Source: Crambe crambe
Lineage: Eukaryota > Porifera > Demospongiae > Poecilosclerida > Crambeidae
Length of the DNA stretch: 64,000 nt
Direction of reading: 5' to 3'
Assembly (NCBI GenBank): GCA_963924555.1
Contig: OZ004595.1
Location: forward strand, 5,884,599 to 5,948,598
Positions within the stretch are counted from its first letter, which is position 1; each line of letters starts with the position of its first letter. The position numbers were made by a program, and so were the translations under genes. Positions 1 through 64,000 of the stretch are shown here, piece by piece. Below the pieces are notes generated by a model. That model was not told the origin of the DNA. It was given only the letters and a program-made list of their open reading frames with translations, and made no database searches.

Positions 1-3000
1 TGTTCTCAGAAGCACTCTGGCCATCGGTCCTTGATAGTCATCCTCTAGTTTGAGTGAGAGGATAATGGGGCCGTGCTTGTGGTCCCTTGCGATGAAGTTT
101 TGGTGGTCCTGCCATTCCAAAAATTAAGAGAGGGTTAAATAAACAGAACTCGATGTATAAAACATGGCATTACATCTCTATTCCCAAGTTTATAATAAGT
201 AGAATATCACTATTCCCAAGTTTCTAAATGTTGAATTTATCATTCCTCTCAAAAGCTGACCTGTAATTATTTCTTCTCAAAATTAATAATATTCTGTTTT
301 CCCAATTTCCAAGGAGAGCAGCAGACACCATTAAAATCAAATTTTCCCCAGATCAAAAAGCTAGTTATAAACCTGCATGTAAGTAGCGTGGGAAGTACCC
401 CCAATACTTACTAGTTTCTTAAAGTGCCTGCCATACACAAAGGAAGTTTTATCAGCCTGAATGGTATAGTGTTCGGTGCTGATCTCCGGCGCTCGCCACA
501 CCCCATCTTCCCCTCGGGCGGACTCACATTCCCCATTCTGGATCCAAAATTCACTACTTGGGGGCTGGATTAACAGCGGGTAAGGTCCCTCGCTGGATAT
601 CACCTAAACAAGAAAAAGTATTATGTACATCATATCATACAGCTTGTTATTGAAAACTGACAATAAATTGGTACAGTCATGTATGCTAGAACTGAGACTA
701 AACTTTGTGAATAAAACTGATTCCTTCAAGATAATATGACATTTCCTTATTCATTCAGTTTTGGTTAAGTGAATTAACTGTTTAGCAAAATTCTGGTTTC
801 AGTCCTGGAATGGTAAGCTCATTCCAGTGAATTACAAATTATCTATGCATGCACTGCCTAAGGCATTATTGCAATGCTGTGTAGAGCTGTATGGTAATGA
901 TGTGTTTTTGCTGTATGCTGTTCCAGAGCACATGCTTGATGTTCAGTACACATTTCCCCCCTTTTGTTTTGCATTTGAAGCACTTGAATAGCAAGTACAT
1001 TCATTGGAACAAGCTATTCTGTCCTATGTGGAGGTGCTTTGTGTCTACCATTTTCTTTTAAAGCTCCATTTGTGATGACACTTGTTACTTTTGAGTACTT
1101 ATCAATTATTGGAGCTTTCATAATGATGGCGAATTTAGTTACTTCTCTGTACAAACTATGTTAGAGATATATATAGAGAGAGATTTCTTTCAGGTTTAGA
1201 AATGTCTATTTATAACAACAACAACAAAAACAACGAAAATCTTTATGTCAAAAGATTTTAGCTCTATGTTAACACACACATTAGTGGTAGTTTTTAGGTC
1301 AAGGATACACAGAGGTCTATTAATAAGGATCACAATGACCTACACTTAAACATTCCCAAGGTACGTACCTATGGACCATGCAGTCTCGAATCTATCACAG
1401 ACACCAATCATCAGAACTAAAGTCTATTTGCATTCACCTTGCCCCTTGATCCTTCACTACAACTGCTATAACTTTCTAGATTCTTAACCAAATTTCAAAT
1501 TTCAGACACCAACAGAGAGAGTGGATAATCAGCTCTCTGTTGATGCATTAAACTAGAAATTAGGTTAAGAATTAAGGGCGAGGTGAATGCAAATAGACTT
1601 TAGGTAATAGTTAAATAGGGCAATGTTTTTGACACTACATAGCGATAAGACATGAAATAATTATATGCAGCTATACTAGCTAGATTCTGCAATTATCTTA
1701 GAATGCCCTAGCTGGTAAGCACTAAGAGGTTTACAATATGAAAAAGGAGTAACATAGTAAAGGAGTGACATGTCACTTACCCTTTTAAGAGCCACTGTGG
1801 CTCTCCTGCCTGGGGACATGATGGACTCCAGTGGAGTCTGAGTGGGAGAGTCGGAATTATCCCTCTCTTCATCTTTAGCAGCTGCCCTGGAGCCGGCTGA
1901 TGATGGCCTTATTTCCGTGTGGTCCGGGCTCCGAGACTCCTCACTGGTAGCAGAGAGACTGCCAGTACTGGAGGACTTTTGAACTCTTCTGTGCAAGTTG
2001 GTTGGAGAATCCGTGATTTCGACCGTGGGAATGACTGATTTTTGCTTAAAGAAAGGAGACCGCTTTCCATTAATCACTGGGGAGCTCTTTCCAGGAGAAG
2101 ACTTTCCGTTGGTGACTACTCCATTATAGCCCATAGGAACACTATTACTCCTTGCAGTTTTTGATTCCTGGAATAGCGAAGAAAATTTCGAATAAAGAAA
2201 AGAATAGGCCATAGTTATTCATATAGGCTGGCTCTTCTAGCTAATGTACTTAGAAATATTGCTGTTTACTGGTTGGCTATAATTCTGAGAAGTCATTTGT
2301 AAATTCAGTCTGACTATACTGGCTATAATGCTACAACTCATGTAGAGAATTGAAGAACCCACTCAAAATCTCACTATAAGTCCTTGTATTGTAGCCTTAC
2401 AAGTAGAACTACACTATACTTATTGACCTAGAACAGTACATTGTACAAGGAAGTGAGCACTGATAAGAATTCTTCTGACTGAAGCAACAGCATAGGCAAT
2501 GTGTGTATTTTTATACAGACTTAGTGTATACTTAATGCAGCATCATGTTAGCTCTACAGAGTCGAATGTATATCAATGCTTCCTGTTATGAAAACATAGA
2601 GATGCAATACACTACTGTAAACGAGTTCTGTTGATATATCAATTGTGGGAAGGATTAGTTTTATCTTTAGAGTTGTATATTGTCATTACTCACATGAAAG
2701 ACATCATCAGGATTACTTTCATCGGCTGATATTGTCTTCAGGAGGTATCTCTGGTTGTCATAACGGTTATCCTACATGCAACAAGAGATATTTGATGAGC
2801 AGAGAGATAACACATTCTCAGGACCAGAAAAAAAGAGAGAAGTGTCCTGAATTGGTTTATTTGATTCCACATTAAAGAGTTATGTTCAAAAATTAATATG
2901 TGATGAGTTTGGCTATGTAGTCATTTGCTGCAACACAACTAAGATACAAACTATGTGCTGTATTTTGCTTCAAGATAGTATAATGCTGTACAGGATGGCC

Positions 3001-6000
3001 ATTTACACCATCATATTCCCACTTCTCTACTGTATAAATCACTTAACAGCTTAAAGTATCAAGTTTTAAAGAGATGACTATGTTTAGAAGTGTTGATGTC
3101 ACATGCATTGTGCCTTCACTTAGTCACAATTTGCCATCATTAATAACCATTGCCCAAGTCAAAAACCAAAGGAGATCAAAAGAGCCATTACCAGGTCTAA
3201 AGTGAACAACCCTGCTATGTTTATCAGATAACTATTGTCTTGGAATTTTCTGGCAAGCCTGCTTAGCAACAGTGGCCAAACACAATCATAGTAAATTAGA
3301 TTGCTAAAAGTAGTTATGTATCCAACAGTGTTTTGGGGATCATTGATCAGCCATTTTACTCCATATCTTGGACTCACCTGAACCTTTGATAGCAGGTCTA
3401 AAAAGTCATCTCTCTCACGAATCTATACAGAATAAATGATCATTCCATATAGTAAGACTACTCATCAAAGAAGTTAGTTATGATTATGAAATGTGATTGA
3501 TTGCAGTAAAACACTTTGGCACTTTATAATAATCACTCGTGTTAGCTTAAAGTGATACTCCAACAATAATTTGAACTTACTTTTGATTCCTTGTTTTCAT
3601 CCTTTCCATCCATATTATCTTCACTGCATGCAATAAAAACTCAATAACATCCTCACTTCATTCAAGTTATTAATTGTTTGTAGTTAGTATGCTAAAACAG
3701 TTTGTTCGCATTTGTAGCCATTACTGATCTCACATTCCACGAACTGACCCACCTCAAGGCCTATCTCAAGTGCCAACAGCTGCAGGTAATAACGTGCCAC
3801 TAGTTAAGAGCTAACTCTATAACTGACCTCCACAAAATGCCACTTTCAGAGATGGTTGAACTGGTCTTTCGATTCTTTACCTTCAGCTTGACTGAACCAT
3901 AGGGCTTGTTACCTCGCCTTAAAAAAAAAATTACATAAAGAGATAAGATCATTAATAATTAATATTTAGTTAATCACCAAATTAAAGTTTATCTTAGTAC
4001 TCAGATGAACAGTCAAAATCACAATTCTTGTAATAGCACTGCATGCACAAGTATATACTCCAAATCAAATTATTGCAGTTCTTGTTCTTCTTCCTGCCTC
4101 TATAGGATGCTAGTACAAGGTTCCCTATGAACTTTATGCTACTCAAAGGGCGAGATACAATCTACCAGAACTAATTCTCTCTTTCATGCTAGCTAATCCA
4201 CTACATTGCTGAAGGAAATGACAGATTGACTTGTTGCTTAGCTCATACAGTTCTCGACCACAGTCTAATCTTGTGATTCGTACTGACGATTCTGCTTCCA
4301 TACCGTTGAAGGAAATAATGAAATGTCTTGCTACAGGCCAACACGATTTGGCAGAACCTAATCTGTCGTTTTTGCTAGCTACAGCTGAAGGGAAGTATCA
4401 TTAGAATGCCGTGTTACTGGCTGGTGCTATGGAGCCATAATCAAATCATTCCCATAAAGAGGCAGAGAAATCCACTTATTCTTGTGTCACTTTGTCCTTG
4501 AACATCAACAAGTCTACAGTAAGTGTTCTGGGAATGATATACTAAAACATCTGGTCATAAGCAGCTTGTCATGCAAGCACTCGTGGATCGTGTCAATGAC
4601 AATCTAAAGTGTCCCTTGTCGGTTAGCTGCCTACACACCTCATCTCATCTCATCTTTACTGACTTACTGACTAATGGATAATCACCCGAACAGAATCATA
4701 TGTACTTACCTCAAATTTGAAAACAGTGATGCCATCAATAGCTTACAGACTTACAGAAGTTAGTGACACTAAGCAAGTTACAACTTTATCACCTTAGCTC
4801 TAGCTAAACTCTGGCACTGACAGCAATGATGCACAACGCTGTCTAGTTCACTTCAAAAAGCAAGTTCTGATGACCGTGTGAGCAGAATTCTCACTAATTG
4901 AACCATTTGACAGGACAAGACTGCACCCATTACTTGAACAATACTCTACTTTACACTCTTGCCAAGAGGAAGAGCAAACATAGCTAATGTGTATTCCTTC
5001 CTCATTAAAACCATACGAGTGCTTCACTTCCGAATATTATGAGACAAGTGAGGGCCAAACATACACAAACTGTCTGTAAATGAGTTGTATCTTAGTCGTC
5101 ATACCGCATGCTCTTGGTTCTCTAATTGCCCTCTTTGTTATCATCTTGTATTATGTAATCCTTTGAGTTATTAGCCGCATTTCATACGCTGTTGGCAACC
5201 TCTGATACGCATAATTCTCTTGGCTATGCAACAAGTCCTTTTAATTATATTATCTATTATAATTGAATAAACCAGAAAAGAAGATGATATAATTCTGACA
5301 AATGAAAGGATAGCCTGGCTAAGCAACAAGTCATACACTTTTAATTCTATTTTTATAATTGAATAAACCAAGAAGATGATATAATTCTGACAAATATAAT
5401 ATATTAAAGGATATAGCCTGGCTAAGCAACAAGTCATACACTTTTAATTCTATTAACTATAATTGAATAAACCAAGAAGAAACTATATAATTCTAATACA
5501 CACAATGTGCCATGTAACATACTGCCATGTGACTGCTTGCAATTGCATGGACAGTTGTTAAAGTCTGCTTGCATTCACCTTGCCCCTTGATCATTCACTA
5601 TAACTGCTATAACTTCTCAATTCTTCAAATTTCAAACACCACCAGAGAGAGTGGATAATTGGTGCATTAAACTAGAAATTCGGTAAGAATTGAGACGTTA
5701 TAGTGAATGATCAAGGTGACAGGTTGAATGCAAATAGACATTGATACTGACGAACATAAAGCTTGTTTGTATCCAGTAGCTAATTACTGTATGATTGAGT
5801 GCCATTGTACCACCACTGCAAGAACGTGGTGCTGGAATGGAAATAATAGGAACTGAGCAATTTGATCCGCCATTACAACACAAGTGATCCCATTACGTGA
5901 TCAGTGGTTCACACACATCATGGAAGCCATTAACCCCAGCTGCACAATGTTTGTTACATGCTTAGAAGTATCGCATGGTAGCTACTCATCACATTAGTCA

Positions 6001-8295
6001 AAAAATGTTTTTTTGAATGCTGCAATATTATACTCAAACTGTTTCTGAGATTGGTAGTATAAGTTGTGGGTATCGACGGACAGCTGGTGCTGCATGGCTT
6101 ACAAGAAGCTTAATCAAGAGGTGGCGATAAATGGACTTCCTGTACACAGAAACACTGTACAGTTTCCTTCAAGTTTCCCTTCTGGCAGCATCTGTGGCTG
6201 TGTATAGTCTATTTTCTATTATGTTTGCACTTTGTCTATCTTACTGACAGGATTCTTCCAGTTCCAGTTTCAAAGCAATATGCCCCACATCCATATAGCT
6301 AGCTCTATACGAAATGAGCCCTGCAATGTGACATACAGAGGGCATTGTGGGGTCCATGCCCCCTCCCCCTTGGGAAAGGCATGAGACACCCATGCCTCTT
6401 GTCCTATTCTTGCATCCCAACCGAAAAAATTTCACGTACATGATTATTACGCACGAGACACTTCTAGTCTTGAGTCTTGTAGCTATTATCAGTAACCATA
6501 GCTACATTATATATAAGTGTGTGCAGGAGGGAGCATATCTTTCTAGCATCCCTTCTCCTTAACATCCTCCTGACAGTTGCACACCCGATGACATAACCAT
6601 ATCCTCCAATAGACACCTTTACAAATATAACTACAACTGAACCAATTTCGGTATAGAGTAGAAATACCCGTGAGCATATGATATCACCAGTTTTAATACA
6701 ATTTATCAATCCCAAGGTATTTCCCACACAATCACAGAAATAGGCATATATAGTAGTATTGTGACACTTGTTTTTAAATCTTGAGTAACAAATATAGTTC
6801 CATCTCTAATTTTGTGATATGAAGTCATTGAGACCGTTTGATATGGCAAGTGGCAAGTGAGAATCCCTATTATGCAACACACTTATGGGAAAGTCTGAAC
6901 CACAAAAGAGGAAATGTTGACATCAGCACTTTTAGATGAATTATTACGTCCTGTTTTCATGTACCTTCAGAGCAATGGCATAGCAGGAGTTAGTCTGGCT
7001 ATCTTCATGCTCAATAGAGTACCAATGACACTGCCTCCATCTATGCTATGATCTATGCTATGCTTGCCCATAAAGTAAGAATAGTTAAGTTGCTTATTCA
7101 GCAGAGATGGCTGTTCATAAGAGCAATGACAATAACCTGAAGCATAATTGGTTCAATGATAGCTAGTCAGCATGTTAGTTATTATAGCTACAGATTTAGC
7201 TCTGGAATGATTGTAACTTATAGCTAAGCTATCTAAATAGAGATCCTACCATTGTCCATGTGGTATTTTCCCTTTCTTTCTCCTTCCCAGCCAATTCTGA
7301 GTTCTTCTGTAAGAGGGGACAGTGATACTTCCATCACTCATCTCTGGCACACTTTGCAATCGAATCATAGCTCCAAAATTTTCAAAAAATAGTAGGTAGC
7401 TCTTTAGTGTACAGCTAGCACAGTAGCTATATTTCTTCTTGCTGCTAAGTTTTGCTAACTAACTGAGTACACTGTTTAGTACTCTTCAATCTCACACAGG
7501 ATGGAAGACAGCTATACTTAGCTAAGTGGAAGGTAGAGCTTATCTGCTTGTTTGCACAAACTTTTATAATCTCAGTAGCAACAATCAAACTCTGTGGAAG
7601 CACACTTGGAAGGCTTCAAACCAAACATGATCCAACTAACCACTAAGTGCTGCCGACTGGGACTTCTTTCGGCTAACTCAATTACACTAAGAGTAAATAA
7701 CTGAATTAGCCAAGGGCTTAAATAGAATGGCAAGATCAAGCTAAAACTCCCTCACATTCCTAGTGGTATACAGTTACATCATGCTCCATAAAACATCTGT
7801 TTGTATCATTGATTTTCGTACATTGGCATGGGATATGGCATTGGCATGGGATATGGTTAGCAGAAGTACTCTCATATTAGGCAGGTATTAATTGACATAC
7901 AGTCATAAACAGGATGCTGGAACACATGACACTTCTGACACCAAATCAAACTTCATGGATCTGATCAGAACGCTACTAAAAAATTCACTACAATGTGAAG
8001 CTGAAATGTCTCATACAGATGTTAGAGGGGATACTCATTCAATATATCAGTGAGCACTACATACTGTTCAATTGAGAATTCTATACCTTTCAGTCTAAAT
8101 CATAAACTGTAAAAATTAATTTATAGTTTACCTTGGGTTAACAGCAGATAGAGTATGTGGTTTTTTCCCCCTATATCTATATCTTGACTTTATTACTTTC
8201 GATCGTGAAGATACACTTAGGCTCCTGTCTCTTTGCTTCTGTATAACTAATAGAGATTCTCCCACTTTTCTTCTTGTACTAAAACGATGACCCAT
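1..8295 (-). CDS. Rap1GAP-like Rap GTPase-activating protein, 5' half (runs off the left edge)
   Basis: Predicted exons, in transcript order: 8132-8295 (ATG at 8295), 3828-3917, 3581-3623, 3378-3422, 2694-2771, 1781-2167, 412-603 and 1-108. All have GT/AG borders and the frames join. Exons 3378-3422 and 2694-2771 together encode a GoLoco motif (DDFLDLLSKVQ, then a DNQR triad), the Galpha-i/o-GDP binding element found at the N terminus of Rap1GAP. Exon 1781-2167 is a Ser/Pro-rich, low-complexity linker. Exons 412-603 and 1-108 match the start of the Rap1GAP fold (GPYPLLIQPP..FWIQ, then YGRHFKKL joined to DHQNFIARD). The catalytic Asn region must lie to the left of the window. Such proteins switch off Rap1 and are cytosolic or membrane-associated. 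The order GoLoco then RapGAP is typical of Rap1GAP and not of SIPA1. The introns are much longer than those of the neighbouring cluster and carry MITEs. Confidence 0.82.
1417..1603. mobile_element. Fold-back MITE, copy 1 (intron of the Rap1GAP-like gene)
   Basis: The ends are inverted repeats of about 23 bp: CTAAAGTCTATTTGCATTC on the left and its complement on the right. The internal halves are also roughly complementary, making a 187-bp hairpin. A second copy lies at 5560-5741. There is no coding capacity, so this is a non-autonomous DNA element. Confidence 0.7.
5227..5497. repeat. Tandem repeat, about 100-bp unit, three copies
   Basis: Three consecutive AT-rich units each contain the phrases AACAAGTC, TTTTAATT, TAATTGAATAAACCA and ATATAATTCT, with TAGCCTGGCTAAG between units. 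Units 2 and 3 are more alike than unit 1. The repeat lies inside the first intron of the Rap1GAP-like gene, and the short open frame across it is a by-product of the repeat. Confidence 0.75.
5560..5741. mobile_element. Fold-back MITE, copy 2 (intron of the Rap1GAP-like gene)
   Basis: Same family as 1417-1603. The left arm carries GCATTCACCTTGCCCCTTG and TCATTCACTATAAC. The right arm carries the complements (GTTATAGTGAATGATCAAGG, then GAATGCAAATAGAC), so the inverted repeats extend for roughly 50-60 bp. The right arm has a short insertion relative to the left. Confidence 0.7.
7250..7368 (-). CDS. Alternative first coding exon of the Rap1GAP-like gene
   Basis: An ATG at 7368 opens 39 codons (beginning MIRLQSVPEM) that run into a GTAGGA donor at 7249. 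The exon leaves two bases of a codon, exactly the phase needed by the exon at 3828-3917, so it is interchangeable with the exon at 8132-8295. It has no acceptor that would keep this frame, so it is more likely an alternative first exon than an internal one. The encoded peptide is basic and has no recognised domain. The call rests on frame, donor and codon continuity only; no transcript is visible. Confidence 0.45.
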
Positions 8296-8905
8296 AACAG
8301 CTCAGATTTAGAAAAATGGTCAGAGGACTGTACATCCTTGGGTCCAAACACTTTCCGGTATAGCATGCTTGACCAATTATAGTTCTAAAAGTGATCTATT
8401 GCAACCCTACGGTTTTATACACTGCCATGTATCTCTTAAGGGATTTGCAGTGCTAATACTCGAGTTGTAATTGTGTCATAAATGTATAAACTTCACAATT
8501 AGTCCACACAATGAAGTCATTCTGTATTAGTCGACAGATGAGTACAATAGTGCTTCTGTATTCGGCACAAAACTTAGCATTCGACACTGTATAATTATAT
8601 ATAGATGCAGATTGCATCATGTGGTCAATAGGCTAGATCATGTGATGATTATTTGCCATAGTAACAGTTACTCTTGTCAATTAAGTTTATTATCATGAAT
8701 ATGATCACATTCCTAGCCATTTGTAATATATATAATACATATATTGAACCACAAGATGATAAAATCTGAATTATTATGGGAATTCTACTGAGCCTAACTA
8801 CTATCCTAGCATTAGCACATATTAGTAGTGCCTTCATACTTGGCTCTAGTATATTATACCACTCAGATGATCATGTACTGCCAATATAAGAGCAACACTG
8901 AAAGT

Positions 8906-8968
8906 TAGCCTCGTATCCAGGTCCACTTTCCACCGCTCCACAAAAAAAGCGGGCCTGGGTATGAGGCT
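8906..8968. mobile_element. 63-bp MITE of the TAGCCTCG family with target-site duplication
   Basis: Inverted ends TAGCCTCGTATCCAGG and CCTGGGTATGAGGCT enclose a short core. The phrase ACACTGAAAGT stands on both sides (8895-8905 and 8969-8979), a clear target-site duplication of about 10 bp. A longer relative with the same terminal motif sits at 43077-43240, and a single arm lies at 9920-9936, just before the start codon of astacin A. Confidence 0.75.
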
Positions 8969-9196
8969 ACACTGAAAGTCTTCCACCATGGACATTTTGT
9001 GTTACATAATGCTGTATTAATATGCTGTGTTATGGTGTTGGCATATGTTGTCTTGTACCAACTTGAAAGTCCTTTGGTTCAGTATATCTGTACATACTTA
9101 ATGAATGTTTACAATAGCAAGAAACAGGAAATAAAAACCACTGAGTTGCTCCACCACAACAGGACCACAGCATTAAACTCCATTATGCCTTCATAG

Positions 9197-9592
9197 TTTT
9201 TGGGCGAGCAGACTTTTCGAACTTAGGAAAGGTCTGGAGACTCTTGACACAATTCTGTGTTCCATCGTAATTAAATCAATGTCGCATGTGAAGAATGCAT
9301 GTGCACCCACGTGCTCACACATACACAACTACAGTTATATCTAGCTCGAGCCATAGATTTACTATGCTCAAGCTAGATCAATCAATGAGAGATGAGTTGT
9401 CTCTTGTATTCGGTAGTATTGTTTTTAAACTGTCCATGTGCGCTTATTATTTGGTCGTGTGACTACTTAATCTGATTGGCCTATCGAGAGACCTGCAGAA
9501 AACATAAACCATGTCAAGAGTCTCCAGACCTTTCACTTTCTCTCCTGCCCCACCCCCCAAAGGTTGAAAGGTCTGCTCGCCCAGACTAGTTA
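9197..9592. mobile_element. Fold-back element with roughly 50-bp inverted termini
   Basis: The left end reads GGGCGAGCAGACTTTTCGAA, followed by AAAGGTCTGGAGACTCTTGACA. The right end carries both phrases in inverse order and orientation (TGTCAAGAGTCTCCAGACCT, then GGTCTGCTCGCCC at about 9579-9591). The right arm contains a C-rich insertion. The roughly 260-bp interior has no open frame of note. It lies in the 1.7-kb gap between the head-to-head Rap1GAP-like gene and astacin A; apart from this and the 63-bp MITE, that gap shows nothing else recognisable. Confidence 0.65.
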
Positions 9593-9963
9593 TTGGCCCA
9601 TGTACACATATTTAATGGTCCTCATCCATTAGCTAATTAGATTACCTCAGTGCTGCACTTTCTAGTCATCACCAAATTACTGGAGAGTTATCTGAGTGTG
9701 TGTGTGCACTAATTCTAACAGCTATAATCATCTTACCAACATGATATCCACTTAGAGATGGCATAGCCTATGGCTAACTCCACGTTGTTATCGATTCCTC
9801 TGGTAATAAATACTGCAAATCGGTGGGAGTGGGAGTGATCTGCTGTAAACAATAAGTGAGATTAAGGTTTTTAATACTGACGATTCTTACCGGTTTAGAC
9901 CCAAGCATAGTTTCTGCTGAGCCTGGGTACGAGGCTAAGTTTCTGCAAGCAAACTGGAGCAGC

Positions 9964-12900
9964 ATGAATGCTATTGCAGTCGGACTTTTTTTGCACACAC
10001 TGGTGTTGGCATCTGCAAACAAGGTGAATCAGGTGGGAGGAGTATTCGACTCTTCCATGCTTGAAGAAGATGAGATACCCGTGGATCCTTCAGCAGAATC
10101 TCGTATGTTATAATGCTAGCTATCTAACGCTTAGCTGGCCACCTTGCTGGCTTGTCTTTCCATTGCTGCAGCATTTTTTGAACATGATGGTGACATGACC
10201 TTCATTGTCGTTCCTGGTGGTGCAGAAGGCAATTCCAGTCAGCTCCTACACAGAAGGAAGAGAAATGCAGTTTCAAGCTATTACCTCTGGCCTGGTGGAA
10301 TAATTCCCTACCAAATTTCATCAGTATTTGATGGTAATATTATAAAGACGTCATGGTTTATCATTCATACACCAACTATAGCTAGATAAGTAATATGTAT
10401 AATTGTTTTTTTTTTTATGCATAGCTAAGTGCGAAATTAACTATTCTTTATTCCAGCGTCTCCAACCTGTGAACTTTGATTTCTGCCCCATTTTCAGTAT
10501 TTTACCATGACTTTCAGCCATTTATAAGTAATGATGTGTATAGTGAATTTGTTGGTCAAATTTTTCTGAAGAATCAGTATGGTTGGAGGCTCTGTTATTC
10601 AGAAGTTTTTTTCTCTTTCAGAGCATCCTTTAATTCTACTGAATGAGTGAATTGATGTTAATCTTTTTCCTGACAGAGAGTGAAAGAAGAGTTATATTCG
10701 AAGGTATGAAGCACTGGGAGGACCACACTTGCATTCGTTTCCGTCCGAAAAACTCCAGAGATCGTACCAGCATCTTCATCATCTCTGGAAGCTATCGCTA
10801 GTTAGTATTAACAGATGGTTGGTTAATCATGTATTCATGTGTCTTTTGTGGTTCCATAACAGCTGTGCATCTTTTGTTGGCCGACTGAGGTTTTTGGGAG
10901 GACGACCTCAGGGCATCAACCTGGGACCAGGCTGTGTGCAGTTCTCAATAGTAGTCCATGAACTTGGCCACGCCATCGGGTTTTTCCATGAGCATAACAG
11001 ACCGGACAGAGATGACTACATCATTATAAGTTCTCGTGTCAGCAGCAATGTGGCGTCACAGTTGGAGAGACTTTTGTTTTCAAATACGTTGGGGTTGGGG
11101 TATGATCATGCCAGCATCATGCACTATAGCACTCTTGGAGGGATCATCACTTCGAGATATGGTGTGCCATTTGGAGAGGCAAAAGAATTGAGTCCACTGG
11201 ATATAGAGAAAGCTAACCGGCTCTATAATTGTGGTGAGAAATAAATGGAGGATGTTCTACATCGGTTGAGGGTGGGCATAACTGAGTATGGAATACTAAC
11301 TCCCCCTTGTTGCAACTTTTTAAAGGAATAGCACTATCTAAAAAAATTGACATACCTCCTCCCTCTCCTCCCCCTCCCCCTCCCTCCTCCTCCCCCTCCC
11401 CCTCCTCTTCCTCCCCCTCCCCTCCTCCTCCCCCTCCCCCTCCTCCCTCTTTCCTCCCTTCCTCCTGCATTCAAGGACCCCACAGCTGCCACCCTCCACC
11501 AAGTACTGTTGTCCCATCAGCCCTCTCACTCCCCAGGGGGGCAGAGGGTTGTGGACGTGTGATCAAAACAGACCGAAGTGGCTCATTTCGGTTCCCAGGC
11601 TACCCCTCACATCGACGCAACAGTAACTGTGCCTTCGTCATTCAAGTACCGAAAGGGTATATCTTGGATGTCCTTTTCCCCCAGCTTTCCATCACTAACA
11701 GGTCAAGTGTTAATTATAGGGAGAAAAGGAGGGAAGGGTTCCATTAAAAACTCACACACATACACATACATACACACAGACAAGGGGAGCATACGTGCAA
11801 ATCCCTCCACAAGAATCTTCCTGCTGTACAGTCTATAGTGAACTAATTTTACTTCTGCTTAATCTCAATTGTCGTTCATTATTATTCAAGTGATTGCTGT
11901 ACAGATGAGTACATACAAGTCTTCAGAGACTCCTCGTTGTCTTCTGTCAACCTTTTCCCGTACATCGGCTGTTATCGTGGCAAACTCTGTCGGAGTACAG
12001 ACTCACGCAGATGGTTTTACTTTGATTCCAATACCATCACCATTAACTATCACTCGGCCAACAGGAACGCACGTAGCATGTGGGTCAATTTCTATGCCAG
12101 AGGTAAGTAATGTTAATTATAAGATATGACTGTCCTGGAGTACTTTCTCAGTCTAATGAGAGGTTAGAACATGCTTAGATGGAATTATCTTAAATTTCTG
12201 TCATGTATTCTGTGATGACTACACATTTCTGCGTCTTATGAGATTATGAAAGAAGTGTCAAACAAATTTAAGAGTTGAATTCCTGATTCTCCCATCACTT
12301 TCAAGTTCTCCTTCACATTCTTGTTCTATTTTTGTAGATATCAATGAATGCAATGGAAGGAATAGATGTCATCGCTGCACTAACACATACGGATCTTACA
12401 ACTGCACATGCAGAAGTGGCTACTATCATTCTCCTGCTGCTAACACGTGCTATGGTAAGAAGGGTGGAGGATTTACATAAACAACCTCTCAAATCCTTTG
12501 TTTAAAAAATGCTGTAACATGTAATTGGAGCAATTGGACCAGCTGCCAGCTCCTGAAGTTACCAAGGCCACACTTTGATTGAAAGTGACACGCATTTCAT
12601 CCAGCAGTGCTCATTGTTTTTCTTTTTAGGATGTCCTTTAATTAGAGGTCGTTCTTTATCTTAGAGGTTATTCTTGGTATTAATTAGAAGGTGTTCTTTA
12701 TTTAGAGTGTTCCTTGACAGAGGCTTTACTGTATGAATGCAAATGTTATACAATGTAGATGTTAATTTTGACTACCATGTGCTTACAATGTAGATGTTAA
12801 TGAGTGTGCCTTTGACAACGGTGGATGCCAAGACAAGTGTGTGAACTATGGTGGCTCATACAGGTGTAGGTGCCGATCGGGTCACTTGCAAGCAGATGGC

Positions 12901-15381
12901 TTGAGTTGTGGACCTGTTTCCCCTTGTGAGTTTTAAATGGAAACTTGTGAATGGTATTGTTGTGACTGTGTGGTTTTATTTGCAGCTGTTCGTCCCAGCC
13001 CACACACTCCTGGTACAATGCTGCCGGTCGTAAGGCTGCCAACTGCTGCTCAACCAACTACTTGTCCTACTACTCGACCGACTACTCGACCGACTACTCG
13101 TCCTACAATTCGTCCTACAACTCAACCAACTACTCGTCCCACTACTCAACCAACTACTCGTCCTACAACTCAAGGAATAACTGATCCGATAATCACAACA
13201 TCTTCTCCCACTGTGTGTGGCGGAGTGCTGTCCGAGTCCTGGGGGACACTCCAATCACCACACTGGCCTAATATCACGTACCCTAATAACATCGATTGTG
13301 AGTGGACCATCGAATGTGGCGAGGGTAGTCTCATAAATGTCACTTTTCATGAGAATTTCAGAATTGCAGGACCAATGCCGAATTGTCCGAAAGATACGGT
13401 TAAAGTTGTTGATTGCAAGGGGCAGATTTATGGTCCGTATTGCCAGCTCATTGCTCCGCAACCAATCACAGGACTCTGTAGCTCAGTGCGAGTTCTTTTC
13501 CATGCTGGACCCTCACACTCTCCCAGACGGACAGGGTTCAGCATCAGTTACATGTGTGAGGGCGGGCCTACTACCCGCCCACCAGCAACCACTCGACCTT
13601 CTACTTTACCAACTACTCGTCCTGAAGCTTCACCAACTACTCATCCTATAACTTTACCAACTACTCATCCTATAACTTTATCGACTACTCGTCCTACAAC
13701 TTTGCCAACTACTCGTCCCACTACTCAACCAACTACTCGTCCTACAACTCAAGGAATAACTGATCTGATAATCACAACATCTTCTCCCACTGTGTGTGGC
13801 GGAGTGCTGTCCGAGTCCTGGGGGACACTCCAATCACCACACTGGCCTAATATCACGTACCCTAATAACATCGATTGTGAGTGGACCATCGAATGTGGCG
13901 AGGGTAGTCTCATAAATGTCACTTTTCATGAGAATTTCAGAATTGCAGGACCAATGCCGAATTGTCCGAAAGATACGGTTAAAGTTGTTGATTGCAAGGG
14001 GCAGATTTATGGTCCGTATTGCCAGCTCATTGCTCCGCAACCAATCACAGGACTCTGTAGCTCAGTGCGAGTTCTTTTCCATGCTGGACCCTCACACTCT
14101 CCCAGACGGACAGGGTTCAGCATCAGTTACATGTGTGAGGGCGGGCCTACTACCCGCCCACCAGCAACCACTCGACCTTCTACTTTACCAACTATTCGTC
14201 CTGAAACTTCACCAACTACTCGTCCCGAAACTTTGCCAACTACTCATCCTACAACTTTACCAACTACTCATCCTACAACTTTATCGACTACTCGTCCTAC
14301 AACTTTGCCAACTACTCGTCCCACTACTCAACCAACTACTCGTCCTACAACTCAAGGAATAACTGATCTGATAATCACAACATCTTCTCCCACTGTGTGT
14401 GGCGGAGTGCTGTCCGAGTTCTGGGGGACACTCCAATCACCACACTGGCCTAATATCACGTACCCTAATAACATCGATTGTGAGTGGACCATCGAATGTG
14501 GCGAGGGTAGTCTCATAAATGTCACTTTTCATGAGAATTTCAGAATTGCAGGACCAATGCCGAATTGTCCGAAAGATACGGTTAAAGTTGTTGATTGCAA
14601 GGGGCAGATTTATGGTCCGTATTGCCAGCTCATTGCTCCGCAACCAATCACAGGACTCTGTAGCTCAGTGCGAGTTCTTTTCCATGCTGGACCCTCACAC
14701 TCTCCCAGACGGACAGGGTTCAGCATCAGTTACATGTGTGAGGGCGGGCCTACTACCCGCCCACCAGCAACCACTCGACCTTCTACTTTACCAACTACTC
14801 GTCCTGAAACTTCACCAACTACTCGTCCCGAAACTTTGCCAACTACTCATCCTACAACTTTACCAACTACTCATCCTACAACTTTATCGACTACTCGTCC
14901 TACAACTTTGCCAACTACTCGTCCTACAACTTTATCGATTACTCGTCCTACTCATACAACTTCTTCCCTTATTACAACACCAAGTCTGATTACTCGTCCT
15001 GAACCAACTTCATCATGTGGAGGTGTGGTTTCTGGACCCAGTGGCACCATACAGTCACCAAACTGGCCAAATGAGACATACCCGACAAATATCCATTGCA
15101 ACTGGAGCATTGAATGTGTTGGACAACATATAAGCATCAATTTTGACCCCATCTTCAGAGTAGCGGGCCAGATGCCAGACTGTCCTAAAGACACGGTCAA
15201 AGTTATTGATTGCAGGGGTCGTGTTTATGGCCCCTACTGTCACCTGACTGCACCTCGGCCAATCACAGGACTCTGTAGTTCAGCGAGGGTTGCTTTCCAT
15301 GCTGGGCCAGTCCATGGGCATACTCGAACTGGCTTTAGAATTAGCTATAATTGTGTGACACTGCTAGCTAATTCCTTTTGA
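9964..15381 (+). CDS. Astacin A: secreted astacin metalloprotease with CUB-EGF-EGF-(TP stalk-CUB)x4
   Basis: Predicted exons 9964-10102, 10172-10333, 10677-10800, 10863-11233, 11476-11701, 11891-12102, 12338-12454, 12794-12925 and 12986-15381 give about 1292 residues. The ATG at 9964 opens a signal peptide ([18 protein letters not shown]). A short propeptide carries FEHDGDM (aspartate-switch region) and a basic site RRKRNAV, just before the mature N terminus ([11 protein letters not shown]). The zinc site is [13 protein letters not shown] and the Met-turn SIMHY. CUB1 is split over two exons, followed by two EGF modules (DINEC.., DVNEC..). The single large last exon carries Thr-Thr-Arg-Pro stalks and CUB domains at about residues 570-690, 765-880, 965-1080 and 1170-1292; the first three of these are nearly identical. 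It should be a secreted zinc endopeptidase with a long glycosylated adhesive tail. The substrate is unknown. It is tail-to-tail with CUB-A. Confidence 0.88.
11351..11466 (+). repeat. Extreme polypyrimidine tract inside intron 4 of astacin A
   Basis: About 115 bases made almost only of C and T (CCTCCC-type repeats) directly precede the acceptor CATTCAAG at 11475. The tract reads as a proline-rich frame on one strand and a Glu/Gly-rich frame on the other, but neither is needed: the CUB1 exon joins in frame from 11476. It therefore serves as, or replaces, the 3' splice-site pyrimidine tract. Confidence 0.7.
13201..14757 (+). repeat. Three near-identical CUB-coding units in the last exon of astacin A
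   Basis: Units of about 360 bp start at 13201, 13780 and 14383 (spacing 579 and 603 bp). By eye they differ at essentially one coding position (SESWGT versus SEFWGT); the intervening TTRP stalks vary in length and in a few codons. The fourth CUB (from about 15016) is clearly diverged. Silent positions are also conserved, pointing to recent unequal exchange or gene conversion. Confidence 0.85.
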
Positions 15382-16335
15382 CTCTCAGTGTTCAATTAGT
15401 TGAACTCATGGAATGATTACAATAGAGATTGTCCTCTCTTTGGAGGCAAAAGTATCATGCATTGGTATGGTAGCTTAGCTAGCTAGCTAGCTAGCTAGGT
15501 AGGTAGTTATCGCGCGTGCTAGCACTGTGCGCACGTGCGCTAGCTATGCGCGTGCGTGCCATGCATGCCCGCGCGAGCGAGCCGGCCGGGCCTAGAAAGA
15601 GCGGGAAATTTAAAATAAAGTAGAGGTGCAGGTGACCTCGAACGACAAACTTCATGCTGAAACTTCTTACGTTTACCACTCTCCTTCTCTTCTTCTTCTC
15701 ATGAGGTTACTTAGCTAGCTACTTACTTACTTACACTTATCTTTAGTTATAGTAAAGTATCATAACTTGGGAAATTTGTCCCAATTTCTATGCCTAAGGA
15801 GGAGGAAGTAATACTATTAATACAAAACGTGGCACCTAACCTTATAGGTGGGGCCAGAAATGTTATTATTGTAATTAGTGTCTGGACTCCTCCTCCTTTG
15901 ATACTGGCTCACTCCATCTATGACTCTCCTGAATGCAAAGCACAGTCAGTCAACGTGCGATTCACCAGGAAGACCTTTTCTGTGTGACCAGCATGCTATT
16001 AGTTATGTTTCGAAATTGAGTTAATAACAGTCATGTTTGGAAATTAAAGAAAGTACGCGTTTGAATGTCCCCAGCCACCGTAATACATGCCTTTTTTTTT
16101 TCTTTTTCCAAAATTATCATAACACAAGATGCATACAAGCTAAGAGTATGAATTATACTAACTAGCTATATGCAGCTGCTACGTGTTGTGATGTTCTAGC
16201 TATACAAAATTTGTACAGTTGTTAGTTTTGCTGGGACTCAACTTCTTGATAAAGTTTGTGGGTTTAAAGTAATGGGGTCATTTTGAAGTGTAGTTTCTCA
16301 TGATTTGAAGATTCGACTTGAATCATGTGTATCTG
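15382..16335. other. Intergenic gap between astacin A and CUB-A
   Basis: The two genes converge here. It contains a (TAGC)n microsatellite at about 15474-15508, a CpG-rich purine/pyrimidine-alternating patch up to about 15600, and an AATAAA at about 15612 that could serve as the poly(A) signal of astacin A. From about 16085 the sequence belongs to the left unit of the 2.6-kb duplication. No gene is seen. Confidence 0.5.
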
Positions 16336-17587
16336 TTAGGCAGTTGTACATTTATAGTTCAATCGGAAACCAGTACGAGTGATCCCTCGTCCTGATCTGG
16401 CACGAAAGGATACCCGAGCTGTATTGCAGTTGATTATAAGTGGCTCGGGAGCAGTCAGGTAACAGAAGGGGCCATAGAGTGCACCATCACAAGCGGAGAT
16501 TTCGAGTTGGTCCTTCGGACAATTAGGCATCTGTCCTGCGACTCTGAAGTTGCTTTCAAATGTTATTAGTATGTTGCTACTGCTAGCTGGACACTCGATG
16601 TTCCATGTGCAATTAATGTTGATCGGGTAAACTTCGCGGGGCCAGTTCAAGGTCTGAATGTGTCCTTTTGGATCACTGAGTGAGTAATCCCTGCACAGCA
16701 GTGACTGGGTGGGAGGGGCTGGAGAAGGAGTGGTGGGCGGTGCGGTGGGTGGTGTGGTGGGAGGTGTGGTGGGAGTGGTGGGAGTGGTGGGTGGTGTGGT
16801 AGGAGGTGTGGTGGGAGTGGTGGGTGGTGTGGTAGGAGTGGTGGGAGTAGTAAGAGGGGCTGTGGGAGTTGTGGGCGGTGTAGTGGGAGGGGTTGTGGGA
16901 GTTGTGAATGGTGTAGTGGAAGGTGTAGGAGTGGTGGGTGATGGCGTGGTCAAGCAGACTGTTGGAGTGGTGAAAACGCCTACCAGACACACATAGTGCA
17001 GTTTGAACCCAGTACGAGTGACTCCCCTAAGTGACCCCGCACGAAAAGACACACTAGCTCTATTGGAGTTGATCGTAAATGGCTGAGGGGCATAGAGGTA
17101 ACAAAAGGGTCCGTGCACTACACCATCACATGAAAGAATTTCAAGCTGGTCCTTGGGACAATCAGGCATCTGCCCTGCTACTCTGAAAATATGTTCGAAT
17201 GTGATTCGTATGATACCACCTGCTGGACACTCGATGTTCCATGTGCAGTTAACGTTGGTCGGGTAGACTTTGTCAGGCCAGTTCAGGGTCTGAATGGATC
17301 CCCTGAGGTTATCGAGTGTGCTTACTTTTTCACAGAGTGGTGACTGGTCTGCAAATAAATAAATAAATAAATAAATAAATAAAGATAATCATGCACATTG
17401 TTGGTTTTTTGAAAATTGTAATAGCTAGATAGTCATTGCTACTTTGCAGATAGCTATTATTGTCATTACTTTAACCTGTATCTGCTGAAGAGTCGGTGAC
17501 TTCTTCCTGAGCTATGCAGCAAGGATTGGTAAGTAGTGCAGCCAAAATGACTGTTGATCCTAGAAACATGAGGAGACTCTGAGCCAT
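16336..17587 (-). CDS. CUB-A: secreted protein with two CUB domains and a Thr/Pro stalk, no protease domain
   Basis: Two exons: 17476-17587 (ATG at 17587) and 16336-17348, about 374 residues. Exon 1 gives a signal peptide (MAQSLLMFLGSTVILAALL) and a short acidic tail ending DSSADT, which matches the end of astacin exon 1 in this cluster. The intron is phase 1. Exon 2 carries CUB ([19 protein letters not shown]... with [15 protein letters not shown]), a TTPTTPP stalk, then a second CUB ending [13 protein letters not shown]. No HExxH is present anywhere in the gene. The 5' splice site reads GTTAAAG, whereas the near-identical CUB-B has GTAAAG; the extra T should weaken it. The intron contains a TAAA-type microsatellite. 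Likely a secreted binding or decoy protein; function is not known. Identical architecture to CUB-B. Confidence 0.8.
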
Positions 17588-17674
17588 AGCTAACTTGATG
17601 TAAGTTGCAGATACAGGGCCAGTGATGTTATAAGCAGTTACCTTCCAGCTTGCTGTGGTAGCTAACTGTATTTT

Positions 17675-17682
17675 CTTTTATA
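17675..17682 (-). promoter_or_regulatory. TATA box of CUB-A
   Basis: TATAAAAG on the minus strand, about 88 bases before the ATG, preceded by GAGCACAAGCT. The same phrase stands before CUB-B, and a close variant before CUB-C. Confidence 0.55.
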
Positions 17683-18931
17683 AGCTTGTGCTCATGGCTT
17701 GCTTGATAGATTATGTAATTCAATATATCCACACAGTCAGACGATAAAAACAAAGATTGACTCTGTGATGAAAGAAAAGTAATTGCTCTGTGTAGGCTGT
17801 GTAATCGATTCATTATTCCATATAAAGAAGGTTAATGGATCTCTAAAAGAGTACCAAAAAAGGTCTTAACCACTTGAAACTTCCCCCTGGATTCAAGTTA
17901 GGTCTTAAACAGTAACCTAGGTGACAAAAGGTCTTAACCACTTGGAAACTTCCCCCTGGATTTTAAGAGTCCTGCAGCCAAATAAACAAGTTACTCTTAA
18001 ACAGTAACCTAGGTGAGATCACTAGAGGTTGCTAAGCAATGAAATCCTTTTAGCAATCATGACATATAAGGAAACTAGCTATGACAACAATTAAGTGTGA
18101 CAGCATTAATTTTTGTGGCTGCTATACCAGCCTAATTGTGTAGCCATAACCTTGCACCAGGCTCTTGTTTTTGTTCCCTCAGTCTGAGAGCATTGATACA
18201 AGGCGTAGCTGCCTGTCCACTTTTTCTAAAGAGTTCTGGACCCAATCAAAGACTCACTAACTTAACTAATATCATGGAAAATACCTTTAGCCCTGTCCTG
18301 CTGAAAATTTCTAGTTACATAGTTACATCTGCTATCGAGCAAGAAATCAACACACAATACCTCACAAGAAACACCTGTGCAGTTAATTTGCTGCATGAGT
18401 GAATGTATAAGCTAGTTAAGTAGCGACAAAACTCTGTGTTTTTTGCTTGTTGCAATTGAATTAGGCTACGGATAGTAACTTGATACAGGATGAAAGAGTT
18501 AACTGTTATCTAGCGCAGGCTTTATTATTGTGGAATTACACTCATAATAGGTGATTGATTAAGGTCAATGGATCACCATTACTTACTAAGAAGTCTCCCC
18601 CAAGCTAATAAATGGATCGCCATTACTAACTAAGAGCTCTGAAAGAATTCTCCCCCAGGCTAAATAACATTGATGTAATTGGTCATGCCTTTTTTTCCTT
18701 TCATTCTTCTTTTTCCAAAATCATCATAACACAAGATGCATACAAGCTAAGAGTATGAATTATACTAACTAGCTATATGCAGCTGCTACGTGTTGTGATG
18801 TTCTAGCTATACAAAATTTGTACAGTTGTTAGTTTTGCTGGGACTCAACTTCTTGATAAAGTTTGTGGGTTTAAAGTAATGGGGTCACTTTGAAGTGTAG
18901 TTGAAGATTCGACTTGAATCATGTGTATCTG

Positions 18932-20203
18932 TTAGGCAGTCGTACATATGTAGTTCAATCGGAAACCAGTACGAGTGATCCCTCGTCCTGATCCGGCACG
19001 AAAGGATACCCGAGCTGTATTGCAGTTGATTGTAAGTGGCTCGGGAGCAGTCAGGTAACAGAAGGGGCCATAGAGTGCACCATCACAAGCGGAGATTTCG
19101 AGTTGGTCCTTCAGACAATTAGGCATCTGTCCTGCGACTCTGAAGTTGCTTTCAAATGTTATTTGTATGTTGCTGCTGCTAGCTGGACACTCGATGTTCC
19201 ATGTGCAATTAACGTTGATCGGGTAAACTTCACGGGGCCAGTTCAAGGTCTGAATGTGTCCTTTTGGATCACTGAGTGAGTAATCCCTGCACAGCAGTGA
19301 CTGGGTGGGAGGGGCTGGAGAAGGAGTGGTGGGCGGTGTAGTGGGTGGCGTGGTGGGAGTGGTGGGTGGTGTGGTGGGAGGTGTGGTGGGAGTGGTGGGT
19401 GGTGTGGTGGGAGGTGTGGTGGGAGTGGTGGGTGGTGTGGTGGGAGGTGTGGTGGGAGTGGTGGGTGGTGTGGTAGGAGTGGTGGGAGTAGTAAGAGGGG
19501 CTGTGGGAGTTGTGGGCGGTGTAGTGGGAGGGGTTGTGGGAGTTGTGAATGGTGTAGTGGAAGGTGTAGGAGTGGTGGGTGATGGCGTGGTCAAGCAGAC
19601 TGTTGGAGTGGTGAAAACGCCTACCAGACACACATAGTGCAGTTTGAACCCAGTACGAGTGACCCCCCTAAGTGACCCCGCACGAAAAGACACACTAGCT
19701 CTATTGGAGTTGATCGTAAATGGCTGAGGGGCGTAGAGGTAACAAAAGGGTCCGTGCACTACACCATCACAGGAAAGAATTTCAAGCTGGTCCTTGGGAC
19801 AATCAGGCATCTGCCCTGCTACTCTGAAAATATGTTCGAATGTGATTCGTATGACACCACCTGCTGGACACTCGATGTTCCATGTGCAGTTAACGTTGGT
19901 CGGGTAGACTTTGTCAGGCCAGTTCAGGGTCTGGATGGATCCCCTGAGGTTATCGAGTGTATTTACTTTTTCGCAGAGTGGTGACTGGTCTGCAAAAAAT
20001 AAAAAAAAATATAAATGATAATCATGCACATTGTTGAAAACTATTGATACTTTGCAGCTTTGCAGATAGCTATTATTGTCATGGTACACTATTACTTTAC
20101 CTGTATTTGCTGAAGAGTCAGTGACTTCTTCCTGAGCTATGCAGCAAGGATTGGTAAGTAGTGCAGCCAAAATGACTGTTGATCCTAGAAACACGAGAGC
20201 CAT
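18932..20203 (-). CDS. CUB-B: secreted two-CUB protein with Thr/Pro stalk (duplicate of CUB-A)
   Basis: Two exons: 20101-20203 (ATG at 20203) and 18932-19989, about 386 residues. The signal peptide (MALVFLGSTVILAALL) is shorter than in CUB-A because of a small deletion. The stalk is longer (extra TTPTTPP units). The two CUB domains differ from CUB-A by few residues, and the stop is at 18932. The 111-base intron is a multiple of three and has no stop in frame, so an unspliced message would still encode a continuous protein carrying 37 additional residues between signal exon and CUB. I prefer the spliced model because the donor is good (GTAAAG) and CUB-A and CUB-C have introns at the same point. 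The signal-peptide methionine was chosen over an upstream in-frame one at 20431 because the latter would bury the signal sequence and would start upstream of the TATA box. Confidence 0.8.
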   Translation of the reverse strand: MALVFLGSTVILAALLTNPCCIAQEEVTDSSANTGKVIVYHDNNSYLQSCKVSIVFNNVHDYHLYFFLFFADQSPLCEKVNTLDNLRGSIQTLNWPDKVYPTNVNCTWNIECPAGGVIRITFEHIFRVAGQMPDCPKDQLEILSCDGVVHGPFCYLYAPQPFTINSNRASVSFRAGSLRGVTRTGFKLHYVCLVGVFTTPTVCLTTPSPTTPTPSTTPFTTPTTPPTTPPTTPTAPLTTPTTPTTPPTTPTTPPTTPPTTPTTPPTTPPTTPTTPPTTPPTTPTTPPTTPPTTPSPAPPTQSLLCRDYSLSDPKGHIQTLNWPREVYPINVNCTWNIECPASSSNIQITFESNFRVAGQMPNCLKDQLEISACDGALYGPFCYLTAPEPLTINCNTARVSFRAGSGRGITRTGFRLNYICTTA

Positions 20204-20292
20204 AGCTAACTTGATATAAGTTGCAGATACAGGGCCAGTGATGTTATAAGCAGTTACCTTCCAGCTTGCGGTGGTAGCTAACTGTATTTTTG

Positions 20293-20300
20293 CTTTTATA
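20293..20300 (-). promoter_or_regulatory. TATA box of CUB-B
   Basis: TATAAAAG on the minus strand, about 90 bases before the ATG, in the same context as the CUB-A box. Confidence 0.55.
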
Positions 20301-21726
20301 AGCTTGTGCTCATGGCTTGCTTGATAGATTATGTAATTCAATATATCCACACAGTCAGACAATAAAAACAAAGATTGACTCTGTGATGAAAGAAAAGTAA
20401 TTGCTCTGTGTAGGCTGTGTAATTGATTCATTATTCCATATAAAGAGGGTTAATGGATCTCTAAAAGAGTACCAAAAAAGGTCTTAACCACTTGAAACTT
20501 CCCCCTGGATTCAAGTTAGGTCTTAAACAGTAACCTAGGTGACATCACCTAAAAAGGTCTTAACCACTTGGAAACTTCCCCCTGGATTTTAAGAGTCCTG
20601 CAGCCAAATAAACAAGTTACTCTTAAATAGTAACCTAGGTGAGATCACTAGAGGTTGCCAAGCAATGAAATCCTTTTAGCAATCATGACATATAAGGAAA
20701 CTAGCTATGACAACAATTAAGTGTGGCAGCATTAATTTTTATGGCTGCTATGTATACCCCATCCTAATTGTGTAGCCATAGCCTTGCACCAGGCTCTTGT
20801 TTTTGTTCCCTCAGTCTGAGAGCATTGATACAAGGTATAGCTGCCTGCCCACTTCTTCTAAAGAGTTCTGGACCCAATCAAAGACTCACTAACTTAACTA
20901 GCTAATATCATGGAAAATACCTTAGCCCTGTCCTGCTGAAAATTTCTAGTTACATAGTTACATCGCTATTATAACAACTTGATAGCCAAGTACATGTGCA
21001 ACTCATAACTCATGTATTGAACAAGAAATCAACACACAATACCTCACAAGAAACACCTGTGCAGTTATTTGCTGCATGAGTGAATGTATAAGCTAGTTAA
21101 GTAGCGACAAAACTCTGTGTTTTTTGCTTGTTGCAATTGAATTAGGCTACGGATAGTAACTTGATACAGGATGAAAGAGTTAACTGTTATCTAGCGCAGG
21201 CTTTATTATTGTGGAATTACACTCATAATAGGTGATTGATTAAGGTCAATGGATCACCATTACTTACTAAGAAGTCTCCCCCAAGCTAATAAATGGATCG
21301 CCATTACTAAGAGCTCTGAAAGAAGTCTCCCCCAGGCTAAATAACATTGATGTAATTGGTCATAATTATAGCTACACTGTAATATACAAAGAGGAGTGTG
21401 AGCAATGACAACCGCAGTCACAGCTCATGAAATTCTAGCCCCTCTTTTATTAATACACTGGTATAGGAACAGGGGCAGCCAGGGTGACCACGGCCACCCT
21501 AGTTAAAAGTCATTGATCACTTACATTGTAGTTACTCACAAACTACCCACATGCTTTGAGCTAGAAACTGGAATTAGCTATAGTTATGTCACTAAAGCAA
21601 AGTAATTTTTTAAAGTACACAACTGGAATCTTTAGACTCTCAGGGTTAGCATAATGCCCTTAGGCTACTAGCTAATGGACCAGGACTAGTTACTTGGTAT
21701 AAGATGAGACTCTAAAAGCAGTTATA

Positions 21727-21832
21727 GATACCACAGCAAGCTGGAAGGTTTATGACATCACTGGCCTTGTTCCACATCAAGTTAGCTAGCTATCATGGCT
21801 CAGAGTCTCTTCATGTTTCTAGGATCATAAAT
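21727..21832 (+). pseudogene. Inverted relic of a CUB-gene signal-peptide exon
   Basis: Read on the plus strand this matches the 5' end of CUB-A on the minus strand: leader phrase ACCACAGCAAGCTGGAAGG, then ATG at 21795 with MAQSLFMFLGS followed at once by a stop codon (TAA). The remainder of the gene is absent. It is a broken, inverted copy within the decayed third repeat region. Confidence 0.7.
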
Positions 21833-22039
21833 GTGTACTTACTGTTATGCACCACTGTAGCTAATTCTTATAGCTAAGTGGCCACACCAAAAAAAGGGGA
21901 GGGGGGCATGCCCCCTCCTAGATCCGCCACTGAATTAGCTTGGTCTTAGTTAGTAACGACAATCAACTTAACTTCTTTCAGAGCTCGATCCATTCCTTTC
22001 AGAGCTCATAGTAAGTAATGATGGTTCATTGACTCACCT

Positions 22040-22197
22040 ATTATGAGTATGGCTTGATAGATCAATTGTGATGAAAGAAAAGTAATTGCTCTGTGTAGAC
22101 AGTCCAATTGACTTTTATTTGGTGATTTATAGAGGCTTCACGGATCTCTATCACTGCACTTGTACCAAAAGGTCTTAGCTGGCTTGAAATCCCCCCT

Positions 22198-22241
<44 letters not shown>

Positions 22242-22935
22242 CACGTAGATACTGATCATAGAGGCACTAGAGATTGCTAGCTAAGTAATCCTTTGAGTTG
22301 GTTACCATGATAGCTTACAACCCCTTCATTATCACAAGACTGTAGGAAACAAAATCAAATTGGAGAGGCCTTGGGTGTGGTTACCTTTGAGCAGCTTCGT
22401 GACTATCGTGGCTAATAGCGAATGAACTTTTTTCAGTTCTTGCCAAAAAAGTGGTGAGGCCATGGCATCTGTGGCCACTGTGCTATGGCCCTGTTCAATA
22501 CTAGATATGACAACATAATTATTAGTGAGCTTGAGCTTGATTTCTCGTAACGTCACGATAACCATGCACATGTGCTTGGCACACACAAAACAACAACAAC
22601 AACAAAAAAACAACAACAAAAAAACAACAACAACAAAGCTGTAGCTAACAGTGATAATGACTTCAAAATGAGCTGTCACTTGCAAGTCTCAAGTTAATTA
22701 TCGCAAAGTGTGTTTTTGCTTGTCCCAATTGAGTTAGGCTACTATTATGGTGACCAAACCGTTAATTTATCAAGTGTAAACTTCATTCATACTTATAATA
22801 GGTGATTTATTAAGGTCAATGAGCCACTATGAAAGGAGTCTCCCCCAGGTCAGCAAGACCATTACTAAAGAAGTCTCCCCCAAGCTAATAAATAACTTTT
22901 ATGACTCAATGACTGTGACTGGTCGTATTACCTAT
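22040..22935. repeat. Decayed third copy of the CUB-gene upstream flank
   Basis: Collinear blocks match the upstream DNA of CUB-A and CUB-B: GATGAAAGAAAAGTAATTGC near 22070, ACCAAAAGGTCTTA near 22164, GGTGATTTATTAAGGTCAAT near 22802 and AGTCTCCCCCAAGCTAATAA near 22873. Between them are a (CA)n run and an inserted block with a CAACAA-rich stretch. The coding part that should lie to the left is missing except for the inverted relic at 21727-21832. The remaining sequence up to CUB-C shows no gene. Confidence 0.65.
22201..22236. repeat. (AC)n microsatellite
   Basis: About 18 uninterrupted AC dinucleotides within the decayed third duplication copy. Confidence 0.9.
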
Positions 22936-23220
22936 AGCTGCACTACAATATTGTAATCAAGTATATAGTAGGAGTTAGCTAGCACTCCTTGAAGTAAGTC
23001 TCTGAGAGCTAATTCACTTCTTAGCTGCTATACATAATAAGTAGCTGAAGTGACCCACAATAATTCAATGCTAAAAGAATAGCATAAACAATAATAGTCT
23101 CATATCTAGCTAAAATCTGCAAAGGTTGAACAGAAAAGAAAACAAAAGATGGTGCTGATGCCATTTGAGTTAAATAGCATGGTCAGAAATAGTCAGTAAC
23201 TTATAGCTAAGTCAGTTCAT

Positions 23221-24341
23221 TCAAATGCATTGGTAATTCAATTTGAATCCAGTGCGACTCTTTCCACGGCTGCTTCCTGTATGAAATACCACATCAACTC
23301 TACTGCAGAATGTAGTAAGAGGTGGTGGGGCAGTCAAGTGGCAGAAGGGACCGAGGGTTTTCCTGCCATTCTGATCAAGTATGTAGAGCTGATCTTTCTC
23401 GCAAGCAGGCATATCCCCTGCAACTCTGAAGCGTTTTTCAAACGATATGAAGATTCGCTGAGAAGGCAAACAGTTGATGGTCCATCGACAGTTTATATTC
23501 AGGGGATAGGCTATATATGGCCAATTTAAAGTTTGAATGCTTCCATTCGATCGGCTTAAAAATTTATTTCCCCCTCCACAGATCATTTCTTGAGAGTGTG
23601 ACTGACCTTCTGCCTGTAATTGTGTAGAAGGGCAGATTGGAAGAGTTGTGGGAGTGGTGGAAGTAGTACTGGGAGGAGCTGTAGAAGTGGTGGGTGGTGT
23701 AGTGGGAGGAGCTGTGGGAGTGGTGATTTGACAGATGGTAGGATTTGCAAGAGCACCGATTATGCATTCATAGTTCAATTGGAAGCCAATACGACTGACC
23801 CCTCTCTTGGATCCTGCGTGGAACATCACCTGAGCCTTATTGGACGTGATCAGAAATGGCCGAGGAGCAGTCAGGTGACAGAAGGGACCATGCAGCACAC
23901 CACCACAGGATAAAATTTCGACCTGATCCTTACTGCAGGCAGGCATCCGTCCTGCTATTCTGAAGATGGGATCAAACGTAATTCGTATCGTATTCCCAGC
24001 TGGACACTCAATACTCCATGAACAGTTGACGTTGATAGGGTAGCTTTTATTGGGCCAGTTTAAGGTCTGGATGGATCCCTTTGGGGGGTTGAGTTGGTGC
24101 ACTACATTTCCACAGAGCAGTGAACGATCTGTTGAGAAGGGAAATAAAATCATGCATGCATGCACTGCATCAGAATCTCAGCTAGTTAGTGGCTATAGTT
24201 AGCTGCATAGCTATAATTCTTACTTGTATCTGCGAAGGATTCAGCCACTGTTGGCACTTTCTCTTCCTGTGCTATGCAGCAGTTGTCGTTAAGCAGCAAT
24301 GCAAGTAGCATTGTAAAAATGGATAACTTTATGAGAACCAT
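23221..24341 (-). CDS. CUB-C: secreted two-CUB protein, no protease domain
   Basis: Two exons: 24224-24341 (ATG at 24341) and 23221-24128, about 341 residues. The signal peptide is MVLIKLSIFTMLLALLL, and the tail of exon 1 ends ESFADT with a phase-1 donor (GTAAGA), like the astacin first exons. Exon 2 carries one CUB ([16 protein letters not shown] .. [11 protein letters not shown]), a short Thr/Pro stalk, a linker CPSTQLQ, and a second CUB beginning ICGGGNK. The second CUB and the CPST linker closely resemble the C terminus of astacin B (CPSTPLQ.., ICGGGNKVL), so this gene looks related to the tail of B. The paralogs CUB-A and CUB-B are more distant. Secreted; role unknown. Confidence 0.8.
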
Positions 24342-25250
24342 AATTGGATAGTTCTTGTAGATATTGATGATCCTTGCAGATTTGTTTCCCTTGCAGCTTG
24401 GAAAATGCTGTGGTAGATGTGACTTTTATAGAGTTTGTGCTCGCTCCTAGCTTAATTGATGATTTTGATTGGTTACTTTTAACCAATTGGATTAGATATT
24501 GGATTCCATTGGTTGATAAACGGATGCCTAGGTGATTTGTAAAGTGATATTGGATGAAAGCAGAGTAATTAGCTAATGGAGGCCACATCATTACCCTCGT
24601 AATGGAGGACTTGCCATATATAGGAAGTTAAAGGACCTCTCTAAGTGCAACATCCGGGAAAAAGTCACCGAAAATGGTAGCTAGATGCATTATGGAACTT
24701 TAATATAAACAAAAGACACAGAGTCTTGTGTCTATAAGGAAATCTGAGAAATTGAAAACAATCTAATGACTTCTCTCGTCAGCCAGTCTCATCACCTTAT
24801 ATTGAATAAAAATATAAGCCATGAAAACCAATCATGTTGCTTGGCAACCATAATTCAAAGCAGGAAATTACCTCCCACCTTCCCATTCTCTCTCTGCACT
24901 GAAATTGATGGGCCAATGGCAGCAGTCCTGTGCCATGTTTAATTTATATGGAAGTTGGCATTGGCAATGCAATTTTAGTTACCTGGGTGGAGAGAGGTCG
25001 TGGATGATGGATGGGATTTATAGCATGTGAACATAGTAGCCTGGCCCTGCATAGTTACCATTGCATATTGCAGATATATGTATTATAAATGGCACACAAC
25101 TCTCAGTGACTATAGATTCTATACTATACTATATTATATAAACCAAGTCTCTAGATAAATAAGTCCAAAGGTTGATTCTAAGCTACTTTATGTTAGTGTT
25201 CATGTAACTTTACTAGAGAGAAACTAGTCATAATGTCCAATTCAATTGAG
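24342..25250. other. Intergenic gap upstream of CUB-C
   Basis: Apart from the CUB-C promoter, nothing is recognised. It is AT-rich unique-looking DNA with only short open frames. Confidence 0.4.
24423..24430 (-). promoter_or_regulatory. TATA box of CUB-C
   Basis: TATAAAAG on the minus strand, about 85 bases before the ATG, preceded by GAGCACAAACTC as in CUB-A and CUB-B. Confidence 0.55.
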
Positions 25251-28200
25251 TCAAATGCATCGGTAATTCAACTTGAAGCCAGTACGAGTCCTTCCACGAC
25301 CATTTCTTGTTAAAAACATCACATCAACTCTACTGCAGAAGGTCGTAATAGGCTGCGGAGCAGTCAAATGGCAGAAAGGACCAAAGCTCTTCCCTTCCTC
25401 ACCGTCAAATACATAAAGTTGGTCCTTATTACATACTGGCATTTGTCCTGCAATTCTGAAACGTTTTTCGAATGATATGAGGACTCGTTGTGAAGGCAAG
25501 CAATTGACGGTCCATCGACAGTTAATGTTCAAAGGATAAGCAACAAAGGGCCAGTTTAGGGATTGAATACTTCCAGTTGGTTGGGTCAAGACTTTATTAC
25601 CTCCTCCACAGATTGCTGACACAGATGCGTCTTGCAAGGGAGTAGATGGGCACTTTGGTGTTTCCACACATCTGTAGTTCAGCCGGAAACCAGTACGAGT
25701 TATTCCTCTCCCAGATCCAGCACGAAACGACACCTGAGATGTATTGCAGTTTGTCGTGATTGGCTGAGGAGCAGTCAGGTGACAGAAGGGGCCATACGAG
25801 ATGCCATTACAAGTGGAGATTTCAAGCTGGTCCTTGCTGCAAGCAGGCATCTGTCCTGCTACTCTGAAGTTGCGTTCAAATATAATTTCTACACTCTGCC
25901 CAGCTGGGCATTGGATATTCCATGAGCAGAAAACATTGATGGGATAGGCTCTATTAGGCCAGTTTAAGGTCTGGATTGATCCTCTGGAAGCACTGAGTTG
26001 CTGTTGCATTACATTTCCACAGAGAGGCGACTGACCTGGTGGCAGAGTGGTTGGTTGTTCTGTGACGGGAGGAGTGGTGGGAGGAGTTGTGGGACGAGGG
26101 GTTGTGGGAGGAGTGGTGGGAGGAGTTGTAGGACGAGGGGTGGTGGGAGGAGTTGTAGGACGAGGGGTTGTGGGAGGAGTGGTGGGAGGAGTTGTAGGAC
26201 GAGGGGTTGTGGGAGGAGTGGTGGGAGGAGTTGTAGGACGAGGGGTTGTGGTGGGAGGAGTTGTGGGACGAGGGGTTGTGGGAGGAGGAGTTGTGGGAGG
26301 AGGTGTGGTGGGAGGAGAGGTTGTAGAAGGAGGCAGGGTTGTAGGAGGGGTGGTGGGAGGAGGTGTGGTAGGAGTTGTGGGAGAGGTTGTAGGAGGAGGT
26401 GGGGTTGTAGGAGGGGTGGTGGGAGGAGGTGTGGTGGGAGGAGGGGTGGTGGGAGGAGGTGTGGTTGGAGGGGTGGTGGGAGGAGGGGTGGTGGGAGGAG
26501 GTGTGGTGGGAGGAGGGGTGGTGGGAGGAGGTGTGGTGGGAGGAGGGGTGGTGGGAGGAGGTGTGGTGGGAGGGGTGGTGGGAGGAGGTATGGTAGGAGA
26601 GGTTGTAGGAGGAGGTGGGGTTGTAGGAGGAGTGGTGGTGGGAGGAGGTGTGGTAGGAGAGGTTGTAGGAGGAGGTGGGGTTGTAGGAGGTGTGGTAGGA
26701 GAGGTTGTAGGAGGAGTGGTGGTGGGAGGAGGTGTGGTAGGAGAGGCTGTAGGAGGAGGTGGGGTTGTAGGAGGTGTGGTAGGAGAGGTTGTAGGAGGAG
26801 GCGGGGTTGTAGGAGACGTAGTGGGAGCCTGGATGGATGATGTCATTATTCTAGGGATGATTGTCCCTGGAGTTGTATCTAGTGGAGCAGATGCTGCATA
26901 CATGCACAAAGAGAGCCATAAGCTACAGCTAGATATTAGTATATAATAGGTACATACCTGGTCTAGTAGTCCCACAACTCAAACCATTAGCTTGCAGGAA
27001 AGATCCAACATTGCAGCTGCACGCGTAGGACCCTCCGAAGTTTGTGCATACCTGTTCACAGCCTCCATTGTCGAATGCACATTCATTTACATCTGCAATT
27101 CATATGATGATTAGCATCCTTTCTTCTCATTACAGCCTCCAATGTGACAACTAAATTCACACAATGGCCTCACCATAGCAGATATTTGCAGCCTCTGAGA
27201 GGTAGTAGCCTTCTCTGCAGTTGCAGGTATAAGATCCATCAGTATTCATGCAGTTGTGACATCTCATTCTGGTCTCAAGATCATCACATTCATTGATATC
27301 TGGATAATTTTAATTTTAATAATATAGATAGCTACAGATACTGGAACTCTCTTCTCTGAAATGTTTTTTTTGCCTAACACTTTTTCTCCATTGCAATTAA
27401 TGTTTGTTAATTCATCCCACACATGTCACTTTTTCTTACCCCAACGTGTCTACATTAAAAATCTCCACAGCTAGCTAGCTAGCTATGCATGGAATAACAG
27501 TACTGTATGCTACCATGTGGCATTGGAGGCATGTCTCAATGCTCTATATTTATTATTTTACTATGTGAAAAATCTAAGGTCTTTGCCTCCTCCTAGTAAC
27601 GGTCCTGAATTATGCACACATGCATATTTGGTTTCAGTGTGTATAACTAGTACCTTGTCTGTCATAAGCCATTCTAAGTCCTCGTACATCGGTTCTTGTG
27701 TTACGACCGTTGGTACGATAGTAAATGGTAATAGAAGGTCCGCTGATAGTTTTAATGAATCTTCCTTGCTCTCTTGTGCATATCCTATCATTAGGGAAGC
27801 CTAATCCTATCACATTGCCCGGTGATATGGACACTCCTTGAAAGAACTGAACAAAGTCCTCTGTGCATTGATCACTACAAAGAAAGATGAAATTAAGCAT
27901 GGCTAATAGAGTGAAACCAGACCACCCTCTGATGAGATTAAGCTCCACCCAACAACACTTGGCTATTCCAGCTATTTAAAATCTCCATGAACAGATGCCA
28001 TCACTATTTAAGGCCATTGGTCCCAATGATAATCAACCAGCCTGTTAATTTAGAAGTAACTCAAGCTAATTGGTTTAGAATATACATACATAGCAATAAC
28101 TACATACGGTATCCCATCCAATAATTTCAGCTAATTTGCTAATTTATGTCCTTACTTACAATACTACATGATACATAGTTACCTTGGGTCCAGGAAGAAC

Positions 28201-29901
28201 TCTGGCAGACTGAGCCTGAACTGGTAACCTCTTGTAGTTTGTAGTACAAAGGCACACTCCTGGTTAAACACATGATTGGGGAAGCCAGGAGACATAAAAA
28301 AGCCACTCCCATTCACAGTGATGACTTCGCCACAAGTGAGGCCACCCGGTAACTGAACCGGAGGTTCCTGTGGGACCACCACACTAGGAGGAGGGTGGGT
28401 GTCATGGGGACCTACATATACATAAGTACAAAGAAAGAATGATGTATACAATATGTATAGTAGTCATAGGAACCAAGCTATAGTGGAATTCTACTTTTGT
28501 GCTGCATGATCAATAGCTACATAAATTACATAATTGCTATAGTTACAATAAGGAATTGATACAAATATAACTGCCATTTAAGCAACAGTTCAAAGCTCTT
28601 TAAAGCTTTAAAGGATTCCTTCTTTCTTCTTTCACTAGCTACATTGCTAACTCCATCCACTGCTGCTACCCACTACCTATCAGATCATTTCAAAATGACA
28701 TACCACAATTGTAAAGGCGATTGCATTTAGCTACATCAAGTGGACTCAGCTCCTCTGCATCTCCCAGCGGGATGTTGGGCTGTCGTGAGATTACAGTCTC
28801 AGCAGTGGGGTTGATGGCAAACACCGAGGGCCCATAATGCATGATACTAGCAAAATCATAGCCAAGGTTGAGTGTGGTGGCGATACCTGGAGGAAGCATA
28901 GCATATTGAGATTCAGCTCCAGATAGAATATTGGACTCCATCACTCGAATGTAGTCATCTCGATCTCTGCGGCTGTGTTCATGGAAGAATCCAATAGCAT
29001 GTCCGATTTCGTGCACCACTACAGGAAAGTTCACACAGCCAGGACCGAGAGTAATGCCCTGTGGTTGACTTGTTCTTGCTCTCTTCCCAACAAAAGACTG
29101 GCATCTGAAGTGATTGGTTTCATATTGTTAGCTAAATTACACTGTGTGTGTATATATATTCTTGTAATGCAATGGTGGATTTCAATGGGGGTTTGAGGTT
29201 TGAATTTCATGGTTTCATCAAAGTGTGGACTGTGACCATGAAAATGTCATCCCACGAAACCCCCCAAAGTTATTACCCTAGCTAGTTAGTTATGTACTCA
29301 CACATTATTTGGTCCAGTGATAAACATAATGTAATCAGCTTCTGAGGTTCTGGGCCGGAAACGAATGCAAGTGAAGTCTTCCCAGTGCTTCATTCCTTGG
29401 AAGATGATCCTACGTTCAGCAGCTGCACACATTTGCATGCAATGATAGATCATGGAAAAAAATTAAAGTAATTTGGCAATATTCACTAACCAACATTAAT
29501 GATGGGAAATACTAACCATTGAAAATGCTTGCAATTTCGAAAGGAATAATTCCATTTGGCCAGAGTAGATTTGGGTTATCTACAGCATTTCGTCTATTTC
29601 TCCTTGGTCTTCCTTCACTCAATATGAAGGTCATGTCTCCAATTTTCTTGAAGTCCTCTATAATAATAATATTGTAAATAAATTTGCTAGTTAGCTTGAA
29701 GTTCTGATATCAAATTTGTATGCAGCTGAGAGCAAAATAAAAAATTTATTGCTGACATAATGTCATGCAGAATCTTTACTTACTTGAATCTGCAGATGGA
29801 TCCATGACCATCACCTCTTTCCGTGCTGCATGTTTCCTTTCTGCTGTGCAGCAGATGAGTAAAGATGCCAGCAACACACACATAGTAAGAGAAGTTGCCA
29901 T
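25251..29901 (-). CDS. Astacin B: secreted astacin metalloprotease, CUB-EGF-EGF-long TP stalk-CUB-CUB
   Basis: Exons in order: 29784-29901, 29517-29657, 29302-29422, 28704-29104, 28183-28411, 27654-27874, 27174-27299, 26958-27092 and 25251-26893, about 1044 residues. Signal peptide [15 protein letters not shown]; propeptide ends DPSADS and carries FKKIGDM; basic site PRRNRRNAV; mature start LWPNGIIPF. Zinc site [13 protein letters not shown], Met-turn SIMHY. CUB1 spans two exons (GPHDTHPPP.. and CTEDFVQFF..). Two EGF modules follow. The last exon opens [14 protein letters not shown] and then has about 260 residues of TTPPPTT-type stalk, the longest in the window, before two CUBs ([15 protein letters not shown] and [15 protein letters not shown]). 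The opposite strand has a long Gly/Val/Arg-rich frame over the stalk, which is an artefact of the repeat. A secreted protease with a mucin-like stem is likely. Confidence 0.88.
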
Positions 29902-31440
29902 TGTTATGAGCTTAGCTACTGCAAGCAGTTTAGGTAGTCAGTGAGATGACTTTGCTCTTTGCTTCCTGGATGCAGTACAGTGTTATGGTAGCTATTGCTA
30001 GTGGTTAAATACCATGGTCTATCCTGTCAAGTATTTGGTTTCCACCTTATTAAGTCTCACATTTCCTCAAGAATGGGAAGACATAAGTCTTGAGCTCTTA
30101 TAAGCTCCAATTAGACACAAAATTGAAGCCTCATTATTGGTCACTTGGTATTCGAGAGTGGGAGTCAGCCTACATAATAATGCTATGCTTATTGGAGATC
30201 AAAGGAAGCCTATAATGAATGCAATATGTATACAGTTACATAATTATTAATAATAATATTATGATGTCCACTTGGGTGTTCTATATATGTGGTTGTGCAG
30301 GCACATAGTAACAAGGCATGCGCTAGTACTAGCACTAATTAACCACAAACACTACCGCGCTAAAACAGATAGTAAGCACAATAGCAGCTGCTGCTTTGGC
30401 ACATATAAAATCCATGCTAGCATGAATAATGAACAAGTCATTGCAACTCAGAAACTATACATGGGAATGAGCCAATATTTTGCATATGGCAACTACTTGA
30501 TAAGGTCTAAAAAGTTACATTTTGCTTTAGTTTATAGCTAGTACAGAATGTGCAGGACACAAGATCCTATAATATTATGGATAAATTGAAAAGTAGAATG
30601 TGAATTGACAAAAACTAAATGTAATTTTTATGGCAATAAGTATAAGAAGCTGTATATCAAAAATCAGCCATTGATTCCAAGTGGTCATTGAGATGTAATG
30701 CAGTTTACCTTGAGAATGGAATCAGTCATAACATCAGTCATTTTGATTGGTCCTCCTTCATTTTTTGTGTATGTAGTACTATTCATGATACTCAATAATG
30801 TGGTGCAAGTTAGAATTTTCTATCATGAATAGTTTTTAAGTTAATTTTCCCTAGCAACCATGCGTGGGCGGAGTGTGCCTGCACCCTTAAGGGCTCTGTA
30901 GTTTCTTATTGAAGCTCGAAATCAGCAGATATTATTTATCAGTTACCACGATGAATGATTGTGCTAATAATCCACAGGTGTCATTGTTATTGCATGAGAT
31001 AAGGGGTACAATACCATGTACTTCATATTCAAATAATAATGAAGTGATAATCGAACTAATTAGGTAATGATTCATAGCAATCTAGCTACATAAAGATTAT
31101 AAACTGTCCTGAAAGTAGTAGCTATGTAGGAAGTTAATATGCAGCAGCAAAAGTAGTTCAATTACCATGCATAGCGTATAGCGCAATATTTTCGTGGGTA
31201 AAATTTTTTGTTGATTTCGTGATTTTGAATAGATAGTGTTTGCTTTACCATGCCAACAGCAGCCATTGTGGTAACCACGTACAATTTGTATTGCACTCTA
31301 TTGAGATTGTACACATCATAAAGATTAGAATACATGGAAACGCTCCATATTTTGTGAAAATGCATCTTGCAAAATTAAGAATTTACTCTAGTTAATAAGT
31401 TCTATTCTATAGCCACTGTATATATTATCATCAGCACACA
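29902..31440. other. Intergenic gap between astacins B and C
   Basis: A TATTTAA-type AT box about 105 bases upstream of the astacin B start (about 30004-30010) is the only candidate signal. No gene, relic or clear repeat is recognised in the remaining 1.4 kb. Confidence 0.4.
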
Positions 31441-34400
31441 TTAAATTAATTGGTGGCATGAATAGTTCAGTTTGAATCCAAAACGAGTAGCTCCTCTTCT
31501 AGATCCAGCATCAAATGACACTTCTGCTGTGTTGCAATTCAGTGCTGCAAAAGTTTGAGGAGCAGTAAGGTGACAGTAAGGACCATGGGTTACTCCACAA
31601 GTGATGACTTTAAGCCGATCTTTTGGACAAGAAGGCATTCTTCCAGCTATCCTGAAGGTGCTATTAAATGAAACTGTTATCACCGTGTTAGCAGGACACT
31701 GGATGGTCCATTTGCAGTTAATGTTGATAGGGTATGGTGCGTCAGGCCAGCCCTTGCTCTGAATGGATCCACTGGAGGCAGTGAGCACTTGAAATCCTCC
31801 CCCACAGTTATCTGACTGAACAGGAGGGTTGGTGGGACTTGAAGTAGAGGGTGTGGCAGTGGTAGGGGGCAAAGTGCTGGGAGATGGTGTAGTAGCCTTT
31901 GAAGTAGTTGGAGATGGTGTAGTAGCCTTTGAAGTAGTTGGAGATGCTGTAGTAGCCTTTGAAGTAGTAGGAGATGCAGTAGTAGCCTTTGAAGTAGTTG
32001 GAGGTGCTGTAGTAGCCTTTGAAGTAGTTGGAGATGGTGTGGTTGGTGGTAAAGTAGTGGGAGCAGAAGTTGGTTTGCTTATTGAGCGATAAGTGGCCTT
32101 GAATCCATGACGAGTTGGTCCATGCCGAGGTCCAGCTCTGAAAACTAAAGTTGCATGGTTAGACGTTGTACGTATGGAATCAGGCCTGGTCAGATGGCAG
32201 AATAACCCAAGACGTTCACTCTGCACATTCTCACCATCATACACGATCAACTGATCTTTCTCACAAGCAGGCATCTGTCCAGCAATACCAAAGTCATTGT
32301 CAAAGCTTATCTCTATGATTGCATTGGAATCAGGAAGCACAATGTTCCATTCACACTGAAAGTTGAAAGGGTATGTCAAGGGCCAGTTGGGTGTGGTGAA
32401 GGTTCCAGAGGCACCTCCCAGCATCCCCCCACATAGGGGAGGAGTCTGGGTTGTGGAAGGAGCCTTAGTGGTAGGAGGAGCCTGGGTCATGGGAGGAGTC
32501 TGGGTTGTAGGAGGAGCTTTGGTGGTGAGAGGAGATGACGTGAATATTTTTGGGATGATCGTGCCAGGTGATGGAGTTTGCGGATTAATAGCTACAAAAA
32601 TATTGTATACAAAGTTTATGTATAGATCATAAGTATTCAGTGAACTTAGCTACCAGGTGTTGATGTTCCACAGCTGAGACCATTTGTTTGCAAGAAGAAC
32701 CCACTGCGACAGCTGCATCGATAGGAGCCACCAAGGTTGGTACAACTGTGTTCACAACCTCCATTGTTGAAGGCACACTCATTCACATCTGCATGCCAGC
32801 ATGAAATTATGGTTCATGAAAGGAGGAGTGTCTTACCATAGCAGGCATTTGATGCTGCTGAGTGATAATATCCTCTATTACATTCACATGTAAAGGAACC
32901 AGGGGTGTTAACACATCTGTGGCATCTTTGGAAAGAATTACTGCATTCATCGATATCTATAATTATGACAGTAACAGTTATCACACATGCAAAAATAAGA
33001 ACATGAACTGTTGCTGATATTACTACCTCTCAAATCATAGCAAACTCTTAGTCCCCTCCGGTTACTCCGTATATTCCTGTTGTTAGTTTGGTAGTTAACT
33101 GTCATGGAATTGCTATTGATGAAGAAAAACAAAAATCCGTCCCGTTCATTACAAATTCTCCCTTCAGTGTAGCCCCTGTATCTGAGCAACTTGTTGGGTG
33201 ATAAAGCTGTTCCTTCATAGAGCTGAACAAAGTCCTCTGAACAGCCAGGGCTATAAAGAGAAGGAGAAGTATCAGTTTGAAGAGTTGATTTATAGTGGTG
33301 CCAATTAACTCACGTTGGGTCTAACCGAAATGTTGGGAAGTTGATTCGAAAGCCGAAACCTTCGGGTGCTTTTAGCACAAAGGCACACCTCTGGTTTAAC
33401 AATGGGTTGGGATAACCTGGTGACGTGAAACAACCACTTCTGGTCACATTTATCACTCTGCCACAAGAATAGCCACCAGGGATGGTAAGAGGAGGCTCTT
33501 GTGGGACCACCACACTAGGAGGAGGGTGGGTATCACGGGGACCTGAGGAGAATAAATATAATTATTGGTGAGATCAATGAAGTGGCTATCCAATTATAAT
33601 TAGTCTGATCAAATTTCTCGCTTCCTGTTCAATTATGACGTACCACATGAGTACAGAGCATTGCATTTAGCAATGTCGAGTGGACTCAGTTCTCTTGCGT
33701 CTCCTATGTGAATGTTCGGTTGTTGTGAGATCATAGTATTCACATTAGGTCTGTTAGCAAATATGGTTGGGCCATAGTGCATGATGCTTGCATAGTCATA
33801 GCCAAAGTTGAGTGTAGTGGCCGTATTAGGCCTGACTTTGTTAAATTGATCCCGGAGACCTTGCTGAATGTTGGAATATAAGACCCTTATGTACTGGTCC
33901 CTGTCTTCCCGACTGTGTTCATGGTAAAAACCTATCGAGTGTCCAATTTCGTGTACCACAATGGGAAAGAAGATACAGCCAGGGCCAAGTGTGGTGCCTT
34001 GTGGTTGAAAGAATCTGTCAATTCTCCCAATAAAGGACCGACAGCTGCAAAAAAATTGAAGTTGGGTAGTTGTAACTCTAAAAGAATAGCCAATAACTTA
34101 CACCCTTGGTGGCCCACTCATGAATACCACGTAATAAGAGTCTCTTGTAGTTCTAGGTCGAAAGCGGATGCAGGTGTAGTTTTCCCAGTGCTTCATTGCT
34201 TGAAGAATTACCCTCCTTTCAGCCGCTGTATAATAAACCACATGCAATTTATACACACATACTTGCACACACGTGTGTGCATGCACTCCATAGCTAGCTA
34301 CTCACCATTGAAACTTTCTGCAATCTGATACGGTATGATTCCAGCAGGCCAGAAGCTGACTGGGTTGATTATTGCATTTCGTTTATTTCTCTCTGGTGAT

Positions 34401-34663
34401 TCGTCACTTCCTGGTGTCACTATGAAAGTCATGTCGTCAATTTTCTTGAAAATTGCTGCATGAAGGCAAGAAGAGGTCAATTAATTGTTGCATAATGTTG
34501 CCAATCTGCCTATCAGTTTCTTACGTGAATCTGCTGAAGGATCAGTAACTACAACTTCTTCATGAGTCACTTTCACTTCTTCAGCTGTGCAGGAGCTCAG
34601 CAGTGTGATAAATAACACAACAATAATGGCTGACATTGGCAATAGGATCTTCAAATGAACCAT
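31441..34663 (-). CDS. Astacin C: secreted astacin metalloprotease, CUB-EGF-EGF-CUB-TP stalk-CUB
   Basis: Exons: 34525-34663, 34306-34455, 34102-34225, 33644-34044, 33314-33542, 33027-33250, 32837-32956, 32654-32788 and 31441-32591, about 890 residues. Signal peptide [22 protein letters not shown]; exon 1 ends DPSADS. The latency region reads FKKIDDM, with Asp where the paralogs have Gly. Basic site RNKRNAI, mature start [11 protein letters not shown]. Zinc site [13 protein letters not shown], Met-turn SIMHY. The last exon starts [14 protein letters not shown], then a short stalk, CUB2 ([15 protein letters not shown]), a stalk of TTSKATT repeats and CUB3 ([15 protein letters not shown]). The donor after EGF2 is weak (GTAGCT) but is the only one that keeps frame and matches the paralogs. 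Closest relatives are F and D. Confidence 0.87.
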
Positions 34664-35479
34664 AACTGTAGTAACTGCCTTTTTAGTTCAAGCTACACCC
34701 TCTCTAGCTGCTCTGTGAGGCTCTTGCAGATGCTCCTAGATTCCAAGGCAAGGCAAGCTACTGAGCATGTGCAATAAAACAAGAGTGCTCTATAAGACGT
34801 ACAGTGAAGCCAGCTGTTGTAAACTAATCCTCTTATGGTAAGTACGTCAATGGTGCATTCTTATGCTAATGACTAATGAGAAGGTAGTGTTACTACCCAC
34901 AACCAGGATGCATGGGTCACTCTGGTAGTATTTTAGTTGTAATCACTCCATGGCAACAGCAAGTGCCGTGACCACAGCTACTCTATGCTAACAGCTGCAA
35001 GTGATCTCAAGAGTCATGGAACTTTGGATCAGCTCAGCCAGCTGTAAACTAGCTAGCCTATAATACTAATTTGAGAAACCACCATAAGAAAGAAATTCCC
35101 AGCTCAGAACCGTTGATGTGATAGTTGGCAATAATCACAAGCTGCATCTTGTGCTAATGCAACAAAGTGTCTCATTACTTCATATATGATAGTAAATTGC
35201 CCCTTCCATGAGATCACATAGCAAATCTATCCTGCAAGGCAAGGTTGTGTTTACACTGGAGATTAAAACAGATGGTGGTAGTAACTCATTGTTCCGGTCT
35301 TCCTGTTTACAAGATAACAGGTTTCACTTTAGGAGCCCAGTTTCCTAGAGCTGGGCCCTTGTTTCTGTGTAAACCATGCAGAGGGTAGGTTTAACATGTG
35401 TTGGCTATATTAGCATGTGTGATTGTCTCATATAGGATAGTAAATTGCCCCTTCCTCCATTTTTTAATGAGTCTCAAGA

Positions 35480-35980
35480 TGTAAAATAATATTAAGATCA
35501 ATAATTAGCTACCAACGTTTCAACCAGAATACTCTAGCCTTCATCTAGGTGATACAAAAAATGCACACAGAAACGTTCTTATATAACTACGTTTGTTATC
35601 TAGAAATGCACATGCATTATGCTTATAAGGATATTATGTTACCATGCCGATAGCATGCATGCAGAAAGCACAAACATTATTCCTTAGTTTTATATTGGTG
35701 GAATGGTGAGAAGGCTGCATAAGGAAGCTTGCCTATGAGGAAAACAAGAGAAGTCTACAGTTGCTGATCATGCTTGAAATAATCATCATCCTATCTTATG
35801 GAAGGACACTTCAGTTGTAGATCAAGCTAGGACTAGGAAGGAGCTGCTTCTAAAAGAAGCGCTTCACATTAATTTAACTTCAGAAGATGAAGGCTAGAGT
35901 ATTCTGGTTGAAACATTGGTGTTTCGTTTCATAAACCATTTTGTATGAGAACTAAATTTTATCATGTTAGCTGAGAGAAG
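35480..35980 (+). mobile_element. Degenerate Penelope-like element remnant with inverted tail
   Basis: On the plus strand, from about 35760 to 35895, the reading frame ADHA(stop)NNHHPILWKD..VVDQAR..ELLLKEALHI matches the end of the GIY-YIG endonuclease region of the Penelope-like element at 51425-52175 (AEHAWVEGHRVLW..ELLMKEALHI), with one in-frame stop. Its tail (GATGAAGGCTAGAG .. GGTTGAAAC) follows at 35887-35923 and occurs again in inverse orientation at about 35508-35550, so the relic is bounded by inverted tails. Non-functional. Confidence 0.6.
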
Positions 35981-36006
35981 TAAGAATAGTTTGAATATTA
36001 AGATCA

Positions 36007-36094
36007 CTATATATGTAATAGTTAGAACACGGTAGTCTGGTGATTATGGCCAATAAACACCAGACTACATACCGTGTTCTAACTGTTATATATC
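36007..36094. mobile_element. Short perfect fold-back element (AATAGTTAGAAC family)
   Basis: The left arm TAATAGTTAGAACACGG plus TAGTCTGGTG and its complement on the right (CACCAGACTA, CCGTGTTCTAACTGTTA) enclose about 20 bases. Terminal motif shared with the fold-backs at 52304 and 58441. Confidence 0.6.
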
Positions 36095-36467
36095 CCCAGG
36101 GCGCACGATTTCATTGGTCGGTCTGTAGCTAGAGCGTAGCTACCCCTTAGTTACGAAACAAAACGAAAACTCCTGCCATGGCTTGTCCCTGTCCTGTGAT
36201 GTGCCGTTGTTCAGACGCCAACTCTAGCCTTGTGCTCTCAAGCAAGACTACAAACTACGAGGCTCCTCCCATGCCCACCACACCCAGCTATTAACGAGTT
36301 CCTCCACCCACGTTTTGTGTTTGCTAGCAACAGCGAAGCTAGCGGAAGGTATGACGCCAAATACCAATGGGCCTTACAAATAATTTCTTCTTGTGGAAAA
36401 TTGCAAAAAAAAAAGAAGAAGTTTCCTTGTGACCCAGCACCAGATGACTTCTTCATTTTCCAACAAT

Positions 36468-36628
36468 CAGCTATAAACTACCCAGAGACAGAAATAGATT
36501 CTTTAGTAATAATTAATGACAATGTTATAGACTGATCGTTAACAGTCAGCTATAAACTACCAACATAATACAGAGACAGAAATAAACTCTTTAGTAATAG
36601 CTAGGTAATGACAATGTTATCTGATCAT
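36468..36628. repeat. Tandem duplication, about 75-80 bp x 2
   Basis: The block starting CAGCTATAAACTAC and ending TGACAATGTTAT is present twice in a row, with an 8-base insertion in the second copy (AACATAAT). Confidence 0.7.
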
Positions 36629-36807
36629 TATCTCATAGATTATCTTCATTATCATCTTCTTCCAACAGTCAGCTTCAGAAAACCTAAAACTGTTGTTATT
36701 CATAGCCTGGGGAACAGTGCGTTTATGAGTCATAACGCACTTTACCCTAAGAGAGGGAATTTATGACAGTAAGAGCACTTTTCTCTATGGGAGTAAATGT
36801 ATTAGGT

Positions 36808-36819
<12 letters not shown>

Positions 36820-36860
<41 letters not shown>

Positions 36861-36871
36861 GGGGGGGGGGG
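36820..36871. repeat. (AT)n, poly-T and poly-G run at the 3' end of astacin D
   Basis: About 12 AT units, a long T run, then about 11 G, lying within 10 to 60 bases beyond the stop codon of astacin D. Homopolymers of this kind can be replication slippage or assembly artefacts. Confidence 0.8.
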
Positions 36872-36879
36872 AGTAAATG

Positions 36880-39800
36880 TTAGATGCACAAATAGTTCAG
36901 TTTGAATCCAAAACGAGTAGCTCCTCTTCCAGATCCAGCATTAAATGACACTTCTGCTGTGTTGCAATTCAGTGCTGCAAAAGTTTGAGGAGCAGTAAGG
37001 TGACAGTAAGGACCATGAGTTACTCCACAAGTAGTGATTTTAAGCTGATCTTTTGGACAAGAAGGCATTCTTCCGGCTATCCTGAAGATGCTGTCAAATG
37101 AAACCGTTATTGATGTGCTAGCAGGACACTGGATGGTCCATTTGCAGTTAATGTTGATAGGATATGGTGCGTCAGGCCAGCCCTTGCTCTGAATGGATCC
37201 ACTGGAGGTAGTGAACACTTGAAATCCCCCCCAACAGTTATCTGACTGAACAGGAGGGTTGGTGGGACTTGAAGTAGAGGGTGTGGCAGTGGTAGGGGGC
37301 AAAGTGCTGGGAGATGCAGTAGTAGCCTTTGAAGTAGTTGGAGATGGTGTGATTGGTGGTGAAGTAGTGGGAGCAGAAGTTGGTTTACTTATGGAGTGAT
37401 ATGTGGCCTTGAATCCATGACGAGTTGGTCCATGCCGAGGTCCAGCTCTGAAAATTAAAGTTGCATGGTTAGATGTCGTACGTATGGGATCAGGCCTGGT
37501 CAGATGGCAGAATAACCCAAGACGTTCACTCTGCACATTCTCACCATCATACACGATCAACTGATCTTTATCGCAAGCAGGCATCTGTCCAGCAATACCA
37601 TAGTCATCGTCAAAGCTGATCTCTATGATTGCATTGGAATCAGGAAGCACAATGTTCCATTCACACTCAAAATTGAAAGGGTATGTCAAGGGCCAGTTGG
37701 GTGTGGTGAAGGTTCCAGAGGCACCTCTCAGCATCTTCCCACACGGAGTAGGAGGTGTGGTAGAAGGAGCTCTAGTTGTACTTGAAAGTGGTCTAGTTGG
37801 AGTTTGGGTTGTGGGAGGAGTTCTGGTAGATGATGTGAATATTTTGGGAATGATCGTGCCTGGTGGTGGAGTTTGTGGATCAACTGCTGCAAATTGTACC
37901 ATTGATTATAGAACATGAGTCTTGGTGGTTAGAAAAATTACAAACTTACAAGGTCTTGATGTCCCACAGCTGAGACCATTTGCTTGCAAGAAGAACCCAC
38001 TGCGACAGCTGCATCGGTAAGAGCCTCCAAAATTAGTACAAGTGTGTTCACAACCTCCATTGTTGATAGCACACTCATTCATATCTGAAGAGGTAAAAGC
38101 TCTAGTTCACACTAACTTATCACACAGTATGTAATTCTTTCCACTCATGTTAAGCCTTACCATAGCAGGTTTTTGCTGCAGTTGAGAGATAGTATCCTTC
38201 ATTGCATTCACATATAAAGGAACCAGGTGTGTTCGTACATCTGTGGCATTGATTCCCCAAACATTCATTTCTGTCTGCATTTAGTTTGAATGACACTAAG
38301 TTGTATGCAATGGGATGCTTTCAGTTGCTCACCTATTAGTTCATATGAAACTCTTAATCCTCTCCGATCACTTAGTGTATTCCTGTCATTAGTTTGGTAG
38401 TAGATTGTTATAAGATTGAGAGTGATGTGGAAAGGAATGAATCTCTCTCTTTCATTGCATAATCTTCCTTCAGACTCTCTAAATCTGTATCTGATTAAGG
38501 CATTAGGTGATATACTTGCTCCTCGAAATATCTGAACGAAGTCTTCTCTACATCCAGGCCTATGAATATTCATCATTGCCGTGGTGAAATATCTGATATC
38601 TTATGTATAGTAGCTAATTCTTACGTTACATCTTGCTGAAATTGAGGGAATCTTATTCTGAACCCGTAACCTTCAGGTGCCTTTAGCACATAGGCACACC
38701 TTTGGTTGAACAACTGTCTGGGATAACCTGGTGAAGTGAAGCTACCATTTCTGATTGTGTTTATCACTGAGCCACAAGAAAGATCACCAGGAATGGTGAG
38801 AGGTTCCTGTGGGACCACCACACTAGGAGGAGGGTGGGTATCATGAGGACCTGTACATGAAAACGTCCATAAATTTTGCTACATCACAATTGTTGCTGTG
38901 GAAGAAACTATTGACATACCACATCTGTAGAGAGCATTGGTTTTAGCGATGTCAAGTGGACTCAGTTCTCTTGCACCTCCAATGGGAATATTTGGCTGTT
39001 GTGCAACAATAGTGTCAGATCCAGAACGAGCGAATGTATTTCTGTTATAGTGCATGATGCTAGCATGGTCGTAACCAATATAGAGAGTGTTAGCTGTGTT
39101 GGGTCTATATTTGACAAATTGACTTGCAGCACCGTCCCGGATATTCGACTCCAGAATTCGTATGTGTTGGTCTCTATCTTCTCGTTGGTGTTCGTGGAAG
39201 AATCCAATTGCATGTCCAATTTCATGTACTGCAATGCGAAATACAACACATCCACGTCCAAGTATGAGTCCTTGGGGCTGGAACCCCCTGGAAACTCTTC
39301 CAGCAAAGGAACGACATCTGCAAGTGAAATTAATAGAATGTGTGCTCACCCTATGATCATGATTGTAGAGGCCTTACTCACCCTCTTCCACCCATGAACA
39401 CAACATAATAGTGATCGGTTGTAGTCCTAGGTCGGAAACGGATGCAGGTGAAATCTTCCCAGTGCTTCATTGCTTGGAGAATGACCCTTCTCTCAGCCGC
39501 TACATGTTAATAGAAGGTTAGTGGTTTAGGATTGCAATGCTAATAGCCATTATAATAAACTTACTGCTGAATGTACTTGCAATCTGGTATGGGACAACTC
39601 CATTGGGCCAGAGTGCACCAGGGCGTTTCACAGCATTTCGCCTATTCCTCTGTAGTAGTCCATCATTTTCTGGTTTTTTTATGATAGTCATGTCTCCAAT
39701 TTTCTCAAATATTGCTACAATACCAAACACATGGATGAGATATCCATCAGATTTTTTAAATTTTTACTTACGATCATCAGCTGAAGGGTCAGCGATTACA

Positions 39801-39901
39801 ATTCCATCAAGTGTGAGGGTGGCATTATTCTCTTCTTTGGCATTGCAATACATCAATAGTGCAGCCACAATAAATGCAGGAGTGTATTTCAAGACACCCA
39901 T
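36880..39901 (-). CDS. Astacin D: secreted astacin metalloprotease, CUB-EGF-EGF-CUB-TP stalk-CUB
   Basis: Exons: 39772-39901, 39565-39714, 39382-39499, 38920-39317, 38625-38850, 38333-38559, 38161-38274, 37950-38084 and 36880-37886, about 834 residues. Signal peptide [19 protein letters not shown]; exon 1 ends DPSADD. Latency region FEKIGDM, basic site QRNRRNAV, mature start [11 protein letters not shown]. Zinc site [13 protein letters not shown], Met-turn SIMHY. CUB1 in two exons, EGF1 (DRNEC..CHRC..), EGF2 (DMNEC..). The last exon starts [14 protein letters not shown], with stalk, CUB2 ([15 protein letters not shown]), a shorter TTSKATT stalk than C or F, and CUB3 ([15 protein letters not shown]). 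Lies just upstream of an E-type gene, mirroring the F-G pair. Confidence 0.87.
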
Positions 39902-40006
39902 TGCAAGGAAACAGTGCCAATTGAGTCAATCGTTTTAGAATTTGAGTTGTATAGCCGTTAAATGATTATTATTTTCCTATTCTATACTTGTGTCTAAAGT
40001 GATGCT

Positions 40007-40014
40007 CTTTTTAT
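40007..40014 (-). promoter_or_regulatory. TATA box of astacin D
   Basis: TATAAAAAG on the minus strand, about 107 bases before the ATG. Confidence 0.5.
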
Positions 40015-40414
40015 ACACACAGAGCTGCATGTGGTGTGATCCCACTCATTATGATCAGAGCATCCTACTGAACCAAACTTTGTGCCACATCCGTCATAAG
40101 TATGTGATATCACATCACTGGATTTACACCCAAATAAGCCCAATGGTGCCTGAACTTTGTCTTATGCATATGTTTACTCATGCATACTGTAGGGAAGGTT
40201 TCCTGTAATTATAGTGTGGTGACATCAATCATGCTATGCATAACCAGTCTATTTGATCGATTGGAGACATGATTCATACATGACTGTGGCACCATGACTG
40301 GTTAGTACCAGGAAATGATATCAAAATGTGTGATATCATCCATTTTTATGATATCTATCCATGTATGGCTTTTGACGGTCATCATATAGTGATTTATTTT
40401 GTTGGTATAACTCT

Positions 40415-40560
40415 GACCCCACTTATGCAGCTGCATTGAACCCACTTATGCAGCTGCTTTGAGCTAATAAACACCCACTTATGCACAATCTTCAGCGGCT
40501 TTGAGCCCACTTAGGCTGCTCTAAGCTCATGAACACCTACATATACACAATCTTCAGCTT
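40415..40560. repeat. Imperfect short tandem repeats in the D-E gap
   Basis: Repeated phrases CCCACTTATGCAGCTGC, GCTTTGAGC and CACAATCTTCAGC alternate about four times with small changes. The rest of the gap (40020-41160) holds nothing recognisable. Confidence 0.55.
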
Positions 40561-41160
40561 CTGTGTGCTGTGTGCATGTCCAAATATGGCAACCTTCATG
40601 AGAAGTTCGTACAGTCATGTCACCCACATGCAGAACTTCTGTTGCATGAGTTCTGTGACGGGTAAATGGGGAGGGCTCCTCCTTCCTTCTCTCAAAGTAG
40701 CACAGCACCTATCTGTATCTCAGCATGAACTGTATGATGGAGGTTGGGCTCAAAATATTAAATAGATAACGAAACTGATAATGACATCATTTCTCAGTAA
40801 GCTAATGTATAAGCAATTGCTGGAATAGCTATGTAACAGACCTCTAACTTATTAATATAAACTCCATGCATGCAGTCAACTGTAGCTACCATGCATCATA
40901 GTTCTAATGAAGTTGAACACAATTAAAACATAATGTATCTGCTAAATGTATAGACCTATATAATATATACTTCATCAATGAGTCATGACCTGAAAGTCAG
41001 CTCACTCACTGAAATTATAGCTTGTTATTATAAGTAGTGCTTGTGTGAAATTGACATAGTTAATGTATAATCCTTTGGTAATACAAATCAGTAATAATAG
41101 TTGTATCTTAACTATTTATTGAAGTGATGTGAAGTGCAAAGGAACTGTACATGCTACATA

Positions 41161-44100
41161 TTATGGTTTGAATGATTTGAATGATTCAGGGTCATATCTT
41201 TCCTTATCTACTGAACGATAGCTTGCGAAGAACCCTTTTCTCTTTGGTTTATGTCGTGGTCCGGCCACAAACCTGATGCGAGCTACATTGCTGCTGAACA
41301 CCAGAGGACCAGGAGGAGTCACATGACAGAGTGGACCAAGTGTCGTACTCCCATCCATAATGAACACTTGATCTCGGATACATGCAGGCATTTGGCTAGC
41401 CACACTGAAATTGTTAAATGTCAGCTCCACGACTTTGTTGCATTTCGGTAGTTGTATGACCCACTCACAGATTTCATTGACATTGTACGTTTCAGGGTAA
41501 TTTGGTGTCTTGAAGGTGCCAGTGGCATCTGTTAAGTAGCCGCCACATGCTGGAAGATTAACAGGACGAGTATTGGTGTTAGAGCACGATGGAGTGGGCT
41601 TTTCTGTTATAGGATGTTCAGTTGTATGATGTTCAGTTGTAAGACGTTGAGTTGTAGGATGTTCAGTTGTAAGACGTTGAGTTGTAGGATGTTCAGTTGT
41701 AAGACGTTGAGTTGTAGGATGTTCAGTTGTAAGACGTTGAGTTGTAGGATGTTCAGTGGTAGGACGTTGAGTTGTAGGATGTTCAGTTGTAAGACGTTGA
41801 GTTGTAGGATGTTCAGTTGTAGTTGTATGATGTTCAGTTGTAAAATGTTGAGTTGTATGATGTTCAGTTGTAAAATGTTGAGTTGTAGGATGTTCAATGG
41901 TAGGACGTTGAGTTGTAGGACCCTCAGTTGTAGGACGTTGAGTTGTAGGATGTTCAGTGGTAGGACGTTGAGTTGTAGGATGTTCAGTGGTAGGACGTTG
42001 AGTTGTAGGATGTTCAGTGGTAGGACGTTGAGTTGTAGGACCCTCAGTTGTAGGACGTTGAGTTGTAGGATGTTCAGTGGTAGGACGTTGAGTTGTAGGA
42101 CCCTCAGTTGTAGGACGTTGAGTTGTAGTATGCTCAGTGGTAGGATGTTGAGTTGTAAGATGTTGAGTTGTAGGATGTTCAGTGGTAGGACGTGCAGTTG
42201 TGGGGATTGTACTGGGATGTTCAGTTGTGGGATCTTGTGAAGGAAGTATATTTGTAGGAGCTACTGGTAAAGGTGTACTAGGCTCCAATACAAGTTGTGG
42301 GTCTTTGCAATTACTGCGATCTCCCTGCAGACTTCCATCGGGGCAGATGCACTCGTGGTATCCACCATAGTTCTTACACTTGTAGGCACAGTTATTAGTA
42401 CTATCCATGGCACACTCATTCACGTCTGAAAAATAAGGATAAAACCAACTGTTACTCTTTCTGTAGCTACATCAGGAGTGTTCAACTGCATGCATAGTGA
42501 TTATGCTGTAATGGAGTTACCTCTGATAAAGGACACTCCGAAAGAGGATAAGCCTCTCAACAAAGGACAATTTAAAAAAATAATAATAAAATAAAAAAAT
42601 CAACTATTTTTTATTCACACTCCCTCCACTCACCAAAACACTGCTGGCCATCAGCGGAGAGAAAATATCCTCTAGGACAAGAGCACTGGTATCCACCAGG
42701 AATATTTGTGCAGGTATGAGAGCAAGGTTCAGTATATAAGCATTCATTGACGTCCTCCGCATTAAAGCTGAGCTTAAATCCAGTGAGACTGCTGCTTGTT
42801 GAAGCACCGGAGTGGTATCGAACACATCCAATGTTTACGATGGTGTAGTACACACGATATTGATTTGAGCGGCACACTCTTCCGAGTCTGTATCCAGTGC
42901 AGTCTGTTTTCTCATAGAGTTCAACATAATTTCCTGAACAGTCAGAACTATGAAGGAAGACAAAAAGAAGAGTAATAGCTAGCATATCATAATTGTGCTT
43001 AGATCTCTGTACCTACATATGCCATACACGTATTTATATTGCCATTTATACTAGCTGCATGTACCATAGTTGTCATTAGCCTCGAACCCAGCCTGCAGTG
43101 TTGCCAGGTTCATGGATTTATCCACAATCTGTGGATTTTTGGATAAGAAAATTGTCTATGGATGTCTATGGACGTCTATGGTCTTTTTTTCCTTTTTTGG
43201 GGGCGCCAAAAAAGAAACAAAGAGGCTGGGTTCGAGGCTAGGTTGTCATCTGTCCCAGTAATTTGATCTTTGTCCCAGTGTGTGTGTGGGGGATGTTGAA
43301 CAAGGAAGCACTTAAACTTTGAATTATGCAGGAAGCTCATTGAATAGAGTGTGGCTTTAGACCTAATAACCACAAATTAGCTAGTACTCCCCCAGCAGCG
43401 GCATCTACATCAGCTTCTATAAATGTGGGTATGCATGGTAGCTAAGCAATAATGTTGGCTGAAATTAATGGCTCTGGAAAAGTTGACAACCATGATGCAC
43501 ACTATATATACTACATACCTTTCAGTCAGGCCAATTGACACAATATTGAGACGGATCTGATAGCCTGGTGGAGTTCTGATACGATACATACAGTCTTGTC
43601 CAGCATGATGGGTGGGAAAGCCAGGAGAAGTCAGTGTCCCGTTCAGGGCTTCGACTCCATCAAAGTCTTCTCCACACTCGAATGGGTGGGGAGGCAACTT
43701 GGGTTTTGGTGATTCTACGTATACAGTGGATCTTGGTGGTGGAATAGCTGCATAATGAATACAATCATGCCTAATATTGAGTAACTTTTCAGTGTAATAA
43801 TTTACCTGGGCAATTATATAAAATATTGACTTTCTCAATATCGAGATTGCTCAAATCTGCTCCCATGCTTGTAGTAATGTTTGAGTCCCGAGCCATGATG
43901 GTTGGGGAACCATTTTTCGAGAAGGCATCTGAGTTATAGTGCATAATGCTATTGTAGTCGTAACCAAATCCAAGAGTCATAGCATCCTCAGATTTCACTT
44001 TCTTAAACTCGCTATCAAAACCCCTATACCGGTTTTCTTTAATGACTTCCACATGTTCATCTCGGTCCGGTCTTGTGTGCTCATGTTCTAAACCGATGAC

Positions 44101-44888
44101 ATGTCCAATCTCATGTAGGACTAGGTTGTATCCTTGGACACATCTTCCACCTAATGTGACTCCTTGAGCACCACTGACACAACCAACAAAGGATTGACAG
44201 CTGCACATGAATAGCAAACGATAACAGTAGGAGATAGCTAAAACTAAACAATACAGCTATACTGTCTCCTTACCCAAATCCCTTGATGAATTTTATATAG
44301 TCTATTTCATTGGTTCTTTCCTTGAAGCGGATGCAAGTTTCGTTCTCCCATCGAGACATTGCTTTCATGATTGTCTGAATTTCTCCCTCTGTATACAGAA
44401 CAAACATAAAAATTAATTACCATCCATCCTGACGGAAAATGCATAAGTAGGGCTAAGTGCTGGAGTAACTGAACTAACCGGAATATCTTGAACCAATAGA
44501 ATAGGGTATGACTCCATTTTCCCACAGAGGTGTACTCTTTTTGGCAAGTCGTTTTGATCTCTTATTGTGGGTATGTTTCTCCAGAACCTCCTTAAGTTCA
44601 TCCTTTATGGAAGTTATATCTCCATTTTTTGTGAAGTACTCTGCATCACAATGATAAGCATATTGTATACATTTATATACACTAGCATAATATGACTAGT
44701 GAATACTTGAGTAGCAAGAGACAGCATGCATGCACAATTTTACCATAATCTGCAGAAGGATCCAGCAACACTTGATTCTTTTCACTCAGTCTGTGTTGGT
44801 TATAGCTTTGAATGTCACAGTCACCAATGGTGAAGTAAAATGCTGACAATACCAATGCAGCTGCTACAAGTTGATGTTGGAATCTCAT
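41161..44888 (-). CDS. Astacin E: secreted astacin metalloprotease, CUB-EGF-EGF-long TTEHPTTQRP stalk-CUB
   Basis: Exons: 44744-44888, 44479-44640, 44274-44388, 43806-44200, 43519-43747, 42634-42947 and 41161-42425, about 874 residues. Signal peptide MRFQHQLVAAALVLSAFYF; exon 1 ends LLDPSADY. Latency region YFTKNGDI, a longer, very basic prosegment ([10 protein letters not shown]), mature start [11 protein letters not shown]. Zinc site [13 protein letters not shown], Met-turn SIMHY. CUB1 begins [15 protein letters not shown]. Unlike A-D and F, the second CUB1 half and EGF1 share one exon, and EGF2 shares an exon with the stalk and CUB2, so two introns are absent. The stalk is about 230 residues of TTEHPTTQRP-type decamers; the final CUB has the motif [16 protein letters not shown] and ends [17 protein letters not shown]. 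The closest paralog is astacin G. Confidence 0.88.
43077..43240. mobile_element. 164-bp MITE of the TAGCCTCG family in intron 5 of astacin E
   Basis: Inverted ends TAGCCTCGAACCCAGCCT and its complement. GTTGTCAT stands on both sides (43069-43076 and 43242-43249), an 8-bp target-site duplication. The core contains a low-complexity GTCTATGGA repeat. The paralog G lacks it in the same intron, so the insertion followed the E/G split. Confidence 0.75.
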
Positions 44889-44969
44889 GATGGCTTGATA
44901 TTTCTTTGATGAATAGCTACTTTCAGCTGTACTTTCTTGATCTGTGAAGTCAAAGATATCACCTGCCAG

Positions 44970-44979
44970 TTTTTTTATA
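44970..44979 (-). promoter_or_regulatory. TATA box of astacin E
   Basis: TATAAAAAAA on the minus strand, about 90 bases before the ATG. The downstream phrase GGTGATATCTTTGACTTCAC is shared with the promoter of astacin G. Confidence 0.55.
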
Positions 44980-45829
44980 CAGTAGCTACCCATTTCCTGC
45001 CCTAAGACCATAAATATACATGGTATATAGGTGATAGGTCAAATTTTAGTCAACATCCTGTATAGGTAAGGAAATCCATCTTTTAGGGAGATAAAGAGTT
45101 ACCTATACACTATACAAAGTCATTGTCTGGTAGCATATCAAATTATGGAGTGATTGTGGTGGTGGTGGGGGAATGCTATTTCCAGAGGAAGCATCTCTAG
45201 CTCAGCATCGATGAAGTCATGGATCCAGTTAATATCAGATGATAGCTACATGTAACTCATGGAAGCTAGTACCTTCCTAGGGTTACACTAAGTGGTTCCA
45301 AGAAAATATTTCATACTACCTGAGATTCCAATTGCAGACATCATTATTATACTGATGTTAATTTGGCCACCACCCACTTGTTTTAAGTGCTCCAGCTTGC
45401 ATACGATATAAGTATTGCATGCTCTGCGTGCTCACAAGCTTGGAGCCAGAATTAAAGGTATTTTGAGGCTTATCTAAGTGCTAAAAATTAAAGCTTCCTA
45501 TGTTTGCAGCTGCCTGGTTGGAACTTTCACTTAATACATTCAACAGCAAAATCTTACTCATGGTAAGCTAATAATAAATGCAACACAATTAAACTACCAA
45601 CCTCAGACACAAGTGAAATACTCAATAATTGTGCTCCAGGAGTATATCCACCTCTAAACAGGAAGAAGTGGGGTTGAGGTCAAGAAATTCTTCTGGTAGT
45701 CTAGCTTGTCCCAAATATAGAAATGTACTCAGAATGAGCAGAACTGTTGTTAGTTAGCTAGGTATAGCTAGCACCAGTTACTTGTGATTGGTAAGCTTTA
45801 GGCCATGCATGGTACAAGTTTGTTATCAT

Positions 45830-46050
45830 CCTTGGTATGTTTGATGGTAACGAAAATGGGATAGAAAAGGCGAAAATTCATAGTTGTTATCCGAACTATC
45901 CTCCCATCACTGTAATCAGAGGGGCAATTTATATATGCTTCCACTCAGACAATGACACTGTTATTTTAGACAAATGTGTCAGAGTTTTCAGAACTGCTGC
46001 AACACTTCTGGAGGCCATGTGTGTTCTTGTAGAAATGTCTGATACAAAGG
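45830..46050 (+). pseudogene. Fragment of an astacin-H-like gene (CUB1 second half plus EGF)
   Basis: The frame VFDGNENGIEKAKI..YPNYPPITVIRGAIYI.FHSDND is a close match to astacin H exon 60886-61076 ([31 protein letters not shown]). It is followed, after a shortened intron relic (TTATTTTAG), by a degraded EGF stretch (CRVFRTAATLLEAMCVLVEM, out of frame with EGF 61156-61275). Zinc-site exons and the rest are missing. Two related 60-base phrases (CTCTAAACAGGAAGA) at about 45652 and 46193 bracket it. The remaining gap between E and F shows nothing else. Confidence 0.65.
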
Positions 46051-46459
46051 TAACTTTAATACATTTGTTGGTTTGGTCTAGATTCTTGAGATCTTGTGTT
46101 GTGACCAAGCTTAGCTAAATGATGGCATGTGGCAAGGATGCATCCTACATGCACCTTTTAGACAGCACTGGAAAAATATTTATGTCCCTCAAAGCTCTAA
46201 ACAGGAAGAGGAGTGGTTAATTCTTCTATAGAAGAAGGTAGTCTACCTTATCCTCCATTATATCTGTCAGAGAATAGCATCAATGTAGCTATAATGTTTT
46301 GCAATTGCGCTCTGAGCATGATCATTTATACCCACGGGGGCATTTTGGAGTGTGCACCTATACATACCTATTGCTGCTCCGCTCACTTGCTGAATGAATA
46401 ATGAAGTTTACATTAATGTAAAAATAAAAAAAACATCACTGCATTGGTCTGTGATTAAG

Positions 46460-49400
46460 TTAGATGCACAAGTAGTTTAGTTTGAATCCAAAACGAGTAG
46501 CTCCTCTTCCAGATCCAGCATTAAATGACACTTCTGCTGAGTTGCAATTCAGTGCTGCGAAAGTTTGAGGAGCAGTGAGGTGACAGTAAGGACCATGGGT
46601 TACTCCACAAGTGGTGACTTTAAGCTGATCTTTTGGACAAGAAGGCATTCTTCCGGCTATCCTGAAGATGTTGTCAAACGAAACCGTTATCGTTGTGCTA
46701 GCAGGACACTGGATGATCCATTTGCAGTTAATGTTGATAGGGTATGGTGCATCAGGCCAGCCCTTGCTCTGAATGGATCCACTGGAGGCAGTGAGGACTT
46801 GAAATCCTCCCCCACAGTTATCTGACTGAACAGGAGGGTTGGTGGGACTTGAAGTAGAGGGTGTGGCAGTGGTAGGGGGCAAAGTGCTGGGAGATGCAGT
46901 AGTAGCCTTTGAAGTAGTAGGAGATGGTGTAGTAGCCTTTGAAGTAGTTGGAGGTGCTGTAGTAGCCTTTGAAGTAGTGGGAGATGGTGTGGTTGGTGGT
47001 AAAGTAGTGGGAGCAGAAGTTGGTTTGCTTATTGAGCGATAAGTGGCCTTGAATCCATGACGAGTTGGTCCATGCCGAGGTCCAGCTCTGAAAACTAAAG
47101 TTGCATGGTTAGACGTTGTACGTATGGGATCAGGCCTGGTCAGATGGCAGAATAACCCAAGACGTTCACTCTGTACATTCTCACCATCATACACGATCAA
47201 CTGATCTTTCTCACAAGCAGGCATCTGTCCAGCAATACCAAAGTCATTATCAAAGCTTATCTCTATGATTGCATTGGAATCAGGAAGCACAATGTTCCAT
47301 TCACACTGAAAGTTGAAAGGGTATGTCAAGGGCCAGTTGGGTGTGGTGAAGGTTCCAGAGGCACCTCTCAGCATTCCCCCACATGGAGTAGGAGGTGTGG
47401 TAGAAGGAGCTCTAGTTGTACTTGCAAGTGGTCTAGTTGGAGTTTGGGTTGTGGGAGGAGTTTGGGTTGATGATGTGAATATTCTGGGGATGATAGTACC
47501 AGGCGACGGAGTTTGTGGATTGGTCACTGCAAAGTTATAATAATACCATCATCACAATAATATTAATTGCTTGAACAAAAATTAATACAGTGGCTAATGT
47601 CATCAGGTGAACTTACAAGGTCTAGATCTCCCACAGCTGAGACCATTTGCTTGTAAAAAGAATCCGCTGCGACAGCTGCATCGGTAAGAGCCTCCAAAGT
47701 TAGTACAAGTGTGTTCACAACCTCCATTGTTGAATGCACACTCATTCACATCTGAAGTTCATGGGAGGAAACATCAGATAATTATAGAATTGATTATTAT
47801 GTAGCCATCGTTGGCACCTGAATCTGATATCCCTTACCATAGCAGGTGTTAGCTGCAGCTGAGTGATAATATCCTCTATTACATTCACATGAAAAGGAAC
47901 CGGGGGTGTTAACACATCTGTGACACTGACTTGGACGTCCAAAGCTCTGGCATTCATTATTATCTGTATTTTGATGACATACAAGTACATTGATTCATAT
48001 AGCTAGCTAATACTCTACACATCAATCATTGCAGGGTTTACCTCTCAGTGCATAGGACACTCTCAGTCCTGTCCTGCCACTTCGCAGGTTTCTGTTATTA
48101 GTTTGGTAGTAGATTGTCATGACACTGCTACTGATGAAGAAACGCACAGATCCATCTCGCTCATTGCATATCATCCCATTGTTGTAGCCTCTATATCTGA
48201 TCAAATTACTCGATGATATACTTGCTCCTTGATAAAGCTGAACAAAGTCTTCTGTGCAGCCAGGTCTAGATATGCAGGGGAGGATTGCTCAAGAGCTTTA
48301 TACAATTAAATGTAGCTTATATTCTTACGTTGGGTCCAGCTGAAATTGAGGGAAGGAGATTTCAAATCCATAGCCTTCAGGTGCTCGCAGTACAAATGCA
48401 CACCTCTGGTTGAACCTGTGGCTGGGATAACCTGGTGACGTTAAACTACCACTCCCAGTTACTGTCCTCGCGAAACCACAAGAGAGGCCACCAGGGATGG
48501 TGAGAGGAGGTTCCACTGGGACCACCACATTAGGGGGAGGGTGGGTATCATGGGGACCTGATGCAAAAAAAAAAAGAAAAAAAAAAGGAGTTGTTATTGT
48601 TGAGGTAAGAAATATGCAATGTATAGCTATACATACCACATCTGTAGAGAGCATTGCATTTAGCACTATCAAGTGGACTCAGTTCTCTCGCATTTCCAAT
48701 AGGAATATTAGGCTGTAGTGCAACAATTGTGTCAACTCCAGGTCTATTAGCAAATGTGTTAGAGCTGTAGTGCATGATGCTTGCATAGTCATAGCCAAGA
48801 TTGAGAGTGGTGGCTGAATTGGGTGCCACTTTTTCAAATTGACTCCGGAGACCCGACGCGATATTGGAGTATAGAATTCTCACAAATTGGTCTCTATCTG
48901 CTCGAGTGTGTTCATGGTAGAATCCAATTGCATGTCCAATTTCATGCACAACGGTGGGGAAGAAGACACAACCCGCTCCTAGTGTGATGCCTTGTGGTTG
49001 AAAGAATCTGTTAACTCTTCCTATGAAGGACTGACATCTACAGGAAGATGATTTCGCTCATGAGCTTATGATCATATAGCTAGCTTATACATCAGTGTTA
49101 CTTACACTCTAGGAGATCCACCCATAAAAACGACATAGTGTGCATCATTTGCAGTCCTAGGTCGGAAACGGATGCAGGTATGATCTTCCCAGTGCTTCAT
49201 AGATTGGAAAATGACCCTCCTATCAGCCGCTGCAGGAGATTAATGCATGCATGCATGCAGGTAGTTAGATCACACATTATGTTGCTATAGAGATAAAAGT
49301 ATATACTATAGCTGTACTACCTACTTACCATTGAATGTACTTGCAATCTGATAGGGGATGACTCCATTAGGCCAGAGTGCATTTGGGTTGTTTATCGCAT

Positions 49401-49663
49401 TCCTCCTACTTCTCTTTGCACTTCCTGGTGTTTTTATGAAAGTCATGTCTCCTACTTTCTCGAATATTGCTACAATCGTGATATAAATTAATTTTACATT
49501 ATTTATAGGAGAGTCAGCAGCATGGCTACTTACAAGTGTCAGCTGAAGGGTCAGCAACTACAACTCCATCAAGTGTGAGGGTGGTAGTATTATCTTCTTT
49601 CGCATTGCAATAAATCAATAGCACAGCCACAATAACCACAACTGTGTATTTCAAGACCTCCAT
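46460..49663 (-). CDS. Astacin F: secreted astacin metalloprotease, CUB-EGF-EGF-CUB-TP stalk-CUB
   Basis: Exons: 49534-49663, 49329-49469, 49106-49229, 48637-49037, 48329-48557, 48042-48265, 47838-47963, 47617-47751 and 46460-47526, about 858 residues. The signal peptide starts at ATG 49663 ([19 protein letters not shown]); an in-frame upstream methionine at 49747 would place 28 polar residues before it and is not preferred. Exon 1 ends DPSADT. Latency region FEKVGDM, basic site KRSRRNAI, mature start [11 protein letters not shown]. Zinc site [13 protein letters not shown], Met-turn SIMHY. The last exon begins [14 protein letters not shown], then CUB2 ([15 protein letters not shown]), a TTSKATT stalk and CUB3 ([15 protein letters not shown]). 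Parts are nearly identical to C and D. Confidence 0.88.
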
Positions 49664-49750
49664 CGCAAGATTGATTCTTAGCTTGTAGTATTTTACTGCA
49701 GTATAATTCTCCTGTACTCTTTCTGTGAAGTTACTTGGTATATGCATGTT

Positions 49751-49758
49751 CTTTTATA
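49751..49758 (-). promoter_or_regulatory. TATA box of astacin F
   Basis: TATAAAAG on the minus strand, about 90 bases before the preferred ATG at 49663 and right next to the upstream methionine codon at 49747, which supports the downstream start. Confidence 0.55.
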
Positions 49759-50779
49759 TGCGCATGCATGTTACATGTCATGCATGTGGCTGCATTCAGT
49801 TGCTAAGGAAGTCAATGCATGATTCAACTCCCCCACTTACTGGAAGTAACTCAAAACCACATCCCTTTCCATTAGATATGCGTCTCAAGTAGAATTTTAT
49901 CCTAATAAGTCTGAAAATTATCATGATAAAAATGATAGAAATTATGGTGCTTGAGTGCTGTAAGAACTGTGATTCTATATGGTCACACAGGAAGTGTACC
50001 AGTTAGCAACCAATGCATCGAGGTGATTCTATTTGCAATAAAGTGACCTTTATGATATTTTCCATTTTAAGAGGCACACCTTAGAGTAGCTAACTGCACT
50101 TCCTATCTTGGACACCCTTAGAAAAATCCCTTGCTGTTTTGTCCTAACAAGGCAATAAAACTCCCACCCATGTATATAGCTACTTGACTGCACACCCACG
50201 TATGGAAATTTAATGGGTTCTTCTTGCACTTGTGGAGATTGCCCTCCCCGATTTCCTTCAGCGGCCATGAATTGGAGTAAGGAACAGATGCGGCACACTC
50301 TAATGGATACAATTTTCTTCCAAGTAGATGTAAAATTATGACCATTTTGGGAGATGATGGTGGAGGGGATTTTTGTCAGTAAAGCATGAAACTTATTGAA
50401 TTAACTGTTGTTTGCTTCCAACCAACAGTGGACAAAATGCTTCCCATGGTGCATGCTTTAAGGTGTGGAATAATCTCATAGGCCAGTCAACACTATTAGT
50501 TCAGTACATATCCATAGCTTGTATTGTGACATTAATTAAGCTTGTGTGCTCATGTAGCTAGAGGTACTTTGTATGTTCTTTATGTTCTTGCTTTGTACTC
50601 CTGCCTGTTATCTTCTTAGCCATCCTAACAGACACTGGTGCTATTCGCAGCCTTCAAGGCACAAAGCTGCTGTTATTCAACAATTAAGGTTTATCTGTCG
50701 GCAGTCCGTCACCTCCACATAAGCAAAGGGTTGGGAGACCAACAATAGCTACATGTAGGCAGTTCATGCATGCAGTGAA

Positions 50780-51355
50780 TTGGTTACGTTGTGAAAATTA
50801 ATTATACTTATAACATAAGAGTGTAAAATTAATTACAAGTAGCAGAAATGAAATTTCATGGTCCTGCTGAATTTTAATGAAGTAGTACTTGTAAAATTTG
50901 CACCATCTCATTACCTCTTCTAGAAGATAGTCACATGCATGCATACATGCATACAAACATGATGTAGCAATGTCTCATGCATGTGTGTTTAAAGTGTCTT
51001 CAGTGAGAGGATTAACACTTCTCTTTTTTTTATGGGTTTGTATTTTTGAAGTCCTGTAGGATCAGAGGTGTCAAAATCAGAAGAACTGATGATGCTAACA
51101 CAAGTGACACACTGCATATATATGCATGCATGGTGTCTACATGTCTGCAGTTTGACCATGTGTGAATGTTTCCCAAAGTGCATGCATGGTACAAATAATA
51201 TTATGACATATTAATTAAATATGTAGGTGAAAATGGATGGACCATTTGACCATTTGACCCTTGCTATGCAGGCACATACAAGGTAATGAGCATGTCCAAT
51301 GTGTCAAGTGGTATAAAAAATATGACCCTATTCGTAGCTACAGCTATCATGTTAA
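50780..51355. repeat. Direct repeat, left copy, flanking the Penelope-like remnant
   Basis: Matches 52170-52960 in the same orientation through phrases such as TAGAAGATAGTCACATGCAT, GTGAGAGGATTAACACTTCT, TTTGACCATGTGTGAATGTT and GAGCATGTCCAATGTGTCAA. This copy lacks the fold-back present in the right copy. The preceding 49760-50780 holds no recognisable gene. Confidence 0.75.
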
Positions 51356-51424
51356 TTATATTTCCATTATCAGCTGACATTCTAGATTTACTATTGCTTT
51401 TTCTCTTTTATATTCAGCTTAAAT

Positions 51425-52175
51425 TCTTTTTGGAACCTACGTTTCGGCTAGGTCTCTAGCCTTCTTCAGGGTTCTTATGATTATAAAAATTAAATAAACA
51501 AAAAAGATTTAAATTCAAATTTGCATGGCTAGAGGCTGTTTGAGTAAATAGCCTGTGGAGATTCTGTCTCTTGTCTTTGTTTTAGTGTTTTTATGGTTTC
51601 TATCCAGCATCCATGAATATCCAAACCCCCATCCCTGTTCAAAATGTCACTTGGTGTTTCACTTCTGATGTGTAAAGCCTCTTTCATTAATAGTTCAGTT
51701 TGGCTTCTTGCCCTGTCCACAATTGATGCTTCTTCCCACAATACCCTATGTCCTTCCACCCAGGCATGCTCAGCTATAGCTGACTTCTCCCACATTCCTT
51801 TCTCACATGCATCTATGTGTTCCTTCAATCTAGTTTCTAATCTTCTGACTGTTTCCCCCAAATAAAACTTGCCACATGAACAGGGAATCTTGTACACAAC
51901 CTTGGAATTCTTTTTCACTGGCAGCTTATCCTTCACCTTTGTTAGCTTATTCCTTAAAGTGCCATTAGATTTGAATGCTTCCTTAATGCCATATCTTCCA
52001 CAAACCCTCCTGATTTCTTCACTCTGACCTTCAACATATGGTATAGTTGTGTAGATTTTTTGGATATCTTCAGTTTGTGTGTTAACTTCCCTCTTGCTTC
52101 CCTCTTGCTGGTGAAGGACAAGCTGCCAGTGAAAAAGAATTCCAAGGTTGTGTACAAGATTCGTTGCGTTGTAAA
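51425..52175 (-). mobile_element. 5'-truncated Penelope-like retroelement with GIY-YIG endonuclease end
   Basis: The minus-strand frame from about 52095 to 51529 reads IYTTIPYVEGQSEEIRRV, then TLRNKL..KDKLPVKKNSKVVYKIPC, then GKFYLGETVRRLETRLKEH and ending KEALHI... This is the linker and GIY-YIG nuclease domain that ends Penelope-like reverse transcriptases. The reverse transcriptase itself is absent. At 52107-52165 the KDKLPVKKNSKVVYKI segment occurs again on the plus strand, so the broken 5' end is an inverted partial copy. The 3' tail carries a hammerhead-like motif (51431-51475). The GIY-YIG frame is intact, but the element cannot be active alone. Confidence 0.75.
51431..51475 (-). ncRNA. 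Candidate minimal hammerhead ribozyme motif in the retroelement tail
   Basis: Minus strand, 5' to 3': GAACC (51474-51470), CTGAAGA core (51469-51463), A, GGCTAG (51461-51456), loop AGAC, CTAGCC (51451-51446), GAAA (51445-51442), CGTA, GGTTC (51437-51433). GAACC/GGTTC pair as stem I and GGCTAG/CTAGCC as stem II. The conserved CUGANGA and GAAA boxes are both present, and UA before stem I fits a UH cleavage site. Stem III would be only one pair. One additional A sits between the core and stem II. Penelope-like elements are known to carry minimal hammerheads; activity here is unproven. Confidence 0.45.
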
Positions 52176-52960
52176 TTAATCACATGAAAATTAATTATAC
52201 CTGTACTTATATCTCCATGGAGACAAGAAAGCACAGCCGCTAAAGCGTCAAGGTAAAGTGTAGCTAGCCTATAGTCTATACTCGCCTTAGCTAGCTATAG
52301 CAGGATATAAAATAGTTATAACATGGGTGCCATGGATTTTATGGATTATAAACAACCCTTGCCCTTGGGCTGCGCCCTCGGGACTCAGGTTGTTTATAAC
52401 CCATACAACCCTGGCACCCATGTTATAACTATTACATAATAGTGTGTAAAAATTATAAGTAAGCTGTAACAACAGAAATGAAATTTCCCAATTTTATGGT
52501 CCTTCAGCAATGCTGAATTTTAATGAATTCAATTTTAGTAGTACTTGCAAAATTTTGCACCATCTTCTAGAAGATAGTCACATGCATGCATGCATACAAA
52601 CATGATGTAGCAATGTTTCATGCATGTGTGTTTAAAGTTTCTTCAGTGAGAGGATTAACACTTCTCTTTTTTATGGTTTTGTATTTTTTGAAGTATACTG
52701 TAGAATCAGAGGTGTCAAAATCAGAAGAACTGGTGACGCAATAGGAACTAAGTGGCACACTGCATATGCATGCATGGTGTCTACATGTCTGCAGTTTGAC
52801 CATGTGTGAATGTTTCCCCAAGTGATTAAATATGTAGGTGAAAATGGATGGACCATTTGACCCTTGCTATGCAGACACATACAAGGTAATGAGCATGTCC
52901 AATGTGTCAAGTGGTGTAAAAATATGACCCTATTAGTAGCTACAGCGATCGTGTTATTAA
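52170..52960. repeat. Direct repeat, right copy, flanking the Penelope-like remnant
   Basis: Second copy of 50780-51355, same orientation, enlarged by the fold-back at 52304-52440 and its flank. The following 52960-53468 has no recognisable gene. Confidence 0.75.
52304..52440. mobile_element. Fold-back element (AATAGTTATAAC family) inserted in the right direct repeat
   Basis: AATAGTTATAACATGGGTGC and its complement lie at the ends, with further pairing GGATTATAAACAACC / GGTTGTTTATAACCC and a GC-rich loop (GGGCTGCGCCCTCGGG). Absent from the left direct-repeat copy. Confidence 0.7.
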
Positions 52961-53468
52961 TGTCGTTCACTTGCTTCCAACTTGACTCTAGGAAGTTGAT
53001 GTTAATGCATGCAAGTAGTAACGGGTAGAGCGCACAGATGCTCAACAATACCTTGATGTTACTAAGCAGTAGTTATAGGTATGTAGTAGCTATGGGGCAA
53101 AGACTGTGCCAAATAATTATTATTGGTAGGCAAGCAAGCTTTGCCATGTTGCTTGAGCTGAGTATACATGATCTCTAAATCCTATCATGCAGCACAGCAC
53201 AGTTCAATAGGTATACACATGCGTGCACTCAGCATGCATGGATTTGGAATGCCATTATAGTTCATCATGGTAACTACACCCTTTATTTCTCATTCATCAT
53301 TATAATTCAATACCATATAGTGAAATTGAATTCATATATAATAGATAGTAGATTGAACAATGTCATAAAAATTACCAGTAGCTAGTTCTAGCTATGTATG
53401 TATCATGTATTGGAGTGATGATGAAGCAGTAGCTACATAGTTGAAGTGCAAATAGACTATGCATGTAC

Positions 53469-56412
53469 TTATTTGCTAAATGGTTTGAACGATTCAGGAT
53501 CGTATCTTTCCTTATCTACTGAACGATAGCTTGCGAAGAACCCTCTTCTCCTTGGTTTATGTCGGGGTCCAGCCACAAACCTGATGTGAGCAACATTGCT
53601 GCTGAATACCAGAGGACCAGGAGGAGTCACATGACAGAGTGGACCAAGTGTCGTACTCCCATCCATAATGAACACTTGATCTCGGATACATGCAGGCATT
53701 TGGCTAGCCACACTGAAATTGTTAAATGTCAGCTCCACGACTTTGTTGCAATCTGGTAATTGTATGACCCACTCACAGATTTCATTGACATTATACGTTT
53801 CAGGGTAGTTTGGTGTCTTGAAGGTGCCAGTGTCATCTGTTAAGTAGCCGCCACATGCTGGAGGATTAACAGAACGAGCGTTGGTGTTAGAACATGATGG
53901 AGTGGGCTTTTCTGTTGTAGGATGATGAGTTGTAGTATGCTCAGTGGTAGGAAGTGAAGTTGTAGGACGTTGGGTTGTAGGATGTACCGTCATAGGATGT
54001 GCAGTTGTGGGGATTGTACTGGGATGTTCAGTTGTGGGATCTTGTGAAGGAAGTATAATTGGAGCTACTGGTGGTGGAGGTGGTTTAATGAGATCCACGG
54101 GTTCTGGTTCAGTAGGAATAACTATTATTGGTTCCGGTATAATTATTGGTTGTGGGTCTTCACAATTACTGCGATCTCCCTGCAGACTTCCATCGGGGCA
54201 GATGCACTCGTGGTATCCACCATAGTTCTTACACTTGTAGGCACAGTTATTAGTGCTATTCATGGCACACTCATTCATATCTGAAAGGTAAAGATAAAGG
54301 CAGATAAAACAGCTGATTCTCCATTAGGTGTGTTTACTGCATGCTGTGTGGTTAATGATTTGAGTTAAATCTACTGGCTGGACTAATTTTTGTTCACACT
54401 CCCTCCACTCACCGAAACACCTTCTGCCATCAGCGGAGAGAAAATATCCTCTAGGACAAGAGCACTGGTATCCACCAGGAACATTTGTGCAGGTATGTGA
54501 GCAAAGTTTAGTGAATAAGCATTCATTGACGTCCTCTGCATTGAAGCTGAGCTTAAATCCAGTGAGACTGCTGCTTGTTGAAGCACCGGAGTGGTATCGA
54601 ACACAGCCAATGTTTATGAAAGTGTAGTACACACGATATTGGTTTGAGCGGCACACTCTTCCGAGTCTGTATCCAGTGCAGTCTGTTTTTTCATAGAGTT
54701 CAACATAATTTTCCGAACAGTCCGAACTATGAGGAAGACAGTACAGAATAATAATAATTATAGTAGTATCTAGCACTAATTGGTCTCTATGCCATTTACA
54801 CTGCATGTACACTGCATGTATATGCATTTACACTGCATGTATATGCATTTACACTGCATGTGCCATTTACACTGCATGTACCTTGCCATGTATAGTGACA
54901 TAGTATTACCTTTCAGTCAGGCTAATTGACACAATATTGAGACGGATCTGATAGCCTGGTGGAGTTCTGATACGATACATACAGTCTTGTCCGGCATGAT
55001 GGGTGGGAAAGCCAGGAGAAGTCAGTGTCCCGTTCAGGGCTTCAACTCCATCAAAGTCTTCTCCACACTTGAATGGATGGGAAGGCAACTTGGGTTTTGG
55101 TGGTTCTACGTATACAGTGGATCTTTGTGGTGGAACAGCTGCAAGTTAAAGCGTATATGAAGTAATTTTCATAGCATTATTGCATTATGGGCCTAACATC
55201 TGTTAACTAACTTTTCTGTGTAATAATTTACCTGGGCAATTATATAGAACATTAACTTTCTTGATATCAAGATTGCTCAAATCTGCTGCCATGCCTATAA
55301 TAATGTTTGGGTCCAGAGCCATGATGGTTGCGTTACCATTTTTCGAGAAGGCATCTGAGTTATAGTGCATAATGCTATTGTAGTCATAACCAAATCCAAG
55401 AGTCTTAGCATCCTCAGATTTCACTTTCTCAAACTCGCCGTCATAACCCCTATATCGGTTCTCTTTAATGACTTCCACATGTTCATCTCGGTCCGGTCTT
55501 GTGTGCTCATGTTCTAAACCGATTACATGTCCAATCTCGTGTAGGACTAGGTTGTATTCTTGGACACATCTTCCACCTAATGTGACTCCTTGAGCTCCAC
55601 CAACACGACCAACAAAGGATTGACAGCTGCACATGAATAGCAAAAGATAACAATAAATTCAGTAGTAATTATCATGATTTGCCTTTGGCTATCTCCTTAG
55701 GAAAATTCAGTTTTTAAAAACATCTTTAGCTATCTCTTTTTTTTGTTACTATACTGTCTCCTTACCCAAATCCCTTGATGAATTTTATATAGTGTCTTTC
55801 ACTGGTTCTTTCCCTGAAGCGGATGCAAGTTTCACTCTCCCATCGAGACATTGCTTTCATGATTGTCTGGATTTCTCCCTCTGTATACAGAACAAACATA
55901 AAAATTAATTACCATCCATCCTGACGGAAAATGCATAAGTAGGGCTAAGTGCTGGAGTAACTGTAGCTGAACTAACCGGAATATCTTGAACCAATGGAAT
56001 AGGGTATGACTCCATTTTCCCACAGAACTGTACTCTTTTTGGCAAGTCGTTTAGATCTTTTATTGTGGGTATGTTTCTCCAGAACCTCCTTAAGTTCATC
56101 CTTTATGGAAGTTATGTCTCCATTTTTTGTGAAGTACTCTGCATTGCAATGATAATATGGTATTGATGAGTATTGAAGCTATATTAATTATACACTAGCA
56201 TTATGACCAGCTATTCTAGTGAATAGATACTTGAGTAGCAATAGACAGCATGCCTACACAATTTTACCATAATCTGCAGAAGGGTCCAGTAACACCTCAT
56301 TCTTTTCACTCAGTCTGTGTTGGTTGTAGCTTTGAATGTCGCAGTCACCAATGGTGAAGTAAAATGCTGACACTAGCAATGCAGCTGCTACAAGTTGATA
56401 TTGGAATCTCAT
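53469..56412 (-). CDS. Astacin G: secreted astacin metalloprotease, CUB-EGF-EGF-short TP stalk-CUB
   Basis: Exons: 56268-56412, 55977-56138, 55766-55880, 55232-55626, 54910-55138, 54413-54726 and 53469-54280, about 723 residues. Same exon structure as astacin E, including CUB1 second half plus EGF1 in one exon. Signal peptide [19 protein letters not shown]; exon 1 ends LLDPSADY; latency region YFTKNGDI; basic prosegment. Zinc site [13 protein letters not shown], Met-turn SIMHY. The stalk is only about 70 residues and mixed ([19 protein letters not shown], then a few TTEHPTT units) compared with about 230 in E, while the flanking EGF and final CUB are nearly identical to E. So the stalk has contracted here or expanded in E. 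Head-to-head with astacin H, 760 bp apart. Confidence 0.88.
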
Positions 56413-56496
56413 GATGGCTTTTTCCTTGATATTTCTCTGATGAATATTTTCAGCTGTACTTTCTCGATTTGTGAAGTCAAAGATATCACCTGCCAG

Positions 56497-56506
56497 CCCT
56501 TTTATA
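56497..56506 (-). promoter_or_regulatory. TATA box of astacin G
   Basis: TATAAAAGGG on the minus strand, about 90 bases before the ATG, followed by a block conserved with the astacin E promoter. Confidence 0.6.
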
Positions 56507-57172
56507 CAGCTTTGCAGTATCCATTTCCTGCCCAAGGAAACGTAGGACCATATATGGTATGATAGGTCATGTGTAGTGTGTAGCCACACCCACACCCATT
56601 AGATTTTAACCACAGCCCTGGTGATCTGAAATAGATATACCTCAGAACTTCTGACTTACAATATTGGTCAACAATAAAATATCTTTGGCACAAAGAGTTA
56701 TAACGAGTTAAGAGCTAATCCAGGGTCTGGTCTGGTAGCTGTTAGTGTATCGTTCACTTCTCCAATGATAAAGTGGTGAAGAAAGTAGTGGTGGGGGAAG
56801 GGGTGGGAGTAGAGGAGGACTCTTTCTCTACATGCTTTTATGTATATTTCTAGCTATTTATAGCTTCCATTACAAAAGCAGATTTCTCCAAATATTGATT
56901 TGAAGTATTTTGCATCCAAATTTGCAAAACATTAGCTACTAGACTATAATAATTTGCAAGCATCTAGTCTAGTTGGAGGCACTGCAAAAGGCATAGCTGC
57001 ATGGCTAGCTGGCTAACAAATCAAGTTTCTCCACTATGGAGAGATATAAGAAAACTTTCTACTGCAAGAGGAAGAAATCTGCTCAATGTTTATCAGAGGT
57101 AGTTATTATCTATACATGATCTAATTAACATAACTACTAAGGTCAGTAAGGTCAAAGTAAAGCATCAAGACA

Positions 57173-60100
57173 ATGACTACCCTCAATACTTCTAAGCTCT
57201 TTTCACATGGAAGGCTGTCATCATTTTTGAGAATTATATTCTGTTCTCTTCTGCTCTTAAAGATCCAGTTTAGTAATCTCTGTGATGCCCAGCAGCCAGA
57301 TGTATCAGATCCATGTGCTTCTGCAGGTGAGGCAGTTAGCTAAAATGCTAGTTACCTTGATGAAAAGGGAGGAATTTCACTTTAACGGTGCTAACTACTC
57401 TGTACCTTGATGAAAAGGGGTGAGTGTTGTACCAACTGAATTCCACAATAATTGGGAGTGAATCATTACATGTCCTACTTGTTCAGAAATCAAATATCCA
57501 AAAATGCCCCTCCCTTTGCTCCACCCCATGCCCCCACCTTCCTAATTCTGCTCCACCTTTCTACCTACATATTCACTTTCTCATTGAACAGCCACTCAGC
57601 AGCATTTTGGAGACATAGCTTACTTCCCTTCTCTTGATGAAATTGCTGAGAGTCGAAAAGAAGAAGCCACACAGAGAAAGAGGAGAGGTGCCACGGCAAA
57701 CACAAACCTCCTGTGGCCAAACGGAATAGTCATCTATTCCTTCTCTGACCAGTTCACAGGTTTGTAATTTACTGCAATTACTTGCTGTTTCTACAATTAC
57801 TAGCGATTGCAAGCTTCCATGAAAGTCTAATTGCTACTCATGGGAAAAAATCTGTGCTCTGCAAAATTGTGCAGGCTTCAAAGCCATGAAAAACTTTTCT
57901 TTCCCCATGAAAAACTTTTCATTCCCCATAAATAGTTTAGCATGAGCTGCTATAATGGCTAATTATCCACTTTTGCAAGTAACAATTTTTGCGACAATAT
58001 TGAAAATGGATATTTTTGCAGAAGGGGAGAAAGTAAAGGTTATTGAAGCCATGAGGCACTGGGAGGAAAACACCTGTATTCGTTTCCACGATAGGACAAA
58101 TCAAACATCTTACATCAACTTTTTTCAGGGATCAGGGTGTGTGAGTTATCTCAACAATTTGCCTTAAGAATGAGCTAGGTCATCCGATTGGCTAATTAGA
58201 TATCTCCTGGAGAGGTTAGCTCTTCCGCAGTAATGTCACACTTGAGTAAAGTGAAGCCAGTATACCTTAGATGGGTAACTTATAGAATAGTGTAATCATT
58301 ATGAAACTTACGCACATTGCAACTAAGCAGGAAAACGTATTGTAAATTGTTATACTACCTCACTGTTTCATGTCATAAAAAAAAACTCTAAGCTCTATAG
58401 CTTTTAGAGATTCCAACTCCAGCTGGATTTGGATGCATGCTCTATATAATAGTTAGACAACGAGACCAAGGGATCTACGGTCTATTTAGAAACCTGAGAG
58501 CCCTGGGCTGTAGTGTCCCGAGCGCAGCGAGGGCGCTACTAAGGGCCCAAAGGTTTCTAAACAGACCGTAGATCCCGTTGGTCGAGGTGTCTAACTTATT
58601 TAGACTATAGCCAATCACTGGAGTTGTTTAACATACTTCAACACGCACTTGGAAACAATAACCATGGTTTTTAAATGCAACAAACATGAATCAGAGCGCA
58701 CCTAGAAACAATAACCGTGGCCACCGCGATGCGTTGCTAGAATTGGACCAATTGGAATGACCATCTTTACCGGGTTTACCTAGGGCAAGTGAATTCTAAG
58801 TGCCATAAGGCGTGATTCTAAGTGAATAGAATTCACCAAATGGACCAATCAGATTCCTTGATTGTGACTAGCTATAGTCTAAACAGCTATATGCATATAA
58901 ATTATGTATCGAGTAATTTGTCATTTTCAAGGCATTGGCTTGACTTGGTATATAGTTCCTGCTAGTGATCACTTAGAAGATTGTGGTTACTCTAGAATAA
59001 ACCTCATGGGTATATACTCTTAGCAACATCTAGCTATATTTGTATGGATTCCACGTCACTGGGCACAGTCTTAAACTTATCACACAAATCAGAAGTTGCC
59101 ATAGCTACACCAGTGCATATATATAGTTTCCCAATTTTGCCATGTAAAAAACTCTAGGAATCATTGTAGCTAATGAATATAGGGGATTGAATTGGCTGTG
59201 CGGGTCAGGATGGCTAGACGTGGTGTATTCATGTCTCACTATTGTGTATGCTGTCTCACTATAGGGGGAATTAGTCTGGTAAACGGCCCATACGCTTGAT
59301 GTAGTGAAGTAACCCAAAACTGAACACACTGAAATGCTATTTGAGTGGGTGAAGGATGGAGTAATAAACGAGCCAGGGATAGCCTTACATGATACCATAG
59401 GAAATAGTACTTCCCTTGCAAGTAACCTTTGTCTGCCATCATCCAAGCTGATTTTTTTTTTCACAAGTCCTTTGGCTTCTGTTTGATCACACTTTAAGTA
59501 CGAATATTTGATGTATAGCATTACAAGCAACTATAGCTCGGGGAAATGATTCTTTCTGATGTCATAAGGATAATTGTTGCATGTTTTGTGTATGAGATTT
59601 TTGGTGGTGATTTAATCTGGTTCAGCTAGCTAGCTAGCTATGTACACACACATTCCAGCAATGGTCAAAGTTTAAAGGTAGTGTAGTAAAAATGAGATTA
59701 TCTAGTCTGTGTGATATGTGTACACATAATATTATAATTATTAGGTGCTGTTCTTATATCGGTTATCTTGGATATGGAAGACAGGGGGTCTCTCTTGCAA
59801 AAAAATGCCTCAAGTTCCCAGTAATAGTCCATGAAATTGGTCATGCGATTGGATTTTGGCATGAGCACACAAGACCGGATAGAGACAACTATGTTGATGT
59901 GTTGTATGACAATATTGAAGAAGGGTATGAAAGAAACTTCAAGAAACTTTCATCCTCTGTGATAAATTCTCACGGTGTCGGATACGACTACAATAGCATC
60001 ATGCACTACAATAGAAACTTCTTTGCAAAAGTGCAAGGTCTGCATACGCTACGTCCTGCCACTGATGACAGCATTCCTCTAGGATTGGCAGTGGAGCTAA

Positions 60101-63100
60101 GTCCAATGGATATTGAACAGACAAAGAGACTCTACTCTGGCACTTGTGGTAAGCGGAACATGGAAATCTCAATAGCCTTCAAATAATGGGGGTTCCAGTG
60201 ATGGTTCCATACTTGCAACATATAATGATGGAATTAGCTGACCCATGAAAGAAATTAAAAACAACTGATATAATATCCCTAGAATATTGCTCTATGTTAG
60301 ATAGCTAACTACAGTTTCCTGTCTTGTAATTACATTTCTATGTTCAAGAGAGTTAATCATCAATGATATTACAGCTTATCTTATGTCTGTTTATGCTTAT
60401 ATCTAAATCATTCCAATTAAGGACAAATGAACGCATCTTCCACCCTTCCTGATGTCGTAACACCCAATCCCCCTACCCTTCCGTTTGCCTGTGGAAAGAT
60501 CCTTTCTCAAACTGATGGCTCCTTCACATCTCCTCAACATCCTGCTGCCTACCCTACAAATACAGACTGTGCTTGGTTAATCCAACCGCAGGGAAATTTC
60601 TTGATCACCCTGGAGTTTTACAATGTAGCAATAGAATCAAGGTAATTTCCATGTATGTCCTTAATAGTCTGTAGCCTGATAGAGTAGCCAGGTGCAGTAA
60701 GTGTCCTGGATTGAACTCTGAACTTTAATTCCAAGCCTCAAAAAATGCCCCAGGCTTACATGTCTATGCAATAGTAGCCCCCTGGGCGTGCATAATGGGC
60801 ACTTGATTGATTTCTACAGCCTTTTGGGTTCTAGGGAGTAAAAGTCTGCATTGCATTGAGGTAGTTCTTTTCTCTCATCCTCCAGACCTCTGTGTGATAA
60901 AGACTACATACACGTGTTTGACGGTACAAATGAAAATGGGATAAAAAGAGCAAAGATTTGTGGCTGGTATCCGAACTATCCTTCCATCACAGTAGGCAGA
61001 GGAGCCATTTACATACACTTCCACTCAGATAATAACACTCAACTCCGTGGTTTCTCAGCTAGATATAGATCATCAGGTACTTGCAAATAGGACTTTGTTA
61101 TGCTATTATGTTATTGTTGTTGTTGTTTTTCTGTTTGTTTGTTTGCCTTATTTAGACTTAAATGAATGTGCTGGAGGGTCCAGCTGTTCTCAGAACTGCC
61201 GTAACACTTTTGGAGGCCATGTATGTTCTTGTAGAAATGGATTTTATCTCTCGGCAGATGGTCGCACCTGTTTCGGTATGTACCACAAATCACAATAGTG
61301 TAAAATTAGCAAATTTTTCCCAGTACTCAGCACCACAGTAGTCATTTTAAAATTTGTGTGTGTGTGTCACGCACCTAATCTCCGAGAACGAATTCACTTT
61401 AGTGCTTATTTATATAGCTACGGCTCTAGCATGCTCAATGGGAATGCCATTAGGGATATAGTATCCTTCCCTCTTATATGTCATAGATATTAATGAATGT
61501 GGCACCAATAATGGAGGCTGTTCAGACGTCTGCACCAATACTGGCGGCTCTTATATCTGCAGCTGTAATTCTGGGAGGGTCCTCCAGTCCAATCAGCTAA
61601 CGTGCAGAAGACCTGGTACGTTAACTATAATTATATGGTCAACAAAATAACGTCAATAACATCTAAAGTCAGTGCACATGATATTCTCTAACATACTGAG
61701 CTCAACATGTGTAGCATTGTGTTAAAAATCCATTACTGCAAAAACTTTGATCTACCGTTGTATTGATACGTAGGTCCTTCGTGCAATGTGCAGAATGGTG
61801 GTTGCCATCACAACTGCACGGAAACCACCGATGCTAGAATATGCAGTTGTTTGTCAGGCTTTCGATTGGAACCGGATCAGCGGACTTGCTTTGGTAAGTT
61901 GCAAGTGATCTGATGAGTGGTTGCAAACAACTCCTTAGAAGTCTAGAGATTGAGGAAACAAGAAAGCTTTGGTCCTAGTGACCAAGATTAATGACTCAAT
62001 GACCTAATGATAGTGAAGACTACAAACAGTGACAATTTCTAGATTACCATTGTTATGATCCAGTTAGGTCACTATTAGCACTAGCCCTTATGCACTTTTC
62101 TCTTTCCCTTTACCACCTATCTGCAGATATCAACGAGTGTTACTCTACCGGACATGGCTGTGCTCACAAGTGTGTCAACACTCTAGGCTCGTACCACTGT
62201 GCTTGTCATCCAAGTTACCACCTCAATCCTGATAATCGTACATGCGTTCCAGGTGATAAAAATATAGGTTCTTACATGTAGCAATTTATCCTTACGCTGT
62301 ACAATAAGGTATAGCCTTCCCACAAATCAATGCAAACTCTTATCCCTCAATTCCAATTCCATTCCATGTTCTATAGAATACCCTATGCTCCAACCCTGAT
62401 TCCTATGTTAGCCATTGTGCAGATCGTGTGTGCAGAGTGAATAATGGAGGATGTGACCAGAGGTGCCGCAGTGGAGGAGATGGGTCAGCCCTCTGTTACT
62501 GCAGGAGAGGCTATCGTTTGGCAAGTGATGGCATCACTTGTAAAGGTGTGATGTACTTAGTCTCATAGTTCTGAACTATTCATGTATCATACTGTACTGA
62601 GAGAAGATTTGCATGTACACCTCTAGACCCCTTGCCTAGCCTTAGCCTCTAGCCCAAACCCAAGCCCTACCTAGCCCTACCTAGCCCTAGCCTACCCTAA
62701 CCCTACCTTAACCCTCTAGCTATCTATAGGATGACATGGTTGGCACCTGCACATGTTGATAGTTTACTTTTGATGTAATTAGCTGTTACCTCTAGTTGTT
62801 GGTCTCTAATTGATTCCTGAGGTCTAGTGTTGTGGCCAAGCTTTAAACAAATGGCAGATGTCAAGAGCCGCTATAATCATAGAGTTTGCTGTGGTGTGTG
62901 AAGTGAGGGAGAAAATCTTCATATAAGGAACAGAGCTACATACATAATCTGGCTAGTTGAAACCTCAACTCTTAAATTTAAATGAAATAGCTGCACTAAA
63001 CAATAGTGTTCTTGTGGATCAAGTAGCTATAATAAGTAAGAATTGGCCGGGCCAGGTCAAATCCAGAAAATAAAAATACTTTGAGACCCCCCCCCCCCCC

Positions 63101-63745
63101 CCCCAAAAAAAAAAAAAAAAATTCCCCCCCCCCCCCCCCCCCCCCCCCCCTATTATACATATGAATAAAACATTCTGCTGAGGTTTGTTGCAAAAGGTAC
63201 ATCAAATACTGTCTGCTTCCCTTATGTGTGTACATACAGAGAGGATTCTGTTATGGTAGAGGATTCTGTTATGGTAGCTATAGAAATTCTCTTTGAAGCA
63301 CAGGCAGCAACTACTCCCCATGAAATTGTATGATTTTGGATATTAATGCAAAGGGCTACTGCATGCATCCTCCACTTGAAGTCTTTCATTGTTATTATTT
63401 GTAACTTGAGAAAGTTTTCTGAAAAGTGCTTATTATTGGGATCCTATTACTAATCATGGATAGACATCCCTCCATTTCTCAAAAAGCCAATCAGTCACAG
63501 AGAGACATCCCTCAAACAAGGGCCAGTGACCGGTAGTTCTCACATGCACATAGCATGCCATGATGGTCAATTACTGATTGCAGACATTGACGAGTGTGAG
63601 GAGCAGAGGAGGGTCTGTGAGCAAGTCTGCATCAACACAAATGGCTCCTACAGGTGTGGCTGTAGGGAAGGGTATGGACTGACTTCAGATCAAATTTACT
63701 GTAGAAGTAAGCTACAATACATTAATGAGATTCCTGCTGTATGAT

Positions 63746-63779
<34 letters not shown>

Positions 63780-64000
63780 TGCTCTGTACCTCATGAACAG
63801 ATCTGGACGAGTGTCAGTTAGGAATTGATGAATGCCAGTTCCACGATTACTGTCGCGATACCACCGGTTCGTACACCTGCAGGTGCCCTCCGGGCTTCGT
63901 GCTTGGCCAAGACCGACACAGCTGCATTGATATAGATGAATGTGAGTATGGCTACAAATACATCTGCACCCATGGCTGCAGGAACCTCCTGGGGACGTAT
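57173..64000 (+). CDS. Astacin H: secreted astacin metalloprotease, CUB and at least eight EGF modules (runs off the right edge)
   Basis: Exons: 57173-57326, 57592-57759, 58022-58136, 59745-60148, 60422-60641, 60886-61076, 61156-61275, 61487-61615, 61774-61893, 62127-62252, 62423-62545, 63584-63706 and 63801 to the edge; frames join throughout. Hydrophobic signal [12 protein letters not shown]; latency region HFGDIAYF; furin-like QRKRRGA; mature start [11 protein letters not shown]. Zinc site [13 protein letters not shown] with RPDRDNY, Met-turn SIMHY. A single CUB ([15 protein letters not shown]..) spans two exons. Then one EGF per exon, all in phase 1, several with the calcium-binding D-[IL]-[DN]-E-C start; the last visible exon holds two in a row (LDEC.., DIDEC..). 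It differs from A-G by having no TP stalk or extra CUB in view. The C terminus is unknown; by domain order it is tolloid/SPAN-like without being a clear ortholog. Confidence 0.86.
58441..58609. mobile_element. Fold-back element in intron 3 of astacin H
   Basis: TATAATAGTTAGACA and the arm GGGATCTACGGTCT are mirrored by AGACCGTAGATCCC and TGTCTAACTTATTTAGA. The loop contains CCGAGCGCAGCGAGGGC, the complement-like counterpart of the loop at 52304-52440. Confidence 0.65.
62634..62726. repeat. CCCTA/CCTAGC-type degenerate hexamer repeat in intron 11 of astacin H
   Basis: About 15 loose repeats of CCTAGC, CCCTAG and CCCTAACC. It resembles interstitial telomere-like DNA but is too degenerate to call so. 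Confidence 0.5.
63087..63150. repeat. Poly-C / poly-A / poly-C tract in intron 11 of astacin H
   Basis: Runs of about 17 C, 17 A and 26 C follow each other. A further poly-C run of about 32 bases lies at 63747-63779, 20 bases before the acceptor of the last exon. These are hard to sequence and their lengths should not be trusted. Confidence 0.8.

Follow-up and report, generated by a model that had tools for sequence, protein, structure and literature searches.

Three CUB-only genes within a sponge astacin array probably derive from an astacin B-like protease gene

Secreted relatives of proteases that lack the catalytic part are known from several families. ADAMTS-like proteins arose within the ADAMTS family by loss of the catalytic domain, as stated in an excerpt of PMC10499240, and with papilin they are described in part of PMC4448532 as secreted metalloprotease relatives that keep the ancillary domains and may modulate proteases. 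MAp44 and MAp19, from the MASP1 and MASP2 genes, consist of the CUB-bearing parts of a CUB protease without the protease, and MAp44 displaces the proteases (excerpt of PMC7982787). Lastly, PCPE-2 was reported to inhibit BMP-1 through its two CUB domains, in a manner that requires the CUBs of BMP-1 (excerpt of PMC10696041).

We have analysed a window of 64,000 nt, the whole stretch of DNA considered here, from the sponge Crambe crambe. Its presumed parent genes, denoted astA, astB (astacin B) and so on, combine astacin, CUB and EGF modules in a BMP1/tolloid-like architecture, whereas three further genes, CUB-A, CUB-B and CUB-C, are without the protease. These CUB-only genes differ from those of the ADAMTS-like proteins and papilin in protease family and in ancillary domains, and also because parent, product, exon border and promoter still adjoin. 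MAp44 and MAp19 are made by alternative splicing of a serine protease gene and keep its first domains; in contrast, the CUB-only genes are predicted to be separate genes with their own TATA box and signal exon, and they keep the last domains. With the PCPEs, which act with CUB-bearing astacins, the CUB-only products share the presence of two CUBs, and the best matches of CUB-C among PDB molecules were cubilin (E = 5.2e-23) followed by PCPE-1 (E = 1.9e-17). However, PCPEs also carry an NTR domain; a Pfam scan found none in any of the three CUB-only terminal exons, so the CUB-CUB-NTR arrangement of the PCPE family is not reproduced.

All three are two-exon genes on the minus strand, in which a signal-peptide exon is followed, across a phase-1 junction, by a CUB-stalk-CUB exon (Table 1). 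After splicing in silico there was no internal stop; the donors are GT and the acceptors AG, all in phase 1, with introns of 127, 111 and 95 nt and products of 374, 386 and 341 aa for CUB-A, CUB-B and CUB-C, respectively. The signal peptides were judged by eye. The predicted products are secreted proteins with one CUB on either side of a TP-rich stalk, for which O-glycosylation is probable. The CUB domain (Pfam PF00431) was detected in two stretches of each, with 101.2 (CUB-A), 104.2 (CUB-B) and 114.1 bits (CUB-C) for a cut-off of 21.4, and the only other family above cut-off in the terminal exons was CUB_2, in CUB-B and CUB-C. Structure prediction for CUB-C gave a modest model (mean pLDDT 63.5, pTM 0.41), in which a linker of low confidence connects two beta-rich domains. 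Each of the first CUBs contains seven cysteines. Dimerization through a free cysteine was considered and set aside, since the stalks, inspected by eye, carry more cysteines able to pair. Poly-A signals were uninformative: an AATAAA lies 405 nt past the CUB-B stop and 409 nt past the CUB-C stop, and for CUB-A none of the searched hexamers occurs within 700 nt after the stop.

Table 1. Positions in the window of the CUB-only genes, of the astacin B exons used for comparison and of local duplications
Feature	Position	Strand	Remarks
CUB-A exon 1 (coding part)	17476..17587	-	signal peptide and DSSADT tail; phase-1 donor GTTAAA; one-mismatch genome-wide motif match
CUB-A exon 2	16336..17348	-	CUB, TP-rich stalk, CUB; stop included
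CUB-A TATAAAA	17676..17682	-	-95 from ATG
CUB-B exon 1 (coding part)	20101..20203	-	signal peptide and DSSANT tail; phase-1 donor GTAAAG; one-mismatch genome-wide motif match
CUB-B exon 2	18932..19989	-	CUB, stalk, CUB; stop included
CUB-B TATAAAA	20294..20300	-	-97 from ATG
CUB-C exon 1 (coding part)	24224..24341	-	signal peptide and ESFADT tail; phase-1 donor GTAAGA
CUB-C exon 2	23221..24128	-	CUB (about 24114-23764), stalk, CUB (about 23580-23227); stop included
CUB-C TATAAAA	24424..24430	-	-89 from ATG
Astacin B exon 1 (comparison)	29784..29901	-	tail DPSADS; phase-1 donor
Astacin B exon 9 (comparison)	25251..26893	-	TIIP box, mucin stalk 1, CUB, CUB; nearest relative of CUB-C exon 2
Part of astacin B exon 9 without counterpart in CUB-only genes	26036..26893	-	858 nt; ends at CAG matching their acceptor
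Two tandem units with CUB-A and CUB-B	16090..21363	.	about 2.6-2.7 kb (16090-18686, 18697-21363); 91.6% over 2719 columns
Inverted broken relic of CUB-A/B-type exon 1 and 5'UTR	21725..21827	+	76.9% over 117 columns to 17555-17664; stop after 11 codons

A first-pass annotation of this DNA had likened exon 1 of the CUB-only genes, with its signal peptide, its tail and its phase-1 donor, to exon 1 of the astacins, eight of which end in DPSADS, DPSADS, DPSADD, DPSADY, DPSADT, DPSADY, DPSADT and DPSAES. The likeness held when the 19 nt before the donor were scored with a matrix of these eight exon ends: among 10,792 control GT sites, none equalled or beat CUB-A or CUB-B and five did so for CUB-C. 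In such conditions, controls in an open phase-1 frame were as good in 0, 0 and 1 cases out of 3,621, and a matrix from only six astacins, one per near-duplicate pair, was matched as well by 0, 0 and 2 of the 10,792 controls. The gene astH, whose exon 1 was not identified, was excluded from the matrix and from the promoter check described below, and controls for both analyses were drawn from 100 kb of the same contig (10 stretches of 10 kb, all used, on both strands). Shuffling of the tail peptide gave 2 (CUB-A), 6 (CUB-B) and 480 (CUB-C) per 20,000; because of this count and that of the control GT sites, CUB-C taken alone exceeds chance only moderately and is the weakest case. Its exon 1 lies two mismatches from the astacin motif; together with its 5'UTR it can be aligned with those of CUB-A and CUB-B. 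Genome-wide, the motif had at least seven exact matches, all astacins of this cluster among the matches listed, and the reversed pattern used as a control had none among the matches listed. With one mismatch, at least 44 sites were found (control, at least 10): at least nine in the cluster, including CUB-A and CUB-B, and at least 35 outside it, of which at least 10 are near-copies on contig C16. The control GT sites and the genome-wide matches thus speak against a likeness limited to a generic signal peptide, and on these comparisons the CUB-only exon 1 is more than that.

The same annotation had proposed that exon 1 is joined straight to the last exon of an astacin gene. The phase-1 join was recovered, but its border is not the start of the last exon. 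We observed that exon 2 of the CUB-only genes matches only the CUB part of the astacin last exon and not its beginning, and that the astB counterpart of their acceptor is an internal CAG (26038-26036), in phase 1, 858 nt into exon 9 and after the mucin stalk; part of exon 9 is therefore missing too. Likewise, the second exon resembles the terminal exon in its phase-1 start and its CUB-stalk-CUB content, but the TIIP box and mucin stalk 1 are absent from it. In astB, CUB-A, CUB-B and CUB-C, the distance from the start of the AG to the first cysteine of the CUB is 16 nt, and among 13 astacin tail CUB starts (those of astE, astG and astH are omitted) only the first CUB of astB has an AG at this position. 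The 858 nt ahead of the astB CUBs are 76% pyrimidine and contain an AG-free run of 685 nt; the longest such run in 20 control strands, each of 10 kb, is 214 nt.

The protease, CUB1 and EGF exons are indeed missing, as first annotated: the Pfam scan found no Astacin peptidase (PF01400) in the three terminal exons, and by tblastn nothing convincing remains of exons 2-8 between 15400 and 25250, with four matches at E<=1, the best at 0.036. The queries were ten peptides of exons 2-8, seven from astB (exons delimited by eye from open frames) and three from astI, together with the beginning of astB exon 9; as a positive control, every query matched in the astC-astD region. The introns themselves, a proposed place for relics, span just 95-127 nt.

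We then considered the relationships of the CUB domains. Both CUBs of CUB-C nest within the astacin tail CUBs, and the second of them forms a sister pair with the last CUB of astB (support 100/99). The proposed grouping of CUB-C with astacin B was in this way recovered for the last CUB but not for exon 1, which is closest to those of CUB-A and CUB-B (pairwise score of 67, versus 4-36 with the astacins). A tree joining the second CUBs of the CUB-only genes together and their first CUBs together, with astB excluded, was rejected (p-AU 1.8e-7 for DNA and 2.5e-10 for protein), a result that mainly concerns CUB-C. This test and the nesting argue against a separate origin of the CUB exons. The first-type CUB group had a support of 83/93 by protein and 91.3/54 by DNA. 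An orthology between the second CUB of CUB-A and CUB-B and the last CUB of astB was also tried and not retained (protein p-AU 0.033 but p-SH 0.36; DNA p-AU 0.20). This second CUB, which fits poorly with a simple descent from the astB CUB pair, is probably another first-type CUB; topology tests could not separate the three remaining ways of arranging the first-type CUBs.

These sequence comparisons give good support to an astacin gene as the source of the CUB-only genes, with the protease, CUB1 and EGF exons lost on the way. With exon and domain ancestry shared with the astacins and the catalytic part gone, they qualify as protease-less paralogues of the ADAMTSL-like kind. Quite probably, one astacin B-like duplicate shed its protease and founded all three. 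An astacin B-like gene would have been duplicated within the tandem protease array, and one copy deleted from intron 1 into exon 9, with loss of the propeptide, the zinc protease, CUB1, two EGFs, the TIIP box and mucin stalk 1. The promoter, the signal exon and its phase-1 donor would have remained upstream of the CUB-CUB cassette, with splicing at an AG whose counterpart in astB is coding sequence. The reading frame would be preserved because both deletion points are in phase 1; the frame-neutrality proposed by the first-pass annotation agrees with the acceptors, as astB exon 9 and the CUB-only genes share their phase and the internal CAG is also in phase 1. CUB-C would stem from this ancestor, as would CUB-A and CUB-B, once a copy had been made and its second CUB remodelled. 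The sequence itself shows the structure of the genes, the homology of exon 1, the geometry of the promoters and the relationship of the CUBs, with no convincing relic of exons 2-8 between 15400 and 25250; the direction of change, a single event, and the secretion, expression and function of these genes are what we infer.

The promoters leave room for a variant of this explanation. TATAAAA occurs at -97 to -89 in CUB-A, CUB-B, CUB-C, astE, astF, astG and astI, that is in 7 of the 10 genes checked; the slot was picked after seeing the genes, and its background is 1 in 828 ATGs followed by 30 open codons. The shared box speaks for descent from an astacin. TATAAAA was absent near -90 in astB and, for astA, which is outside these 10 genes, it was not found in the 130 nt inspected. 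Since astB has no such box, the CUB-only promoter may derive from another astacin. Two astacins of the array could then have contributed, one the promoter and exon 1 and the other the CUB exon, joined by unequal crossing-over instead of a deletion within a single gene, and the exon-1 scores do not favour astB: CUB-A scores best with astB (44) but CUB-C with astF (36). However, exon 1 is too short to be placed by a tree, so only pairwise scores are available, and astB may have lost its TATA box later. We consider such a two-source origin possible but rather unlikely; its odds overlap with those of the single astacin B-like source.

The opposite direction, in which a stand-alone CUB-CUB gene came first and supplied astacin B with tail CUBs through recombination, appears improbable. 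The CUB-only acceptor lies at the start of the CUB cassette, where astB has a silent CAG, as if an old exon border had been kept, and the first CUB of astB is of a different type from the first tail CUB of astC, astD and astF. Nevertheless, the CUB-only and astB CUBs are nested among the tail CUBs of astA, astC, astD, astF and astI, in a single tree of this one species whose root is distant and whose forks have middling support (89/87 to 93/92). Exon 1 of the CUB-only genes also bears the astacin exon-1 tail motif.

A slightly lower probability is given to the idea that read-through transcripts of astacin B take up the CUB-only exons as well, as alternative last exons. As the junctions are in phase 1, astB exon 8 could be spliced to CUB-C exon 2; the astB exon 9 and CUB-only acceptors share the phase required, and the genes follow each other head to tail at about 0.9 kb. 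However, in all three CUB-only genes a separate TATA box and signal exon precede the CUB exon. Equally doubtful is that these genes are decaying pseudogenes of a duplicating array. An inverted broken exon-1 copy is close by, the CUB-A donor is poor, and, although we counted 9 synonymous and 8 non-synonymous changes between CUB-A and CUB-B (p 0.0055), their exon 2 (98.0%) is overall not more conserved than its flanks (97.9 and 98.0%). Yet the three frames are intact, the TATA boxes are retained, and a comparison of the first CUB of CUB-A with that of CUB-C gives a dN (0.24) well below dS (1.28). Finally, although signal peptides easily converge and the CUB-C tail is weak on its own, the union of a generic signal peptide with an unrelated CUB gene is very improbable given the CUB tree nesting, the exon-1 matrix, the genome-wide motif matches and the AU tests.

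Under descent from an astacin B-like gene, the copies would have retained the start signal and the binding domains of the tail while losing the enzyme, so that the products may steer or block the neighbouring proteases. By analogy with the known systems, we tentatively propose that they modulate the neighbouring astacins; they would bind the partners of the protease tails, competing for substrate or acting via CUB-CUB contact. More speculatively, and in our opinion unlikely as a whole, protease-less CUB regulators may have arisen by removal of the catalytic half inside the very gene array that encodes their target proteases: the pyrimidine-rich, AG-poor mucin-stalk DNA would have been a latent acceptor, a deletion from intron 1 into the stalk would have yielded an in-frame secreted CUB-CUB protein, and the outcome would be an independently evolved invertebrate control circuit of the PCPE/MAp44 kind. 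Among the matches listed for literature titles and abstract openings on this theme, there was no report of astacin-derived CUB-only genes. The array displays the step from a protease gene to a binding protein devoid of catalysis; parent, product and broken by-product lie next to one another. Should the products target the proteases encoded beside them, the PCPE/MAp44/ADAMTSL principle would gain an independent example, and a general route for freeing tail domains would be suggested, with mucin-stalk DNA as a latent acceptor.

CUB-A, CUB-B and CUB-C are three neighbouring genes, each made of a signal-peptide exon and a CUB-stalk-CUB exon. Judged by its genes the DNA is from an animal, and its composition and gene compactness hint at a sponge. 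The first exon holds 103-118 coding nt, the intron 127 nt (CUB-A), 111 nt (CUB-B) or 95 nt (CUB-C), and frames spliced in silico are open for 374, 386 and 341 aa, respectively. By Pfam, each terminal exon has two CUB stretches, the related CUB_2 is also above cut-off in CUB-B and CUB-C, and no further domain reaches the cut-off in these three exons. For CUB-C exon 2, AlphaFold predicted, with modest overall confidence, two domains rich in beta strands, with a linker modelled at low confidence. The CUB-A donor, GTTAAA, is poor; the CUB-B intron is in frame without a stop, and translation would continue across it if it were left unspliced.

The first-pass annotation had proposed that these genes are exon 1 of an astacin (zinc protease) gene joined straight to its last exon. 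For comparison we used astB, the closest relative of CUB-C exon 2, whose nine exons, delimited by eye from open frames, code in order for the signal; the propeptide and protease start; the protease (two more exons); CUB1 in two halves; EGF (two exons); and a TIIP box, mucin stalk and two CUBs. Phase 1 at the outer junctions was borne out, since astB exon 1 ends in a phase-1 donor and exon 9 has a phase-1 acceptor, but the join itself had to be moved, as the CUB-only acceptor matches a phase-1 site inside exon 9.

The acceptor AG of CUB-A, CUB-B and CUB-C starts 16 nt upstream of the first CUB cysteine codon, where astB reads CCACCAG/GTCAG, in phase 1, within its coding exon; of the 13 astacin tail CUB starts compared, the first one of astB is alone in having an AG at this place. 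Upstream in astB, 858 nt of exon 9 have no CUB-only counterpart; they are 76% pyrimidine with an AG-free run of 685 nt, whereas in 20 control strands of 10 kb AG-free runs reach 214 nt at most. The matching CAG is the second AG past this run, the first lying 24 nt upstream, also in phase 1. Because the stalk is pyrimidine-rich and AG-poor, with a CAG soon after the run, a deletion from intron 1 into this stalk could expose a ready-made acceptor. Alternatively, the astB CAG may mark an old exon border.

We then compared exon-1 ends using a matrix of the 19 nt before the donor in eight astacins (astH left out), taking as background the 10,792 GT sites of a 100-kb control. CUB-A and CUB-B scored above 10,792/10,792 sites and CUB-C above all except 5; with a six-astacin matrix, 0, 0 and 2 control sites scored as high, and 2, 6 and 480 of 20,000 peptide shuffles were as good. 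In the genome (143 Mb, 119 contigs), the motif with donor has 7 exact matches, all in astacins of the cluster (reversed pattern, 0). With one mismatch there are 44 sites versus 10 for the reversed pattern: 9 in the cluster, including CUB-A and CUB-B, and 35 elsewhere, ten of them near-copies on contig C16. In CUB-A/B/C and astE/F/G/I (7/10 genes checked), a TATAAAA begins 89-97 nt upstream of the ATG, against 1/828 control ATGs for a slot picked after the genes were seen; it lies at -114 in astD and is absent in that form from the astB and astC promoters. Matrix, genome-wide matches and promoter thus agree with the astacins, and we take CUB-only exon 1 to be homologous to astacin exon 1, beyond a generic signal peptide. 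The CUB-C end is two mismatches from the motif; CUB-C is linked to the rest by the alignment of its exon 1 and 5'UTR with those of CUB-A/B.

The suggestion that CUB-C groups with astB held for the last CUB and was not seen for exon 1. A tree was built from 22 tail CUBs and two CUB1 domains. In it, CUB-C and astB are sisters for their last CUBs (100/99), and a single group (83/93; by DNA only 91.3/54) unites the first CUBs of CUB-A/B/C and of astB with the second CUBs of CUB-A/B. All are nested in astacin tail CUBs (forks 89/87 to 93/92). A topology uniting the CUB-only second CUBs with each other, and the first CUBs with each other, in both cases without astB, was rejected (AU 1.8e-7 and 2.5e-10); this is chiefly evidence on CUB-C. 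In CUB-A/B, the second CUB fits better as first-type, with only the protein AU test reaching 5% (0.033; p-SH 0.36; DNA 0.20). One cysteine is missing from the first CUBs of CUB-A/B/C and kept in the astB first CUB and the CUB-A/B second CUBs. CUBs usually have four cysteines; at 12937-47548, many tail CUBs have 7 or 8 and others 4 or 5.

A search of 15400-25250 for relics of exons 2-8, with ten peptides (seven astB, three astI) and the astB exon 9 start, gave no convincing match (best E 0.036); all queries recovered counterparts in an astC-astD control. CUB-A and CUB-B align at 91.6% over 2719 columns and are recent tandem copies. A broken exon 1 and a nearby match (see table) indicate that a third such unit probably decayed there.

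Features of the astacin/CUB cluster (window positions unless prefixed with the contig, C18; the window spans C18:5884599-5948598)
Feature	Position	Strand	Remarks
astG, astF, astE, astD, astC, astB, CUB-C, CUB-B, CUB-A	within window	-	transcription order
astA, astH	within window	+	
astA last exon	12937-15381	+	four CUBs, three identical or nearly so; recent domain amplification
CUB-B intron	20100-19990	-	505-aa frame spans it
Inverted exon 1 of CUB-A/B type with 5'UTR	21725-21827	+	broken; stop after 11 codons
Match to parts of CUB-A/B unit	22067-22903		
astB exon 9	25251-26893	-	
astB stalk repeat	25954-26946		long open frames on both strands, a by-product of the repeats
216-aa open frame	51529-52179	-	by eye, looks like a GIY-YIG-like mobile-element fragment
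astI, further astacin	C18:5993300-5995919 (~C18:5993.2-5995.9 kb)		~45 kb past window; same exon-1 tail, one tail CUB only

Protease loss via exon loss, with the join corrected, is thus well supported; the direction of change and the function we infer. When CUB-A and CUB-C are compared over their first CUBs, dN is 0.24 and dS 1.28, which suggests constraint. Of the changes between CUB-A and CUB-B, 9 are synonymous and 8 non-synonymous (p 0.0055), weak evidence of constraint because the exon overall is as diverged as its flanks (98.0 vs 97.9 and 98.0%). The best PDB sequence match of CUB-C is cubilin, the second PCPE-1.

Excerpts of an astacin review describe CUB/EGF astacins and name no CUB-only gene (PMC9848320). 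Other papers offer precedents in which comparable products act on proteases: the two CUBs of PCPE-2 inhibit BMP-1, whose CUBs are needed (PMC10696041), MAp44 displaces MASPs (PMC7982787), and ADAMTSL proteins, of an origin consistent with catalytic-domain loss (PMC10499240), may modulate ADAMTS (PMC4448532). CUB-only proteins would be secreted and display a pair of CUBs on a stalk rich in TP, the same kind of tail as on their protease siblings. By analogy, they may tentatively be seen as modulators, with plain matrix or mucus scaffolds the next candidate role.
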